Shown here: positions 1-64,000 of the stretch, one piece after another
How positions within the stretch are numbered: the first letter of the stretch is position 1
How the letters are laid out: every line of letters starts with the position of its first letter
Assembly (NCBI RefSeq): GCF_000196515.1
Contig: NC_014248.1
Span: 4,592,001 to 4,656,000, forward strand
Direction: 5' to 3'
DNA length: 64,000 nt
DNA from: 'Nostoc azollae' 0708
GTDB taxonomy: Bacteria; Cyanobacteriota; Cyanobacteriia; Cyanobacteriales; Nostocaceae
Program-made: the position numbers and the translations under genes
The notes under the pieces: generated by a model
The model's database searches: none
Seen by the model: only the letters and a program-made list of their open reading frames with translations
What the model was told of the DNA's origin: nothing

Positions 1-1296
1 CTGCGGGGTCATGTAAGAATTAGCGGGGCAAAAAATTCAGCACTGGTAATCATGGCTGGGGCTTTGCTTTGTTCAGGAGATTGTCGTATTCGCAACGTCC
101 CCCTATTAGCGGACGTAGAGCGCATGGGGCAAGTTTTATCAGCTTTAGGTTTGCGCTTAACCAGAAACAGCGACATTTTAGATGTCAATGCCAGAAAAAT
201 TAGCACATCTAAAGCACCTTATGAACTAGTTACCCAACTGCGAGCCAGTTTTTTTGCCATCGGGCCAATATTGGCACGAATGGGAATAGCACAGATGCCA
301 TTACCGGGGGGTTGTGCCATTGGTGCTAGACCTGTTGATTTGCACGTCAGGGGACTGCAAGCAATGGGAGCAGAAGTGCAAATTGAGCATGGTATTTGTA
401 ATGCCTACGTGCCTGGTAATAATGGCAGATTGAAGGGTGCGAAAATTTACTTAGATACTCCCAGCGTTGGTGCAACAGAAACCCTTATGATGGCAGCTAC
501 CCTAGCAGATGGGGAAACTATCCTTGAAAATGCGGCCAGAGAACCAGAAGTAGTGGATTTAGCTAACTTCTGTAAATCAATGGGAGCAAAAATTCAAGGT
601 CCAGGCACAAGTACTATTACTATCGTTGGTGTTGATAAATTACATTCTACCGACTATTCAATTATTCCCGATCGCATTGAAACAGGAACTTTTTTACTCG
701 CCGCAGCCATGACTCGTTCGGAACTGTTGCTCTCTCCAGTAGCACCAGATCATTTAATTCCCGTCATTGCCAAATTGCGAGATATTGGCGTACCCATCAT
801 TGAAGAAGCATCAGACTGTTTGCGCGTTTTGCCAGCAGAAAAACTCAAAGCTACAGATATTGATACTTTGCCCCATCCGGGTTTTCCTACAGATATGCAA
901 GCGCCATTTATGTCATTGCTGACTTTGGCAGAAGGTGACAGCATCATTAATGAATCTGTGTTTGAAAATCGTCTGCGTCATGCTTCTGAGTTAAATCGCT
1001 TGGGAGCAGATATTCGCGTTAAAGGTAATACTGCCTTTGTGCGGGGAGTACCAATGTTATCCGGTGCACCAGTCATAGGCACGGATTTACGAGCATCCGC
1101 AGCCTTGGTGATAGCAGGACTAGCCGCAGAAGGACAAACCACCATTCAAGGATTAAACCACCTAGATCGTGGTTATGATCGCCTGGATATAAAATTGCAG
1201 CAACTCGGAGCAAAGATTATCCGTATAAACGAAGCATCAGCAGATGCAGAATTACATAGGAATAGCAGTAATCCTCCGGCTTCGGTATCTATCTAG
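1..1296 (+). CDS. murA: UDP-N-acetylglucosamine 1-carboxyvinyltransferase (5' end outside window)
   Basis: MurA catalyses the first committed step of peptidoglycan synthesis in the cytoplasm, moving enolpyruvate from PEP to UDP-GlcNAc. The frame is open from base 1 and already reads the conserved start region [11 protein letters not shown], so only a short N-terminal piece is missing. The active-site loop with the catalytic cysteine, [12 protein letters not shown], is at about codon 105 of the visible frame. The C-terminal inside-out alpha/beta barrel repeats run to a stop at 1294-1296, with [16 protein letters not shown] near the end. A strong hairpin follows 30 bp downstream. The gene looks intact, and family length (about 430-450 aa) fits. 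Confidence 0.95.
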
Positions 1297-1325
1297 AGTT
1301 AGGGGATTTGGTATTTGGTGACTTG

Positions 1326-1374
1326 ATGGCGGATTTTACCTGTTGATGAAATATCAACAGGTAAAATCCGCCAT
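1326..1374 (+). terminator. 22-bp perfect hairpin after murA
   Basis: A perfect 22-bp stem (1326-1347 with 1353-1374) has a 5-nt loop and is followed by a T-rich run at 1378-1387. The stem is longer than a typical intrinsic terminator, but its position right behind murA fits transcription termination. It could also be a small palindromic repeat serving as one. Confidence 0.6.
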
Positions 1375-1388
1375 TAGTTTATTTTTTT

Positions 1389-1510
1389 AGGACTTACGCA
1401 AGTGTCACAATCAAATCTCTCGTATGGTGCGTCAGATGCCGAAAATCTATTGATATTAACCAATATATAGGTCTGACGCACCATACTAATATGCCAGTTG
1501 GGTAAGTCCT
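1389..1510. repeat. 122-bp MITE-like element
   Basis: The ends are inverted copies of AGGACTTAC (1389-1397 and 1502-1510). Inside lies a second inverted pair, TATGGTGCGTCAGA at 1423-1436 and its complement at 1472-1485. There is no coding potential. Small non-autonomous elements with AGGACTTACGCA-type ends are common in cyanobacteria. Confidence 0.65.
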
Positions 1511-1649
1511 GTTTTTATTGAATTTACTAAAATGCTACGCACTACTTCAGAGGATGTTTGAAAAGTCCTTAGTAGCGATCACCAGTACCACTCTACTGAA
1601 ATCGCTATACTATCTGTGGGAGTTGTATTTTTTATTGATTACCATAATT

Positions 1650-2528
1650 ATGTCTTTACTTAAAACCCGCCTAATTGGTTTAAAAGCTGACTCATTCCGC
1701 CATCCTCTGGACTTGGAAGCAACGAAAACTCTCAAGCAAGTTCCAGGGATAGATATGATGGTGCGAAATTGGGTAGGACCAATGGCTGAACAGGTTTTCT
1801 ATGTAGAAAATATTGCTTCTAGTATTTTGGTAGGTGAAAAACAATTACCTGATTTACACAATTTATTATTAGAAGCTTGCAAAACTTTAGATATTGAGCC
1901 ACCACAGTTATATGTCCGCCAACATCCTGCGCCTAATGCTTATACATTTGCAATGCGTGGTAAACAGCCTTTTGTGGTTCTGCACACTTCCTTAATTGAT
2001 ATTCTCACACCAGAGGAAATTCAAGCTGTAATTGCCCATGAGTTGGGACATCTCAAATGTGACCACAGCGTTTATTTAACACCTGTGAATTTATTAGTCT
2101 TAGCCGCAGCAATTTTACCTAATGTCGGTGCTGTTGTAGCTCAAGCATTACAGGCACAATTATTAGAATGGGTACGTTGTGCTGAGTTTACCTGCGATCG
2201 CGCCGCTTTGTTAGCTACCCAAAACCCCAAAGTTGTCATGTCAGTATTAATGAAGTTAGCCGGTGGTTCTCCCACCTTAGCACCCAAGCTAAATCTTGAT
2301 GCCTTTGTTGCCCAAGCACATGCTTATGATGACATCAGCAAAACCCAACTTGGAGTCATGGTAAAAGAAGCCCGCACCGCCCAATTAAGTCATCCAGTAC
2401 CAGTATTACGAGCCAGGGAAATTGACCGTTGGAGTAGTAGTTTAGAGTACCAGAAATTACTGCAAAATCACGGTTTTAATGACAAGGTTGAAACCGCACC
2501 CAAAGGCGGCGGATGGCGCAATTGGTAA
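1650..2528 (+). CDS. M48-family zinc metalloprotease
   Basis: A membrane-associated M48 (HtpX/Ste24-like) peptidase, about 292 aa. The zinc motif HELGH is at residues 130-134 and the third-ligand segment CAEFTCDRAALL at about 177-188. A hydrophobic stretch follows the zinc motif (PVNLLVLAAAILPNVGAVV). I chose the ATG at 1650 (MSLLKTRLIGLKADSF) because it matches the usual compact N-terminus. The frame is open further upstream from 1518, but that stretch is unlike the family and overlaps the tail of a repeat (GGATGTTTGAAAA). Family role: quality control of membrane proteins. The specific substrate is unknown. Confidence 0.85.
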   Translation: MSLLKTRLIGLKADSFRHPLDLEATKTLKQVPGIDMMVRNWVGPMAEQVFYVENIASSILVGEKQLPDLHNLLLEACKTLDIEPPQLYVRQHPAPNAYTFAMRGKQPFVVLHTSLIDILTPEEIQAVIAHELGHLKCDHSVYLTPVNLLVLAAAILPNVGAVVAQALQAQLLEWVRCAEFTCDRAALLATQNPKVVMSVLMKLAGGSPTLAPKLNLDAFVAQAHAYDDISKTQLGVMVKEARTAQLSHPVPVLRAREIDRWSSSLEYQKLLQNHGFNDKVETAPKGGGWRNW

Positions 2529-2563
2529 ATACAGGTGACAGGAAAGCAGGCGAAGTGCAAGAG

Positions 2564-3683
2564 ATGAACTCACCCATAAACTTATTTGAATATGAACGAC
2601 TAGCAAAAGAACATCTTTCACAGATGGCTTTTGATTATTACAGCAGTGGTGCGTGGGATGAAATAACCTTGCAGGATAATCGTGCCGCTTTTTCACGAGT
2701 GAAACTCCGTCCTACAATGCTAGTGGATCTGAGTGAGATTAACCTGACAACCAAAGTTTTGGGTGCATCTTTGCAATTAGCAAGGGTAATTGCACCCATG
2801 GCTTTTCAATGTCTTGCACATCCAGAAGGGGAAATTGCTACAGCCTCCGCTGCGGCTTCAGCAGGTATAGCCATGGTGTTGAGTACATTGTCTACCAAGA
2901 GTTTGGAAGAAGTTGCAACAGTTTCCAATCGTTTACAATGGTTTCAGCTTGACATCCATCCACAAAGATAGGGGTTTAAATCGTGCTTTGGTAGAAAGAG
3001 CCTACACGGCAGGTTATCAAGCACTGTGTTTAACTGTCAATGCGCCGATCTTGGGAAAGCGAGAACGAGATCAACGCAATGAATTTACCTTACCCCCTGG
3101 TTTGCATCCTGCTAGTTTAACCAAGATATCAGGATTAGACATTCCTCATGCCCAGAGAGAATCTGGGTTATTAACCTATTTTGCCCAACAAATTAACCCT
3201 GCGCTGACTTGGAAAGATTTGGAATGGTTGCAATCTCTGAGTCCGCTACCGTTTGTATTGAAAGGGATTTTACGGGGTAATGATGCAGTGAGGGCTGTAG
3301 AATATAGCGCTCAAGGGATTGTGGTTTCTAATCATGGTGGTAGACAATTAGATGGTGTGATCGCATCCTTAGATGCCCTACCGGAAATCATAGCAGCAGT
3401 AGACGGTAGAGCAGGAGTCCTATGAGATGGAGGTATTCGTCGTGGTACAGACATCCTCAAAGCCTTAGCCATCGGCGCAAAAGCTGTCTTCATCGCCGGT
3501 CGCCCTGTCTTATGGGGATTGGCGGTATCTAGAAAAACAGGAGTATCTGAAATCATCTCCCTACTCAAAGATGAGTTAACCACCGCCATGGCACTCAGCG
3601 GCTGTGCTAATTTGCAAGATATTGATTCAACTTTGTTGATACTCCTACGGGTATCAAAACATCGCCTAGGTCGTTTTAATTAA
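2564..3683 (+). pseudogene. FMN-dependent alpha-hydroxy-acid oxidase (lactate/glycolate oxidase type), broken
   Basis: The product would be a TIM-barrel flavoprotein that oxidises L-2-hydroxy acids. The frame starts at ATG 2564 (MNSPINLFEYERLAKE). It runs to the strand reading WFQLD, then shifts frame at 2954-2961, where the tetranucleotide ATCC is tandemly duplicated. Deleting one copy restores the expected IHKDRGL. The second frame carries the FMN/active-site segment VVSNHGGRQLDGV and hits TGA at 3423-3425, where the family has a leucine codon inside VLLDGGIRRGTD. After that codon the same frame continues to TAA at 3681-3683. So there are two independent lesions and the gene is almost certainly non-functional. 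Confidence 0.9.
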
Positions 3684-3805
3684 AAGCCGTGGGATTCTTG
3701 CATCTTCGGAATTCCAATGAATTTACCCTCAGCAAGCACTTGACCGTCTGCCCAAGGGCTGCATACCCTCTTTGGAGGACGACTTGTGCGGCTGCAACAT
3801 CTCTA
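3680..3805 (-). pseudogene. TnpB (IS200/IS605-type) C-terminal relic, left part
   Basis: Read on the minus strand this gives RDVAAAQVVLQRGYAALGQTV, then after a one-base shift LAEGKFIGIPKMQESHGF and stop. That is typical of the end of cyanobacterial TnpB just after its zinc ribbon. It is cut at 3805 by the inserted IS1634-type pair. Joining the flanks across that insertion (to 8026 onward) extends the frame to GFPRDVAAAQ. Only the last ~40 codons are recognisable. Confidence 0.6.
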
Positions 3806-5792
3806 TCCCACCTTCGGCACCCTAACTGTCACAGATAGTAGTACACAAGAACTAAAGCTCCTGCAAGGAAGAAAAGGCTCAATGAGAATAAATATGATTA
3901 AAATGGCAATAGACTGAGAGAATAAAGTTTTGTAAAGAAGATAAAAGAAAAGAAAATTTAATGATTTAAAAATTAAATTAGAACAGAAGAAGAAATGATT
4001 TAATCACAACAGGAGTTGTGGATAATTCTGTTGTGAAATCAAAGGTTCAAAAAATGGAAATTCAAAACCTAGACCATTTAGGCATAGTAGCAGGAATAAT
4101 AGACGCCATAGGAGTAGTAGAAATAATCCTTGAAATTGGTGAGAAAGTAAGTCCGGGTCATGTAGTAAAAGCCATGATAATCAACGGGTTAGGATTTGTA
4201 TGAAAACCCTTATATATGTTTCCCCAAGATTTTGAAACAATCCCCTGTGACCATCTAATAGGACCAGGAGTAACACCAGAATATCTCAAGGACGATAAAC
4301 TGGGGAGAGTCATGGATAAACTATTTATAAAAGGATTGGATAGAATATTCTTTATTGTCGCCTTAAAAGCAGCCCAAAAATTTGGAGTATCCCTATAATC
4401 AGGGCATCTAGACTCATCATAAATGGACGTACATGGGCAATATAATACCAGCTTACCAGAAGTAATATTTGAGAGTCAAAAAGTAGGAAATAATCAAGAA
4501 CTAGAAGAATTAGCAGTAAAATCACCAAAGGAAATAACTATCACTTACAGTTATTCTGGTGACCATAGACCGGAGTTAAAACAGTTCATTATAGAAATGA
4601 TATGTTCAGGAGATGGAGACAGACCAATATATATTTTTATAACTAGCATCGGGAAACCAAGCAGATTCATCATGCTTTGGTAAAATAGCAGTAGAGTACC
4701 AAAAACAATTAAAAGTTAACAGTCTCATAGTAGCAGACTGGGCCTTATATACAGAATCAAATCTGAAAATGATGAATGATGTCAGATTTAACCTGGTTAT
4801 GTCCAGTGCCATTAAGCGTAGAATCAGCACAATGATGAATATCAACATTACCAGAAGCAGAATTTGTTGATAGTAACTTCCCCGGATATAAACTAGCTTC
4901 AAAAACAGTGAATTATCCAGGAATAGAACAAAGATGGTTAGTAGTGCAAAGTCAAGAAAGAAGAGAATTCAGACCTGGGTAAGCTCTCACAAAAAATTAC
5001 CAAGGCACAATCAAAAGCTGTACAAGATTTCAAAAAGTTATCACCAGAAAAATTTGCTTGTGAAGCTGATGCTATCAAGGGGTTATCTAAACTATTACAA
5101 CAATTCAAATATCACCAAATTAACCAGAGTAACGTTACTCAAATCAAATCTAAGAAAAAAGATAGTTCAGGAGAGATATCCTCTGAAATATCAGCTACAT
5201 TCTCCCAGAATGAAAGTAAAATTAATACAGAATTTCTGAGGGCAGGGCGTTTTATTATTGCTACAAACCTTTTGGATTCAAATGAACTTACCCATGACTC
5301 CATCTTGAATGAATATAAAGCTGAACAGTCTTGCGAGAGAGGGTTTGGTTTTCTCAAAGACCCATTATTTTTCGCAGACAGTATTTTCCTAAAAAGTCCA
5401 GAGAGAATAGAGTCCCTGGGAATGATGATGGGTTTATATCTGCTGGTTTATACTTTAGGGCAACGACAAATTAGAACCCCTTTGAGAGAGTCTAAATCAA
5501 CCGTAAAAAATCAATTAGGCAAACCAACTGACCGACCCACTTTACGCTGGATTTTTCCATGCTTTTAGTCTATTCATTTAGTTGCACTTAACTAAGAAAA
5601 AAACATCTCTCCCTGGACTTAAGAGAGAGATTTCATTGTAAATCTTTTACCATATCATTGTTTTCCCTACTATCAATTAGTTACCTAATTTTTCTCTCTA
5701 TTAATTTAATTTCTATCACAAAATAAGCTAATGTATTTGATTTATAGCTCTATTTTACTATGTCCATAATTTCTTTTTTTACTTCGATTTAT
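3806..5792 (+). mobile_element. IS1634-type element, left arm of a giant palindrome
   Basis: The outer tip is CCCACCTTCGGCACCCTAAC at 3807. The whole segment to 5792 reappears inverted at 6019-8020, with few differences and small indels. The outer ends of the pair are flanked by the same 5 bp, CTCTA (3801-3805 and 8021-8025). I could not find an inner inverted tip for this copy, so the part after 5570 may not belong to the original IS. Confidence 0.75.
4018..5568 (+). pseudogene. IS1634-family (DUF4277) transposase, left copy
   Basis: The N-terminal DUF4277 part (HLGIVAGIIDAIGVVEI) is in frame with the next fragment (MFPQDFETIPCDHLIGPG), separated only by TGA at 4201-4203. Further pieces continue through ESQKVGNNQELEELAVKSP, then several shifts, and finish with CERGFGFLKDPLFFADSIF and PTDRPTLRWIFPCF. 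The frame is broken by at least one nonsense codon and several frameshifts, so it is inactive. The start is GTG 4018 with CAGGAG just upstream; an internal ATG at 4054 is also possible. Confidence 0.85.
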
Positions 5793-6018
5793 CCCACATT
5801 CGGCACCCTAAACTGCCACAGAGAGAAATTACGGAGAGAAAAAATCCAAGGGAGCATAAAAACAAAAATATGCAGTGAAAAAAGGCATTGGAGAAACAGT
5901 AAAGCACCAAAAATAGCATCAAAAGCTATTCTCAATAAGGAGCAATAAGAAAGAACACCGCCCAGAGGAGTCAACAGATAAATGAAGATATTCAAGAGAT
6001 AAATCATAACTTAGACTA
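5793..6018. other. Spacer of the giant palindrome with a third IS tip
   Basis: This is the 226 bp between the arms. It opens with CCCACATTCGGCACCCTAAA, a diverged copy of the outer IS tip in the same orientation as the left end. The rest is A-rich with no convincing gene. It probably holds the stub of another, older IS copy. Confidence 0.5.
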
Positions 6019-8020
6019 ATAAATCGAAGTAAAAAAAGAAATTATGGACATAGTAAAATAGAGCTATAAATCAAATACATTAGCTTATTTTGTGATAGAA
6101 ATTAAATTAATAGAGAGAAAAATTAGGTAACTAATTGATAGTAGGGAAAACAATGATATGGTAAAAGATTTACAATGAAATCTCTCTCTTAAGTCCAGGG
6201 AGAGATGTTTTTTTCTTAGTTAAGTGCAACTAAATGAATAGACTAAAAGCATGGAAAAATCCAGCGTAAAGTGGGTCGGTCAGTTGGTTTGCCTAATTGA
6301 TTTTTTACGGTTGATTTAGACTCTCTCAAAGGGGTTCTAATTTGTCGTTGCCCTAAAGTATAAACCAGCAGATATAAACCCATCATCATTCCCAGGGACT
6401 CTATTCTCTCTGGACTTTTTAGGGAAATACTGTCTGCAAAAAATAATGGGTCCTTGAGAAAACCAAACCCTCTCTGGCAAGACTGTTGAGCTTTATTTAC
6501 ATTGAGCTTTATATTCACTCAAGATGGAGTCATGGGTAAGTTCATTTGAATCCAAAAGGTTTGTAGCAATAATAAAACGCCCTGCCCTCAGAAATTCTGT
6601 ATTAATTTTACTTTCATTCTGGGAGAATGTAGCTGATATTTCAGAGGATATCTCTCCTGAACTATCTTTTTTCTTAGATTTGATTTGAGTAACGTTACTC
6701 TGGTTAATTTAGTGATATTTGAATTGTTGTAATAGTTTAGATAACCCCTTGATAGCATCAGCTTCACAAGCAAATTTTTCTGGTGATAACTTTTTGAAAT
6801 CTTGTACAGCTTTTGATTGTGCCTTGGTAATTTTTTGTGAGAGTTTACCCAGGTCTGAATTCTCTTCTTTCTTGACTTTGCACTACTAACCATCTTTGTT
6901 CTATTCATGGATAATTTACTGTTTTTGAAGCTAGTTTATATCCGGGTAAGTTACTATCAACAAATTCTGGTTATGGTAATGTTGATATTCATCATTGTGC
7001 TGATTCTACGCTTAATGGCACTGGACATAACCAGCTTAAATCTGACATCATTCATCATTTTTAGATTTGATTCTGTATATAAGGACCAGTCTGCTACTAT
7101 GAGACTGTTAACTTTTAATTGTTTTTGGTACTCTACTGCTATTTTAGCAAAGCATGATGAATCTGCTTGGTTTCCCGATGCTAGTTTTAAAAATATATAT
7201 TGGTATGTCTCCATCTCCTGAACATATCATTTCTATGATGGACTGTTTTAACTCCGGTCTATGGTCACCAGAATAACCGTAGGTGATGGTTATTTCTTTT
7301 GGTGATTTTACTGCTAATTCTTCTAGTTCTTGATTATTTCCTACTTTTTGACTCTCAAATATTACTTCTGGTAAGCTGGTATTATATTGCCCATGTACGT
7401 CCATTTATGATGAGTCTAGATGCCCTGCTCATAGGGATACTCCAAATTTTTGGGCTGCTTTTAAGGCGACAATAAAGAATATTCTATCCAATCCTTTTAT
7501 AAATAGTTTATCCATGACTCTCCCCAGTTTATCGTCCTTGAGATATTCTGGTGTTACTCCTGGTCCTATTAGATGGTCACAGGGGATTGTTTCAAAATCT
7601 TGGGGAAACATATATAAGGGTTTTCATACAAATCCTAACCCGTTGATTATCATGGCTTTTACTACATGACCCGGACTTACTTTCTCACCAATTTCAAGGA
7701 TTATTTCTACTACTCCTATGGCGTCTATTATTCCTGCTACTATGCCTAAATGGTCTAGGTTTTGAATTTCCATTTTTTGAACCTTTGATTTCACAACAGA
7801 ATTATCCACAACTCCTGTTGTGATTAAATCATTTCTTCTTCTGTTCTAATTTAATTTTTAAATCATTAAATTTTCTTTTCTTTTATCTTCTTTACAAAAC
7901 TTTATTCTCTCAGTCTATTGCCATTTTAATCATATTTATTCTCATTGAGCCTTTTCTTCCTTGCAGGAGCTTTAGTTCTTGTGTACTACTATCTGTGACA
8001 GTTAGGGTGCCGAAGGTGGG
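6019..8020 (-). mobile_element. IS1634-type element, right arm of the giant palindrome
   Basis: Inverted copy of 3806-5792. The outer tip at 8020 is the complement of CCCACCTTCGGCACCC. It differs from the left arm by scattered substitutions and small indels, for example a short duplication near 6490-6520. The flank CTCTA at 8021-8025 matches the left flank. Confidence 0.75.
6243..7809 (-). pseudogene. IS1634-family (DUF4277) transposase, right copy
   Basis: This is the mirror of the left copy, with the same fragments in the same order and the same first nonsense codon separating the DUF4277 part from MFPQDFETIPCDHL. Later fragments read KEITITYGYSGDHRPELKQ, METYQYIFLKLASGNQADSS and FLKDPLFFADSISLKSPER. 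It is inactive. Because both copies share the disabling mutation, decay preceded the duplication, or the arms have been homogenised since. Confidence 0.85.
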
Positions 8021-8158
8021 CTCTAGGGAAGCCTTGATTACGTTCCCACATTCATACAAAAGCTTGCTCATTGATAATTCTTCCCCAATCCCTAAATAAG
8101 TCTAAATACCTGTTGCCAAAATAAGAAAATAGGCTAAACTTACAATAGTGACACCCAA

Positions 8159-8240
8159 GGGCAGGTGGCGGAATTGGTAGACGCACCGCACTCAAAATGC
8201 GGCACCGAAAGGTATAGGAGTTCGATTCTCCTCCTGCCCA
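8159..8240 (+). tRNA. tRNA-Leu (anticodon CAA)
   Basis: The acceptor stem GGGCAGG pairs with CCTGCCC and is followed by discriminator A. The D-arm reads TGGCGGAATTGGTAGACGCA. The anticodon stem CCGCA/TGCGG encloses the loop CTCAAAA, giving anticodon CAA. There is a variable arm and a TTCGATTC T-loop. Length is 82 nt and CCA is not encoded. A Tn7-like relic begins just downstream. Confidence 0.95.
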
Positions 8241-8274
8241 CTTTGAAAAACTTTTGTCGGCATATGAACTTGTG

Positions 8275-8319
8275 ATTGGAATCATAACTTTGTCGCAACG
8301 GCAAAGTTATGATTCCAAT
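8275..8319. repeat. 18-bp perfect inverted repeat downstream of tRNA-Leu
   Basis: The arms are 8275-8292 and 8302-8319 around a 9-nt centre TCGCAACGG. There is no T-tract, so it is not a standard intrinsic terminator. It lies 35 bp past the tRNA and ahead of the Tn7-like relic. It may belong to the transposon end or the attachment region. Confidence 0.5.
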
Positions 8320-8468
8320 TCAATTCAGCAAGGTTATGCTTCAAGTTAATTCTAGCAAGTTTAGATTAGGTAAAATACAGGTGAGAGGTACGCCATTTCT
8401 GTGTCTCTAGCCCGTATTACATTCAAGATAGGCAAGAGTTCCAAGACCAATTCAGATTAGATATAAAT

Positions 8469-9740
8469 TTAGACTCCAAGTTCACGTGGTGTTTTATCTA
8501 AAAATGTACGGACTTGCTTATATCTAAAATGACCCGGATTAGCCATTAGTTCAGATACACTAAATTCTGTAGGATATTCTCCTTGGTGATGCAGTTTAAT
8601 CACAATTTGTTGAACTTCCTTCCATGACTGCTCTATTTTCCTGATGTGACAAGCTTTCGTATAAATAAGGTATCTGGCTGAAATTTTATTGCTTAAATCT
8701 GGTAGGTGGTTAACAATTAATTGTCCGCTTATCATATCCTATACGTATAGAAACCTCTTTCATGGTTCGTGGTGGATCTTCTTCACTTGCAAGGACTGCT
8801 AGTAAAAAATCTTTGCCTCGATTAGAGTCGAATGATTTTTGAGGTGTTCTTGGTGTGCGTGAAGGTATTAAATATCTGTGTAATGTCTTTGTATAAGAAT
8901 TATTATACAGGTTATCTGTATTAAGAAAGTCTAGGAAAGAGATTTCAAGGCGATAGCAGATCTTTAGTAGCATATCCAGCACTAGTTAGTAGAGCTTTTT
9001 TAGTTTGCCACATGCACAAAGTCTTCTTCGGTATTCCCATTAAGCTGCCTGCTAGTCTCCTTGAAGAGGTAGAAAAACATGATAGCGATTATGCCCATGG
9101 CGACTCGGAGCAAAAGGCAGGAAACAAAGAGTTTTCCAGCAAGGGTGTTTTTGTTGAACAGGTCATTAGAATTGTAAAAATATCCCGGGTACCTCAACAA
9201 AGATTTCCCCTGAATTCCCCAATTTACTCACAAGTAATTCTTACTAACTATTTGTGGTTTAGTCACATTAGGAAGTGGTTCATTAGTTTTGCCCATTTCA
9301 TAAATGTTATGGATATGAGGTCAGTTATGAATTTGTCATCAACATCTTCATGGATAGTTCCTATCATTAACTATTCCCAACCCTTATTCTTTCCTGGGCT
9401 CTTTCCTCATCTTAACACTATGGAAAGCTAGACACAGACTCGTTTCTAAATTTTCGGCCGTGTCTAGTAATTGAAGTGCCTGAACTAAATCTTGTGCCAT
9501 ATCTTCTGTACTGTTCACAGCCGTTGCACACTCGAAAAAGGCACTTAATCCCCTACTAGTAATATGTTTGATAAATTTTGTCTTAGCAAGTGAGGCAATT
9601 TCTCTGACAATCAACACGCTAGGAAGTACATTGTGAGATTCAGAAAGGCGAGCGATATAGCCTGTCAAACTTTCCACGTAATGTGTCCCAATGCCAAGAG
9701 ACTTTAGTTGATATAGGTTACTACGTTTAGGTATACAAGG
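8469..9740 (-). pseudogene. TniQ/TnsD-family target selector, second copy (decayed)
   Basis: TniQ-family proteins choose the target of Tn7-like transposons and bridge to TnsC. From about 9740 the minus strand reads CIPKRSNLYQLKSLGIGTHY then VESLTGYIARLSESHNV, the classic TniQ N-terminus. The C-terminal part is preserved as two shifted frames: a helix-turn-helix-like block (MKEVSIRIGYDKRTI) and a second block (VSELMANPGHFRYKQVRTFL) ending RELGV. The middle, where the zinc finger should be, does not read as TniQ. At about 9000-9306 it carries a different minus-strand frame with one membrane-like segment and an in-frame TGA, which I cannot identify. At least two frameshifts; inactive. Confidence 0.75.
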
Positions 9741-9852
9741 CTTTTATAAATCCCATGAATTGTATGTAATTCGCACATTTACTCCTAAGTTTTTTTATAT
9801 TGAGTAAATTAATTGCGTATGAAGAATTTCCTTGTCATTGGAAAGTACTTTA

Positions 9853-11008
9853 TTATTCCCAGCCTAATTCATGCCTAATCTCCTTAACTGTTGCAATAGC
9901 CTCTTGGCTGAGAATTACTGCTCGTGTCCTTAAATCTGCTAAAATTCGGCAATTAGTTGGTTTTAGTCCTTTAGCATTTTCTGATTTTCCCACTTGCTTC
10001 TTCCAGTTTTGGTATGGGAAGGTTCTCAAAATCTGTGATAGATACTTCTTTAGTTAAGAAATCCAGTCATAATATTTTCAGTTGAAAACAGATGTCTAAA
10101 AGAGTAGATATTGTAGGTAGAGTTTTCCCTAGACACCATCCACGAGTTTGAAATTGAGATTTGCCAATGTGTTTAGCAAATGCAGCTATGTTGCCACTTG
10201 CAATTATATTGACGTAAGTAGAAAGAGTTTCATGAATTTTCCTTTGAGGTAGTGGAGATAAAGTTGGTGCAGCAGCGATTAAATCTCCAAGATTTTTTGT
10301 AACCAAATCTTGCCACTCAATTTCAGTTTCCTGTAGGTGTATAGGTTCTAAGGATACCTTCTCTTTACTCAAACCAAGCCACTCTTGACATTTTGAACAA
10401 GAACCAGGTCTTGAATTCCAATCAAATCATTTATTTTCTCTCTGACAATATGGACACGTGGTATAAAGATGCTGATTATGATGTACACAAACCTTTACTT
10501 TCTTAAGTGACCAAAGAAGCGGTTCATATATTATTTGTTGATTTATATGCCAATTTTAATAGCAGATTGGACACCATGCCCTTACAGAATCAAGAAAGAT
10601 TAGTTTAGGAATTCTTTCAGCCCAGTTCAGCATTGTCAGAAACTTCAAGTCATTGGGTAAAGTTAATGATTCCAAGGCATGGATCAGCTTTATAACCCCT
10701 GTTTCTATTCGGTCTATCATTCTTGTGTGGTGAAAGAAAATTTGATCTATCCCTCCATTTTTACTTTGAAATGTGTCTTCTTCTTTAAGAAATGGTGCAA
10801 GTTGAGAATGAACTAATATACCCGTAGTTACAACATGAGTTTCAGCTAATCGAGCAATATAGCTTGTTAGGCTTTCTGCATACGGCGTGCCAACACCAAC
10901 TGGTGCCAGTGCATACAACCGACTGGGAGATAGAATATTTGGTTTTTCTAAGTTCCAATACTCATATGTTTCAAGCTTATTCAGTTTCATTTTGTTTTGC
11001 TTCCCCAA
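9853..11008 (-). pseudogene. TniQ-family target selector, first copy (decayed)
   Basis: The N-terminus reads YALAPVGVGTPYAESLTSYI and ARLAETHVV, typical of TniQ. After WCPICY the frame hits TAA at 10556-10558. It then continues in frame through a zinc-finger region with VCVHHNQHLYTTCPYC and CSKCQEWLGL, interrupted by one more TGA, into the block starting SKEKVSLEPIHL. A third in-frame TGA follows FQLKIL near 10067. The homologous tail then continues (DFLTKEVSITDFENLPIPK) and, after a frame change, ends ELGWE with stop at 9853-9855. The likely start is TTG 11006-11008, seven bases after AGGGAG; an ATG lies at 10990. It follows the TnsC relic closely, as in a transposition operon. Confidence 0.8.
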
Positions 11009-11035
11009 TTTGATCTCCCTTAGGATTACGTTTAC

Positions 11036-12174
11036 CTACCTACCTTTTTCTTCCCTGTGATTTTGTAATCACCTCTGCAACCTGCTCTGTATTTTTTGCT
11101 AAAGGATTTTCTAATGGAGTGGATATTTCTCCATCTAGTCCAAGAGCAAAACAGAATTGTTTATATTTGTTTGAACTTTCGGTGAGTTGCTCTTCAGCTT
11201 CTTGGATTTTTTTCAACATTGTTTGATGTTGGGCGACAGACGAGGCTCGTCGTTGCAGATGTTATAGAGTTAATGTTTCCGAGCCTTTGTCTAATGCCTC
11301 TTTGAGTGAACGAGTGAGCCAGTCTTTCGGTATCCCCAACCAAGGCTACATTTATAGCAGTATTCCTAATTATTTAATAAGTCTGGTTCTTCTTGTAGTG
11401 GTAGATGCTGCTGGAAATTCCACAACACATTCATGAAAACGTCAACATCCTCGCTTAATTTGGAATTGTATCGCGGAAAATGGATGTCAACAGTATGTCG
11501 GCTCAGTTGGGTGCTTAGGTTCCGACATGTTAACAGTTCATAAGTACTAAATAGTAAATGCATGACTCCTGTTAAATTTGGAAGGGACTTTAAGCAGTCC
11601 ATATTGTCTTGAAGCCGACGACCACTAGCCATTTTTTGCATATGCTGGGCTTCATCAATAGGAAAGGCTTTTGGGCGACGGTATTTTAAAGCATTTTCCA
11701 AGCCTCGACGTAGTTGTGGAGCAGTCACTCTTGGCTCAAGAATAAGTTCCCCTTGATGATTACGATGAATACCTCTAGAGCCATAATCAACCTTATATTC
11801 AATGAGTGCTTCTTCTAAAGCAATTAAAGAACGGGTGAAATAATCTTTCCAGTTGAATCGGTTAGATTCTGTGCCAATAGCTTCAATACCAACAACTGGG
11901 ATTTGACATCTATCAGTTTCTAGTTCAGGTAATGCCTGTTCTATTAGTTTCTGCTCAACTCGCAGTCTCATCGTTGTTTTACCTATACTGCTTGGCCCAT
12001 AGACAAAAATAAACGATACTGCCGCAGGTTCTTCAATATTACTTACGCATAACTATCTCAGTAGCTTCTATCAGGTTTGGATGAGCTATTCGGTAAGAAA
12101 TAAAATAGTCAAGCTTATCCTTCTTGGTTTTTTTTCTGAAGGAGCGAGCGCGGGAAACCACTTGAAGTAGACAT
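11036..12174 (-). pseudogene. TnsC/TniB-like transposition AAA+ ATPase (decayed)
   Basis: TnsC-type ATPases link target selection to the transposase. The ATG at 12172-12174 begins MSTSSGFPRSLLQ. A shifted frame then gives FISYRIAHPNLIEATEIVM. After another shift comes VSFIFVYGPSSIGKTTMRLR, a complete Walker A. A long clean stretch (about 11971 to 11366) contains the Walker B-like PKAFPIDEAQHM and a stop after PDLLNN. Beyond it the C-terminal part is still readable: KTWLTRSLKEALDKGSETLT, then EEQLTESSNKYKQFCFALG, ending SQGRKR near 11036. Three or more lesions. It starts 2 nt after the stop of the TnsB fragment, so the two were one operon. Confidence 0.8.
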
Positions 12175-12176
12175 AA

Positions 12177-12300
12177 TTAATATTCTGAGTAAATGCGAAG
12201 TTTGTTTATACTAACTGCTTTTTTGTCTGCTACTGGAGGCTTCCAGTCTTGACGATCTTTGGAATCCTTAGCGTATCGGCGGAATAAGTAGGGGTAAGAG
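12177..12300 (-). pseudogene. TnsB-like transposase, C-terminal fragment
   Basis: About 40 codons read YPYLFRRYAKDSKDRQDWKP then VADKKAVSINKLRIYSEY and stop (12177-12179). This basic tail is of the kind found at the end of cyanobacterial TnsB (DDE recombinase) proteins and sits directly upstream of the TnsC start. The rest of the gene is missing, cut off near 12300 where IS66-like sequence begins. The assignment rests mainly on gene order. Confidence 0.5.
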
Positions 12301-12351
12301 AAAAAAAGAAGAAGTTGAGGGTGGGACACAGGGCGTTATAAAATATGAGAG

Positions 12352-13047
12352 ATGAGGCCAAAAATTTTAGCAAAAGACTTATCACAAACAGAGTTGCTGC
12401 AAAGCATTAAGCGAAAAGGAATTGCAGAAGAACCCATGGGTCAGAAAGTAGAGATATTACTGAATCTAATAGAGCAGTTACAATCAGAAGTTAAAGAATT
12501 ACGGGCAGGAAATCAAGGGTTAAGAGATGAAAACAACCGATTGAAGGGAGAAAAGGGTCAGCCAGAGATAAAAGCCAAGAATCAAAAAGGCTTCACAAGC
12601 AATCACTTATCGGAGAAAGAGCCACAAACGCCAAAAAAGGACAACAAAGGCAGTAAGAAGGCTGGCATTAAAATAGACAGAGAAGAAATACTAGAATATC
12701 CCCAAGAATTACTACCGGCAGAGGCGCAGTTCAAAGGGTATGAAGAAGTAATCATCCAAGACATCATCCTGGCAACCGATAACGTACTATTTCGGAAAGA
12801 GAAATACTACTCACCATGAGAAGGAAAAACCTATTTGGCAGAACTCCTTGCGGTTATGAGGGAGAATTCGGTTTAGGAATAAAAACCCTGATTATCAGCT
12901 TGTACTATGGGGGCAACATGACCTAAGGCAAGTTGTTAGAGTTCTTAGAGGATATTGGCATTTCCATATCAGCAGGCTACTTATCTAATCTACTGATTAA
13001 AAACCACAGTGATTTTGAAAGTGAGAAAACAGAAGTATATTTATCGT
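12352..13047 (+). pseudogene. IS66-like transposase, truncated
   Basis: The first 155 codons are open. They contain a leucine-rich coiled coil (LLNLIEQLQSEVKELRAGNQ) and then a segment ending KEKYYSP. After TGA at 12817-12819 the frame carries on with GKTYLAELLAVMREN-like sequence. Shifted frames give IKTLIISLYYGG and FLEDIGISISAGYLSNLL before similarity ends at about 13047. The catalytic C-terminal half is absent. It probably truncated the TnsB gene next to it. Inactive. Confidence 0.65.
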
Positions 13048-13296
13048 AAACACTCATAGCAAGCTTGAACACAGGTATCCTTGGGTTCTAAGAAATGGCA
13101 GATATCTAATGCTGCATTGGCAATTTTTTAAAAGGCTTTTAGTTGTTGGAGTAGCTGAGATAAAACCCCCCCACCTCCTTCTGATGCTTGCCAAAATAAG
13201 AGATATTTTCCTTCTCCTTACAAATCGAAATGTTTTTTGAAAAAATACTTGACAGAAACCATAGGTTAACTGCTATATTATTTAAAGTTGATTCAT

Positions 13297-13368
13297 TGGG
13301 GCGTAGCCAAGTGGTACGGCAGCGGGTTTTGGTCCCGCCATCCCTAGGTTCGAATCCTAGCGCCCCAG
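13297..13368 (+). tRNA. tRNA-Gln (anticodon TTG)
   Basis: The acceptor TGGGGCG pairs with CGCCCCA with discriminator G. The anticodon stem GCGGG/CCCGC holds the loop TTTTGGT, giving anticodon TTG. The T-arm CTAGGTTCGAATCCTAG is well formed. Length is 72 nt. A T-rich hairpin-like sequence follows (AAAAAGGGTAG ... CTGCCCTTTTT). Confidence 0.95.
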
Positions 13369-13452
13369 CATTAAAAAGGGTAGATTTTTAAGTCTGCCCT
13401 TTTTAGTTTTTTACTTTTGTCTGTGTTGTCAGAGTGAAAGATTTCTTTCTTG

Positions 13453-13932
13453 TTACTTTTCTGATGATTTGAGAGCCTGGTCTAAAACCTGTCTAGCTTG
13501 TTCCGCTTTATTGCGTGCTTCTTGATAACGGAGATTAGCTTGAGCAAAGTTCTTCAGAACTTTAAAACCCTCCTTGAGACGGGTAATCTCTTCCTCAGTC
13601 ACAGAATTATCTGAGAATAGAACATCAACTGCTTTGCGAATTTCCAAAGCTTCAGTCCGAGTTTCCTGCACTTTCAACTTTAGTGTAGCCAAATTGCTCA
13701 GAACTTGAACGGCTTGGGTAATGGCATCCTCACCGCTGGTATTATCAATAATTTGTTCCTTAAGTTCAATTAACTGTTGGGGTCCAAATCCTTCTTCTAG
13801 TTCTGTGGGTAGCTTACCAGTTTCCATGAGTTCCATCAACTGATCCATTGCTTTTTCGCGAGCTTTAGCGGAGTCTTTACCAGAAACTGTCAAGATAATT
13901 TCTGGGCTTTGAGCGAGAGTATATTGAACCAT
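13453..13932 (-). CDS. Conserved cyanobacterial protein, helical, unknown function
   Basis: 159 aa, start ATG 13932 (MVQYTLAQSPEIILTVSGKD). After about 25 residues it is strongly charged and predicted helical, with coiled-coil character (EARNKAEQARQVLDQALKSS). No signal peptide and no membrane segment. It is divergent from the gene at 14100, and the 167 bp between them must hold both promoters. I do not recognise a named domain. The clean frame and regular codon use argue that it is a real gene. Confidence 0.75.
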   Translation of the reverse strand: MVQYTLAQSPEIILTVSGKDSAKAREKAMDQLMELMETGKLPTELEEGFGPQQLIELKEQIIDNTSGEDAITQAVQVLSNLATLKLKVQETRTEALEIRKAVDVLFSDNSVTEEEITRLKEGFKVLKNFAQANLRYQEARNKAEQARQVLDQALKSSEK

Positions 13933-14099
13933 AGTGGGAGAAAAATTTCCTGGTTTACCAAGCCTGGTCTAAAGACATCAAATATCTTGTTTCATCATGA
14001 CCATATCATTTACTCAAGAGTTTGTGCTATGTGTCGTTGGATAAAATTCAACTTTATACTAAATAAAAGCACTGTACAATATAAGAGGAGAGGAGAGCT

Positions 14100-15374
14100 A
14101 TGACTCCTAATCCCGCCATTATGCGCTCTGTAGAACAATTGGGATACCGTGTTACTGTTGGTGATGTGGCAACTCAGGCTGGTTTAAATGTAGGTGAAGC
14201 TAATCAAGGTTTATTAGCCCTAGCGTCTGACGCCGGTGGACATTTGCAGGTAGCAGAATCCGGTGATATTGTTTATCAATTTCCGCAAAATTTTAGAAAT
14301 ATTTTGCGTAATAAATACTTGCAATTGCGATTGCAGGAATGGTGGAAGAAGATTTGGGGGGTGCTGTTTTACTTAATTCGTATTTCCTTTGGCCTTTTGT
14401 TAATAGCTTCTATTGCGCTGATTACTGTTACTGTCATCATCATTATTACTGCTGCTAACTCAGACCGAGATGGAGATAATAGGAGCAGTAGTTCTAGTGG
14501 CTTCAATTTCTTCTTTTTCCCTGATTTATTCTGGTATTTTAGCCTTGATTATTATTCCCAGGAACGACGAAGAGAAAGAAGGGAAGATAGCAAATTCAAT
14601 TTTTTTGAGTCGGTGTTTTCGTTTCTGTTTGGTGATGGGAATCCTAACGCCAATTTAGAAGAACGTCGTTGGCAAGAAATTGGTACTTTAATTCGTAATC
14701 ATAAAGGGGCAGTGGTAGCAGAACAAATTGCGCCCTATTTGGATAATTTGGGTGAAAAATATCAGCAAGAACATGAAGATTATATGTTGCCTGTGCTGGT
14801 TCAATTTAATGGTAAACCCCAGGTAAGTCCTGATGGGCAAATTGTCTATTATTTTCCTGAATTGCAGGTAAAAGCTAGTAAAAAGCAGCGTCAGTCCATA
14901 GCACCATATTTGGAGGAATTGTCCTGGCGTTTTAGTGAGGCGAGTTCTGAACAAATTATGCTCAGTGCTGGTTTGGGTGCCGTGAATTTGGTGGCTGCTC
15001 TAATGTTAGGTAGTTTATTGAGTGGTGCCACAGCCGCAGCGAAAATAGGAGTACTGGTTGGTTTTGTGCAAGGAATTTATTGGTTGCTGTTAGCTTATGG
15101 TATTGGTTTTTTAGGTATACCTTTAGTACGTTATTTTTGGATTCAATGGCGTAATGGTAAACTTGCAGGTCGTAATCGTGAACGTTTGGAAAGAGCCAGA
15201 TTTTTAGCAAATGCGGATGATTTTTTACAGCAGAAGATTGCTTTTGCTAGTCAGTTCGCAACGGAGAAAGTGATTGGTAAGGAAGATTTAATTTATTCCA
15301 GTGACACAGATTTACTGGAACAGGAATTTGAGCAAGTGAAAAAGCAAAACCGGTTAGATGAAAATAGGGAATAG
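14100..15374 (+). CDS. Conserved cyanobacterial membrane protein, unknown function
   Basis: 424 aa with a strong ribosome site (AGGAGAG, 6 nt before ATG). The first ~70 residues look like a small winged-helix module (GYRVTVGDVATQAGLNVGEA). One or two membrane segments follow (LFYLIRISFGLLLIASIALI), then a low-complexity acidic/aromatic stretch. A second segment with similarity to the first module lies at about 205-280 (GTLIRNHKGAVVAEQIAPYL). Two more membrane helices are near 315-370, with a basic cytoplasmic tail. This type of protein is widespread in cyanobacteria; I cannot assign a biochemical role. Confidence 0.8.
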   Translation: MTPNPAIMRSVEQLGYRVTVGDVATQAGLNVGEANQGLLALASDAGGHLQVAESGDIVYQFPQNFRNILRNKYLQLRLQEWWKKIWGVLFYLIRISFGLLLIASIALITVTVIIIITAANSDRDGDNRSSSSSGFNFFFFPDLFWYFSLDYYSQERRRERREDSKFNFFESVFSFLFGDGNPNANLEERRWQEIGTLIRNHKGAVVAEQIAPYLDNLGEKYQQEHEDYMLPVLVQFNGKPQVSPDGQIVYYFPELQVKASKKQRQSIAPYLEELSWRFSEASSEQIMLSAGLGAVNLVAALMLGSLLSGATAAAKIGVLVGFVQGIYWLLLAYGIGFLGIPLVRYFWIQWRNGKLAGRNRERLERARFLANADDFLQQKIAFASQFATEKVIGKEDLIYSSDTDLLEQEFEQVKKQNRLDENRE

Positions 15375-15415
15375 GTGATTGGTAATGGGTAATTACTGAT
15401 TGGTAATTGTTATTA

Positions 15416-15480
15416 ACCTCCCCATATCCCCATATCCCCATATCCCCATATCCCCATATCCCCATATCCCCATATCCCCA
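15416..15480. repeat. Octamer tandem repeat (CCCATATC)n
   Basis: About seven and a half perfect copies of an 8-nt unit lie in the short gap between two convergent genes. It is a short tandemly repeated sequence of the kind common in Nostocales. No coding role. Confidence 0.9.
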
Positions 15481-15482
15481 GT

Positions 15483-16628
15483 CTACTTAGCCTGAATAGG
15501 AGTTAAGGCTACACCTTTGTAATAGTGTCCTAAAATTTGTAGGTAGTTTACTCCACGTTGAGCTAAATTGTATGCTCCCCACTGGCTCATCCCTAAACCA
15601 TGTCCAAAACCTAATCCTTGCAGGATGAAATTGCCGTTTGCATCTTTACTAACGCTAAAACGGGTGCTTTTTAGTTTGAGTGCGGTGCGTACTTCTTCAC
15701 CTTGGAGAACTTTTGTACCTTGAGCACCGACTATTTTTAAGGTTTTAACGCTGCGGAAGGGTGAGAAGGATTCGGCAATCATATCTTTAATATTGCCTAT
15801 ACCGGAAATTCTGCTGCTTATTTCCCCTGGGGAGAAGGTTTTTACCCAGTTACATTCTTTGACGTTTTGATCAAAGTCTTGGACTGCACGTAGATAAGGG
15901 AGGGTATTTCCCCAAACGTCTTCTACGTTTTCTGTGTGTCCACCGGAACAAGCATGAAAGACTGAGAGAATAATTTTGTTGTTATAGGTGAGGACTTTTC
16001 CTACTGTGTGGTCTACTGCTGCGTAAGTGTTACGTGACTCGCTGCTGACACCTTTGTAAATTTGCCAGCGATCGGGACTATCTCCTAAGTCGAAAATGGG
16101 ATTGTTGCGCTGTTTTTCTCGCTCATAGAGGGCATAAGTCCGGGCTGCGATCGCTTGGGCTTTTAAGGCTTCTTGTGGCCAGCTAGAGTTCATTTCTCCA
16201 CCGATGACGCTGTAGAGATATTCTTCTAAATCTACCCAATTAACTGCTGTTAAACCTTTTTCCGTGGGGATAACTAGAGTTCTACCACGAAACCAGCGAT
16301 CGCCTATATAAACAAATCCCTTGCCTGTTGGTTCAATCCAAAATAAACTAGATTGCCATTTATCTAAAGCAACTCCCCCAGGAACCGCTTGAGCAGCATA
16401 AGCACTCATTCCTGGTAGTTGTCCAAGAGAACGGCCAGCACTATCTTTGACAGTTGCTGTCGTGGAAGCACCAACTTTGACCTGATTTACTCCCCTTTCA
16501 ATTGCCACACGCAGGATGACAGATGCTTGAGCAGGAGCAACTAAAGCAAACCACAAGAGGATACCTATCCACCAATGTCTTCCTTGAATTCGGGAAAATA
16601 AAGCGCCTAAATAAAGTTGGATTTTCAT
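15483..16628 (-). CDS. SpoIID/LytB domain protein
   Basis: 381 aa with an N-terminal hydrophobic signal/anchor (WWIGILLWFALVAPAQAS), so it is probably exported to the periplasm. The SpoIID core is complete: VNWVDLEEYLYSVIGGEM, then AIAARTYALYE, then a segment with VFHACSGGHTENVEDVW, and near the end GFGHGLGMSQWGAYNLAQ. Proteins of this family act on peptidoglycan; Bacillus SpoIID is a lytic transglycosylase. In cyanobacteria the exact role is not settled. It converges on the gene upstream with only a tandem repeat between them. Confidence 0.9.
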   Translation of the reverse strand: MKIQLYLGALFSRIQGRHWWIGILLWFALVAPAQASVILRVAIERGVNQVKVGASTTATVKDSAGRSLGQLPGMSAYAAQAVPGGVALDKWQSSLFWIEPTGKGFVYIGDRWFRGRTLVIPTEKGLTAVNWVDLEEYLYSVIGGEMNSSWPQEALKAQAIAARTYALYEREKQRNNPIFDLGDSPDRWQIYKGVSSESRNTYAAVDHTVGKVLTYNNKIILSVFHACSGGHTENVEDVWGNTLPYLRAVQDFDQNVKECNWVKTFSPGEISSRISGIGNIKDMIAESFSPFRSVKTLKIVGAQGTKVLQGEEVRTALKLKSTRFSVSKDANGNFILQGLGFGHGLGMSQWGAYNLAQRGVNYLQILGHYYKGVALTPIQAK

Positions 16629-16890
16629 GCTTATAGTTAAATCACAAGCCTCTACAAGTTTAATCAGACATTTCTCCTAGTGAAGAGGTTGCCACTTCTA
16701 TTTATGTAAGATTATCTAAGAATTCAGGAGTCAGGAGTAAGAATTTTGAGAAATTGGTTAATTATCAAATAGGTATTTTTGGTGTTAGCCTGAAAAAGCT
16801 GACTGCTGATGCGTGTTTAGGCAGCATACCTAACGGCATTAGCTGAATGCTAACCTAATTATTATGCAGTTTGATTAGACTTATGGTGTT

Positions 16891-19113
16891 TTAATCAGCC
16901 GATTTAACTTTTTCATAACGTTTTGAAGTTTTGGTAACTTTTGGCGAATTATTGACTTCGTTGGCAACAATACCAATTAAATTCAACTGGCTCAAAACTT
17001 CCGTTGCTTGTATGAGTTTCTGTGGTGTTAACTGCCCAATACGTCCCACTATGACAATGCCATTACAAACAGAAGCGATAATTCTCGCATCAACGTTATC
17101 TAAAACCGAAGAAGCATCTATCAAAACGAGATCATAAATTTTTTCAAAGGACTCAATTAATTCTTTCATCCGTCCTGAAGTCAGCAGATTTACTACATCA
17201 TCTGGTGTTGGTCCGGCGGTCAAAACATCAATTGACGGATGAATAGGTTGGATATAATTCTGAAATTGAGTCTTGATGTCGTCCAGCAATAACAGCGATA
17301 AACCCCAATCATTAGAGATTGCGAGGATTTTGTGTAAACTAGGCGCTCGCAAGTTAGCATCAATAACTAAAACCCGTTGATGCATCTGCGCTGCACTAGC
17401 TCCCAAACCCAAGGCTAAAGTTGTTTTTCCCTCTCCTGGTAATGCAGAGGTCAACATCAAAGACTTAAAAGGTAAGGAATTCTTGAATATTTGCAGATTT
17501 TGATAAATCATATCCAGAGTTTCATGACTGGATAATTTAGTTTTGGGTCCCGATATTGGAGGATTTGAATTCTGTTGTTTATATCTTACTATCTTATTCA
17601 ATCTAGTTTTAAAACTAGGTTTACCCAATTGCGGTACAGAGCCCAGTAATCTCAGATTCGTCAGCTTCTGTAAATCCAATGGTGACAAAATTGCCTTATT
17701 AAACATGTCCCAAATCAAAGTAAAACTCACACCTAAAATTGGACCGATTAAAAATCCTCCAATGATCAACAACCATTTCTTATTACCAATATAAATTCCC
17801 AGGTCTGGTTCTTCCAAAATTTGCCAATCAAATCCCCCCTGAGCAATTTTCATTCCCAAGGACTGTTGTAGCTGAAGTAGTTGCCCAAGAGTTTTTCGTT
17901 GGAGTTTTACATCTGATAACAACCGATTATACTCTGCTATTAGACCAGGGTAAGTATTTAACTGGGAGCGAATTAGTTGTTCAGATTTAGCTAAGTTATT
18001 CTCATTCAAAACTAGTCCATCCGAGATTTTGCCCAGCTGTATTAACTCATTAGTTAACTTAGTTTCAAAGTCCGATAATTTTTCGTTTGTCGTATTAGCA
18101 TTAATATCTTGTACTTTCAATTCTTGCTGTAATAATGCCATTTGCACCTGGCATTTTTGCCTCAGTCTAACCACCACTGGCGAATCTTCAGTATAACGCA
18201 GACGTTCTTCAGCTAAAGAAATTTCTGTTTTTCTAATCTCATCAACTAAAGCTTGATAGCTACTTGAACGACTCAAACTAGCAGCCAACTTTGCATCCTG
18301 GTTAGAAGATGCTAAACTTTCCTCTAAACTATTGTAACGACTCTGTATATCTGCAATCTGTGTGCGAATAGTCTGTCTTTGTTTTTGAATATCAGCTAGA
18401 GATTGTAATAATATTTTACTTTGGAGGAAAGGATCAATTAAACTGTGTTTCCTGCGAAATAATTCTAATTTCTGTTCTCCAGCTACTGCCTCTTGTTGCA
18501 ACTTAGGTAATCTATTTTGAACGAACAATAAACCTTGATTGACACGCTGATTTCTTTGTTCAAGATTGTAGTCTTCATAAACTTTCCGTAAAGCTTGTAA
18601 TACTCTTTTGGTTTTCACTGGATTGGGATCTTTAAAAGAAACTACAAATACCTGATTAAAATCTGATATCTTCTCGGATGGAACTATTTGTAAAAATCCC
18701 ATTTTACCAGTACCGATTTTACCTCTTATATCTTCTATCGTTAAATTAGGATAATGAAAACCTAATAAATTAACAGTCTTTTGAATGAGCTTAGAACTCA
18801 TCATAATCCTCATCTGATTAGTATATTCTACAGATGTAAAATGAGGCCTAACTAACTCGCTTTTAACATTTTTTTGGAGATGACTAGAGAGTAACTCCTG
18901 ATCCATATTCCCACTGACCATGATTTGCATAGAACTTTGGTACATGGGTTTAGTAATAACAGCTAAAAGACTTGTCGCTGTCATTACTACAGAGGAAACA
19001 CCCAAAATGAAAAAGCGTCGATAAAACAGAATTGTAGATATTTGTCTCAAATTAAACACCCTTTGTTGAGAGGTAGTAACCAGTTGTTTCCGATTTAAAC
19101 CAGTTGTAGCCAC
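16891..19113 (-). CDS. Wzc-like polysaccharide co-polymerase / tyrosine-kinase-type ATPase
   Basis: 740 aa, GTG start at 19113 with AGAGGA upstream. Layout: an N-terminal Wzz (chain-length) domain with a first membrane helix at about 30-50, a long periplasmic coiled coil (about 190-430), a second helix at about 450, and a P-loop ATPase domain with Walker A SALPGEGKTTLALG at about residue 560 and a Walker A'/B-like segment VLVIDANLRAPS. No tyrosine-rich C-terminal tail is visible, so autophosphorylation as in E. coli Wzc is doubtful. Such proteins sit in the inner membrane and control export and length of exopolysaccharide or capsule. It stands alone here; the nearest sugar-transfer genes are at 29-32 kb. 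Confidence 0.9.
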   Translation of the reverse strand: MATTGLNRKQLVTTSQQRVFNLRQISTILFYRRFFILGVSSVVMTATSLLAVITKPMYQSSMQIMVSGNMDQELLSSHLQKNVKSELVRPHFTSVEYTNQMRIMMSSKLIQKTVNLLGFHYPNLTIEDIRGKIGTGKMGFLQIVPSEKISDFNQVFVVSFKDPNPVKTKRVLQALRKVYEDYNLEQRNQRVNQGLLFVQNRLPKLQQEAVAGEQKLELFRRKHSLIDPFLQSKILLQSLADIQKQRQTIRTQIADIQSRYNSLEESLASSNQDAKLAASLSRSSSYQALVDEIRKTEISLAEERLRYTEDSPVVVRLRQKCQVQMALLQQELKVQDINANTTNEKLSDFETKLTNELIQLGKISDGLVLNENNLAKSEQLIRSQLNTYPGLIAEYNRLLSDVKLQRKTLGQLLQLQQSLGMKIAQGGFDWQILEEPDLGIYIGNKKWLLIIGGFLIGPILGVSFTLIWDMFNKAILSPLDLQKLTNLRLLGSVPQLGKPSFKTRLNKIVRYKQQNSNPPISGPKTKLSSHETLDMIYQNLQIFKNSLPFKSLMLTSALPGEGKTTLALGLGASAAQMHQRVLVIDANLRAPSLHKILAISNDWGLSLLLLDDIKTQFQNYIQPIHPSIDVLTAGPTPDDVVNLLTSGRMKELIESFEKIYDLVLIDASSVLDNVDARIIASVCNGIVIVGRIGQLTPQKLIQATEVLSQLNLIGIVANEVNNSPKVTKTSKRYEKVKSAD

Positions 19114-19851
19114 TATAAAAATCCTCTACTATCAAAACAATATATCTGGAAGATGATGACAAGACAAATTAGGAGATAATTTATAGGCACATTTATCTCT
19201 TGAATCACCAATAATTATTCTTGCCAGGATGATAGAACTACTTAATAGAATGTATCTTGAAGCAGCTATTCTATAATTAATTCATCCAGATATATGCTCG
19301 GTCAGCACTATGATAGTAAATTTATTCATTAGATTTTTAAATATTTAATGAAGGATAAGAAGGGAATATATTAAGGTTGATATATAAATCTGGTCTGCTC
19401 ACTGTTAAGAAGATGTTTGTAAAGTCTGATTGATTACCGACTGGGAAGATTTCTGATAGTTAGTGCTGTTTTCCTGTTGACGATTTCATTCCTGTTCCAG
19501 CAACTGGTTAATATAATTACCGATCAATTAAGTATTTCTTTCTAAGAATTTAGCAATATCCCTATGATAATAAATCAACAGACAGTTCTTACCAAGGTCA
19601 GGGTGGGAGCAACGCAGCTTTGTCAGGTGGGGCAAAAAGTGTGCGATCGCTAAACCCAAAACAGGCATCGATAAAAATCACTTACCGTACAGTCAAAATA
19701 GCTTATAAATAGATATTGGTTGGCATTACTTAGATAGATTTATCAGATGAGAGAAGTGGAGACAATACTGTTCTGTTAAGGAAAAACAGGAGGTAAGAAC
19801 AAGAGAAAGGAGTTTGTAGTTTGCTTACGAGAACTATAAAAATTGAGAGGC
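19114..19851. other. Upstream region of the Wzc-like gene, no gene seen
   Basis: AT-rich, with no convincing frame on either strand. At about 19630-19650 it contains GGTGGGGCAAAAAGTGTGC, the same sequence found at the end of the ISKra4-like copies (22741-22757, 24311-24330), so an IS end once lay here. At 19763-19816 is a segment repeated inverted at 21901-21952. Confidence 0.5.
19763..19816 (+). repeat. ~52-bp inverted repeat bracketing the IS4 wreck (left)
   Basis: It begins AATACTGTTCTGTTAAGGAA and recurs inverted, with a few mismatches, at 21901-21952. Between the copies lie the small pseudogene and the IS4-type transposase. These may be ends of an older element into which IS4 inserted. 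Confidence 0.5.
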
Positions 19852-20236
19852 TTACTTTTTCTCTTTGAGACTGTTGTATAAATCAGCCCAGTTTTGTCAG
19901 AGAGAATCAATACATGATTGTCAGTAATCAACTTAAGTCCTTCTAGGAACTGAGCGGACTACATCAATATGAGCAGGGCTTCCAGCCTTGCCTAAATGGT
20001 TGTACTTACTCAATTTGTCTGGTTGAGTGGTAGGAAAAATTGCTTGAAAAGCGTGTAACTTGTAGTCCCACTAAACCCCTTGTTTACCCCGTGCTTGGTA
20101 ACGAGAACCACAGCAACCAGGAGGCGCTATTTCCCCACTAGCTTTAATTTTTTGAATCATCAGTTGCACCATCGCAATCGCTCGCTTGTTGCAGCATTTC
20201 CGCTCTGGCAATCAGATCATCTTCTTTCGTAGACAT
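19852..20236 (-). pseudogene. Small conserved cyanobacterial protein, broken
   Basis: The ATG at 20234-20236 gives MSTKEDDLIARAEMLQQASD. After a frameshift come IKASGEIAPPGCCGSRYQA and later KLSKYNHLGKAGSPAHIDVV, then two in-frame stops and a tail QNWADLYNSLKEKK ending at 19852. The pattern (glutamine-rich start, PPGC segment, HLGKAGSPAHID segment) reads like one protein of about 130 aa. I cannot name a function. It has at least three lesions. Confidence 0.5.
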
Positions 20237-20351
20237 GATCAATTTAGAAAAGTTATATTGTTCTCGAAATACTATCGAGAACACGACTAAATTTAATATC
20301 TTAAAACTTGATAACGAAAATTCCACAAGGACTTCATTCAATTCATAGTAT

Positions 20352-21718
20352 ATGTCACTGGTAAATTTTCAGTTACAAACAGCCTGTGTAGATCCTAAAC
20401 AAGTAATTAAGGCTTTGTCACAGGTAATTCTACCACAAACCATAACCAATGCCATTGAAACTACTTGTAGCTCTCAACGGAGACTAAGAATACTACCAAA
20501 TTATGTCATAGTCACCTTAGTAATTGCCATGAGTTTTCGGTCATCTGACTTAATAGTTAATGTATTCAAAAATCTCACTCATGGTTTGAGTTCTTTACAC
20601 ATACCATCAGGTTTAGGTTTTTAAACCCCATCTGCTTGATCAATTACAGAATCCCATCAAAGAACCGGAGCAGCTGTAATGAGGAGATTATTTGAACTAG
20701 TAGTCAAACCCTTAGCAACAATATTAACGCCTGGTCCCTTTTTGGGAGGATTAAGAATCATGGCTATAGATGGAACAGTTTTTGATGTTCCATATACTCC
20801 AACAAATGCTAGAGTATTCAGCTATCCTGGTTCTCCCCAAGGGACATATCCAGCCTTTCCTAAAGTTAGATTAGTATTTTTAGTGGAACCAGTTACTCAT
20901 TTAATCATAGATGCTTTTTGTTCTCCCTATCGCATGAGAGAAGGAAGAAATGCTTTAAAACTACTACGCAGTATTAACTCTAGTATGTTATTAATGTGGC
21001 ACAGAGGATTACATTCTTTCTTTTAAGATGGTTCATGCTGTCATCAAACAACAAGGTCTTTTTTCTTGGTCGCCTTCCTGCCCATGTCAAATTTGAAGTA
21101 GTTAAAACGTTGATAGATGGTTCTTATTTATCATGGATTCCACCTGATAGAGTGTCGAAAAAGAAGGGTGCAAAACGAATTTCGGCTCATATTATTGAAT
21201 ATGTTATTAATGAGAATGGTACTCTGAAAACGTATCGGTTGATTACTAATTTAATTGATGTTGATAAGTTTCCGGCTTTGATATTAGCACAGGATTCCCA
21301 TAAACGATGGGAAGCTGAGAATACTTTAGATGAATTGAAAGTACATCTATTGGCACGCAAAATTCCTATTCTTTCTAAGAGTCATCGTGAGGTAGTGCAA
21401 GAAATTTATGGTTGGTTATTGGTTCAATATTGCCTACGTTGTTTGATTTTTTAACCTGCTAATTTGAGGAATATTTCTCCTTTCAGGTTAAGTTTTGTTG
21501 GTAGTTTACGGGTGATTCGACTTGCTATTCCTGAATTTCAACTTCAGATACATACTCTGGGGGATATCGATTTATATTATAGTTGGTTGATGGCAGAAAT
21601 ATCTGATTTGGAAACTCCTTTACGACAACGGCGAAGTAATCCCAGACTGCTCGAGAAAGCACGTTCTAAGTTTAAGACTAAAAAACGCAGTCACATAAAT
21701 AATTGTACTCCCCGATAA
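20352..21718 (+). pseudogene. IS4-family transposase, broken
   Basis: The fragments run in order. An N-terminal block (LPQTITNAIETTCSSQRRLR) ends in stops near 20625. A catalytic block contains GGLRIMAIDGTVFDVPYTPT, the first acidic site. After a frame change comes FLGRLPAHVKFEVVKTLIDG, then KRWEAENTLDELKVHLL, which holds the expected late acidic residue. A final block ends at 21718. Compared with the usual ~440 aa DDE transposase, nothing large is missing, but at least two stops and two frameshifts disable it. Confidence 0.8.
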
Positions 21719-22030
21719 CAATTATCTTTTTGAATTATTAGACGGGCAAGTTAAATCTATCTATTTTCACGCTACAGTAATTTATTCTTTCTCAATTTAT
21801 AATTGAACAGGTTGACTATTTGGTCTCTGATCACTTTTTTGAGAGTGTGTGAGAATTTATCGATCTTTTTTTTGTTGTTAGTTATCCTAATGAAAAAGCG
21901 AACTCTTTTCTCTTGTTCTTACCCTCTCCTTTTCCTTAACCGAACAGTATTGGAAGTTGAGACAGACTGGTATTGTGGTCAAAAAAAAAGGTAGGATTTC
22001 CAAATAAAAAACAGGGAAGGCCTACCATTA

Positions 22031-22503
22031 ATGACAAAAAATATATATTCAAGTCTTGAAATAGGCAAATGTTTGAAAAATTCTCAAGAGCAAGTTACGA
22101 AACTTTTAGAAAGAAATAAAATTCTGCAAGGGAATGGAGAAACTTTGAAGGACGATGAAGAAAAGATTAGATAAGGTGCATTAATATAGATGAATTTATT
22201 ACTTCAGCAGTAGGAGAGTATTCTAAAACTCTGGTTAAACAAAAAAATTATCTTTTACGTGCCTATGGGGAAGAACGTTTGAATTATGCTAAAGTTTTAG
22301 CCCGTAAATTACCTATTGGTAGTGGAGCTATGGAAAGTTTAATCCACCAAGTTGTCAATTTAAGAATGAAAGAAAACAGTAAATTTTGGTTAAAAGAAAA
22401 TGTGGAAATTATGTTACATCTTCCTTGTCAATGGATAGCTGGAAGTTGGCATAATTTCTGTAATTCTATTTTTACCTCTTTTATCCATCTTCAAACTGTC
22501 TAA
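22031..22503 (+). pseudogene. ISKra4-like transposase with a large internal deletion
   Basis: The ATG at 22031 begins MTKNIYSSLEIGKCLKNSQE and the frame stops after about 46 codons. The following DNA encodes the C-terminal end, with LARKLPIGSGAMESLIHQVV and WLKENVEIMLHLPCQW, which fits the ISKra4-type DDE transposase tail. The central catalytic region is absent. From 22176 onward it is identical or nearly so to the inverted copy at 24287-24891. Confidence 0.7.
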
Positions 22504-22780
22504 TATTTTATACCTACAACTCCCATGTTAGAGAATTCTCTGTGCTAATCAATACATGCCTATTTGATTACTGACCTAAGCAGCTTATTCCCAGCAGCAA
22601 CGAATTATTTAATGTAAGTCTTCTTAGGATATTTTGAGAAGATACTTTGTCTTGGAATTTTATTTGTTTGATGTGATTTATTGTACTTTAATTCCAGAGA
22701 AATATTTTAGCCATGTCTATGGTTGGCGTAGCTAAAAGCACACTTTTTGCCCCACCTCACAAAATCGCCTTACTCCTGGT
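22176..22780 (+). repeat. 605-bp inverted repeat flanking RNase Z (left)
   Basis: It covers the transposase C-terminus and the IS end (CACACTTTTTGCCCCACCTC). The partner is 24287-24891 in inverse orientation, of equal length and almost identical. Confidence 0.85.
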
Positions 22781-22984
22781 CAGAGTTTAGGATGTGCTTT
22801 ATTTCGTGATGCTGCACTACGAGTTATTCAAGGTGCTGATACCATTGGCATTAGAGGAATTATTGTTCATGCTATTTCTGAGGAAGCTAAGGATTTTTAT
22901 TTAGCTTTAGGTTTTAATTTGTCTCCGCTTGAACCAATGATATTAGTGATTACTCTTAATGATTTACATGATTGTATTGCTTAG
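22778..22984 (+). pseudogene. GNAT acetyltransferase (TacT-like), C-terminal remnant
   Basis: 68 codons read GQSLGCALFRDAALRVIQGA, then GIIVHAISEEAKDFYLALGF and stop at 22982-22984. This is the acetyl-CoA-binding loop and end of a GNAT protein of the kind often acting as a toxin with a DUF1778 antitoxin. The first ~90 residues were lost where the IS arm begins, at about 22780. Inactive. Confidence 0.7.
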
Positions 22985-22996
22985 GAATGAAGGGAT

Positions 22997-23944
22997 TTAA
23001 TTTCTGACAACTTCCCTCCGTCTAGGTACGTCATAAACCATGAAGTCCTGAGCCATAATAGTTTTAGGAAAAATAGCACGGGCTTCCCGAAGTAAATCTT
23101 TTAACTCGATCGCATTACCCGGAGTATAGCGGGGACTAAAATGAGTCATAATTAATTGATGTACACCTGCTGCATAAGCTGTTTGTGCCGCCATTGTGCT
23201 TGTAGAATGCAACCTTTGAAAAGCCATATCAGCATCCTGATGGGCAAATGTAGCTTCATGAATCAATACATCTGCATCCTGTGCCAACTGCACTGCACCA
23301 TCACAATAAACAGTATCTGTGCAATAGGCAAACTTGCGACCAATTTCCGTAGGGCCACATAATTCACTACCATCAATTACTCGTCCATCTGGTAGGGTGA
23401 CAGTTTCACCGCGCTTGAGTTGACCATAAACTGGGCCAGAAGGAATTTGTAAAGCTTTTGCTTTTTCTACATCAAAGCGTCCAGTGCGGTCTTTTTCTTC
23501 CACACGATAGCCGAAAGCTGTAATGCGGTGATGTAATAGACCACAACTAACGAGAAACTCATTGTCTTCGTAAATTACCCCTGGATGGACCGTATGTACC
23601 TTAATGGGGTAAGAGAAGTGGGTCTGGGAGTAACGTGATGCAGCTTGCAGATATTCATTTAACCCAGATGGCCCATAAATATCAATTCGATCTACATTAC
23701 CAGCTAAACCACAACTGGCCAGAAGCCCCATCAAGCCAAAAATGTGGTCTCCGTGGAGGTGGGTGATAAAAATTCGGGAAAGTTGGCTACTTTTCAGGTC
23801 ACTCCGCAAAAGTTGATGCTGTGTACCTTCACCACAGTCAAACAACCACAATTCTGCGCGTTGTGGTAATCTCAGTGCGACACTGGAAACATTACGTGAT
23901 CTTGTAGGTACACCGGAACTCGTCCCTAAAAATGTTATCTGCAC
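22997..23944 (-). CDS. rnz: Ribonuclease Z
   Basis: 315 aa, GTG start at 23944 ([20 protein letters not shown]). RNase Z is the metallo-beta-lactamase nuclease that trims the 3' trailer of tRNA precursors. This matters here because both tRNAs in this window lack an encoded CCA end. The zinc-binding signature THLHGDH is at residues 61-67. The remaining pattern is present: the exosite region, [13 protein letters not shown] and MTHFSPRY. The gene is intact but lies between two 605-bp inverted IS remnants. The 340 bp upstream hold its promoter. Confidence 0.95.
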
Positions 23945-24286
23945 AGCGTTTTTTGGCCTTCTTCTCGCTCAGTATAAAGATTTATTTTTTATAGCGACAC
24001 TGTTATTGAACACAATGCTGTCGGCAATCAGCCACTAAAGAAGGAGCAAAATGCCAGAATTCAATGATTTACCTATGATAACTCACTGGTACACTACCGC
24101 GTAAATAAACCACCCATTCCCAATCTCTAAAAGCTTAGGCTGTATTGATTTTGAATTTTGTTAGCGTAGCTGTTCTGAAAGAAGCATTTTGAATTCACTA
24201 CGCTACTAGTTATCTGTCAAAGACATTTTGACGGGTAATGATAGGAAAGAAATGCTATTCTTCCCCTGCTTCCCCTACTTACTTTC
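23945..24286. other. Gap upstream of rnz, no gene seen
   Basis: No frame with recognisable features on either strand. It must contain the rnz promoter. It ends at the inner edge of the right inverted IS arm. Confidence 0.5.
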
Positions 24287-24891
24287 ACCGGGAGCAAGGC
24301 GATTTTGTGAGGTGGGGCAAAAAGTGTGCTTTTAGCTACGCCAACCATAGACATGGCTAAAATATTTCTCTGGAATTAAAGTACAATAAATCACATCAAA
24401 CAAATAAAATTCCAAGACAAAGTATCTTCTCAAAATATCCTAAGAAGACTTACATTAAATAATTCGTTGCTGCTGGGAATAAGCTGCTTAGGTCAGTAAT
24501 CAAATAGGCATGTATTGATTAGCACAGAGAATTCTCTAACATGGGAGTTGTAGGTATAAAATATTAGACAGTTTGAAGATGGATAAAAGAGGTAAAAATA
24601 GAATTACAGAAATTATGCCAACTTCCAGCTATCCATTGACAAGGAAGATGTAACATAATTTCCACATTTTCTTTTAACCAAAATTTACTGTTTTCTTTCA
24701 TTCTTAAATTGACAACTTGGTGGATTAAACTTTCCATAGCTCCACTACCAATAGGTAATTTACGGGCTAAAACTTTAGCATAATTCAAACGTTCTTCCCC
24801 ATAGGCACGTAAAAGATAATTTTTTTGTTTAACCAGAGTTTTAGAATACTCTCCTACTGCTGAAGCAATAAATTCATCTATATTAATGCAC
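24287..24891 (-). repeat. 605-bp inverted repeat flanking RNase Z (right), ISKra4-like fragment
   Basis: Inverse copy of 22176-22780. It contains the same 74-codon transposase C-terminus (LPIGSGAMESLI ... HLPCQWIAGSW) between 24564 and 24788. It is joined directly at 24892 to an IS701 fragment, so this element was cut or recombined there. Confidence 0.85.
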
Positions 24892-25500
24892 GATGTATTG
24901 TGGCCATATCCAGGATCTATAATTACTATTCCTGGTTGATAACCACGGCTTAAGGTCAGATCTATTAATTTAATTCCTAACTCAGGTTTATTCTCAAATA
25001 GAGGGTCTTGTTTCCCTTTGGGTAAAGAATCACCGTGGTGATATAACTCTATATCTAATGGTAAGCTTTTACTGCCATCATAATAGATGTGTTGTTACTA
25101 CTACTATTCCATTGTCCCTTGTCCCAATTTCTCCAATATATTTTCTTCCTACTCCATCCCTAAAGTTCCCCCTTTTTCTATGGACAGAATCATCAATTAT
25201 TAAGCTAAATCCTCTGGTGATTCTCCTCTGACTACACTTGTTCATAATCTCTAATCGATGCTCATTGACTTGGGAACTGGACCAAGGTGCTGCAGTTAAA
25301 AAGTGGTGTAATCGGTGGTAAGTCACCCCTAGGGCATTCTCTGCCATTTCAAATAGGTTTTTCCTCTCACTTTCACCCAATCATCCCCCTAAATCATGTC
25401 TAAACTCTCTTCTTTCCCCTTGATGAGTAAATACACCATCAAACCTTTGACACCATCTTTCAAACCATGGTGCCATTGCTGGGCTAGTGGTTTCTTTCAT
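24892..25500 (-). pseudogene. IS701-family transposase, N-terminal part, copy 1
   Basis: The ATG at 25498-25500 (MKETTSPAMAPWFERW) starts a frame that shifts near 25380. It continues as GESERKNLFEMAENALGVTY, with SLIIDDSVHRKRGNF, the first acidic catalytic pair region, then GKQDPLFENKPELGIK and YQPGIVIIDPGYGHNT, where it is cut at 24892. The C-terminal half is missing. A fuller copy of the same IS lies at 55.0-57.86 kb. Confidence 0.8.
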
Positions 25501-25518
25501 CAGCTTCTTTTAACGTGA

Positions 25519-26427
25519 GAGGTTATTGATAAAGTAAATGTAAAGGGGAGTAGAAAAGGAATGTTGGAAGGATAGAATACATAACATGTAGTGTATTTAC
25601 ATAGCTACTGATGGAAGGAAAGTTTTACCCCACAGACTTAACTGATATGGACTGGGAAATCCTGGCCCCATTGATTCCACCAGCCAAAGAAGGAGGGCAT
25701 CCACCCACAACAGATATGGGTGAAATATGTAATTCCATCTATTATCATTTGAAAACTGGATGTCAATGGAATATGCTTCCAGGTGACTTCCCGCCAAGGT
25801 CAACGGTATATAGCTATTACAGTAAATGGCAGGGCCAGGGGGTTTGGGAAAAATTCAACCATACATTGGGTGGTCAAGTTCGCTCGAAATTAGGTAAATC
25901 AACACAACCTACCGCGCTCGCTGCAGACAGTCAGTCGGTCAACACTGACCAAAAAAAGGGGATGTGTATGGTTTTGACGGATGTAAAAAGGTAAAAGGAA
26001 GAAAGGGGCAAACTTTAGTTGATAGCCTGGGACTTGTGTTGAAACTTGTTGTTAGTGAAGCGAATGCCCCAGAACGAATACTTGCTGCCTATGCACTAAT
26101 GGAACTGCTAGAGGAACCCACAGAGTTATTGGAAAAAGTCCAAGTTTTATGGGTTGATTCCGGTTATGACAGTGATAAATTTGCACTTGCAGTTTGGTTC
26201 CTGATTCAAGCTCATGTTGAAGTCATAGGACCTACTGAGCAAGAATTTAAAGTTTTACCACAACCCTGGGTAGTAGAAAGAACATTTGGGTAGTTTAACC
26301 AATATCATCGTCTAAGCAAGGATTATGAGCGTTTAACACAAATGAGCGAAGGGGCTATATATGCTCTTATGACTAGAATTATGCTACTTCCTCTTGTCTC
26401 CTCAACATTTACTTTATAAATCATCTC
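25519..26427 (+). mobile_element. IS5-family element (IS1031-like), 909 bp, TGA target duplication
   Basis: The ends are imperfect inverted repeats: GAGGTTATTGATAAAG on the left, GAGATGATTTATAAAG read from the right. TGA flanks both sides (25516-25518 and 26428-26430). The uninterrupted target, AACGTGAAAGCT, is present in the second IS701 copy at 57796-57807, which confirms the boundaries. A 3-bp TNA duplication is what IS1031-type elements make. Confidence 0.85.
25611..26419 (+). pseudogene. IS5-family transposase, one frameshift and one nonsense codon
   Basis: The N-terminal half starts at ATG 25611 (MEGKFYPTDLTDMDWEILAP) and includes the DUF4096-type helix-turn-helix region. At the A7G4 run near 25950 the frame slips. 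The second frame restores DVYGFDGCKKVKGRKGQTLV, the DDE region VLWVDSGYDSD, and then WVVERTFG, followed by TAG at 26291-26293. In the same frame the expected tail (YHRLSKDYERL) runs to TAA at 26417-26419. Only two small lesions, so inactivation is recent. Confidence 0.85.
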
Positions 26428-26530
26428 TGAAAGCTACACCGAAATTGTATTATACTCGTTTTTACTCTTAACTTTTGTTTAAGTCCCGCTAGTAGTTTAT
26501 TTATTGTGAGAATGAATGATTACTGTTAAA

Positions 26531-26675
26531 TCAAACCACATTGACTATGAGTTCCTGAGTGACCTTGGCGTGCTCCTCACCCCCTCGCTTGTTTAATACA
26601 ATATCGAGAAAGAAGTAACTTTGGGAGTCATGCTCAATTTCTGCCAAATTAATTTCCAGATTTAGAAATCCTTAT
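26531..26675 (-). pseudogene. Reading-frame remnant, unidentified
   Basis: The minus strand gives a sensible but short C-terminal peptide (YFFLDIVLNKRGGEEHAKV ... stop at 26531). No start is available and similarity to a known family is not recognised. The rest of 26430-26930 holds nothing I can support. Confidence 0.2.
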
Positions 26676-26930
26676 TTCCGATAAATACACGCGCTAATTA
26701 CAAGTATTGGAGAGAGGTATTTACAGCAGAATTCAGCAATCAGGAGTGAACGCCGCTTGATGTTCGATAGCGCAGCGTGCTGTAAAAAACAATATCCCCA
26801 ACTTCATAGACAAATCGGGGATATGAGAGTGAGCGATTTTTATAACTTAGATAAGATTGGTATATTAATATATTATAAAGAAATATTAAAAATAATGATT
26901 TAACAACTTATTTATATAGTGAAAAAGTTG

Positions 26931-27380
26931 TTAAACCTCTGAGGGAATATTATCTACTAAGCGATCGCTCCGTTCACCGCAAGCATCACGAATGTCTGTC
27001 AATTGGTCTTGGCTATTAACTGGACATCGTGGTGATGGTAGTTCATTATTAGGCCAAGTCGATAGATAAAAACAAGGACACAGTAATGATGGCATACCCA
27101 TTGTCTTAATGGGTATCGGCATAGCACAACGTCCACAAGCAAGGACTTCCCAAGTGGGTGTTAGGAGTTCAGCTATGGTTTCTTGTGTACCTTCTAAATA
27201 ACATTCACTGATTTTTAAGGAAATAATTTTCTCCCAACATTCTTCAAATTCCGGACTATAGCGCTCGCCATTTAATACAGATGTAGGTAACAGGCTTGCT
27301 TCTCCATTACCTACTATCACTTTTTTCCCTAACTGAAACCAGTGAGCGAGATATTTTTTAACGTCTTGTTTGTTTGCCAT
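26931..27380 (-). CDS. Conserved hypothetical cyanobacterial protein
   Basis: 149 aa, ATG at 27380 (MANKQDVKKYLAHWFQLGKK). The middle holds one CxxC (CGRC) and a CPC motif (LLCPCFYLSTWPNNELP), suggesting a metal site, then a short basic end. No membrane segment. It lies 56 bp downstream of cobU on the same strand and may be cotranscribed with it. Function unknown. Confidence 0.7.
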   Translation of the reverse strand: MANKQDVKKYLAHWFQLGKKVIVGNGEASLLPTSVLNGERYSPEFEECWEKIISLKISECYLEGTQETIAELLTPTWEVLACGRCAMPIPIKTMGMPSLLCPCFYLSTWPNNELPSPRCPVNSQDQLTDIRDACGERSDRLVDNIPSEV

Positions 27381-27436
27381 ATCTTGATTTTAGTGGCTAA
27401 TTCAGAAATTTTACCTGATCAATCTTTAATTTTGAA

Positions 27437-27985
27437 TTAAGACTTGGCAGGTGGTAAGGGAAAACCCAGAACACTGAGATTAAGAACATGACCACCAGTA
27501 ACCAAGTAAACTGTTTCACACACTGAACCTAACTGACGGATTAAAGCACTAAGGCGATCCCGAAATGTTCGACCCATAGGATAAGCTGGAATCACACCCC
27601 AACCAGTTTCTTCGGCAACGAATAGCAAATCAGCCTCAACTAACGGTATTGCTTCTAACAACTCTCCCAAGGTCGTTTCCCAACTTAAATCATCTTGCCC
27701 TATAAAATTAGCTACCCAAGTTCCTAAAGAATCAACCAAAATACAGGTGTTAGGCTTGGCATCTGTTAAGGCAGCAGTAAGTTTTACAGGTATATTCAGA
27801 GTTACCCAATCTTCAGGACGGCGTTCTTTGTGTTTTTGAATGCGTTGTTGCCACTCTTGATCACGGAAATTCTCAGTAGCTGTTGCTATATAAATAACTG
27901 GTTTTCCCGATTCAATAGCTAGATATTCAGCCCATTCACTTTTACCTGAACGTGCTGGGCCTGTTATTAATATAACTCTACTCAT
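27437..27985 (-). CDS. cobU: Adenosylcobinamide kinase / adenosylcobinamide-phosphate guanylyltransferase
   Basis: 182 aa. A bifunctional cytosolic enzyme of the cobalamin (or pseudocobalamin) lower-loop pathway. It phosphorylates adenosylcobinamide and then attaches GMP. The P-loop GPARSGKSEWAEYLA is at residues 9-23. The conserved IYIATA, a histidine-containing HKERRPEDW segment, the Walker B-like ILVDSLGTWV and GRTFRDRLSALIRQL are all present. Length matches the family. No riboswitch is apparent upstream. Confidence 0.93.
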   Translation of the reverse strand: MSRVILITGPARSGKSEWAEYLAIESGKPVIYIATATENFRDQEWQQRIQKHKERRPEDWVTLNIPVKLTAALTDAKPNTCILVDSLGTWVANFIGQDDLSWETTLGELLEAIPLVEADLLFVAEETGWGVIPAYPMGRTFRDRLSALIRQLGSVCETVYLVTGGHVLNLSVLGFPLPPAKS

Positions 27986-28141
27986 AATTCTATCAGACTC
28001 CTCGTCTCTTTTAGGGTGCGTCAGACTGGATATACAATAAAGAGAAGTTTCCGTTTCTTAATTCTGTCAATAATTTGCACTCTTAACACACTCTGAATAG
28101 AAATTAGTCAATACCACCAACACAAGTTTCAGGATCTCTCT

Positions 28142-28948
28142 ATGAAACCAGGCTTAAAACGCATTGAGGCAACTCTACATGATTTGGGGATACGCACTAC
28201 TGATTTGTCATCAGAAACAGGTGATGCTACAAAACGCCCCTTCTCCTTTAGGATTAGCGTTGGATCTACCAAATCTAGAGAAAGCAAAGCAACTTCAGAT
28301 GATGAATGCATAAATACAGTTAATAACAATATAAATACGGAAATATCTTCAGATTCACAGCCAGATTTATTTCCCAAACATAATTCCGTACAAACTTTTC
28401 CTACTGAGGAGAATGGAGGGAAAATGCCCAGCTTACCTAAGTTTAAAACACCAAGCTTTAGTAATCATCGGCACGGAGCAAATCCAGCATTTGCCATGAA
28501 TCTCTTGCAAGACATTCAAGAAACTGTGGGAGGTTGGCAAACAGAACTACAACTAATTCTCCAGCAAATTCAGGATATTTATTTAGAAGGTCCAGTGATT
28601 AATGGTTGGTTAGAATCCAATCCTCAAGAATCAGAACTAGGGGGAACTGCTACACTGCGTCACGCTGAAGTTGAGCGGCTAATGCATTACGTAGAAGAAA
28701 TTTGTGAACCTAGTGATAAGATACGTTATCACTCCTCATGTACTGACTACCGCCTGTGCGGAATCAATGCTGCTGGTAAAGTCTGGTCGCGTCAATGTCC
28801 AGTCGAACAAGTGCCAAATGTGAGTATGGCCATTGCCCGTTACCAAAAATTACGTCAACTGTTTGGGCGCAAACAATATTTAGAAACTCGCTTGAGCCAA
28901 CTAGCGGAAACACTTGTAGCGTTGCATAGTCATATACAACAAGTATGA
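28142..28948 (+). CDS. Conserved hypothetical cyanobacterial protein
   Basis: 268 aa. The N-terminal ~110 residues are polar, serine/asparagine-rich and probably disordered. The C-terminal part is helical, with MNLLQDIQETVGGWQTELQL and a glutamine-rich helix, then four cysteines spread through EEICEPSDKIRYHSSCTDYR and the following ~30 residues. The last 40 residues look like a helical hairpin. It is divergently placed from cobU. No domain recognised. Confidence 0.7.
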   Translation: MKPGLKRIEATLHDLGIRTTDLSSETGDATKRPFSFRISVGSTKSRESKATSDDECINTVNNNINTEISSDSQPDLFPKHNSVQTFPTEENGGKMPSLPKFKTPSFSNHRHGANPAFAMNLLQDIQETVGGWQTELQLILQQIQDIYLEGPVINGWLESNPQESELGGTATLRHAEVERLMHYVEEICEPSDKIRYHSSCTDYRLCGINAAGKVWSRQCPVEQVPNVSMAIARYQKLRQLFGRKQYLETRLSQLAETLVALHSHIQQV

Positions 28949-29204
28949 AGTTGTAGTAAAGTGTCCAATGATGTCTCGTAAAAATTATCAGTACCACACT
29001 GTATATTAAGTTTCTATACCCGTAATTATAGGGTAAATTAACAGGTAAAGAGCAACTATAAAATTCAATCTAAACTAGAACTCAAAAGTTATGATAGCCG
29101 TATGCACTGGAATGAGTTACAAAATTTACCTAACAAGCCTTACATCAAAAAGCTTTTAACCCTGTTCTCTATTCCCTGTTCCCTGCTATATACCAATCAA
29201 GACA

Positions 29205-30137
29205 ATGCCAGATATCCAAATCTCTGTCCTCATTTGTACTCACAATCGAGATACCTACTTAGGTGCAGCAATTGATAGTCTATTAGCACAGGAGTTTACA
29301 GCTAACTTTGAAATTGTGGTAGTGGATAATGGATCTGGCGATCTCACTCGTGAAGTTGTAGAACAAAGATCCAGCCATCCCCACCTCAAGTATATATTTG
29401 AACCCACCCTTGGCTTATCCGTAGCTCGCAACACAGGTGCTAAAATTGCCAGTGCGGAAATTCTCGCTTATTTAGATGATGATGCAGTAGCCACTCCCCA
29501 ATGGTTACAGGTTTTGTATTCTGCATATCAAGATAATTCTCAACTAGTGATCGCAGGAGGTAAAGTTACTCTGATATGGCCTCCAGACATCAAACCACCA
29601 AAATGGTTATCTCCCGGACTAGCTGCCAACTTAGGAGCCTATGACTTAGGAGACAACATGCTCTACATTCAACAGCCAGGTTCAACCCCAAGAGGCTTAA
29701 ATTACTCCATCAGACGCAGTTTTCTAGAAGAAATAGGCGGTTTTGATCCGCAGTTAGGACGAGTAGGCAAAAACCTATTATCCAATGAAGAACTGCAAAT
29801 GACTGAATTTGCCCTTCAGCGTGGCTGGCAAGTCGCTTATCTTCCCCAAGCCTTAGTAGCTCACAAAGTCGCCCCAGAACGCCTCAAACCCTCCTGGTTC
29901 TTAAGTCGGGGTTGGTGGCAAGGTATCAGTGAATGCTATCGAGAACAACTTGCTGGTCAAGCCGATATTAGCCAACTACAACGAGGTAGCGAAAAGTTTG
30001 TACGTGGCTTATATAAATCATTACAATATATTACTGATCCAGCGGAAAGATTTGATAACCTAGTTTATGTTTATGGTCAGATTGGTTACTTAAAGGCGGC
30101 AATTCACAGACTTCTGTTTAAAGAGAACAAAAAATAA
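29205..30137 (+). CDS. GT2-family glycosyltransferase
   Basis: 310 aa, a GT-A fold. SVLICTHNRDTYLGAAIDSL starts the nucleotide-sugar-binding region. The DxD-type motif is AYLDDDAVA at about residues 86-94, and an ED-like catalytic acid lies in SNEELQMTEFALQRGW. No membrane helices. First gene of a short same-strand set (29.2-31.7 kb) with another GT2 and a WcaF-like acetyltransferase. That order resembles cyanobacterial hormogonium-polysaccharide gene sets, but I infer this from family composition only. Confidence 0.88.
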   Translation: MPDIQISVLICTHNRDTYLGAAIDSLLAQEFTANFEIVVVDNGSGDLTREVVEQRSSHPHLKYIFEPTLGLSVARNTGAKIASAEILAYLDDDAVATPQWLQVLYSAYQDNSQLVIAGGKVTLIWPPDIKPPKWLSPGLAANLGAYDLGDNMLYIQQPGSTPRGLNYSIRRSFLEEIGGFDPQLGRVGKNLLSNEELQMTEFALQRGWQVAYLPQALVAHKVAPERLKPSWFLSRGWWQGISECYREQLAGQADISQLQRGSEKFVRGLYKSLQYITDPAERFDNLVYVYGQIGYLKAAIHRLLFKENKK

Positions 30138-30169
30138 CTTAAATTAATAGCTTATTATGACATCTTATT

Positions 30170-31111
30170 ATGACATCTAAAATACCAGTTTCCGTACTTA
30201 TTCCTGCCAAAAACGAACAAGCAAACCTACCAGCTTGTTTAACAAGTTTACAACCAGCCGACGAAATTTTTCTCGTCGATTCCCAAAGCACTGATAAAAG
30301 CATAGAAATTGCTGGAATTTACGGTGCTAACGTCGTACAATTTAAATTTAATGGCAGTTGGCCGAAAAAGAAAAATTGGTCATTAGAAAATCTACCTTTT
30401 CGCAATGAATGGGTATTAATCGTTGATTGTGATGAACGCATTACACCTGAATCTTGGGCTGAAATTGCCGAAGTAATTCAAAACGAAGAATGTAATGGTT
30501 ATTATATCAATCGCCGTGTATTTTTCTTAGGGAAATGGATTCGTCACGGAGGAAAATATCCTGATTGGAATCTCCGGTTATTTAAACATCAAAAAGGCCG
30601 TTACGAAAACCTCAGCACCGAAGATATTCCCAACACAGGGGATAACGAAGTTCACGAACACGTCATCTTGCAAGGAAAAGTTGGGTATCTTAAACATGAG
30701 ATTCTCCACGAAGACTTTCGGGATTTATATCACTGGTTAGAAAGACATAATCGCTATTCTAATTGGGAAGCCCGTGTTTATTTAAATTTGCTCATAGGTA
30801 AAGATAAAAGCGGCACCATTAGCGCAAATCTATTTGGTGATGCAGTACAACGCAAACGCTTCTTAAAAACCGTGTGGGTACGCTTACCATTTAAACCATT
30901 ATTAAGATTTATTTTGTTCTATATAATTCAGAGTGGTTTTTTAGATGGCAAAGCCGGATATATTTACGGTCGTCTACTAAGTCAATATGAATATCAAATT
31001 GGAGTCAAACTTTACGAATTACAGACTTTAGGTGGAACATTAAACGTTGCCAAAACCCCTGCATACACAGCCAAACCGGTAAATCAAGAAGTTGAAAAAA
31101 CAGCAATTTAA
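30170..31111 (+). CDS. GT2-family glycosyltransferase (WaaE/KdtX-like)
   Basis: 313 aa, starting 33 bp after the previous gene. The N-terminus VSVLIPAKNEQANLPACLTS is a GT2 start and WVLIVDCDERITPE supplies the DxD. The rest, with HGGKYPDWNLRLFKHQKGRY and EVHEHVILQG, matches the group of GT2 enzymes similar to lipopolysaccharide core WaaE. A hydrophobic stretch near residue 245 may touch the membrane. Probable role in cell-surface polysaccharide. Confidence 0.88.
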   Translation: MTSKIPVSVLIPAKNEQANLPACLTSLQPADEIFLVDSQSTDKSIEIAGIYGANVVQFKFNGSWPKKKNWSLENLPFRNEWVLIVDCDERITPESWAEIAEVIQNEECNGYYINRRVFFLGKWIRHGGKYPDWNLRLFKHQKGRYENLSTEDIPNTGDNEVHEHVILQGKVGYLKHEILHEDFRDLYHWLERHNRYSNWEARVYLNLLIGKDKSGTISANLFGDAVQRKRFLKTVWVRLPFKPLLRFILFYIIQSGFLDGKAGYIYGRLLSQYEYQIGVKLYELQTLGGTLNVAKTPAYTAKPVNQEVEKTAI

Positions 31112-31180
31112 TTCATTAGTCATTAGCTATTAGTCATGAGTTAAAAACCTATAAACTACTCACCCAGTCCCCAATCACCA

Positions 31181-31744
31181 ATGAACGATGACAAACCATT
31201 TGTAGATTTACGGAAATATGACCAATCCCGGTTTGATCGCGGTCGTCCAGGTTGGTATGTTTTATTATGGTGGTTAGTACAGGCGATCGCATTTCCCCTC
31301 ACTCTCCACCCACTAAATAATCTCCGTTGTGCCTTACTAAGGCTGTTTGGAGCTAAAATCGGCAAAGGCGTAGTAATTCGACCCACAGCCCGTTTTACCT
31401 ATCCTTGGAAAGTTACCATCGGTGCTTACAGTTGGATTGGTGATGACGTAATATTCTACAGCTTGGATCAGATTCACATTGGTGAACAGTGCATAGTTTC
31501 CCAAAAAAGTTACCTGTGTACAGGTAGTCATGACATCCAAGATCCAGCCTTTGGTTTGAAAACTGCAAGTATTACCATCGGTAACGGTGCATGGGTAGCA
31601 ACAGATTGTTTTATCGGCCCAGGAGTAGAAATTGGCGCTAATGCAGTGATAGGTACGCGTAGTAGTGTATTTACCAATATGCCACCAGGTCAAGTTTGTT
31701 GGGGGAGTCCCTGTCGTCCCGAATATCCAAGAGTTAGAGAATAG
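31181..31744 (+). CDS. WcaF-like left-handed beta-helix acetyltransferase
   Basis: 187 aa. Hexapeptide-repeat turns are visible (IGKGVVIRPTARFTY, IGAYSWIGDDVIFYSL, IGNGAWVATDCFIGPGVEIG, GANAVIGTRSSV). The fold and start resemble WcaF-type colanic acid O-acetyltransferases, and the gene is likely the hpsU-type member of a polysaccharide cassette. It follows the GT2 gene by 69 bp on the same strand. Acetyl-CoA-dependent modification of a sugar is the expected reaction; the acceptor is unknown. Confidence 0.88.
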   Translation: MNDDKPFVDLRKYDQSRFDRGRPGWYVLLWWLVQAIAFPLTLHPLNNLRCALLRLFGAKIGKGVVIRPTARFTYPWKVTIGAYSWIGDDVIFYSLDQIHIGEQCIVSQKSYLCTGSHDIQDPAFGLKTASITIGNGAWVATDCFIGPGVEIGANAVIGTRSSVFTNMPPGQVCWGSPCRPEYPRVRE

Positions 31745-31969
31745 GGAGCATTTACATTAGAAAAATTTGAGTAACCTTTCCGCACCCAGTTTTCAGCCCC
31801 TATGAGTATTAGATATAGGAATCCTATTCCCTGAATAGATGAGATTCCGTACCAAATTAGTTATAAACGGATGGATTCAGAAATCATGAGAATTAGGGAT
31901 TAAAACTGCTCAACAGATTCATAATTCCGTCCATCTATTGAGCTAGTACCGCAGGACAGAATTTAAAAT

Positions 31970-33334
31970 TTAAAATCCAAAAAAAATCATCATATTTTCC
32001 CACCAAGAAGTTGTGAGATTTCCGACACTCAGCTTCATTTTTCGGCGGATATCTTGAATATTCTAGTTTTCGAACTGGGCTAGAGTCTGCGCTTCTCGTT
32101 CAAAACGCCGAGATAAAGACCGTTTATATTCTCTACCAGCAGAACATTGTACATTTCCTGTCAACGGATGTTATAAAACATAACTTCCTTGAAAAGATTC
32201 TCGGTTGGAATTTGTTTGAAACATCAAATCTTCGGGAAATTTATTAGGAGTCTAGCAGACGTACAAAGGGGTAATGAAAACATTATTGGTGGGGAAAGGA
32301 CAACCAAAATCAGGTCGCGCTATTCTATCATTATCAACATTATTATCTAACCAAAATACACCTGCTTGCTTGAGTTCTTCATTGTTGGGATGTTCAGCAG
32401 AACAAGGATCGAAACTTCTTACACCAAAGCATATTCAAGAAAAGTCGCTTTTATTTTCTTGAATATGCTTTGGTGTAAGAAGTTTGGAACATGGATTTAT
32501 AAAAATCGCCAAATTCGTTTTTCACAGAAACAGGAAGATTGACACTAGAAGGGACTTTTACTGTGCGGTACTTAGTGACTTCAGCCTGTCCTTTGGGTGA
32601 CAGAATATAAACAATTAAATCCTGCTCAGACGTGGCATTAATCATACCCAAACGAATGGGTAACATAAACTTAGGTGACTCCTAGGGAACTTGCAAAGCT
32701 CGTATAAATTGATAACCTAATTCCTCAAATTTATCTAAGTTAGCTTTAGCAACAAAGAACTTTATGGAAGAACGAATGTAAGGTTTTAGTAATTGATTTG
32801 CCCCTCTAGCAATTTTGTAACCATTACGTCGCCAAGTTTCTAAACCACCAGACTCTTTGGCCCTGAGGATGTGAACATCATATTCACCAACATTGAACCG
32901 TGCTTCAAAAGTGACACCCAAACTATTATCTTGTGTCCTATTTTCCTCCGCACTTCCTCTTATCGCTGCTGCCATTGGTACTGGCATATCCAGTGTTTTG
33001 TCAGCTGGGGCCCATGGGTCTTCATCAAAATATTCTACTAATCTAGGGGCCCTAAAAGCGTCTAATCTTTCAATAATTTTAGGCTCAGCAACACGCCACA
33101 CACTTGTTTCTCTTTCATTACTGTTGGTACAGGCACGAATAGAGCAAAATCTTCAACTTCACCTTGAAAGTCATTAGCCATTGTTAATACTGTTTGATTT
33201 CCATCTCTTGCAATAACCACTTGAGAAGCTTGGTTGTACAATTTAGTATCGGCTTTCGCAACATAAAAACCATAAAAAGCTATCGCTTTAGGTACAAAAG
33301 GGAAGATAGTGAAAAGTGCTATTATTAAAAGCAT
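31970..33334 (-). pseudogene. DUF2330-domain protein, broken in several places
   Basis: The ATG at 33334 gives a signal-like start (MLLIIALFTIFPFVPKAIAF) and the DUF2330 N-terminus. The frame shifts at about 33100 through an extra GT in GTGTGTGG. The next frame (VAEPKIIERLDAFRAPRLVE) ends at TAG 32682-32684, then continues in frame with MLPIRLGMINATSEQDLIVY until 32451. There a 32-bp inverted duplication replaces part of the gene. Beyond it the C-terminus is still readable (DPCSAEHPNNEELKQAGVFW, then HPLTGNVQC and EAQTLAQFEN) to a stop at 31970. At least four lesions. The family is exported or membrane-bound with unknown function, and neighbours an RnfD-like gene here. Confidence 0.8.
32412..32485. 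repeat. 32-bp perfect inverted duplication (snap-back)
   Basis: The arms 32412-32443 and 32454-32485 are perfect complements around a 10-nt loop. The right arm is native coding sequence of the DUF2330 gene (SYTKAYSR); the left arm is its inverted copy, which displaces the expected next codons. This is what a template-switch during replication would leave. Confidence 0.85.
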
Positions 33335-33433
33335 AAATAGGTTATTTCATTTTCTTGGTGATGGTTGATTGGTGATTAGAGGCAGAAATAGAAAAGCTTG
33401 ATATATAGAATAGCTCGATATCATACTTTCAAT

Positions 33434-33729
33434 TTAGATGATCTTTTTCTCTTTTACTCTTGAATTTATGAACTCCTTTTCTTCTTCTTCCAGCCAAGAA
33501 AACTTGGGTGAGAACCAAAGAGTATCTATGAGAATAGTTAATGGTGCAAGGGCAAATAATGCCCAAAAAACGGCGGTAGAAAGGAAGAAGTAATTCCGCA
33601 AAATAAATGCGAATAGGACAATACAAACCGCCCAAACTATACAACCTGTACGTGTATTAGGAATAGACCGGGGATCTGTCACCATAAATAAGGCAAATAG
33701 TATTAAAGCCCACCTTCCGCCAAGGCTCT
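33434..33729 (-). pseudogene. RnfD-like membrane protein, C-terminal fragment
   Basis: About 98 codons with two or three membrane helices, LGGRWALILFALFMVTDPRS then TGCIVWAVCIVLFAFILRN, ending in a charged tail KEFINSRVKEKK. The TDPRSIPNTRTG motif is what RnfD/NqrB-like cyanobacterial proteins carry around their flavin-binding region. The 5' two thirds are missing, replaced at 33730 by an integrase fragment. Not expected to function. Confidence 0.6.
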
Positions 33730-33945
33730 CACCTCATAGCCATGCCGTGATGTATGTAACTTTTCATGATCTGCGACATAATTTTGCTCACCGAGCGCGT
33801 GAAGCCGGATGGATTTTGGAGGAGGTTGCTTATTATCTCGGTCATATCATCAAAAAGGGAACTCCAGCTATTCAAACTACTGTTTGGTATACCCAAAGTA
33901 GCCCTTGAGCAAGTGAAAGACAAGCTTACCTTGCTCAAGGGATAA
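33730..33945 (+). pseudogene. Tyrosine recombinase (phage-type integrase), C-terminal end
   Basis: The plus strand reads TFHDLRHNFAHRAREAGWIL, then VAYYLGH and TTVWYTQ. This supplies the H-x-x-R, the second histidine and the nucleophilic tyrosine of the catalytic domain. A one-base shift follows and the natural end LEQVKDKLTLLKG stops at 33943-33945. The N-terminal ~75% is absent. It abuts the truncated RnfD-like gene, so it marks an insertion or deletion boundary. Confidence 0.7.
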
Positions 33946-34201
33946 ATCGTCTCTTCGCCATGTTACCCAAGTTCTTTTACTATTGAGATGACTCCAGAAC
34001 CTTTTGCAAATAAGCAGGATGCTTATTTGCAATTAATTTGAGCCACAAATTGTCTTGTTTGCAAGCCGGAGCATTTATGTTTGCGAGCCGCAACAGGTAT
34101 GGGCTGCGCCAAAAAAATTCAAAATTCAAATTTTCAAAAACCCTTTCCTCTAGACTATTGTTCAATCCCAAATCCAAAATCTAAAATTCTCCTGTCTCCA
34201 A

Positions 34202-34615
34202 TTACTGACAGACCCATTTCCATAGAGGATGAGTAGAACCCTGTTGACGTATTCGACAAACTTGTTTTTCTAAACGTTGCTTTTCTGGTTGCGGTAGTCC
34301 CACCAGAATATTGCGACCTTGCCAAACTAAAACCAAAACAGTCATAGCGATACAAAAGGCTAGACCCAAAGTAGATAGAGGATGAAAAAAGAGTCCATAA
34401 CGCACAGCCGACCAAGTAAAGTATTGTTGCCATAAAGCAATTTCTGAACATAAATCCCACAAACAAGCAGGTGAAATAATTAGCCATAAACAGCAGACAA
34501 ACAACCACCTGCCATATACTGTCAACTGGTGTAATCTCTGTACTTGCTCAAGAAAAGAAACATCAGAGTTATAAATGATCGAGTCATCAATTGGTGGTTC
34601 TTCTTGTTCAGCCAT
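34202..34615 (-). CDS. Conserved cyanobacterial membrane protein, unknown function
   Basis: 137 aa, ATG at 34615 (MAEQEEPPIDDSIIYNSDVS). Two membrane helices at about 35-55 and 80-105, and a polar C-terminus (LPQPEKQRLEKQVCRIRQQ). The frame is clean and codon use is normal. I recognise the style of a widely conserved small Nostocales protein but no function. Confidence 0.65.
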   Translation of the reverse strand: MAEQEEPPIDDSIIYNSDVSFLEQVQRLHQLTVYGRWLFVCCLWLIISPACLWDLCSEIALWQQYFTWSAVRYGLFFHPLSTLGLAFCIAMTVLVLVWQGRNILVGLPQPEKQRLEKQVCRIRQQGSTHPLWKWVCQ

Positions 34616-34750
34616 AGGGCAATAACAATTTTATAATTTGGATTTTGGATTTGCAATTATGACTCTAGAATTCTGCTGAAAGCAGTTTTCATGTATTTAG
34701 ACCACACCGTAAATTAATCAATTTCTTCCTTTGCACTAAATTTTCATTAA

Positions 34751-34932
34751 AGGGTGTTTGAAAAGTTGGAAAAGGTATAATTTGTAATTTGTCATTCTGT
34801 ATCCCTTCGGGACACTGCGTGAACGCGAAGCGTACCGGAGGATCTAGAATCTAGGGTTTGAGCGATTACTCTGATATGCTGCGCTACTTACCCTGCGGGA
34901 AGCAAGCTACAGCATGAGTTTTCAAACATCCT
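34751..34932. repeat. 182-bp MITE-like repeat
   Basis: Terminal 14-bp inverted repeats AGGGTGTTTGAAAA and AGGATGTTTGAAAA (one mismatch). The inside is non-coding and rich in small palindromes. The same tip occurs alone at about 1553-1565, upstream of the M48 gene. Confidence 0.55.
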
Positions 34933-34983
34933 CTTAAAGTGCGGTTAATTTACCTGAAAATTGGTGTTGCTATTTTCTCTATT

Positions 34984-35151
34984 AGACCTATTGCAAAATT
35001 GTTTATGTGGTATGATAGAGGAATTTACATTTTATGTATTTTTGGTGTTCTTTGGGCTCGCTAATTCAAACATAACCCTCTAACTCTAACTTTTGGCTAA
35101 AACAAATACATCCCCCGATTATAAGATAAAATTAATTCTGCAAGAGGTCTA
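34984..35151. repeat. 168-bp MITE, copy 1
   Basis: The ends read TAGACCTATTGCAAAATT and, from the other side, TAGACCTCTTGCAGAATT. An inverted copy of identical length lies at 44553-44720. No coding content. It sits just downstream of secF. Confidence 0.8.
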
Positions 35152-35160
35152 TTAACCATC

Positions 35161-36123
35161 CTAGGAACTAACAGAGTTATCAATGTTTTCAATTGTGCCT
35201 GTACGCTCTCGCCATAATGTTAGCAGTGTACTGGCAATGAAAATGCTCGAATAAGCCCCCATTAAAAAGCCAATAATTAAAGCTAGAGAAAAATTCCTCA
35301 AAGTTTCACCGCCAAATAGAAAAATAGCGGTTAAAGTCAGCAAAGTTGTTAAAGTAGTGTTGATTGACCTGGATAAAGTTTGATTGACAGCATCATCAAC
35401 AATATCAGCAATAGGTCTGTCAGGATTAATTTTGAGAGTTTCCCGGATGCGGTCATAAATTACCACTGTGTCGTTAACTGAGAAACCAGTGATGGTTAGC
35501 AAGGCAACAATAAATAGACTATCTACTTCTATACCTGCAACTAGACCTAAAATTGAGAATGCCCCCACTGTCACCAAAATATCGTGAAATAAGGCAACAA
35601 TGGCAAAAATTGCATAGTCTACCTGGAAACGCAAGCTCATATAAATAGTAATACCTGTAAAGGAAACTACTAGAGCTAAAACACCAGACCTAAAAAGTTC
35701 TCTTCCTAAAGTCGGACCAACAGAGTCAATTTGGTTTTTCTGCAGGTCAAAAGCACCGATTTTTTCGCTTAATGCGTTTTGTAAATTCGTGCGTTGCTCG
35801 GTTTCCAGGTTTTTTGTGCGGATGGTGATGCCATTTTCTTGGCCATTTTCAGAGATTAATTGAATGCTACTATCTCCAAGTCCTTGGTCTTTAGCGACTT
35901 CCCGAACGGTGTTAATATCTATTGGTTTGTCACAGTTACCAAGCTGGCTACAATCCCGCACTAATTGTAAGCGTGTCCCACCGATAAAATCTAAACTAGG
36001 ACGTAATGGTGCTTTAATGTTGGGATTTTGCGAAGAAATCACCATTGAGATGATACCACTGAGAATGATGGCTGCGGAAATAGTCCACCAAATACTCCGA
36101 GCTTTGTTAATACGTAATGTCAT
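35161..36123 (-). CDS. secF: Protein translocase subunit SecF
   Basis: 320 aa. SecF works with SecD and SecYEG to drive protein export using the proton gradient. In cyanobacteria the complex also serves the thylakoid. First membrane helix at about 10-30, the SecDF signature [11 protein letters not shown] at about 43-53, a periplasmic domain, then five clustered helices with [20 protein letters not shown] and [14 protein letters not shown]. Its ATG overlaps the secD stop by four bases (ATGA), which implies translational coupling. Confidence 0.95.
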
Positions 36124-37532
36124 TGAGCCACCTTAGCCTTATTTGATGCTGGCAGTTTGGGACAGTAGAGTTCTGTTTTCCGCCAAGAGGGAATGGAAAC
36201 AGCTAAAAACATCAAGGTACGACTACAGGTGATGGCTGTAAACATACTGACACCAACTCCTAAAGCTAAGGTGAGGGCAAAGCCTTTGACTAAACCAGAA
36301 CCTAACCAAAATAGGGCGGCACAAGCTATCCAGGTAGTAACATTACTATCTAAAATACTGGAAAATGCCCGGTAAAAACCAGATTCTACAGAACGATATA
36401 ATGATTTACCTGCTCGCAATTCTTCCCTCGTTCGTTCAAAAATTAGTACGTTGGCATCTACAGCCATTCCAATACTGAGAATAAAACCAGCAATTCCTGG
36501 CAAGGTGAGGGTGACACCCAATAAGCAAAATGTAGCCCAGCTTAAAAGGGAGTATATCACTAGTGATACATCAGCAATAAGGCCTGGTAGTCTATAGTAG
36601 ACTACCATGAATATCAATACTAAAATTAGACCACCGATACCGGCGTAAATGCTGCTTTGAATACTGTCTTTACCCAAGGTTGCGCCCACTGTTCTTCTTT
36701 CAGCGATTTCTACAGGTACGGGTAAGGCACCACCTCTTAATTGTACACCTAAGTTGTTAGCTTCTTCTGCTTCAAGGCGTCCTGTAATTACTGCAGAACC
36801 GCCTGTTATTCCAGTGGAAGCAAATTCTACTCCTACGGTGGGAGAACTAATTAATTCTTTGTCTAGAAAAATACCGATGGTGCGACCTGTTCCTGCTAAC
36901 TTTTTTGTTAAGTCAGCAAATAGTTCACCACCTTTAGGATCGAAGCGGATGGCTACATTCCAGTTAGTACCTTGGGTGGGTTCACCATAGGCATCTTTGA
37001 GGTATTTACCTGTGAGTGGTGGGTTGGTGCTTTCAAATAATTCGGTGATCGCTCGGTTATTGTTCTGCAACTCTTCTTTATTTTTGGCGATCGCTTCTTT
37101 ATCGTTGCTCTTTCTCAACTCTTCTTGTTTGGCTTTTAGTTCTTTTCGTGATACTTGTAGCGCAAATATTTGAGTCTCTGTATTTGGTTTTTGAGTCCGA
37201 AATTCTAACTGGGCTGTACCACCTAGTACCCGTTCTGCCTGTTGTGGATCATTGACTCCAGGCAACTGCACTAAAATTTTATCAGTACCGACTGTTTGAA
37301 TCACTGGTTCAGAAACGCCTAGACCGTTAATACGACCTTCGACGACTTTTTTCACGGCTTCCAATTCGCGTTCGGTAATTTCCTTAATTTCCTCGCTTGG
37401 TTTCACCTGAATTGTAAGCTGTGAGCCTCCCCGTAAGTCCAGTCCTAAGGGTACAGGAATTGTCGCAATCACCGTAATAGCGGCGATTACCAAAACTATA
37501 ATTAACGCTAATAGCGCTCGCTGTCTTTGCAT
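36120..37532 (-). CDS. secD: Protein translocase subunit SecD
   Basis: 470 aa from ATG 37532 ([20 protein letters not shown]). The frame extends a few codons further upstream, but this start matches cyanobacterial SecD. The signature [15 protein letters not shown] is near residue 30. The first periplasmic domain contains a cyanobacterial charged insert (KEEQ/K-rich, about 115-150). The conserved [19 protein letters not shown] and the membrane block with [20 protein letters not shown] are intact. First gene of a two-gene operon with secF. Confidence 0.95.
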
Positions 37533-37667
37533 ACCATCACTCACAACTGACAAAGGCTATAATAGCGTTCTTTTTGTCAGGTTTGAGTAGAAGATTTCAC
37601 AGGAGTCAGGACTCGGGAGTTCAGGAGTCAGGAGTCAGGAGTTAGAATGAATTTTTACCCTATTCCC

Positions 37668-37739
37668 TTATTACTGTCACCTGTTCCCTGTCACCTGTTC
37701 CCTTATTACTGTCACCTGTTCCCTGTCACCTGTCACCTA
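37668..37739. repeat. Degenerate short tandem repeats
   Basis: Alternating TTATTACTGTCACCTGTTCC and CCTGTCACCTGTTCCC units, two to three copies, between secD and pdhB. Low-complexity spacer of a type frequent in Nostocales. Confidence 0.6.
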
Positions 37740-37743
37740 TCTT

Positions 37744-38727
37744 CTAAACTCGCAAAGCTACCATTTTCTGTACAGCTTCGATAATTTGCTCTGGTTGAAC
37801 AATAGTCAATCGTTCCAGATTACCGTTGTAAGGTGTGGGGATATCTTGGGAAGAAAGCCGCAGTACAGGTGCGTCTAATTCATCAAACAAGCTGTCATTG
37901 ATGGAGGCTGTTAACTCTGCACCAATACCACCAGTTCGCATACACTCTTCCACAATAACTACACGGTGAGTTTTACGCACGGATGCAGCAATGGTATCAA
38001 AATCTAGAGGCTTGAGAGATATCAAGTCAATAACTTCTGGATTGTATCCTTGTTTTTCCAAAGTTTCTACCGCTTGCGTGACGTGATAACGCATCCGGGA
38101 GTAGGTGATAATTGTCACGTCTTTACCACGACGGACTACTTCTGCTTTATCCAGTGGTAATACATACTCTTTTTCTGGCAGATTTTCTTTTAAGTTGTAG
38201 AGTAAAACGTGTTCAAAAAATAAGACTGGGTTATCATCACGGATAGCTGCTTTCAGTAACCCTTTAGCGTTGTAAGGTGTGGAACAAGCTACGATTTTCA
38301 ACCCTGGAACAGCTAGGAAATAAGCTTCTAAACGTTGGGAATGTTCTGCACCTAACTGTTTTCCCACACCCCCAGGACCACGAATGACCATCGGGATTTT
38401 AAAGTTACCGCCGGAAGTGTAGCGCAACATACCCGCGTTATTAGAAATTTGGTTGAAGGCTAGAAGCAAAAAGCCCATATTCATACCTTCAATGATAGGT
38501 CTTAGACCAGTCATTGCTGCTCCTACTGCTATACCAGTAAAGCTGTTTTCCGCAATGGGTGTATCTAATACACGCAGATCACCATACTTTTTGCATAGGT
38601 CTTTGGTAACTTTATAAGAACCGCCGTAATGTCCTACGTCTTCACCAAGAAGAAATACGCTAGAGTCACGCGCCATTTCTTCATCAATGGCTTCCCGCAG
38701 GGCGTTGAAAAATAGTGTTTCTGCCAT
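37744..38727 (-). CDS. pdhB: Pyruvate dehydrogenase E1 component, beta subunit
   Basis: 327 aa. With PdhA it forms the thiamine-diphosphate-dependent E1 that decarboxylates pyruvate for acetyl-CoA. The N-terminus [20 protein letters not shown] and [13 protein letters not shown] carry the ThDP-pocket glutamate region. [19 protein letters not shown] and [20 protein letters not shown] are typical of the cyanobacterial/plastid E1 beta. The C-terminal transketolase-C domain is complete ([15 protein letters not shown]). The gene stands alone; pdhA is not in the window. A G-rich heptamer repeat lies 80-190 bp upstream of its start. Confidence 0.95.
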
Positions 38728-38807
38728 TTAGACCTTTATTACAATTTATTGTTCTCAAATTTTATCGTCCCATCGTCCCTAATACCGTCAGAGATCTTAC
38801 TCTTATC

Positions 38808-38915
38808 GGGGATTGGGGATTGGGGATTGGGGATTGGGGATTGGGGATTGGGGATTGGGGATTGGGGATTGGGGATTGGGGATTGGGGATTGGGGATTGG
38901 GGATTGGGGATTGGG
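38808..38915 (+). repeat. (GGGGATT)15 heptanucleotide tandem repeat, G-quadruplex-capable
   Basis: About 15.4 perfect 7-nt units over 108 bp. Each unit supplies a run of four G on the plus strand, so many adjacent four-tract sets could form G-quadruplexes. It lies in the region upstream of pdhB, whose coding strand here is C-rich. Heptamer STRRs of this kind are known from Nostoc and Anabaena. Confidence 0.95.
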
Positions 38916-38959
38916 TAGCTAGCTAGCATTCCTCATTTTGAATTTTGAATTGAATTGCC

Positions 38960-39172
38960 CTAGTCTTCTACAACATCATATAAATCTTCAATCAAAACTT
39001 CAAATGTCCGTGCCAGCTTTTGCAGAGCAGTTACATCCACAGTGGCCAATCCCGGAGACTTAGCATAGTTTTTGAGCGTGGTGTATGCAATTCCTGAACG
39101 CTCTGAAACCTATTTTAGCGTCCAGCCCTTCTCAGCGGCAAATTCCTTGACCCGCAACCTCACCAAGCCCAT
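38960..39172 (-). pseudogene. XRE-type helix-turn-helix regulator, duplicate with an in-frame stop
   Basis: 70 codons from ATG 39172 (MGLVRLRVKEFAAEKGWTLK), then TAG, then VSERSGIAYTTLKNYAKSPG and the rest to a stop at 38960-38962. Apart from that codon it matches its upstream neighbour position by position, so the two are a tandem duplicate. The stop falls in the linker before the recognition helix. It could still make a fragment or restart, but loss of function is likely. Confidence 0.75.
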
Positions 39173-39178
39173 AGTTTA

Positions 39179-39391
39179 TTATTCCTGCACTATTTCATAC
39201 AAGTCTTCTATCAGCACGTTAAAGGTTCGCGCTAACTTGTGTAAGGATGTTACATTAACAGTTGCTAACCCAGGAGAACGAGCATACACCTTGAGCGCAC
39301 TGTAGCCTACACCAGAGCGATCATACACTTCTTTTAATGTCCGACCATTGTCAGCGGCGAATTCTTTAATTCGCAACCTTACTAGACCCAT
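39179..39391 (-). CDS. XRE-type helix-turn-helix regulator
   Basis: 70 aa, ATG at 39391 (MGLVRLRIKEFAADNGRTLK). A four-to-five-helix Cro/CI-like DNA-binding domain: the HTH is EVYDRSGVGYSALKVYA at about residues 21-37, ending NVLIEDLYEIVQE. No second domain. It stands seven bases upstream of its broken copy on the same strand. No partner toxin gene is visible. Targets unknown. Confidence 0.8.
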   Translation of the reverse strand: MGLVRLRIKEFAADNGRTLKEVYDRSGVGYSALKVYARSPGLATVNVTSLHKLARTFNVLIEDLYEIVQE

Positions 39392-39595
39392 ACTTGACAA
39401 AAGGTATATACTTACCCTTTACTAGTTCAAGTAATAAAAAACGAGCGCCCCTAGTCTGCCAAACAAAAGTGCTATCGGCAATTTAAATAACAAATATTAG
39501 TTTCAACCTCTTGGCATCTTTCACCCAAAAACCAAGTTTATCTACCCAAAAGATAGGAATCTATCACTATGATCACTATTGAATAATCGAAATCT

Positions 39596-39835
39596 AACTC
39601 TGTCAACCCTTTATTTCGCTTTGTCACCGAAGAAGAAGTTGCTTTAGTCTTAAAAATTCCCGTTGCAGAAATCAAAGATATCCGGTGTTGGCCAAATGTA
39701 ATTTTAGTAATTAATTTCCGAACATTTAGTTAGATTTTTTAGTTACGCGGACTTACCACCTATCTTAGCAGTTGAACCACTAACAAAAAAATATATTCTC
39801 ACTTGGCTTAAACGGTGGCGGAAACACCTATGTTA
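39596..39835 (+). pseudogene. Small hypothetical protein, broken
   Basis: The frame reads NPLFRFVTEEEVALVLKIPV and WPNVILVI, then shifts to FFSYADLPPILAVEPLTKKY and ends WLKRWRKHL with stop at 39835. It looks like one coding sequence of ~80 codons with a single frameshift and no visible start. Family not recognised. Confidence 0.35.
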
Positions 39836-40034
39836 AAATAATTCAAGAAATTACGAGAAATTAAGGATATTTATGAATGAGCTACTGTCGCTTAGTGGTA
39901 AATAAGTATCACAGTTATTTATTTTAACTCTACTCATCATGTATTGATTCAAGAATAATATCAGGCTCAAAATAATCCCTCGCATAATCATTAAGAGTTT
40001 TTGCTTTAGGTTAAAGTGGAGTAGAGTTTTTACT

Positions 40035-40199
40035 CTACTCTAACTCCATTGATAGAATATATTCATCTTTTATCTCATGTTTAAATTTAGATATTGATAA
40101 TTCTTTTTCTAATTTATCAACAAACTTAAATAATATTTGACTAGCAATATTATTATTGCTATGTACTGTAAATAAAAAATCATTGATTAATTCAGTCAT
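40035..40199 (-). CDS. Possible small protein, 54 aa
   Basis: ATG at 40197-40199 (MTELINDFLFTVHSNNNIAS), with a helical, charged C-terminal half ending EYILSMELE. Composition is protein-like. The frame is open upstream without another ATG back to a stop near 40287, so it may also be the end of a decayed gene. The rest of 39392-40460 shows nothing else I can support. Confidence 0.3.
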   Translation of the reverse strand: MTELINDFLFTVHSNNNIASQILFKFVDKLEKELSISKFKHEIKDEYILSMELE

Positions 40200-40460
40200 T
40201 TTCTCGGTAAGAATAGGAGACTCCCTGATAGATAATAGCTTTTTTCTTTCTGTGTAATAATTCTCAGTTAGTATGAGAAGAAGTCGCTACATAGCTATGA
40301 TAGCGCCATATTTTTAAATCTGTAACAAATACGATAAGTAATTTGTTCAATTGAGTATTGCTGAGACAGAACAATTGTCCACTAGTACATCAAAAATACA
40401 AACAATCTCACGCAAAGACACTCAAATACTCTCTGCGTCTTTGCGTGAGATAATACTTAA

Positions 40461-41438
40461 TTACAACCACCTAGCCGCATCTTTAGCGTGGTAAGTCAAA
40501 ATCAAATCAGCACCAGCCCGTTTAAAGCCAGTCAAAGTTTCCATCACCACACGCTGCTCATCAATCCAACCATTTAAAGCCGCAGCTTTCACCATCGCAT
40601 ACTCACCAGAGACATTATATGCCGCCACAGGTAAATTACTAGCTTGCTTCACCTGCCAAATAATGTCCATATATGCCAAAGCTGGCTTCACCATTAGCAT
40701 ATCAGTGCCTTCAGAAATATCCAACTCAATTTCTTTGATAGCTTCACGGGAGTTACCGGGGTCCATTTGGTAAGTGCGTCTATCACCAAACTGCGGTGTG
40801 GAGTCTGCTGCATCCCGGAATGGACCATAATAAGCCGAAGCATATTTAGCAGCATAGGACATGATGGGTATATCTTGAAAACCCGCTTCATCCAAAGCTT
40901 CACGAATAGCCTGAACGAAACCATCCATCATTCCCGAAGGTGCAATAATATTCGCACCTGCTTTAGCTTGGGAAACTGCGGTTTTCTTTAATAATTCTAA
41001 AGTTGGGTCATTTAAAACTCTACCAGTTAAATCACCAGTTGTTAAATAACCACAATGTCCATGACTTGTATATTCACACAAACAAGTATCAGCCAGAATA
41101 ATTAAATCAGGAACAGCTTCTTTTACTGCGGTTGCTGCTTTTTGAACAATACCACAATCATGCCATGCACCTGTAGCATCTACATCCTTATCTTCAGGAA
41201 TTCCAAATAAAATAATTGCGGGAATACCTAAATCATAAACTTCCTTTGCTTCTTCAACAATCTTATCTACCGAAAGTTGGTAAACACCAGGCATAGATTT
41301 TACTTCATTAGCAATACCTTCACCTGGAACAGCAAATAAAGGATAAATCAAATCATTGGTTGTTAAAACGGTTTCACGTACCATGCGGCGTAGTTGGGGA
41401 TGGGTACGTAAGCGACGGGGGCGATGGGTAGGAAACAT
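40461..41438 (-). CDS. hemB: Delta-aminolevulinic acid dehydratase (porphobilinogen synthase)
   Basis: 325 aa from ATG 41438 ([20 protein letters not shown]). The open frame upstream (28 codons, cysteine- and phenylalanine-rich) is unlike HemB. The enzyme condenses two 5-aminolevulinates into porphobilinogen for heme, chlorophyll and phycobilin synthesis. The metal-binding region [16 protein letters not shown], the Schiff-base lysine segments [13 protein letters not shown] and [14 protein letters not shown], and the [16 protein letters not shown] end are all present. Intact and monocistronic. Confidence 0.96.
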
Positions 41439-41723
41439 AAATAAACTGTTATCAAGGAAAGAGGAATGGACACACAAGAAAGCGTCATAAAAGCAAGGTT
41501 TTGACTTGCTCCCGTCCGACAAACTACAAACAGTGCTTAACTGTCTTTTGCCCTACTGTTGATGAAGCTGTGGGGCAATTTTGTATTTTACAACTTGGTT
41601 GACATTATTCCTATAGGAAAGTCAAAAAAAATCTTAAATATTCCTGCTGACTCATCAGAAATGTATGCTGTAATCAGAGGTAGATTAGCCTCAATTATTG
41701 CCTCAATTATTACTCTCTTGGGA

Positions 41724-42095
41724 CTAAAAAATCCTGACGATAAAGGGATAACGAATAGGTGTATCAGGATTAGCAAAAACCTTAGTGATCGCCCAAATTG
41801 TTAGTCCCCAGTGTAGCAAATAACCTAGCCCTGCTAATGGTAATAATACCACCAATGGTAACACTAACCAACCAGTTAGAAAAAATAAACTCCCCAGAAT
41901 AGCACCATAAAACCAGACGTTCAAATGGAAATTGATGGATTCTTTGGCGTTGTCTTTAACGACTGGATCGTCAAAGACCAATAATAAAGCCATCGGTAAA
42001 CCAACGGAGACAACTGTGGTACTGAAAAAAATCGCTCCGTGAGATAAGGCTGATAACAGTTTACGTTTATCGCTGTCGTACATTCTATGCTCCAT
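41724..42095 (-). CDS. DUF4870 (Tic20-like) membrane protein
   Basis: 123 aa, ATG 42095, with a second candidate at 42083 (MYDSDKRKLLSALSHGAIFF). Three or four hydrophobic helices, the conserved VKDNAKESINFHLNVW between helices one and two, and a glycine-rich hairpin GLGYLLHWGL. DUF4870 proteins resemble Tic20; no established biochemical role in bacteria. Complete. Confidence 0.85.
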   Translation of the reverse strand: MEHRMYDSDKRKLLSALSHGAIFFSTTVVSVGLPMALLLVFDDPVVKDNAKESINFHLNVWFYGAILGSLFFLTGWLVLPLVVLLPLAGLGYLLHWGLTIWAITKVFANPDTPIRYPFIVRIF

Positions 42096-42330
42096 AAATC
42101 TCTTTCATACTTTAATTTTATAAGGGAAAAGGCTGAAAACCCCATAATAGATTATTCCTGAAATCTTTTTGGGATTTCATTCAGTAACTTTATCTTTTAA
42201 GCCGGGGATGAAAGCCAGGTCAGGGGTAAACGCCTCACCGATTTTGATGTAAAATTATGGTGTGAGTAAGAACAACCATCTACACGATTAACCTTTCTAG
42301 ACCAGTGAAATTCTGGCTACACTCAAAGGT

Positions 42331-42560
42331 ATGATTATTTGGCAACTAGGGCAACAAATCAACAATGGTAGATTTATTATTCAATTCAGAGTAAAGCCGT
42401 GGGTAGGGGTGGTTTTGGTATTAGTTACACAGTTTTAGAACCCCGCACGGCTAAATTATACGCCATCAAAACCCTGAACTCAACCATGCAAATGAGGTAA
42501 GACTTTGGAGAACAACAGGTTAAGTTTATTAACGAAGCCTTGACAATAATTATTAAGGAT
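42331..42560 (+). pseudogene. Ser/Thr protein kinase, N-terminal remnant
   Basis: ATG 42331 gives MIIWQLGQQINNGRFIIQ. After a shift comes GRGGFGISYTVLEPRTAKLY and AIKTLNSTMQM. That is the glycine-rich loop and the invariant lysine of a cyanobacterial Pkn2-type kinase. It breaks after about 70 codons with stops and no catalytic loop. The decayed FGE genes downstream are on the other strand. Confidence 0.6.
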
Positions 42561-43194
42561 TTACAAGATGATAGTGTTATACTAACATAACCTAACCTAG
42601 GTTGAAAAACAAAAGAAATCATGTCATTTTCGATAAAATTTTACAAAAAAAAAGGGAGAAAATTACACTTCAATTCAATCAATATCAATGATGTAATGAA
42701 ACCTCATAAAGACTGTAGGGTGCCTTAGGAGGGCGAAAAGATAGTAAAATATAGAGATAAATTAAATACGCAACGTAACGCACCATTGATATTGTCTGAA
42801 TTAGGATATCCAAGGATTTCAGGATTAATTGTCTTCAGTCACTTCCTTTTACCCTTTGTGCTGTCTTGATATACAACGACCTTAGACTATCACTTAGTTG
42901 GACTAATGATTATAGAGACATCAACCATACTGCACGCTAATTATTCTCTCAGTATCCCTGGTTTTGGATCATTTTTTCCTTGGATTACTCTTATCAAAAA
43001 AAGCCTAACTGCTCTCTAAATCATTCAATCTTAAGTAAATATATTAGTTATTTGTCACCTAGCAACTTATCTGTTGGTAGTTCTTCCAGACCCTGGTTAT
43101 TGATAGGAAACTCAAAATCTGGTTTTGGCATCAATTCACAAAAATACTCATTTATTGCCTTGAAAAAGCTACCCTCAACCCTAACATGCCCAAG
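42561..43194. other. Gap between kinase remnant and FGE genes
   Basis: No supportable gene. A minus-strand tail at about 43065-43194 (FFKAINEYFCELMPKPDFEF) is open but unplaced. The 32-bp segment at 42961-42992 (GTTTTGGATCATTTTTT...) recurs as a direct repeat at 44501-44532. Confidence 0.4.
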
Positions 43195-43936
43195 CCGTGT
43201 TCCATACCAGAATGTCTAGGGTTCGCTGAACGGCAACCGTGAGCAGAAGCCATCCAAGCACCACCACGCACTACGCGACAATTTTTACATTCCAAGCAAT
43301 AAACATCTCTATCACCAATTTCTTGCGGTCCTCCTTCAGATCATTCTGCAATATTCCCATGCATATCCTAGAGTCCGAAGGCATTAGCTACCTGAAAGTA
43401 ACCAACTTCTCTTGTTTCTTGACGAAACATATTTTTAGGTTCTTTATTATAGGTGAAATCACCATCATAGTTGGCAATATCTGTGGTGATATTTTCCCCA
43501 AAATTAAATGGTGTAGTAGTTCCAGCACGACAGGCATATTCCCATTCCTCTTCTGTCGGCAAGCGATATAGTTTCCCTGTCTTTTGGGATAACCGATAAA
43601 AAAACTCTACAGCATCAACATAAGATATTGAGTCTACGGGTTTAGTTGCCCGTTTGAATTCGGAGGGGTTAGGATTGATATAAAATGTGACTTTGGGTGA
43701 AGATGCTACTGCCCGCCATTGTGCTTGGGTGATAGGGTACTTGCACAAGTAAAAGGGAGCAATTTTCACTTCATTTTGTGGCTGCTCTGTGACTTTTGCC
43801 TCTTCATCATCCTGGGGCGAACCCATCCAAAATGTTTCCCCTGGAATAGAAACCATTTCCAGTTTCACTCCCAAGGATTTTTTCTCCTTGGGAGTGAACT
43901 TGAATAATATCAAATTCAAACGTTTTTTCAGTCATA
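43195..43936 (-). pseudogene. FGE/sulfatase-modifying-factor domain protein, copy 2 (broken)
   Basis: ATG 43936 (MTEKTFEFDIIQVHSQGEK), one frameshift, then a long clean frame: [49 protein letters not shown] and [10 protein letters not shown]. Then TAG at 43368-43370. The next in-frame codons (DMHGNIAE, TGA, EGGPQEIGD ... VVRGGAWMASAHGCRSAN) are the expected end of the FGE domain. Two stops and a frameshift disable it. In cyanobacteria such domains are often attached to signalling modules. Confidence 0.8.
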
Positions 43937-44372
43937 AGTTGAACAAGCAACCCTGATACCAAATAAGCTAGAACTATATTCCATATCACAACGACCACGG
44001 TTCACAGAGCGGCAACTGTCTGTAAAAGATGTCCAAGCACCACCACGCAGTATGCGATGATTTCTAAAATCCAACCAATAACTATCTCGTCGCCAATTTC
44101 TAGTGGACCTCCTTTATAGGGCAGATACTGACTATCACACCATTCCCCTTTCTGTGCATATCATACAGCCCAAAGGCATTGGCTACCTGAAAGTACCCGA
44201 TTTCTGTTATTTCTCCACGATTCACGCCCTTGGCTTCTCTAGCATATATTGGGAATCTGTCATGATAGTTAGCAATGTTTGTGGTGATATTTTCCCCAAA
44301 ATGAAACGGTGTAGTTGTGCCAGCACGACAGGCATATTCCCATTCCTCCTCTGTCGGCAAGCTCTTTAAAAT
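43937..44372 (-). pseudogene. FGE domain protein, copy 1 (truncated and frameshifted)
   Basis: The 5' half is missing. Similarity starts at [20 protein letters not shown] and continues [14 protein letters not shown]. Successive frames then give [20 protein letters not shown] and NHRILRGGAWTSFTDSCRS. It is a tandem paralogue of copy 2; their readable domains align throughout. Inactive. Confidence 0.75.
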
Positions 44373-44552
44373 CGGCAATTTTATTTAGTTCCCCATTGCG
44401 GGACAGGATAGCTAGCAGATGTATATCTGAGCCTACTACCATAACATTTTACCAACTTTTAAAAAATGGTTTTTTGAAATATTTTGTCGAAGCGACTGAC
44501 GTTTTGGATCATTTTTTAGTTGGAATACTCTTAGAGTAAGCCACAAAATAAA

Positions 44553-44720
44553 TAGACCTCTTGCAGAATTAACTTTATGTTATGGTCGGGGTTTTCTTTG
44601 TTTTAGCTAAAAGTTAGAGTTACAGGCTTATGTTTGAATTAGGGAGCCCAAAGAACACCAAAAATACATAAAATATAAATCTATCTATCATACCACATAA
44701 ACAATTTTGCAATAGGTCTA
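44553..44720. repeat. 168-bp MITE, copy 2
   Basis: Inverse orientation to 34984-35151 and the same length. The ends read TAGACCTCTTGCAGAATT and ...AATTTTGCAATAGGTCTA. Further repeat-like, palindrome-rich sequence follows to about 44900, with a GCGATCGC-containing block typical of cyanobacterial intergenic repeats. Confidence 0.8.
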
Positions 44721-44956
44721 ATGATCCTGTCTTGTCATGCTGAGTGTAGCGATCGCGAAGCGTGGCGTAAGCCATAGCAAGAATAAGCATATCCGAGATT
44801 CTTCACTATCTCTTTCAGAGACGCTCCGCGAACGTTCAGACTGACATTGCGCATTTCTTTTTGTGGAGTTCTCTTATTGAATTTTCCAGAGTTTCGCGAC
44901 TGACAATTTTAGACTGGTATTAACTATACTCAACTTGAAAATCAGGTAACAGAAAT

Positions 44957-45211
44957 ATGAAATGCAATATTTGTAGTAATAGTGAAGGTGTACATATCTG
45001 CAACGTTAACAGAACCTATGGAAAAGGGGAAGAACTGCTGGTAATTGAAAATGTACCTATTATTAGCTGTCCTCATAGCGGTGAAAGTTACATGACAGCA
45101 GAAACACTGCAGAAAATTGAACAAGTTAAGCTCAACTGCAAGATTTTTGCAGTTGCACGTTTTGTAGATGTTGTTAGTTTAAATGAGGATAATGCAGCTA
45201 TTTCTCTATAA
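44957..45211 (+). CDS. MqsA-family (YgiT-type zinc finger) antitoxin, orphan
   Basis: 84 aa, ATG 44957. One zinc-ligand pair is CNIC at residues 3-6. In the second (CPHSGESYMTAETLQKIEQV) the usual CxxC is CPHS, so the fourth cysteine is replaced by serine. MqsA-type antitoxins normally follow a small RNase (MqsR) or DUF4258 toxin gene; upstream here is only MITE and repeat sequence, so the toxin appears lost. No separate HTH domain follows. Confidence 0.7.
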   Translation: MKCNICSNSEGVHICNVNRTYGKGEELLVIENVPIISCPHSGESYMTAETLQKIEQVKLNCKIFAVARFVDVVSLNEDNAAISL

Positions 45212-45547
45212 ATTATCAAAATTGAGGCAAGTTTTTTGTCTGCAAAATTTAAAGAAGCGTTAGTTAATATTTAGTTCTTAAATCCTGTAAATCCTTAAAT
45301 CTTGATTCAGGCGATCTGGGAAATCAAAAACAAGATACTATACTATAGTATGCGCGCAAATAAAAATTACCACTACCACTATATTAGACATAATGTAAGC
45401 TCTGCTATTTGTCAACTACCTCAGTCATAAATTTCTGAATTAAGATTGAGGAATCCGACGTAAGAATGAATATAATTAACAAATGTGTTTCCTAGTCCTG
45501 AAAAAGATTACATTCAATTAAATAAGGTTAAGAACAAATTACTGATT
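45212..45547. other. Leader region of prfC, no gene seen
   Basis: AT-rich with no supportable frame. The open frame of prfC begins at 45485, but the family start is 45548. Promoter elements are not distinct enough to call. Confidence 0.4.
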
Positions 45548-47176
45548 ATGACTACTGAACTTGTGGAAGAACTGGGTAAAGCGGTGGAAATGCGGCGCAA
45601 TTTTGCGATTATTTCTCATCCTGATGCTGGTAAAACTACGTTAACGGAAAAATTATTATTATACGGAGGTGCTATCCACGAAGCAGGGGCAGTCAAAGCC
45701 CGAAGAGACCAGCGCAAGGTAACTTCTGACTGGATGGCAATGGAACAACAACGGGGTATTTCTATTACTTCTACAGTGTTGCAATTTGTCTATCGTAATT
45801 GTCAAATTAATTTACTGGATACCCCTGGACACCAAGATTTTAGTGAAGATACCTATCGCACTTTAGCAGCTGCCGATAACGCGGTGATGTTAATTGATGC
45901 GGCTAAGGGGTTGGAACCCCAAACCCGGAAACTGTTTGAAGTGTGTAAGCTGAGGGGTATTCCTATTTTCACATTTGTGAATAAACTGGACCGTCCGGGG
46001 AGAGAACCTCTGGATCTGTTGGATGAAATTGAGCAAGAATTGGGGTTACAAACTTACGCAGTGAATTGGCCTATAGGGATGGGCGATCGCTTTAAAGGTG
46101 TATTTGATCGCCACCAGCGGCAAATTCATTTATTTGAACGCAGCGCCCACGGTAGCCGAGAAGCCCGCGATACCATCATCAATTTAGGTGAAAGCAGAAT
46201 TGAAGAACTACTAGAAGAAGACCTTTATCACCAACTCAAAGATGAGTTAGAGCTATTAGAAGGAGCAGGAGGGGAACTGGATTTAGAATTAGTGCATGAA
46301 GGAACAATGACACCTGTGTTTTTTGGTAGTGCCATGACTAACTTTGGGGTGGAATTATTCCTCAAATATTTCCTTGACTATGCCCTCAAACCAGGTACAC
46401 ATAGGAGTAGCGTCGGCGAAATTCCTCCTACCTACCCGGAATTTTCAGGATTTGTCTTCAAACTCCAAGCCAACATGGACCCGAAACATAGAGATAGAGT
46501 AGCTTTTGTCCGGGTCTGTACAGGTAAGTTTGAAAAGGATATGACAGTTAATCATGCCCGCACAGGCAAGGTTGTCCGTCTGTCTCGACCACAAAAGCTC
46601 TTTGCCCAAGAGAGAGAATCAATTGATGTGGCTTATCCTGGTGACGTGATCGGTTTGAATAATCCCGGCGTTTTTGCGATTGGGGACACAATTTATACAG
46701 GTCAAAAACTGGAATATGAGGGAATTCCTTACTTCTCACCAGAGCTTTTTGCCACTCTCAGAAATCCCAACCCCTCGAAATTCAAGCGATTTCAAAAAGG
46801 TGTTTCTGAATTACGGGAAGAGGGTGCTGTACAAATTATGTACTCAAATGATGAAGCCAAGCGCGATCCAATTTTAGCAGCGGTTGGTCAGTTGCAATTT
46901 GAGGTGGTGCAGTTCCGTCTACAAAATGAGTATGGTGTGGAAACCATATTAGATTTATTGCCCTACAGTGTTGCTAGATGGGTTGAAGGCGGTTGGGAAG
47001 CTTTGAATCAGGTGGGACGTTTATTTAACACGACTACTGTTAAAGACAGTATGGGAAGACCTGTATTGCTATTCCGTAATGAATGGAATTGTCAACAGTT
47101 GGAGGGAGACCATCCAGAGTTGAAATTAACTGCGATCGCCCCTGTATTTTCCAGTCAAAAACAGGATACAGAATAA
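45548..47176 (+). CDS. prfC: Peptide chain release factor 3
   Basis: 542 aa from ATG 45548 ([20 protein letters not shown]). RF3 is the translational GTPase that removes RF1/RF2 from the ribosome after termination. The G1 motif SHPDAGKTT is at residues 23-31, the switch-I region [12 protein letters not shown] follows, then G3 [16 protein letters not shown] and G4 NKLD in [11 protein letters not shown]. Domain II and the RF3 C-terminal domain are complete ([20 protein letters not shown]). The upstream in-frame extension lacks similarity. Monocistronic. Confidence 0.96.
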
Positions 47177-47348
47177 TTCGTTGTAATTAATTACTGCTTC
47201 CTTCTGCCTCCTCCTCCTGACTCCTGCCCCCTCCTCCTAAATAAATTCAGGGACTCGCATCATAATTGTTGAATTTTGAGTTTTCAATTTTCAGTTTTGA
47301 ATTAGATCGCGTGTATTACCTAGCAGAAATTGGAGTACCACAAGTTCT

Positions 47349-49535
47349 ATGCCTTCATATCAACAGCCGTCTTTGGAGGCTGGTTTAGCTGCCCTCAAGC
47401 AGGGAAATTACTACGCCGCAATTACTCAACTTGTACCTATTGCCAACAGCAAAAATCAGAGCAATACTTGTTTGCAAGCTCAAGTTGGGCTAGTTATGGC
47501 TTATGCGCGTACAGGCGAAATTACTAAGGCGATTACCCTTTGTGATTATTTGATTAGAAGCACTAATCCGCAAGTTCAAGAATGGGCACAACGCGCTCTT
47601 GAACACTTGAATAAAGTGCAAAAACGCCACAAAAAAACTAGGACACTTGAAAATGGATTTGTGGCTTTTGATAATTCCTTAGCTACTCCTTTAGTTTCTA
47701 CCACAACGCGACAACAAAAAGAAGGTATCCCAGAAAAAAATACTCCTAATCCTGATATAGATATCCCAAATACTACAGCCACTGAACCAGTTAGTATTTA
47801 TTGGCGACACGCTAGACGTGCTAAGGTATGGCAACCTCTCCGTAAATATAACTCCATCCTATCCCGGCTGCTGGCGCTGGGAACATTCATAGCCATTTTT
47901 TGGGTATTGTGGGGATTAATCAGTTTGCTAATGGCTTTGATCACCCAAATTTTAGAAAAACTGCCTTATGTAAATCCATTGCCACTTTTATATACCAATC
48001 CTGCTTCATTAATATTATTCCTATTATTGGTTTTACTCGGATTGTCTCCTTGGTTGCTAGATTGGCTATTGGCAAAATTTTATGGACAACAACCGCTATC
48101 TAAAGAAATCTTGTACAGCCACAGCCGTGAAGTACTCCGGGTGACACAACGTGCTTGTCAATTAAGACATTGGCCTGTTCCCAGACTCCAGATTTTACCA
48201 ATGGCAGCACCAATTATGTTGACCTATGGTAATTTACCCTGCACAGCCCGGATTGTCGTTAGTCAAGGATTGTTAGAAAAACTAAGTGATGATGAAATAG
48301 CCACTATCTACGCCTTGGCTTTAGGGCAAATTGGCCGCTTGGATTTTCTGGTCATGTCTTTGGCTTTGCTGGTGACCTTGCCAGTTTATCAGCTATATCA
48401 GCAAGCATCGACTTGGGGAAATAAGAGTGACAAGGAAATTTGGCGCTGGACTGCTACAGCTTTGAGTAGTCTGAGTTATGGAATTTGGTGTTTGCTGGCT
48501 GGTACGACTTTGCTTAATTCCCGGTTTCGGCTTGACTCTAGCGATCGCTACGCAGCTGAAATTACAGGAAATCCCAATGGGTTAATTCGTGCCTTACTCA
48601 AAATTGCCATTGGTATTGCTGATGATATCAAAAAACAAGAACACACGAGTTGGCAATTGGAAAGTTTAAATATTGTCGCCCCAGTTAGCCACCAACAAAG
48701 TCTGTGTTTGGGAAGCATTGCAGGATATCTGCCCTGGGAATCATTCTTAATGTGGGAAAACTCCAATCCTTATCGGCAATGGTTTACTGTTAATAATAGC
48801 CATCCATTAATGGGCGATCGCATCCAACGCATAAGTCAAATAGCCCATCATTGGCATCTAGAAACTGAACTACATCTAACCATTCCAGAATCCTTCCCCG
48901 TTAAACCTCAATCCTTCCTATTACAAATCGCCCCTTGGTTGGGAATACCCCTGGGGTTTGTATTAGCAGGTATGTTTTGGCTAATATGGCAAACATCATA
49001 CACATTTCATTTAGTCAACCTGCAATGGATCTATGATGATTGGTCTTTCATGACAGGGTTTATGATGATCGGCTTTAGTATAGGTACAGTGATGCGGATT
49101 AATGCCTTCTTTCCCGAAATCAAACCTCTCGCCTTACAAGCTGATGACCAACTGCCTCAGCTATTAACCAACCCCTTTGTTTTACCAGTAGATAGCATCA
49201 GTGTCCGGTTTGTTGGTAAACTATTAGGCCGTCGTGGAATTAGCAACTGTCTATCCCAAGACCTGATTCTACAGTCCAGCACAGGTTTAGTGAAACTACA
49301 CCATGTTCCATTGTGGGGACTCTCAGTTACTCCCCAAGAATTAATTGGTCGGCAAATTATCGTCACAGGTTGGTTACGACGAGGAGCAACACCTTGGATA
49401 GATATCCAAACCCTAGAAACTCAAAATGGCAAAACCATTAACAGCCCTCATCCTATTTGGTCTACTGTTTTAGCAGTCATCGCCCAAGCATGGGGAGCAT
49501 ATATTATGCTCACCGCCCAATCTGTTGGGGGTTAA
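47349..49535 (+). CDS. Large membrane protein with M48 peptidase-like domain lacking HExxH
   Basis: 728 aa. The N-terminal ~100 residues are TPR-like (GLAALKQGNYYAAITQLVPI), then a linker and a four-to-six-helix membrane region. At about 255-450 is an M48-type domain: RACQLRHWPVPRLQILP and RIVVSQGLLEKLSDDEIATI align with the segment ahead of the zinc motif. Where HELGH is expected the sequence reads LALGQ (YALALGQIGRL), and the third-ligand region reads LDSSDRYAAEITG. Both histidines and the glutamate are therefore absent. A pseudo-protease or scaffold role is likely. The C-terminus has two more helices and a beta-rich soluble region (LLQSSTGLVKLHHVPLW). A terminator follows. Confidence 0.85.
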   Translation: MPSYQQPSLEAGLAALKQGNYYAAITQLVPIANSKNQSNTCLQAQVGLVMAYARTGEITKAITLCDYLIRSTNPQVQEWAQRALEHLNKVQKRHKKTRTLENGFVAFDNSLATPLVSTTTRQQKEGIPEKNTPNPDIDIPNTTATEPVSIYWRHARRAKVWQPLRKYNSILSRLLALGTFIAIFWVLWGLISLLMALITQILEKLPYVNPLPLLYTNPASLILFLLLVLLGLSPWLLDWLLAKFYGQQPLSKEILYSHSREVLRVTQRACQLRHWPVPRLQILPMAAPIMLTYGNLPCTARIVVSQGLLEKLSDDEIATIYALALGQIGRLDFLVMSLALLVTLPVYQLYQQASTWGNKSDKEIWRWTATALSSLSYGIWCLLAGTTLLNSRFRLDSSDRYAAEITGNPNGLIRALLKIAIGIADDIKKQEHTSWQLESLNIVAPVSHQQSLCLGSIAGYLPWESFLMWENSNPYRQWFTVNNSHPLMGDRIQRISQIAHHWHLETELHLTIPESFPVKPQSFLLQIAPWLGIPLGFVLAGMFWLIWQTSYTFHLVNLQWIYDDWSFMTGFMMIGFSIGTVMRINAFFPEIKPLALQADDQLPQLLTNPFVLPVDSISVRFVGKLLGRRGISNCLSQDLILQSSTGLVKLHHVPLWGLSVTPQELIGRQIIVTGWLRRGATPWIDIQTLETQNGKTINSPHPIWSTVLAVIAQAWGAYIMLTAQSVGG

Positions 49536-49716
49536 TACTAAAATTCTCGGCTGACTAGATGAAATGTAAACAGAAGTTGTAGATTTCTTTTCCAAATGTT
49601 ACATTTATTCATGAAATCCATAGAACCCAAAGTAAATCAGCCCTCCAACCTGGTGATTAGTCTGGCTGCTAATACTAACCTATCCCCATTAGCTCCTCCC
49701 AACAGAGCAGCAAATC

Positions 49717-49738
49717 AACCAGCCAGTGGCTGGTTTTT
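49717..49738 (+). terminator. Intrinsic terminator after the M48-like gene
   Basis: Stem AACCAGCC/GGCTGGTT with loop AGT, followed directly by TTT. It is 180 bp after the stop codon. Confidence 0.7.
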
Positions 49739-50148
49739 ATTTCAAATTTTTAACCTTTTGCAAAAATTGTATTTTATGCTACGATGCATTAATACTATAC
49801 TATGGGCAAAAATGTAGGTGCTGAACTAGTTACGTAGAAAATACCGTGATAATGTTAAGAGATGGTATTTGACTCTGCGAATAAAAGCTAGGAAAAAATC
49901 ATTTACTGTGGCGGACGGTGGGCTATTAAATTTACAATTCTTAGAATTAAGGTGGTATTAGCCGGGCGTATTAGTGCTTTTGTCCTAAATAAGCTTGATC
50001 CCAACAAAAAACTGTATTGTATAGGTTGATAGTTTGGATTAAAAAAATTGGTTTACGGCGATTTTAATTAATAGCATCTATTGAAAAGCCAAAGCCAAGT
50101 GATTGTTTTTGTCTTGTCATATTCATTTCAACTCTGGAGGTATAGTTC
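49739..50148. other. Leader region of the RRM gene
   Basis: No gene seen. It ends with a strong ribosome site (GGAGG) 8 nt before the ATG. The long leader would fit the cold-regulated expression known for cyanobacterial RRM proteins, but no specific element is identified. Confidence 0.4.
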
Positions 50149-50646
50149 ATGTCCGTTCGCCTGTATATAGGTAATTTGCCCAAAGAAGAAATAGATCGTC
50201 AAGAGTTGCAAGCAGTGTTTGCATCTGAAGGCGATGCTGTCACCACTAAACTAATTAAAGACCGCAAAACAGGCAAATGTCGCGGTTTCGGTTTTCTAAC
50301 GGTGAACAATGACGAACAAGCAGACCAAATTATTGAAAAGTATAATGGTCAATTGTTCAAAGACACAGCCATCAAGCTAGAAAAAGCATTACCTCGGACA
50401 AAAGGTGAAGAAGGTGACGAGCAAGCACCCAAGCCTGCTAGTCAAGCTAGTAGCGCCCCCGCACCTAGCATCAACAAGGAAAACCGTCGTGACAAAGGCG
50501 CTAAGAAATCTCGCCGTGGTGGTGGTGGTGGTGGAAATCGTGAAACAACTACCACAGTAGATTCAGACGCAATTCGTCCCGATCCACGTTGGGCTGCTGA
50601 TTTAGAAAAGCTGAAGCAGATGTTAGCCGCACAAGCGACTAACTAA
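50149..50646 (+). CDS. RRM-type RNA-binding protein
   Basis: 165 aa. One RRM fills residues 3-82, with RNP2 LYIGNL and RNP1 KCRGFGFLTV. After a proline/alanine linker comes a basic, glycine-rich patch (KKSRRGGGGGGN) and then an unusual C-terminal helix (RPDPRWAADLEKLKQMLAAQ). Most cyanobacterial Rbp proteins are ~100 aa; the longer tail separates this one from them. Binding to RNA is expected; targets unknown. The Shine-Dalgarno is GGAGG. Confidence 0.92.
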   Translation: MSVRLYIGNLPKEEIDRQELQAVFASEGDAVTTKLIKDRKTGKCRGFGFLTVNNDEQADQIIEKYNGQLFKDTAIKLEKALPRTKGEEGDEQAPKPASQASSAPAPSINKENRRDKGAKKSRRGGGGGGNRETTTTVDSDAIRPDPRWAADLEKLKQMLAAQATN

Positions 50647-50932
50647 TCCTATAGGGTTGGAAACAGTAACTTGACAACTATTCATCTATTGGCAAATGTC
50701 GTCAGAAAAGCTGTCAGCAGTAAGCAAGCCCCATAAATTGAGGGGAAAGAGACTTAAAAGTTAAAAATTAAAAATCAGCATTTGTGATTTTTAATTTTTA
50801 ATTATTCTCTTATTACTAAAGCTACTAAACTCATCTGAGTAAGTCAGATTCCCCTGTTAATCAAAGACTAAAATTACCAGACCCGTTACGGGACTGTTCT
50901 TTGTGCAAATCACCACCAATAAAACAGGACAT
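50647..50932 (+). other. Gap with possible small RNA upstream of a strong terminator
   Basis: No protein frame. It contains a hairpin of AT pairs (around 50764-50803) and a short GC-paired loop ACCCGTTACGGG at about 50881-50892. The strong terminator at 50933-50980 is nearly 300 bp past the RRM stop, farther than expected for that gene, so an independent transcript is possible. Confidence 0.3.
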
Positions 50933-50980
50933 GAGCAGTGCGAATAGCCGATTCTGGCTATTCGCACTGCTCAGTTTTTT
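50933..50980 (+). terminator. Strong intrinsic terminator, 17-bp stem
   Basis: Perfect stem GAGCAGTGCGAATAGCC (50933-50949) with its complement (50956-50972), loop GATTCT, then AG and TTTTTT. It is among the clearest terminators in the window. Confidence 0.9.
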
Positions 50981-51798
50981 GTGGAGAGATGGGGAAGGTG
51001 GGGGCTTACAGGGATAGGTTTTTTAATATTATCTGTGAAGGCAAGACTTGGAAGATTTTCTACGCAAAATGGTCTTTTGATGGTCTGTTATTGTTACCAA
51101 ACGTACATGATTTGTATTGTTTTTTTCCTCCCTTGTGACCTTGTCTACCTTGTCCACCAAGTCTTGCCCTCACGAGCAAGTAAAAAACCTACCCTTGTGA
51201 GGGTGGGGGTGATGGGGAGAATTATGTATTACCTCCTAAACTCTGAAATATTGAGACATATGTAAATCTTTTAATAAAAAGTATCTTATTTAACAAAAAA
51301 AAATAATCTATAATAATACTATATACTATAAGTAAATGCAATTCTCAAAAAACTAATTTCCTCAAGGAACTCTTGTAATTATGGAACTACTGTAAAAATT
51401 AATTACTTATTAATTTAAGTAGTTAAATATTAGTCATTGGAGCAACTAGATATTTTAAATTGCTGAGTTAGTAACATTAAATATTAATTTATTATTGCTG
51501 TAATATAAACACGGCAATGATCTTCCGGTGAGTAATTAAGGCTCTATTTATTTAGAATGGATAAGATTTAATTATTCCATAAAACAATAGATTACATCTA
51601 TCAAAATCAAATGATTAGAGATTAATATACAAAAATTAGACATAATAAAGTTAAATATAAATCCTGAAATAAACTATCTAATTTGGTAGTAGACAAATAT
51701 TTTTTATGACATAATTAAATTTATATGAAATTTAATAAAAGTTTCTAAATAATTCAGGTAAGCGTGAGTAACGCCAACTTGAAACCGCATACTACCTT
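50981..51798. other. AT-rich gap upstream of GT4 gene
   Basis: No supportable gene on either strand. The last 500 bp are extremely AT-rich and presumably hold the promoter of the GT4 gene. Confidence 0.5.
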
Positions 51799-51822
51799 GT
51801 GAGAATCAGCAACACACAACTT

Positions 51823-53094
51823 ATGAACTCTACCACTAACAAACGCATTGCCTTGATTTCAGTCCACGGTGATCCGGCGATTGAAATTGGGAAAGAGGAG
51901 GCTGGAGGACAAAATGTTTATGTTCGCCAAGTGGGTGAAGCACTATCCCAGCTAGGATGGCAAGTTGATATGTTTAGCCGCAAAGTGAGTGTTGACCAAG
52001 AAGATATCGTTCAACATAATTCTCGTTGTCGAACCATTCGTTTAACAGCCGGACCAGTTGAATTTGTACCACGAGATAACGGTTTTAAATACTTGCCAGA
52101 ATTTGTGGAGCAGTTATTGGAATTTCAAAAACAAAACAGCATTAAATATGAGTTGGTTCATACTAACTACTGGCTATCTAGTTGGGTTGGGTTGCAGCTG
52201 AAACAAATCCAAGGAAGTAAACAGGTTCACACATATCATTCTTTAGGAATAGTCAAATACAACACAATAGAAAATATTCCTCTAGTTGCTAGTCAACGTC
52301 TAGCAGTGGAAAAAGAAGTATTGGAAACAGCGGAAAGAATTGTGGCGACAAGTCCGCAAGAAAAACAACACATGAGAACTCTGGTTTCTCATCAAGGAAA
52401 CATTGATATTATTCCTTGTGGTACAGATATTCGCCATTTTGGTTCAGTGGATAGACAAGCAGCTAGAGAAGCATTGGGAATTGATCCACAAGCCAAAGTT
52501 GTTTTGTATGTAGGGCGTTTTGACCCACGCAAAGGGATAGAAACCTTAGTGCGTGCTGTGCGTGAGTCTAAGTTTTATGGTGATAAAGACTTAAAACTGA
52601 TTATTGGTGGTGGAAGTACACCAGGTAACAGTGATGGTAGAGAACGTGATCGCATCGAGGGAATTGTTAACGAATTGGGAATGAGTAAATTTATTTCCCT
52701 TCCTGGTCGTCTCAGTCGAGAAGTCTTACCAACTTATTACGGTGCGTCTGATGTTTGTGTGGTTCCCAGTCACTATGAACCCTTTGGACTCGTGGCTGTG
52801 GAAGCAATGGCCAGTGGAACACCAGTTATAGCTAGTGATGTTGGTGGTCTTCAGTTTACCGTTGTTAATGAAAACACTGGCTTATTAGTACCACCCCAAG
52901 ACGTAGCAGCCTTTAGTAACGCCATTGACCGCATTCTTGGTAATCCCCAATGGCGTGCACAACTAGGTCAATCGGGTAATAGACGGGTAATGAGTAAGTT
53001 TAGCTGGGACGGTGTAGCTAGTCAGTTAGATGCCCTATACACCCAACTACTGCAACCAGTTAAAGAAAAAGAACCTGCTTTAGTTAGTAAGTGA
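51823..53094 (+). CDS. GT4-family glycosyltransferase (sucrose-phosphate-synthase-like)
   Basis: 423 aa. A GT-B fold with N-terminal ISVHGDPAIEIGKEEAGGQN and VYVRQVGEALSQLGW, the glycine-rich acceptor loop of the SPS/D-inositol-3-phosphate glycosyltransferase group. The nucleotide-sugar site is VLYVGRFDPRKGIETLV, and the EX7E motif is EPFGLVAVEAMASGT. ATG 51823 is chosen because homologues start near KRIALISVHGDP; an in-frame GTG at 51799 adds eight codons. No membrane segment. Donor and product cannot be decided from sequence alone. Confidence 0.88.
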   Translation: MNSTTNKRIALISVHGDPAIEIGKEEAGGQNVYVRQVGEALSQLGWQVDMFSRKVSVDQEDIVQHNSRCRTIRLTAGPVEFVPRDNGFKYLPEFVEQLLEFQKQNSIKYELVHTNYWLSSWVGLQLKQIQGSKQVHTYHSLGIVKYNTIENIPLVASQRLAVEKEVLETAERIVATSPQEKQHMRTLVSHQGNIDIIPCGTDIRHFGSVDRQAAREALGIDPQAKVVLYVGRFDPRKGIETLVRAVRESKFYGDKDLKLIIGGGSTPGNSDGRERDRIEGIVNELGMSKFISLPGRLSREVLPTYYGASDVCVVPSHYEPFGLVAVEAMASGTPVIASDVGGLQFTVVNENTGLLVPPQDVAAFSNAIDRILGNPQWRAQLGQSGNRRVMSKFSWDGVASQLDALYTQLLQPVKEKEPALVSK

Positions 53095-53289
53095 TCTTTT
53101 TCGGAGAAAATAAAATAATTTATTTGGGTAAAGAGTGAAGATTTTTTCTTGTCCTTTTACCCTTTTATATTGCTTAATTTTTATGGAACTAACCGCAAAG
53201 TACGCAAAATATACAAAGGAAGAGAAAAACAAGAGTAGAGTTTTGTACAAATATATGAGAACTCCTGTAACTGCTAGATGGGTAAATTA

Positions 53290-53973
53290 TTAGGATCTAT
53301 ACCTTTTTTCTTTTTCTTGACGTTCTTTCTCAATTTGTTCTACAGCCCAAATTAATAAATGACCATCTTGATTCCAGCATCTTAACCAATAACCTGTTCT
53401 CCCTTCTTTTGAACCTTACCAAATTCCTAAAAATAAGCCCATACTATCAAGCCAATCATAACGGTTTTCATCTGGCTATTTTAACTGATATCCCTCATTT
53501 TATAATTGATAAAACTCTAATAAACCATCTTCAGGAGCGAAAATTACATAAACAGTAACTTTTAATATTTGGTCATAAAAAAACATTTTCCGGGGGGATA
53601 AGTCCGTTTAAAAGAATATTTTACCCCATCGATATCAGATAAAAGTTCCATTACTCGGGAATATCACCTTCTAACTTTGGTGTATAGCTTCTGCGTTCTG
53701 GTTAAAGAGATTTAACCGATGGTACGTATAACCAGTCAGGTACTTTAAGAAGAATTTGTTCATTAACTGTGGTACAAACAGCAAAGTTAGGAACTATTAA
53801 CATTTGCAGTTGAATAAAACCGGCAATTTCTAAACTTTCCCTTAATGCACGTGCTAAAATAGGTTGTCCTGTATTTTCCACTGGTTCATCCTCTCACTGA
53901 AAATCATCGGGTAATGCTTCCCAAGAGATAACCAGTTCTGTGTTGTTTTCGGTTCACTAACTTGGGTATTCAT
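53290..53973 (-). pseudogene. Uma2-family (DUF820) putative endonuclease, heavily broken
   Basis: ATG 53973 (MNTQVSEPKT), then in shifting frames VENTGQPILARALRESLEIA, PNFAVCTTVNEQILLKVPDW, a stop after VPSVKSL, RRSYTPKLEGDIP, VYVIFAPEDGLLEFYQL, and finally WNQDGHLLIWAVEQIEKERQ near 53310. The order and content match Uma2 proteins, which carry a PD-(D/E)XK-like fold and are highly repeated in cyanobacteria. Five or more lesions. Confidence 0.75.
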
Positions 53974-54246
53974 TTAGATCAGCTCTGATAGATACATTTT
54001 TATTTTAGTTCTATTTTAGTTGTTTATATATTACTGGCTAATTTTATTCGTGTATCAGAACATGAAAATTTACCACAAACTCATTATATTTAAACGAAGA
54101 ATGAGTAATGAAAGTGGTATTTCGTTAGCTAAAACCAAACTACTGGCTCAGTTGATAATCTACGTTTGATAGCATCTAAAATTTCTTGAATTGTAAAGTG
54201 AAGATAGTGAAAAATAGGTGGATAATTAATATCTATAGTTCCCTAT

Positions 54247-55000
54247 TTATTTGCGTAAAAGCATTAAGTGTCTATCTGTTGGACGATAAGAAAGACTTGG
54301 GCGAGGACGACGATTATCAATATTGACAAACTTATTTTGGTGATTAAAACGTCCTACTTCAATAGGAGTATTTTCTTCGTCAAATGTGATTACCCACTTA
54401 ATTTTAGGCTTTAATTTTCCATTGGAGTCTCTTTCACCTAAATCATAAAATCAATTTTCGTAAAACTACCCAATTGGATAATTATTTATATTCTTAAACT
54501 CCTGTTTAATAATTAAATGTGCATAAGGAATTCGGATAATATCGTAGTTTACTTTAAGAATATTTGTGAAAAAATCTTTTGCTTCTTCAATTAGATAATT
54601 CTCTGCAGTTTCTTTTTGCTCTTGACTTTTAAGTGCAATGCAAGGAATGAAATGAGTTTTTATTTCAAATAAGTCAGAGACTGTTATAAAATTATCTCTA
54701 TGATCTAAAATCATGTATTTTCACTTAAATATAATATGGATTGAAATTTATCAAAAGGTAATTTTGCATTTCTTTGAAAAAACTCATAGGGTATATTTTA
54801 AAAATCTATAATCCATATTTCTTTATAATCAAAAGTTAGTACAATATCACGAGTTGGAAATCTACGTAAGGCGTTTTTTCTATTTATTTGTGTAAAATCT
54901 GAACTTTGAGGAGCATTATAAACAAAGGTTGCTCGTTGGTTATCGAGTTCAATACATAATAGCGGTACGGAAATAAAAATCAAGCCTAAATGAAATGTAG
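54247..55000 (-). pseudogene. McrC-like PD-(D/E)XK restriction nuclease, 3' part
   Basis: It contains the nuclease core: DIVLTFDYKEIWIIDF, where D...D-x-K is expected; the lysine codon is now a stop (TAA after IIDF). The frame continues IPYEFFQRNAKLPFDKFQ. After a shift it gives ILDHRDNFITVSDLFEIKTH and FTNILKVNYDIIRIPYAHLI, and the C-terminal KWVITFDEENTPIEVGRFNH and RPTDRHLMLLRK with stop at 54247. The 5' part is at 57860-58996, separated by an IS701 insertion. Upstream is a McrB-like gene; together they form a two-protein restriction system, now dead. Confidence 0.7.
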
Positions 55001-56220
55001 CCCAAACTGGCTCTATCAGAAGGAAACACGTCCGGATTCCAGTTGAACCAATCAATAAATAGAAAAGATATGGCTGTTCTTAACGCTTCTAAAGCTTTAG
55101 TAAAAGTATTCAAAGGTTTCTTAGCCCACCTTGGTCTTAATCCTCCAGTCTACTGATGGCAAATAATAAAAGTGTAGGCACAGAAAACCAAAATAAAATG
55201 GCGCAGTAAACTGCTGTTATCTCAAACTTGAGATTCGTTGAGTCCTAACCATCCCTTGGCTTCCCTGTAAACAACTTCTACCCAATTTCTTTGAGAATAT
55301 GTATCAACTATCCATTGGGGTGTGACAATTGATGAAGAAACATTGGTAATAAAGTAGCCAATATCAGTGGCTTGAGAGAAAGTAGAACCGTTGATCACTA
55401 TAGTAATATTTCCCTTTCCAGTTAGTTAAGGCTGATATTTCTACTTCTTGAGTTACTACCCATAATGTTTTGGGTTTATGTAAACTCCAGTTGAATTTCT
55501 GTAAAAGCCTCTTGGGGTAAACTTTGTACTAATTCATCTAACCTGATTATTTGTGGAATATCCTCTTGGTCACTGGCAAGGACTTTGGCATTTTTCGCTA
55601 ATCCTCCTCAATACTTTCAATTCCGATTCTCTATCTTTAATAAGAAAGATGTATTGTGGCCATATCGAGCATCTATAATTACTATTCCTGATTGATAACC
55701 ACGGCTTAAGGTCAGATCTATTAATTTAATTCCTAACTCAGGTTTATTCTCAAATATAGGGTCTTGTTTCCCTTTGGGTCAAGAATCACCGTGGTGATAT
55801 AACTGTATATCTAGTGGTAAGCTTTTACTGCCATCATAATAGATGTGTTGTTACTACTACTATTCCATTATCCCTTGTCCCAATTTCTCCAATATATTGT
55901 CTTCCTACTCCATCCCTAAAATTCCCCATTTTTCTATGGACAGAATCATCAATTATTAAGCTAAATTCTCTGGTGATTCTCCTCTGACTACACTTGTTCA
56001 TAATCTCTAACCGACGGTCGTTGACTTGGGAACTGGACCAAGGTGCTTCAGTTGAAACGTGGTGTAATCGTTGGTAAGTCACCCCTAGGGCATTCTCTGC
56101 CATTTCAAATAGGTTTTTCTCTCACTTTCACCCAATCATCCCCCTCAATAATGTCTAAACTCTCTTCTTTCCCCTTGATGAGTAAATACATCATCAAACC
56201 TTTAACACCATCTTTCAAAC

Positions 56221-57738
56221 AGGGGAAACGCACCTTATTTCCTAATAAAAACTAATGAGGACTTTAAAATCATCTATATTAAGTGCAAAGCTTGATGGAT
56301 ATATAAACAAAATCAATCACTTTTTTATTAAGCGATGAATTAGCTTATCTCCAATTGAATAACTCTTAGCTAAGGATAAATGAGCTAACTATTCATCCAT
56401 AAATAAGTAAACTTATCTGTAAAAATAAGCAGAAGAAAATATTAAGTAAATTGTTGACAAGTTAGTTGAGGCTAAAGCTAAAACTCTTTCTCAAGAGTTA
56501 TTATCCATTGCTGCCAAAAACTGTTTATTTTTTATCCCCCGCTTCACGGGGTTCTCTTTACCCAAAAGATCGACTGCTATCTGCCGCATTACTGCAAAGT
56601 TTTGTGGAGCATTATCTTTCCTAATCTGGCAGTCATCTTGTTTTAAAGCTACATCTAATACCCAATGCAATGAATTTTCTATTGCCCAATGGCTGCGGAC
56701 AGAATTAGCCAATTGTTCTCCATTTGAGTCAAGACTACTAATAAAATAACGAGTCTCTACTGTTGTTTTATCATCCACTTGTCCGATAGATTCTACCATC
56801 CCAACACTTTTTAGATTTGACCAAACTGAATCAGGGTCAAGCTGAAACCCAATTCCAGGTAACATCACATAATTGCGGATCTCATGACGACTATGCCATA
56901 TTTCTTCGGGTTTATATGTGCTATGTTGAAGCTCTTAAAAACCTGTACTTATCCCTGACTTAAATAGCTGTTCTACTGACTCATACAGATTACCTTGGTT
57001 CTTTTTTAAAGTAATTACATAATCTGCATTTTCTTGCGTAATTAACTTTACTATGTCTTTGTGACACCCGATGGCATCAATCCTGACAATACATCCAGCT
57101 AATTCTAAAACCTTTAATAATTCGGGAATTGCTGTAATTTCATTTGATTTCTCATGCACCTTCATCTGTCCCAACACTAATTTATTTGTAGTTGCCCATG
57201 CACTTACCATTTGGATTGCACTCTAGTCACTATTTTTACCATGAGAACTACATAAAGTTTTCCCGTCAATTGCCACAACTTCACCATCCCTTATCTTATG
57301 TACTGATTTCATCCAGTTCAAGAAACAATTTTGAAATTTTTGCGGATTCAATTGTGCAAATACCCTTCCAAATGTGTCCTGGGACCGGAGCCCATTTCCT
57401 AGTTCTAAAAAGGTTTTTAACCACTCATATTTTGTGCAGCCATAGAGTTCAATTGCCACCCAACTATCTGCTCCACAAATTACTGCACAAATTCCAATGG
57501 TAAGAATGTCAATTAACTTGTGTCGTTTCCTCCCCTCTACTCTTGGATCTTCCATCTGTGCAAGGTGGTCAGTAATCGTTATTTTGGGCTTGAGCTTCAC
57601 ACTTTTTGGGACTTTCTTCTTCTACTTTTACAATGACTTTACCATCAGAGCCTCATTGGTCAACCTCTATATCATCAGCCCTCCCTACCTTTCTCGTTTC
57701 TTAGTATATATGTACCACATTTACATGCGTTCGCCCTA
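56221..57738 (-). mobile_element. ISAs1-family element nested in IS701
   Basis: 1518 bp. The flanks are direct repeats ATCTTTCAAAC (56210-56220 and 57739-57749), a 10-11-bp target duplication as ISAs1 makes. Tips are imperfect inverted repeats (AGGGGAAACGCA left, AGGGCGAACGCA read from the right). The uninterrupted target is seen in IS701 copy 1 near 25458. Confidence 0.85.
56491..57600 (-). pseudogene. ISAs1-family transposase, broken
   Basis: ATG 57600 (MKLKPKITITDHLAQMEDPR) starts the DDE_Tnp_1-associated domain. EVVAIDGKTLCSSHGKNSD holds the first catalytic aspartate. A stop or shift follows, then VSAWATTNKLVLGQMKVHEK and ADYVITLKKNQGNLYESVE. After another break, VRSHWAIENSLHWVLDVALK and DDCQIRKDNAPQNFAVMRQI with the final residues, ending at 56491. 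Complete in content but interrupted at least twice. Confidence 0.85.
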
Positions 57739-57859
57739 ATCTTTCAAACTATGGTGCCATTGCTGCGGCAGTGGTTTCTTTCATCAGCTTCTTTTAACGT
57801 GAAAGCTATGCTGAAATTACATTATACTCCTTTTTACTCTTAACTTTTGTTTAAGTCCC

Positions 57860-58996
57860 AATAGTCGATTCCATCCAAAATATCCTTTTTGCTCAGGATA
57901 TTCAATATTGGAAGTTGTTATATAAATCCATCCTCCCCAATCTTTAGAACTATCACGAGTACAATAATTACCTACTCTATTTTCTTGTTCACTTATTCTT
58001 TGATAATTATCAAAACTTCTTAACACTATATCCATGTCAGCATAGCAAATATGATTTTTGTACTGGCTAAAGAAGTATGTATTACATATATCTTACCAAA
58101 CTAGAGAAAATCCTTTAAATCGCCAATATTCTCCGTCATTTTTATTTGAATCTAGTTGTCCAAAAAAGTTTTCATAGCTTCGTAAAGTTCCCAATAGTCA
58201 GCATGTTTATAGAAAGTATGATGATCTATTTGCTCAAGTGATTCTTTCAAAATATTAATTATTGCAGCATAAGTGTCACCATCATAAATAGACTGGTTAT
58301 TACTTAAGTAGCTATCTTTAAATCGTTCAGCAAACAATTTAATATCTTGAGTAAGAAGTTTAATATTATCACGTGCATCTTCCTCTAACTGCTGGAAAAT
58401 TTCATCGTAAATAAAGCAGTATATATCACTTAAATCCGTGCTTTCGTAACTAACTCATGAGCGTAGGTAACTCATTATTTCAACATGAATTATATTATCA
58501 TCTAAATAAATGGCTTTATCTAAATATTTATAAATTTGAGAATAATCAATTCAATTTGATCAGTACGACTAATCTGGTTTTGAATAGCATCAATTGCTAA
58601 ATCATTATAAGCAGAACTTGCCCAATCATTTTAATTTAATCTTACTATGGATAACACAAGGTTCTCCATTCTTTCTTTCTTTCAAAGGTAACTCCACCGG
58701 AAGAAAGAGTAGTTTGATATTATTCTTTTTGATATTCAGGTTGATTTATTTTAAATTTTTCACTATGCTTAGTATCTTTTTCAAATTTATTAAAGGTACG
58801 GTTATTTTAAGGTAGGGTTATTTTTGAGAAATAGATCGTTTATTTGCTTGAAATTACTATCACTATTATCTTTATCAAGACCATTATGAAGACAAAATCA
58901 AAGGCTTTTTGTTAATGATGATTTACGAATACCAACAAAATTATCCCCTCTTTCTCTTTCTTCTAATGTAACTAGCTTAAGTTCTGAAAAATCCAT
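57860..58996 (-). pseudogene. McrC-like PD-(D/E)XK restriction nuclease, 5' part
   Basis: ATG 58996 (MDFSELKLVTLEERERGDNF) lies 23 bp after the McrB-like stop. After many breaks, readable pieces are IDYSQIYKYLDKAIYLDDNI, FAERFKDSYLSNNQSIYDGD, YKHADYWELYEAMKTFLDN and MDIVLRSFDNYQRISEQENR, and the piece YFGWNRLLGL is cut by the IS701 tip at 57859. The pattern matches the regulatory/N-terminal half of McrC- or LlaJI-like restriction subunits. Confidence 0.65.
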
Positions 58997-59019
58997 GATA
59001 ATTTATGCTTGTGATATTC

Positions 59020-60190
59020 CTATACTTCAGAAGTAAAAGCCATTATATTTATAATCAATTTGTTATATAATTTAGTGAAATCTCCAAATTTAACTAGTTG
59101 GGATATTGATATATATAAAAAATCTATTAATTGTTTTTTATCTCGACTAAAAACGCTATCCCATACAAAGAACATTAATTTATTTTGGGTATCTATAGAA
59201 CTGACTAGTAGTTTGATGAAGTAATATCCGATTTGATTATCTTCCATTCCTCTAACTGAATCATGATGACTCTTAATGAAAATATTAATCTGTCTAACTA
59301 ACTTGCGCCAATTGTCAACATCAAATTCTGAATAGTTTGTAGTTTCAGGTTTACTTTCACACAATCTAAAAATTCCCATTCCCAACGGCGTCTAAATGAA
59401 CTATCCATAAAGTCAATAGAATTATCAGAAGTATTCATTCATGGTTCCAAGAATTGAGACATTAGGATTAGGAGGATTTTTAATTTAGCGATCTTTAATA
59501 CTCATATTTAAGAAATCAACTATACTTTAAAAAATAGATTTCTTCTCTCTGATTCAACTGGAAATTCCTATTCGGAATTATTACCTGCTAATTCTATTTG
59601 TGCAACACCTAATAATTGAAGTATACTTAATAGTTCAACTTGTCTAATATTAATTAAATAAGATGACCATCCATTATCTTGTATATCTAAAACTTGAAAA
59701 ATAGTTCCGAAAATAGCTGAATAATTACCTCAATTAATTTTATAACTAAAATAACCTTGTGGGCTTCATTACAAGCATCTTTATGAGCCTGTTTAATTCT
59801 TTCCTCTTTTTCTCCTTATTCTAATTTTTAAAATCTATATTGTTGATTATATCTTGATATTTTTCGATTATCTTTTGATACTATTTAGTAATAGCCATCG
59901 CAAGATCACCTTCAGAAAACTTTTTTTATCTAACATTTTTACCTTTTGTTATTGGCACAAGTTTACCCATAACCATAAGTATATTCTGGGGGAAAAACTG
60001 TTTTGACAACATTTTCTGAATTTTCTATTCCGAAACTTGGAATGATTTCATATTCAATTTTATGGCTTTTTCCAGTTCCTGGAGTTCCAAGGATAATTTT
60101 TTGAATTGGTCTTTGTATTTTTAGGTTAGAGTTATTATCTTGAATGTTATTTGAACTTCTTTTCCTGATTGTGATTCTGTTATCTATACA
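59020..60190 (-). pseudogene. McrB-like AAA+ NTPase, broken
   Basis: Walker A ILGTPGTGKSHKIEYEIIP near 60090, then VVKTVFPPEYTYG, which is typical of McrB. Further on in shifted frames come KYQDIINNI and EINRGNYSAIFGTIFQ (the McrB signature around Walker B/sensor). The C-terminus is the best-preserved part, an open 121-codon frame (FRLCESKPETTNYSEFDVDN ... KLIINIMAFTSEV). The 5' end is not recognisable. It would pair with the nuclease gene directly downstream; McrBC-type systems cut modified DNA. Confidence 0.7.
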
Positions 60191-60537
60191 AAAGAGAAAT
60201 GTATCTAAGAATATCGAGTTAACTTTGCAAACTTACATCTTGCAACAGTCCCAAAAAATCTTCTAAAGACCACTAACCAAAGCTTTGAGTCTAGTTGAGC
60301 GATTCACTAGCCTAAACGAGAATAGAAGAGTATAAGATTTTCTGTATTACAAGTTTTTACTTAGTCTAATTTAATATAGATATAGATTAAATCATCTAGT
60401 GTATCAAAATTAATCGTATTTCTACGTATCTTTCAAGCAAAATTGACTACGGAAAAATCATGTAGTGATCATCTTTTTAATTAAATGACTATGTTGAATT
60501 AATTTATCCGTTTGCTTTAATCTCATAAAAACTTCAA
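60191..60537. other. AT-rich gap, nothing supportable
   Basis: Between the McrB relic and the DUF5615 remnant. No frame or structure I can support. Confidence 0.4.
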
Positions 60538-60834
60538 CTAATTTTTCATATCTTTTAGTTCAAGTATTTCCCAAATCAGAACTAAGGTATTTAAAATTTC
60601 ACAAATTGAACGGCGGCGTCTTTGGTCATAATAAGTAATTCCTGCATGATTCATTCCGCCACGATTAAGTATGACATAATCATCATTCTGAGTAATCAAG
60701 GTAGGGTTTTCAGATAAGGCAAAAGCAATTTGTTCTCTGTCTGATACACCAGTTAATCCGACTTCTGGAGTCGTAGTCACATCAATTCTTCCACGACGTG
60801 AACCTAATGTAATTGCATTACTTACATCTGAAAG
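60538..60834 (-). pseudogene. DUF5615 PIN-like toxin, 5'-truncated
   Basis: Readable from VSNAITLGSRRGRIDVTTTP to TGVSDREQIAFALSENPTLI and GGMNHAGITYYDQRRRRS, then EILNTLVLIWEILE. DUF5615 proteins have a Mut7-C/PIN-like fold and pair with DUF433 antitoxins. The expected start (about ten residues with a catalytic aspartate) is missing; TAA sits in its place. Confidence 0.7.
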
Positions 60835-60843
60835 TTAACTCTC

Positions 60844-61158
60844 TCAGTCATCGCGTTTTTTCAGCTTTTCCTCCAAAATCGAAGGAGTTTGTGCTTGGAT
60901 TTCTTAAATCAAAGCCTCTGATTGTGCAATTTGTTGGTTAATTTACTCTCGATAATCATGATAATATGGCAAAGCAGCATAAATATCAAATAAGGTAATG
61001 CTAGGATAATGGTAGAGAATTTCATCGGGAGACATTCCCATTTGTTCATGCCAAATTACAATATCCTGCACTCGGATACGATGTCCAGCAATGCAAGGTT
61101 TTCCTCCACAAATACCAGGAGTGATCTCAATATGTTCTTTAATGATGTTAATGGACAT
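60844..61158 (-). pseudogene. DUF433 antitoxin with in-frame stops
   Basis: ATG 61158 (MSINIIKEHIEITPGICGGK), then CIAGHRIRVQDIVIWHEQMG, MSPDEILYHYP and LFDIYAALPYYHDYRE, where TAA at 60943 stops the frame. Two stops later the natural end (SILEEKLKKRDD) reaches TGA at 60844. The DNA-binding DUF433 core is whole and could still be made. The frame can be followed upstream to 61290, but the family start is the ATG used here. Confidence 0.7.
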
Positions 61159-61370
61159 AGTGTTATTCAGTGAGTTATTAAACATAATTATATCGTTGAC
61201 AACACCACTCAGTAGTAACATCTGCTTTGTATTAAATATTACGGTAAAATCATATACTTTATGGGGTGTTGAGCCTTTTTTTCCTATCAAGTGCGAAAAC
61301 TGATGAGTTTAACTTTGTTCACTCCCAGCGCAGAGGGTACAGTTATATAGAGAGTCAAGCAGGAAAAACG

Positions 61371-61643
61371 ATGGAAGTCCAAGAAATCAAAAAATTCCCC
61401 AGGCCCAGAAAACTGGACAGTGAACCAACGGCTTCTCAACACATTAAGATATTAGATTGTAATGAACCAGTTAGTAGAGTGATTTTTGAATGCTGGCATT
61501 GTAAACAAGGTCTTTTGAGTGAGGTAGATGTCACAGCTTCACAGTATCTGGAAATTACCTGCCCGAACTGTAGTAAAACAGCTTTGAGGTTAATGGCAGA
61601 CAAGGTGCTGTCAACCACTGCTATTCCTTCACCGTGGCAATAA
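61371..61643 (+). CDS. Small zinc-ribbon protein, hypothetical
   Basis: 90 aa from ATG 61371 (MEVQEIKKFPRPRKLDSEPT). Two CxxC pairs, ECWHCKQG and TCPNCSKT, spaced 24 residues apart, form a likely zinc ribbon. The frame is open upstream to 61266, but that portion lacks conserved character. Followed by a good terminator. Function unknown. Confidence 0.7.
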   Translation: MEVQEIKKFPRPRKLDSEPTASQHIKILDCNEPVSRVIFECWHCKQGLLSEVDVTASQYLEITCPNCSKTALRLMADKVLSTTAIPSPWQ

Positions 61644-61700
61644 CAGGAAAAAGTGTTAGACCGTTAGAATGATTCTGAAGGAAATCGGAATATCTGACGG

Positions 61701-61735
61701 TTTTCTTTTTGGCTCTGAGCCAAAAAGAAAAAACT
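61701..61735 (+). terminator. Terminator hairpin after the zinc-ribbon gene
   Basis: Stem TTTTCTTTTTGGCT (61701-61714) with its complement (61718-61731), loop CTG. U-rich on one arm and A-rich on the other, so it may act in both directions. Confidence 0.7.
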
Positions 61736-61865
61736 ATATTATTGTTACCAATAATTCCTTAATGGTATAAACCATCGGATTCATCCGAGGAATAAAACCA
61801 AAATCGTTCGACTAAGGCTCCCGAACGTCCAAAATCCAAAATCTAAAATCGGATGACTAATTGTT

Positions 61866-63593
61866 TTGCAACCAGTTGATTTTACAACTCTCAAAGCTGC
61901 CTGTGGTGAACTACGGGCTAATTGGCTACCTGCGCGAACAGAACAGGTTTTCCAGCGCGATCGCTATACTATTGCCATAGCCTTACGGACTATGAAAAGG
62001 CGGGATTGGCTAGATATTTCTTGGCATCCCCAAGCTACACGCATTTGTATTGGTGAACCACCACCACGCATACCAGACACATTCACTTTTAGCCAACAAC
62101 TAATTCATCAGTTGGGTGGGTTGGCCTTAGTTGCTATTGATTTTATCGCCCCTTGGGAACGAGTGGTTGATTTAAAATTTGCCCGTCGTCCAGGAGAAGA
62201 AGCACTTTATCACCTGTACGTCGAAGTAATGGGTAAATATAGTAATGCTATTCTCACAGATGCTAGAAATGAAATTATCACCGCTGCGCATCAAGTTAGT
62301 CAGCAGCAATCTAGCGTCCGTCCCATCCAAACCGGACAGCCTTATGAACCGCCACCAAAACTTACGGGAACTATTCCCAGTTTGGGGAAATCTCAAGCAC
62401 GCTGGCAAGAAGGAGTCAGTTTGATACCGGGAGGGATTAAACGACAGTTACTGAAAAGTTATAGTGGTTTGAGTGCGGCTTTGTTAGATACGATGTTGCT
62501 GACTGCGAATATAGCAACAGATACAAGCACAGATGCTTTAACTGGTGATGATTGGGATAGACTATTTGCGTGTTGGCAAAAATGGCTACAAACTTTAGAA
62601 ACTGGTAAATTCCAACCCGCTGGGACTGAAAATGGCTATACGGTGATGGGTTGGGCTGAAGTAGCACCAGCCAACAACATTCAAGAATTACTCAACCAGT
62701 ATTACACCGACCAGTTACGTCAACAGTTATTTTCCCAACTACGCCATCAGTTAAGTCAGAAGTTACAAAATATTCTGGGTAAGTTAGGCAGTAAGGCACA
62801 AACATTTAAAGACAGATTACAACAGTCAGATCAAGCGGATGAATATCGGCAGAAAGCTGATTTGTTAATGGCGCATCTGCAAAACTGGCAACCGGGGATG
62901 AAGGAAATTATCCTGGCAGATTTTGAGACAAACCAACCAATGGCGATCGCACTTCAACCAGATAAAAACGCTGTCCAAAATGCCCAAAAACTTTATAAAC
63001 AACATCAAAAACTTAAACGCGCCCGTGCTGCTGTCGAACCATTGCTGTGGGAAGTGCAAACAGAAATTGACTATTTGGAACAAGTAGAAGCTGCAATTTC
63101 CCAAATTGATCAATATCAAACAGCAGCAGATTTGCAAGCACTAGAAGAAATCCGTGATGAACTAATTGGACAAAAATATCTAGAAGCCTTAGAATATCGC
63201 AGCAGAAGCACAACCGATAGAGCAAGTACCAACTTTCATTGTTACCGCACTCCCAGCGGCTTTGAAGTCTTAATTGGTCGGAACAACAAGCAAAATGATT
63301 ATCTCACATTTCGTGTCGCAGGAGATTATGACTTGTGGTTTCACGCCCAAGAAATCCCCGGGAGTCATGTTCTACTACGTCTAGAACCGGGTAAAGTTCC
63401 TGAAGAAACAGATTTACAATTTACTGCCAATCTTGCTGCTTATTTTAGTCGTGCCCGTCAAAGTGACCAAGTACCAGTAGTTTACACCCGATCCAACCGG
63501 GTCTACAAACCCAAAGGTACTAAACCAGGGCTTGTGGTTTACAAGCAAGAAACTATTATTTGGGGACAACCGGGAATAATTCGTAATTCGTGA
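61866..63593 (+). CDS. NFACT-family protein (RqcH / Rqc2 homologue)
   Basis: 575 aa, TTG start at 61866 (MQPVDFTTLKAACGELRANW, as in homologues). RqcH binds stalled 50S-peptidyl-tRNA complexes and adds C-terminal alanine tails that mark the chain for degradation. The NFACT-N region includes ERVVDLKFARRPGEE and LYVEVMGKYSNAILTD. The middle has two helix-hairpin modules and long coiled coils (about 275-320 and 365-440). The C-terminal NFACT-R domain reads DYLTFRVAGDYDLWFHAQEI and PGSHVLLRLEPG. The domain order is complete. Older annotation calls such proteins fibronectin-binding, which is unlikely to be the role here. Confidence 0.93.
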   Translation: MQPVDFTTLKAACGELRANWLPARTEQVFQRDRYTIAIALRTMKRRDWLDISWHPQATRICIGEPPPRIPDTFTFSQQLIHQLGGLALVAIDFIAPWERVVDLKFARRPGEEALYHLYVEVMGKYSNAILTDARNEIITAAHQVSQQQSSVRPIQTGQPYEPPPKLTGTIPSLGKSQARWQEGVSLIPGGIKRQLLKSYSGLSAALLDTMLLTANIATDTSTDALTGDDWDRLFACWQKWLQTLETGKFQPAGTENGYTVMGWAEVAPANNIQELLNQYYTDQLRQQLFSQLRHQLSQKLQNILGKLGSKAQTFKDRLQQSDQADEYRQKADLLMAHLQNWQPGMKEIILADFETNQPMAIALQPDKNAVQNAQKLYKQHQKLKRARAAVEPLLWEVQTEIDYLEQVEAAISQIDQYQTAADLQALEEIRDELIGQKYLEALEYRSRSTTDRASTNFHCYRTPSGFEVLIGRNNKQNDYLTFRVAGDYDLWFHAQEIPGSHVLLRLEPGKVPEETDLQFTANLAAYFSRARQSDQVPVVYTRSNRVYKPKGTKPGLVVYKQETIIWGQPGIIRNS

Positions 63594-63808
63594 TTATTTA
63601 TTGCCTCACTCTCCCCAGTCCCCAGTCCCCATCCCCCCACAAATATAAAGACCGACTCACCTAAGGACAGATATTTTTTGAGATTTTTACATGAAAAATC
63701 TGTACTGACTGTTACAATCTTGTTAAGAAAAGTTGCCCGTTGCATTTTGGGAACGCGCAATTTGGTTTTGACTCTATTGAGAAGACAACACGAACAACGT
63801 TTTTTAAG

Positions 63809-63839
63809 ACCAGCCCTGTGGGAGGGGCTGGTTTTTTTT
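63809..63839 (+). terminator. Intrinsic terminator with long T-tract
   Basis: Stem ACCAGCCC/GGGCTGGT, loop TGTGGGAG, then eight T. It lies 216 bp after the NFACT stop and before the convergent porin gene, so it may end NFACT readthrough or a separate small transcript. Confidence 0.85.
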
Positions 63840-63859
63840 CAGAATGATGATATTGAAGT

Positions 63860-64000
63860 TTAGAAACTGAAGGTGGTTCTCAAAGCACCAATTACCACAT
63901 CATTATTATTAGTATCATTATGGTCTGGTGCTGTTATCCAAATAACACCAGGGGTAATTGTGATATTGTCACTAATTTTGTATTGATAAAATGCCTCAAT
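63860..64000 (-). CDS. OprB-type (SLH) porin, C-terminal end only
   Basis: 46 codons on the minus strand before the window edge: IEAFYQYKISDNITITPGVI then a short loop and VVIGALRTTFSF with stop at 63860-63862. Ending in aromatic-F after a beta-strand pattern is how outer-membrane barrels finish. The motif matches cyanobacterial iron-uptake/OprB porins carrying an N-terminal SLH domain, which lies outside the window. Confidence 0.75.
   Translation of the reverse strand: MEAFYQYKISDNITITPGVIWITAPDHNDTNNNDVVIGALRTTFSF

Follow-up and report, generated by a model that had tools for sequence, protein, structure and literature searches.

Among described M48 proteins, HtpX keeps the HExxH motif, and its cyanobacterial members in our alignment span 271–306 aa, which leaves no room for a TPR region or a C-terminal domain of the kind reported below. 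BepA of Escherichia coli is periplasmic and carries its TPR at the C terminus. It is described as combining an M48 domain with TPR, having a catalytic HEXXH, and working at BAM (PMC9797188). Pseudoproteases have already been reported in the rhomboid and FtsH families, where iRhoms and FtsHi proteins are described as membrane proteins that lack protease catalytic residues and have kept a function (for FtsHi, PMC9020784). In the open-licence PMC literature, which is what our search covered to the exclusion of subscription papers, we found no description of an M48 pseudoprotease clade.

Here we analyzed a stretch of 64,000 nucleotides from the obligate Azolla symbiont 'Nostoc azollae' 0708 (PMC4369082), hereafter the window. 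A first-pass annotation had singled out in it an M48-fold membrane protein without catalytic zinc ligands. The protein shares an M48 domain with HtpX and BepA, but it has lost HExxH and, unlike BepA, has hydrophobic segments and an N-terminal TPR region. It resembles FtsHi and iRhoms in its lost catalytic residues, although those belong to other families and, unlike it, have known partners. Its closest counterpart is a long cyanobacterial M48 paralogue of the same layout from end to end, which differs in keeping H-E-H and the third-ligand Glu.

Architecture of the predicted protein

The gene and the regions recognized in its product are as follows.

47349..49535, + strand: whole gene, membrane M48 pseudoprotease of 728 aa (ORF, Pfam M48, HtpX profile alignment, alignment of 110 sequences)
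47349..47633, + strand: N-terminal TPR-like region, aa 1–95 (TPR_19 in the clade, designed TPR structures, AF2 model)
47886..47942, + strand: hydrophobic segment, aa 180–198 (Kyte-Doolittle mean 2.59)
48003..48059, + strand: hydrophobic segment, aa 219–237 (mean 2.46)
48084..48878, + strand: M48-like domain, aa 246–510, boundaries approximate (Pfam aa 299–498; hhalign to HtpX aa 230–500)
48330..48386, + strand: hydrophobic segment, aa 328–346 (mean 1.84)
48927..48983, + strand: hydrophobic segment, aa 527–545 (mean 1.75)
49155..49448, + strand: conserved C-terminal beta domain, aa 603–700, tentatively OB-fold-like (invariant residues; low-confidence model)
49455..49517, + strand: predicted C-terminal helix, aa 703–723 (secondary structure of a low-confidence model; no hydropathy peak there)

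The reading frame starts with ATG and, as the first-pass annotation had stated, is clean over 728 codons, with no internal stop; the M48 homology proposed there was borne out. The Pfam M48 family (PF01435) matched aa 299–498 with 34.3 bits, above the gathering cut-off of 20.3 (E 2.8e-8), which places the protein in the M48 superfamily by descent, and all 32 members of a profile built from the inactive clade individually matched the same family at E ≤ 0.01. In hhalign comparisons, this 32-member profile aligned with cyanobacterial HtpX over aa 230–500 (probability 99.4, E 4.7e-21) and nearly end to end with the intact long paralogue (E 4e-115 across 660 columns); it also matched the HtpX structure 3CQB (E 1.1e-6). 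The best NCBIfam HtpX model matched aa 217–436 (E 1.3e-16), with a score far short of its equivalog cut-off (60.7 vs 341 bits). A full-length AF2 model built from eight close sequences had a pLDDT of 42.5 and was too poor for a claim about the fold; support for the M48 fold comes from the profile evidence (HtpX and 3CQB). A PDB search with the 728-aa protein alone returned no match at E ≤ 1, and PHROGs gave a single weak match to a family of unknown function (E 0.00078). The gene presumably carries the annotation M48 peptidase, a label that would mislead.

The proposed TPR-like N terminus gave a weak match when the protein was searched by itself (TPR_16, E 0.047) and was clear at the level of the clade, in which TPR_19 was detected in 19 of 32 members and the clade profile matched designed TPR structures at E 1.9e-14. 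The N terminus was also the best-predicted part of the AF2 model, with blocks of aa 1–90 at pLDDT 63–87. Two membrane blocks had been proposed; hydrophobic segments are indeed present, but the hydropathy scan gave four peaks above 1.6 rather than two. The product is an M48-derived, TPR-bearing, probably multi-pass membrane protein, its membrane location and topology being predicted from hydropathy.

Across the 32 sequences, invariant residues of the C-terminal domain include G623, L625, G674, W675, and R678. Modeled alone, this domain reached a pLDDT of 59.8, and Foldseek with that model returned no match at E ≤ 0.001, so the names at the top of its list carry no meaning. The best VIA-align hit was weak (Z 5.6), and many entries in that list are OB-fold proteins by name, at Z 4.5–5.6, a range that the tool calls common. 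We therefore describe the domain only tentatively as OB-fold-like.

Loss of the zinc site in a probably ancient clade

Two positions define the lost site, both located in the alignment of 110 sequences.

48315..48329, + strand: HExxH position, reads LALGQ, aa 323–327
48531..48533, + strand: third-ligand position, Glu replaced by Leu395

The intact paralogue sequence YAHELGHIVHWD aligns with YALALGQIGRLD in the 728-aa protein, placing L323, A324, and Q327 at the H-E-H positions. Around the third ligand, SRTREYFAD in the intact paralogue corresponds to SRFRLDSSD here; the Glu is replaced by L395, and the Asp that follows the ligand (D399) is kept. All zinc ligands are thus missing, in agreement with the first-pass annotation. 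The intact sequences used for comparison were chosen by their motif, so the conservation of the motif among them is not a finding.

The annotation had also suggested collecting homologues and asking whether the inactive motif is universal. The first His was kept in none of the 70 aligned rows of the inactive clade, and neither was the third Glu (0/70), while the middle Glu (position 324) and the second His were each present in 27/70. At E ≤ 0.001, 101 of the 292 genomes sampled from the phylum gave a match, a count that includes weaker hits to HtpX and other M48 proteins, and the inactive protein itself was present in 69 of the 292 (65 genomes read; G033, G066, G203, and G262 assigned from the match table). 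These genome sets, as well as those for the active paralogue and for the relatives of a second M48 gene considered below, were compiled by hand from match tables.

Before the 110-sequence alignment we removed the two copies of the window sequence (L001 and L047), six identical sequences, and the short fragment L080_5351; the pseudogene L013 has no long frame and is in no protein alignment. Trees were built quickly, with the motif columns taken out, from rows left after removal of sequences more than 85% identical (86 rows) or more than 60% identical (48 rows), also without L080_3989, and they contain some long branches. In the 86-row tree, 53 rows, all without the motif, formed a clade with an SH-aLRT value of 88; the remainder comprised 23 rows with H-E-H, five further inactive rows, and five HtpX outgroup rows. 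The inactive clade had an SH-aLRT value of 95 in the 48-row tree. Its sister in the 86-row tree is the long paralogue of the same layout, whose motif is mostly intact. Relatives with an intact HExxH were found only outside the clade, in this sister paralogue and in HtpX, and the merely local loss that would have undone the earlier interpretation was not seen. A single grouping of all inactive rows was rejected (p-AU 3.1e-135, 48 rows), and the 86-row tree required five state changes, at least three of them forced by starred branches; the motif was therefore lost more than once in the family. The window's protein thus belongs to a cyanobacterial clade, probably an ancient one of M48 pseudoproteases, and its loss of the motif is not local.

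Further motif losses, at differing stages, were seen within the lineage of the long active paralogue (L103, L108, L104, L099, and L113), with the states HEQ/E, QQH/T, QAR/T, and YQR/T.

Selection on the inactive domain

Pairwise NG86 omega was 0.20 between the window and L005 and 0.175 between L005 and L014. Pooled over seven partly overlapping pairs that share sequences and are not independent, omega was 0.175 for the whole gene, 0.189 for the TPR region, 0.631 for the linker, 0.170 for the first membrane part, 0.133 for the M48 domain, 0.125 for the second membrane part, and 0.203 for the C-terminal domain. Around the former catalytic positions, the pooled values were 0.104 for the 21 codons at HExxH, with few changes, and 0.182 for the 17 codons at the third ligand. 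These values indicate that the inactive M48 domain is constrained as tightly as the remainder of the protein and demonstrate purifying selection on it among the relatives. Loss of the catalytic residues is thus combined with constraint on the sequence, as in a pseudoprotease.

The first-pass annotation had argued that a clean frame implies selection, a step that is weak for the window's own genome; it is the wider family that shows selection. An uncultured Trichormus record (L013), 95.4% identical to the window at the DNA level, carries the orthologue as a pseudogene with four in-frame stops and five frameshifting indels (L013 3000–5230), while its neighbors prfC, the RNA-binding gene, and a glycosyltransferase gene are open. 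Omega between the window and L013 was 0.87. Counted at codons with the same state in two outgroups, the window branch since the split from L013 has three synonymous and three nonsynonymous single-change codons, too few to judge selection, and the L013 branch has three synonymous and 24 nonsynonymous ones. The clean frame in the window's genome alone is therefore no proof of present selection. Judged by the broken frame of L013, at least one close relative can do without the gene. Azolla symbionts are described as having many pseudogenes, with different genes lost in different lines (PMC12362246), and such line-specific loss would agree with the gene being intact here but broken in L013.

Proposed role and relationship to active M48 proteins

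We infer that the protein is an M48 pseudoprotease serving as a membrane scaffold or adaptor, a reading to which we assign a probability of roughly 0.65. A role other than cutting is probable because many cyanobacteria keep the inactive version, often without a working copy. An architecture of N-terminal TPR, membrane segments, M48 domain, membrane segment, and C-terminal beta domain is common to this protein and the intact long paralogue; the first zinc His and the third-ligand Glu would have been lost early in the clade, and the protein would then have been retained in a non-catalytic form. Anchored in the membrane, it may bind partner proteins through its TPR region, while the ligand-free M48 groove and the C-terminal domain may hold or present a client. 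It would probably work at a cytoplasm-facing membrane surface and serve the biogenesis or quality control of membrane proteins. Counterpoints are that the Glu and the second His still occur together in 16 of the 53 clade rows and that the copy in L013 is broken.

An unlikely, though not implausible, alternative is that the protein serves specifically as a regulator, or as an inactive subunit, of an active M48 protein, namely the long paralogue, HtpX, or the M48 enzyme encoded at window position 1650, to which the first-pass annotation had tentatively tied it. Inactive protease paralogues can work with active relatives, as described for four FtsHi proteins, which form complexes with FtsH12 and Ycf2 (PMC9020784). 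The long active paralogue is wrecked in the window's own genome, however, where only residues 1–158 (77%) and 619–661 (81%) remain, with a stop at codon 2. Among the 69 genomes with the inactive protein, the active paralogue was intact in 20 (18 read; G039 and G203 from match scoring), broken in three, and without a match in 46, where absence means none at E ≤ 1e-20 with at most four candidates scored per genome. A further nine genomes had an intact active paralogue and no member of the inactive clade. An obligate partnership with the long paralogue is disfavored because it is broken or unmatched in 49/69 genomes. The window's family is represented by 32 genomes, all of which have the inactive protein and 10 of which have an intact active paralogue; here, the pseudoenzyme is retained more faithfully than the enzyme. 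This prevalence, 69 of 292 sampled genomes and often no active sister, is what gives an M48 pseudoprotease its wider interest.

The M48 protein at 1650, called active in the first-pass annotation, does have an intact motif, with AHELGH and, in the third-ligand region, AEFTCD. It lies 45 kb from the inactive gene. Its relatives occur in 110/292 genomes, comprising all 69 with the inactive protein and 41 without it, so that co-occurrence cannot discriminate. A partnership is compatible with these data, which offer no evidence for it, and the specific tie drawn earlier is not supported. Nor was gene linkage seen, the recurrent neighbors being prfC and an RNA-binding gene. The earlier interpretation is, overall, partly supported.

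The pseudogene of the long active paralogue in the window's own genome (L125, G000:C1:1474053-1475214) lacks the peptidase core. A 537-base stretch separates its remnants, and the ends of this stretch are inverted repeats with 39 of 45 bases alike. The repeat end has 34 copies in the genome at ≤2 mismatches, these two included, against none in the control. Similar ends were found in the window at 22754–22777 (three mismatches) and 24290–24313 (one mismatch), where none is expected by chance. L003/L129 had been considered as the remnant of the lost active paralogue and was dropped, L125 being the better remnant.

Genomic neighborhood

Three features flank the gene.

45485..47176, + strand: upstream neighbor prfC, release factor 3 (Pfam GTP_EFTU and RF3_C)
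49717..49735, + strand: terminator-like hairpin between the inactive M48 gene and the RNA-binding gene (pattern scan)
50149..50646, + strand: downstream neighbor, class II RRM RNA-binding protein of the RbpG/Rbp3 type (RRM_1; PDPRWA motif)

We compared a near group of 36 loci, consisting of 31 from the window's family and five placed by similarity that may repeat a genome (L005, L007, L009, L010, and L011), with the other loci of the inactive clade. The prfC gene lies upstream on the same strand at 36/36 near-group loci and 8/32 others, and the RRM gene lies downstream at 30/35 and 18/31, respectively. Within the fetched flanks, neither gene was found next to the active paralogue (0/26 each). 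When a 2 kb flank was required, the counts were 15/39 for prfC and 23/37 for the RRM gene. Of the inactive-clade loci outside the near group that had enough flank, 10/30 had neither neighbor. By these counts, the association is strong among near-group loci but patchy among the others, and the gene order suggests a functional link with prfC and the RRM gene. The gap between the inactive gene and the RRM gene is about 600 bases. The hairpin within it is a hint at most, since one terminator-like hairpin was found against 2.9 expected by chance; the promoter scan was uninformative (eight sites vs 9.0 expected).

The PDPRWA motif was encoded somewhere in 48/69 loci of the inactive clade and is described as characteristic of class II Rbps, Rbp3 among them (PMC9333190). 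Synechocystis Rbp3 is reported to bind photosynthetic mRNAs, and loss of its Anabaena homologue RbpG, encoded by all4377 in strain 7120, to reduce photosynthetic mRNAs and disturb thylakoid organization and PSII repair (PMC11500504). The inactive M48 gene thus sits beside a type of gene reported to matter for thylakoid organization. A search of the open-licence literature for the locus tag all4378 found nothing. From the locus tag of rbpG, we guess that all4378 may be the Anabaena 7120 orthologue of the inactive gene.

Of the recurrent neighbors, one encodes RF3 and the other an RNA-binding protein of class II related to Synechocystis Rbp3, which binds photosynthetic mRNAs. One might picture the inactive M48 protein as a docking platform at the membrane, linking translation to the biogenesis of thylakoid membrane proteins. 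Factors bound to ribosomes or mRNA would dock on its TPR and OB-like domains, and the M48 groove would hold an emerging membrane client. We regard this version as improbable.

Unlikely readings: residual catalysis or decay

Catalysis that persists through a rearranged site or a different chemistry seems very improbable. In its favor are the 16 of 53 clade rows that retain both Glu324 and the second His, together with the low omega of the site region noted above, which reflects few changes. Ten further rows keep the Glu only, seven the second His only, and 20 neither, so that all four ligand or catalytic positions are lost in 20/53. Against it stand the universal loss of the first His and the third Glu in the 70 aligned rows and the chemically scattered residues that replace lost positions across the clade; inspection of the column list by eye revealed no pair of metal-binding residues that had become conserved close to the site.

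Accidental degeneration in a decaying symbiont genome, to which the pseudogene-rich nature of such symbionts (PMC12362246) and the broken copy in L013 would lend themselves, is contradicted by the same ligand losses across the whole clade, by omega of about 0.2 between pairs of other relatives, and by the intact frame in the window's genome, for which alone it keeps a very slight probability.

Other loci in the window

A 424-aa ORF at 14100–15374 had no Pfam match at E 0.001. The gene at 61866–63593 encodes an NFACT-family protein with N-terminal, middle, and RNA-binding domains.
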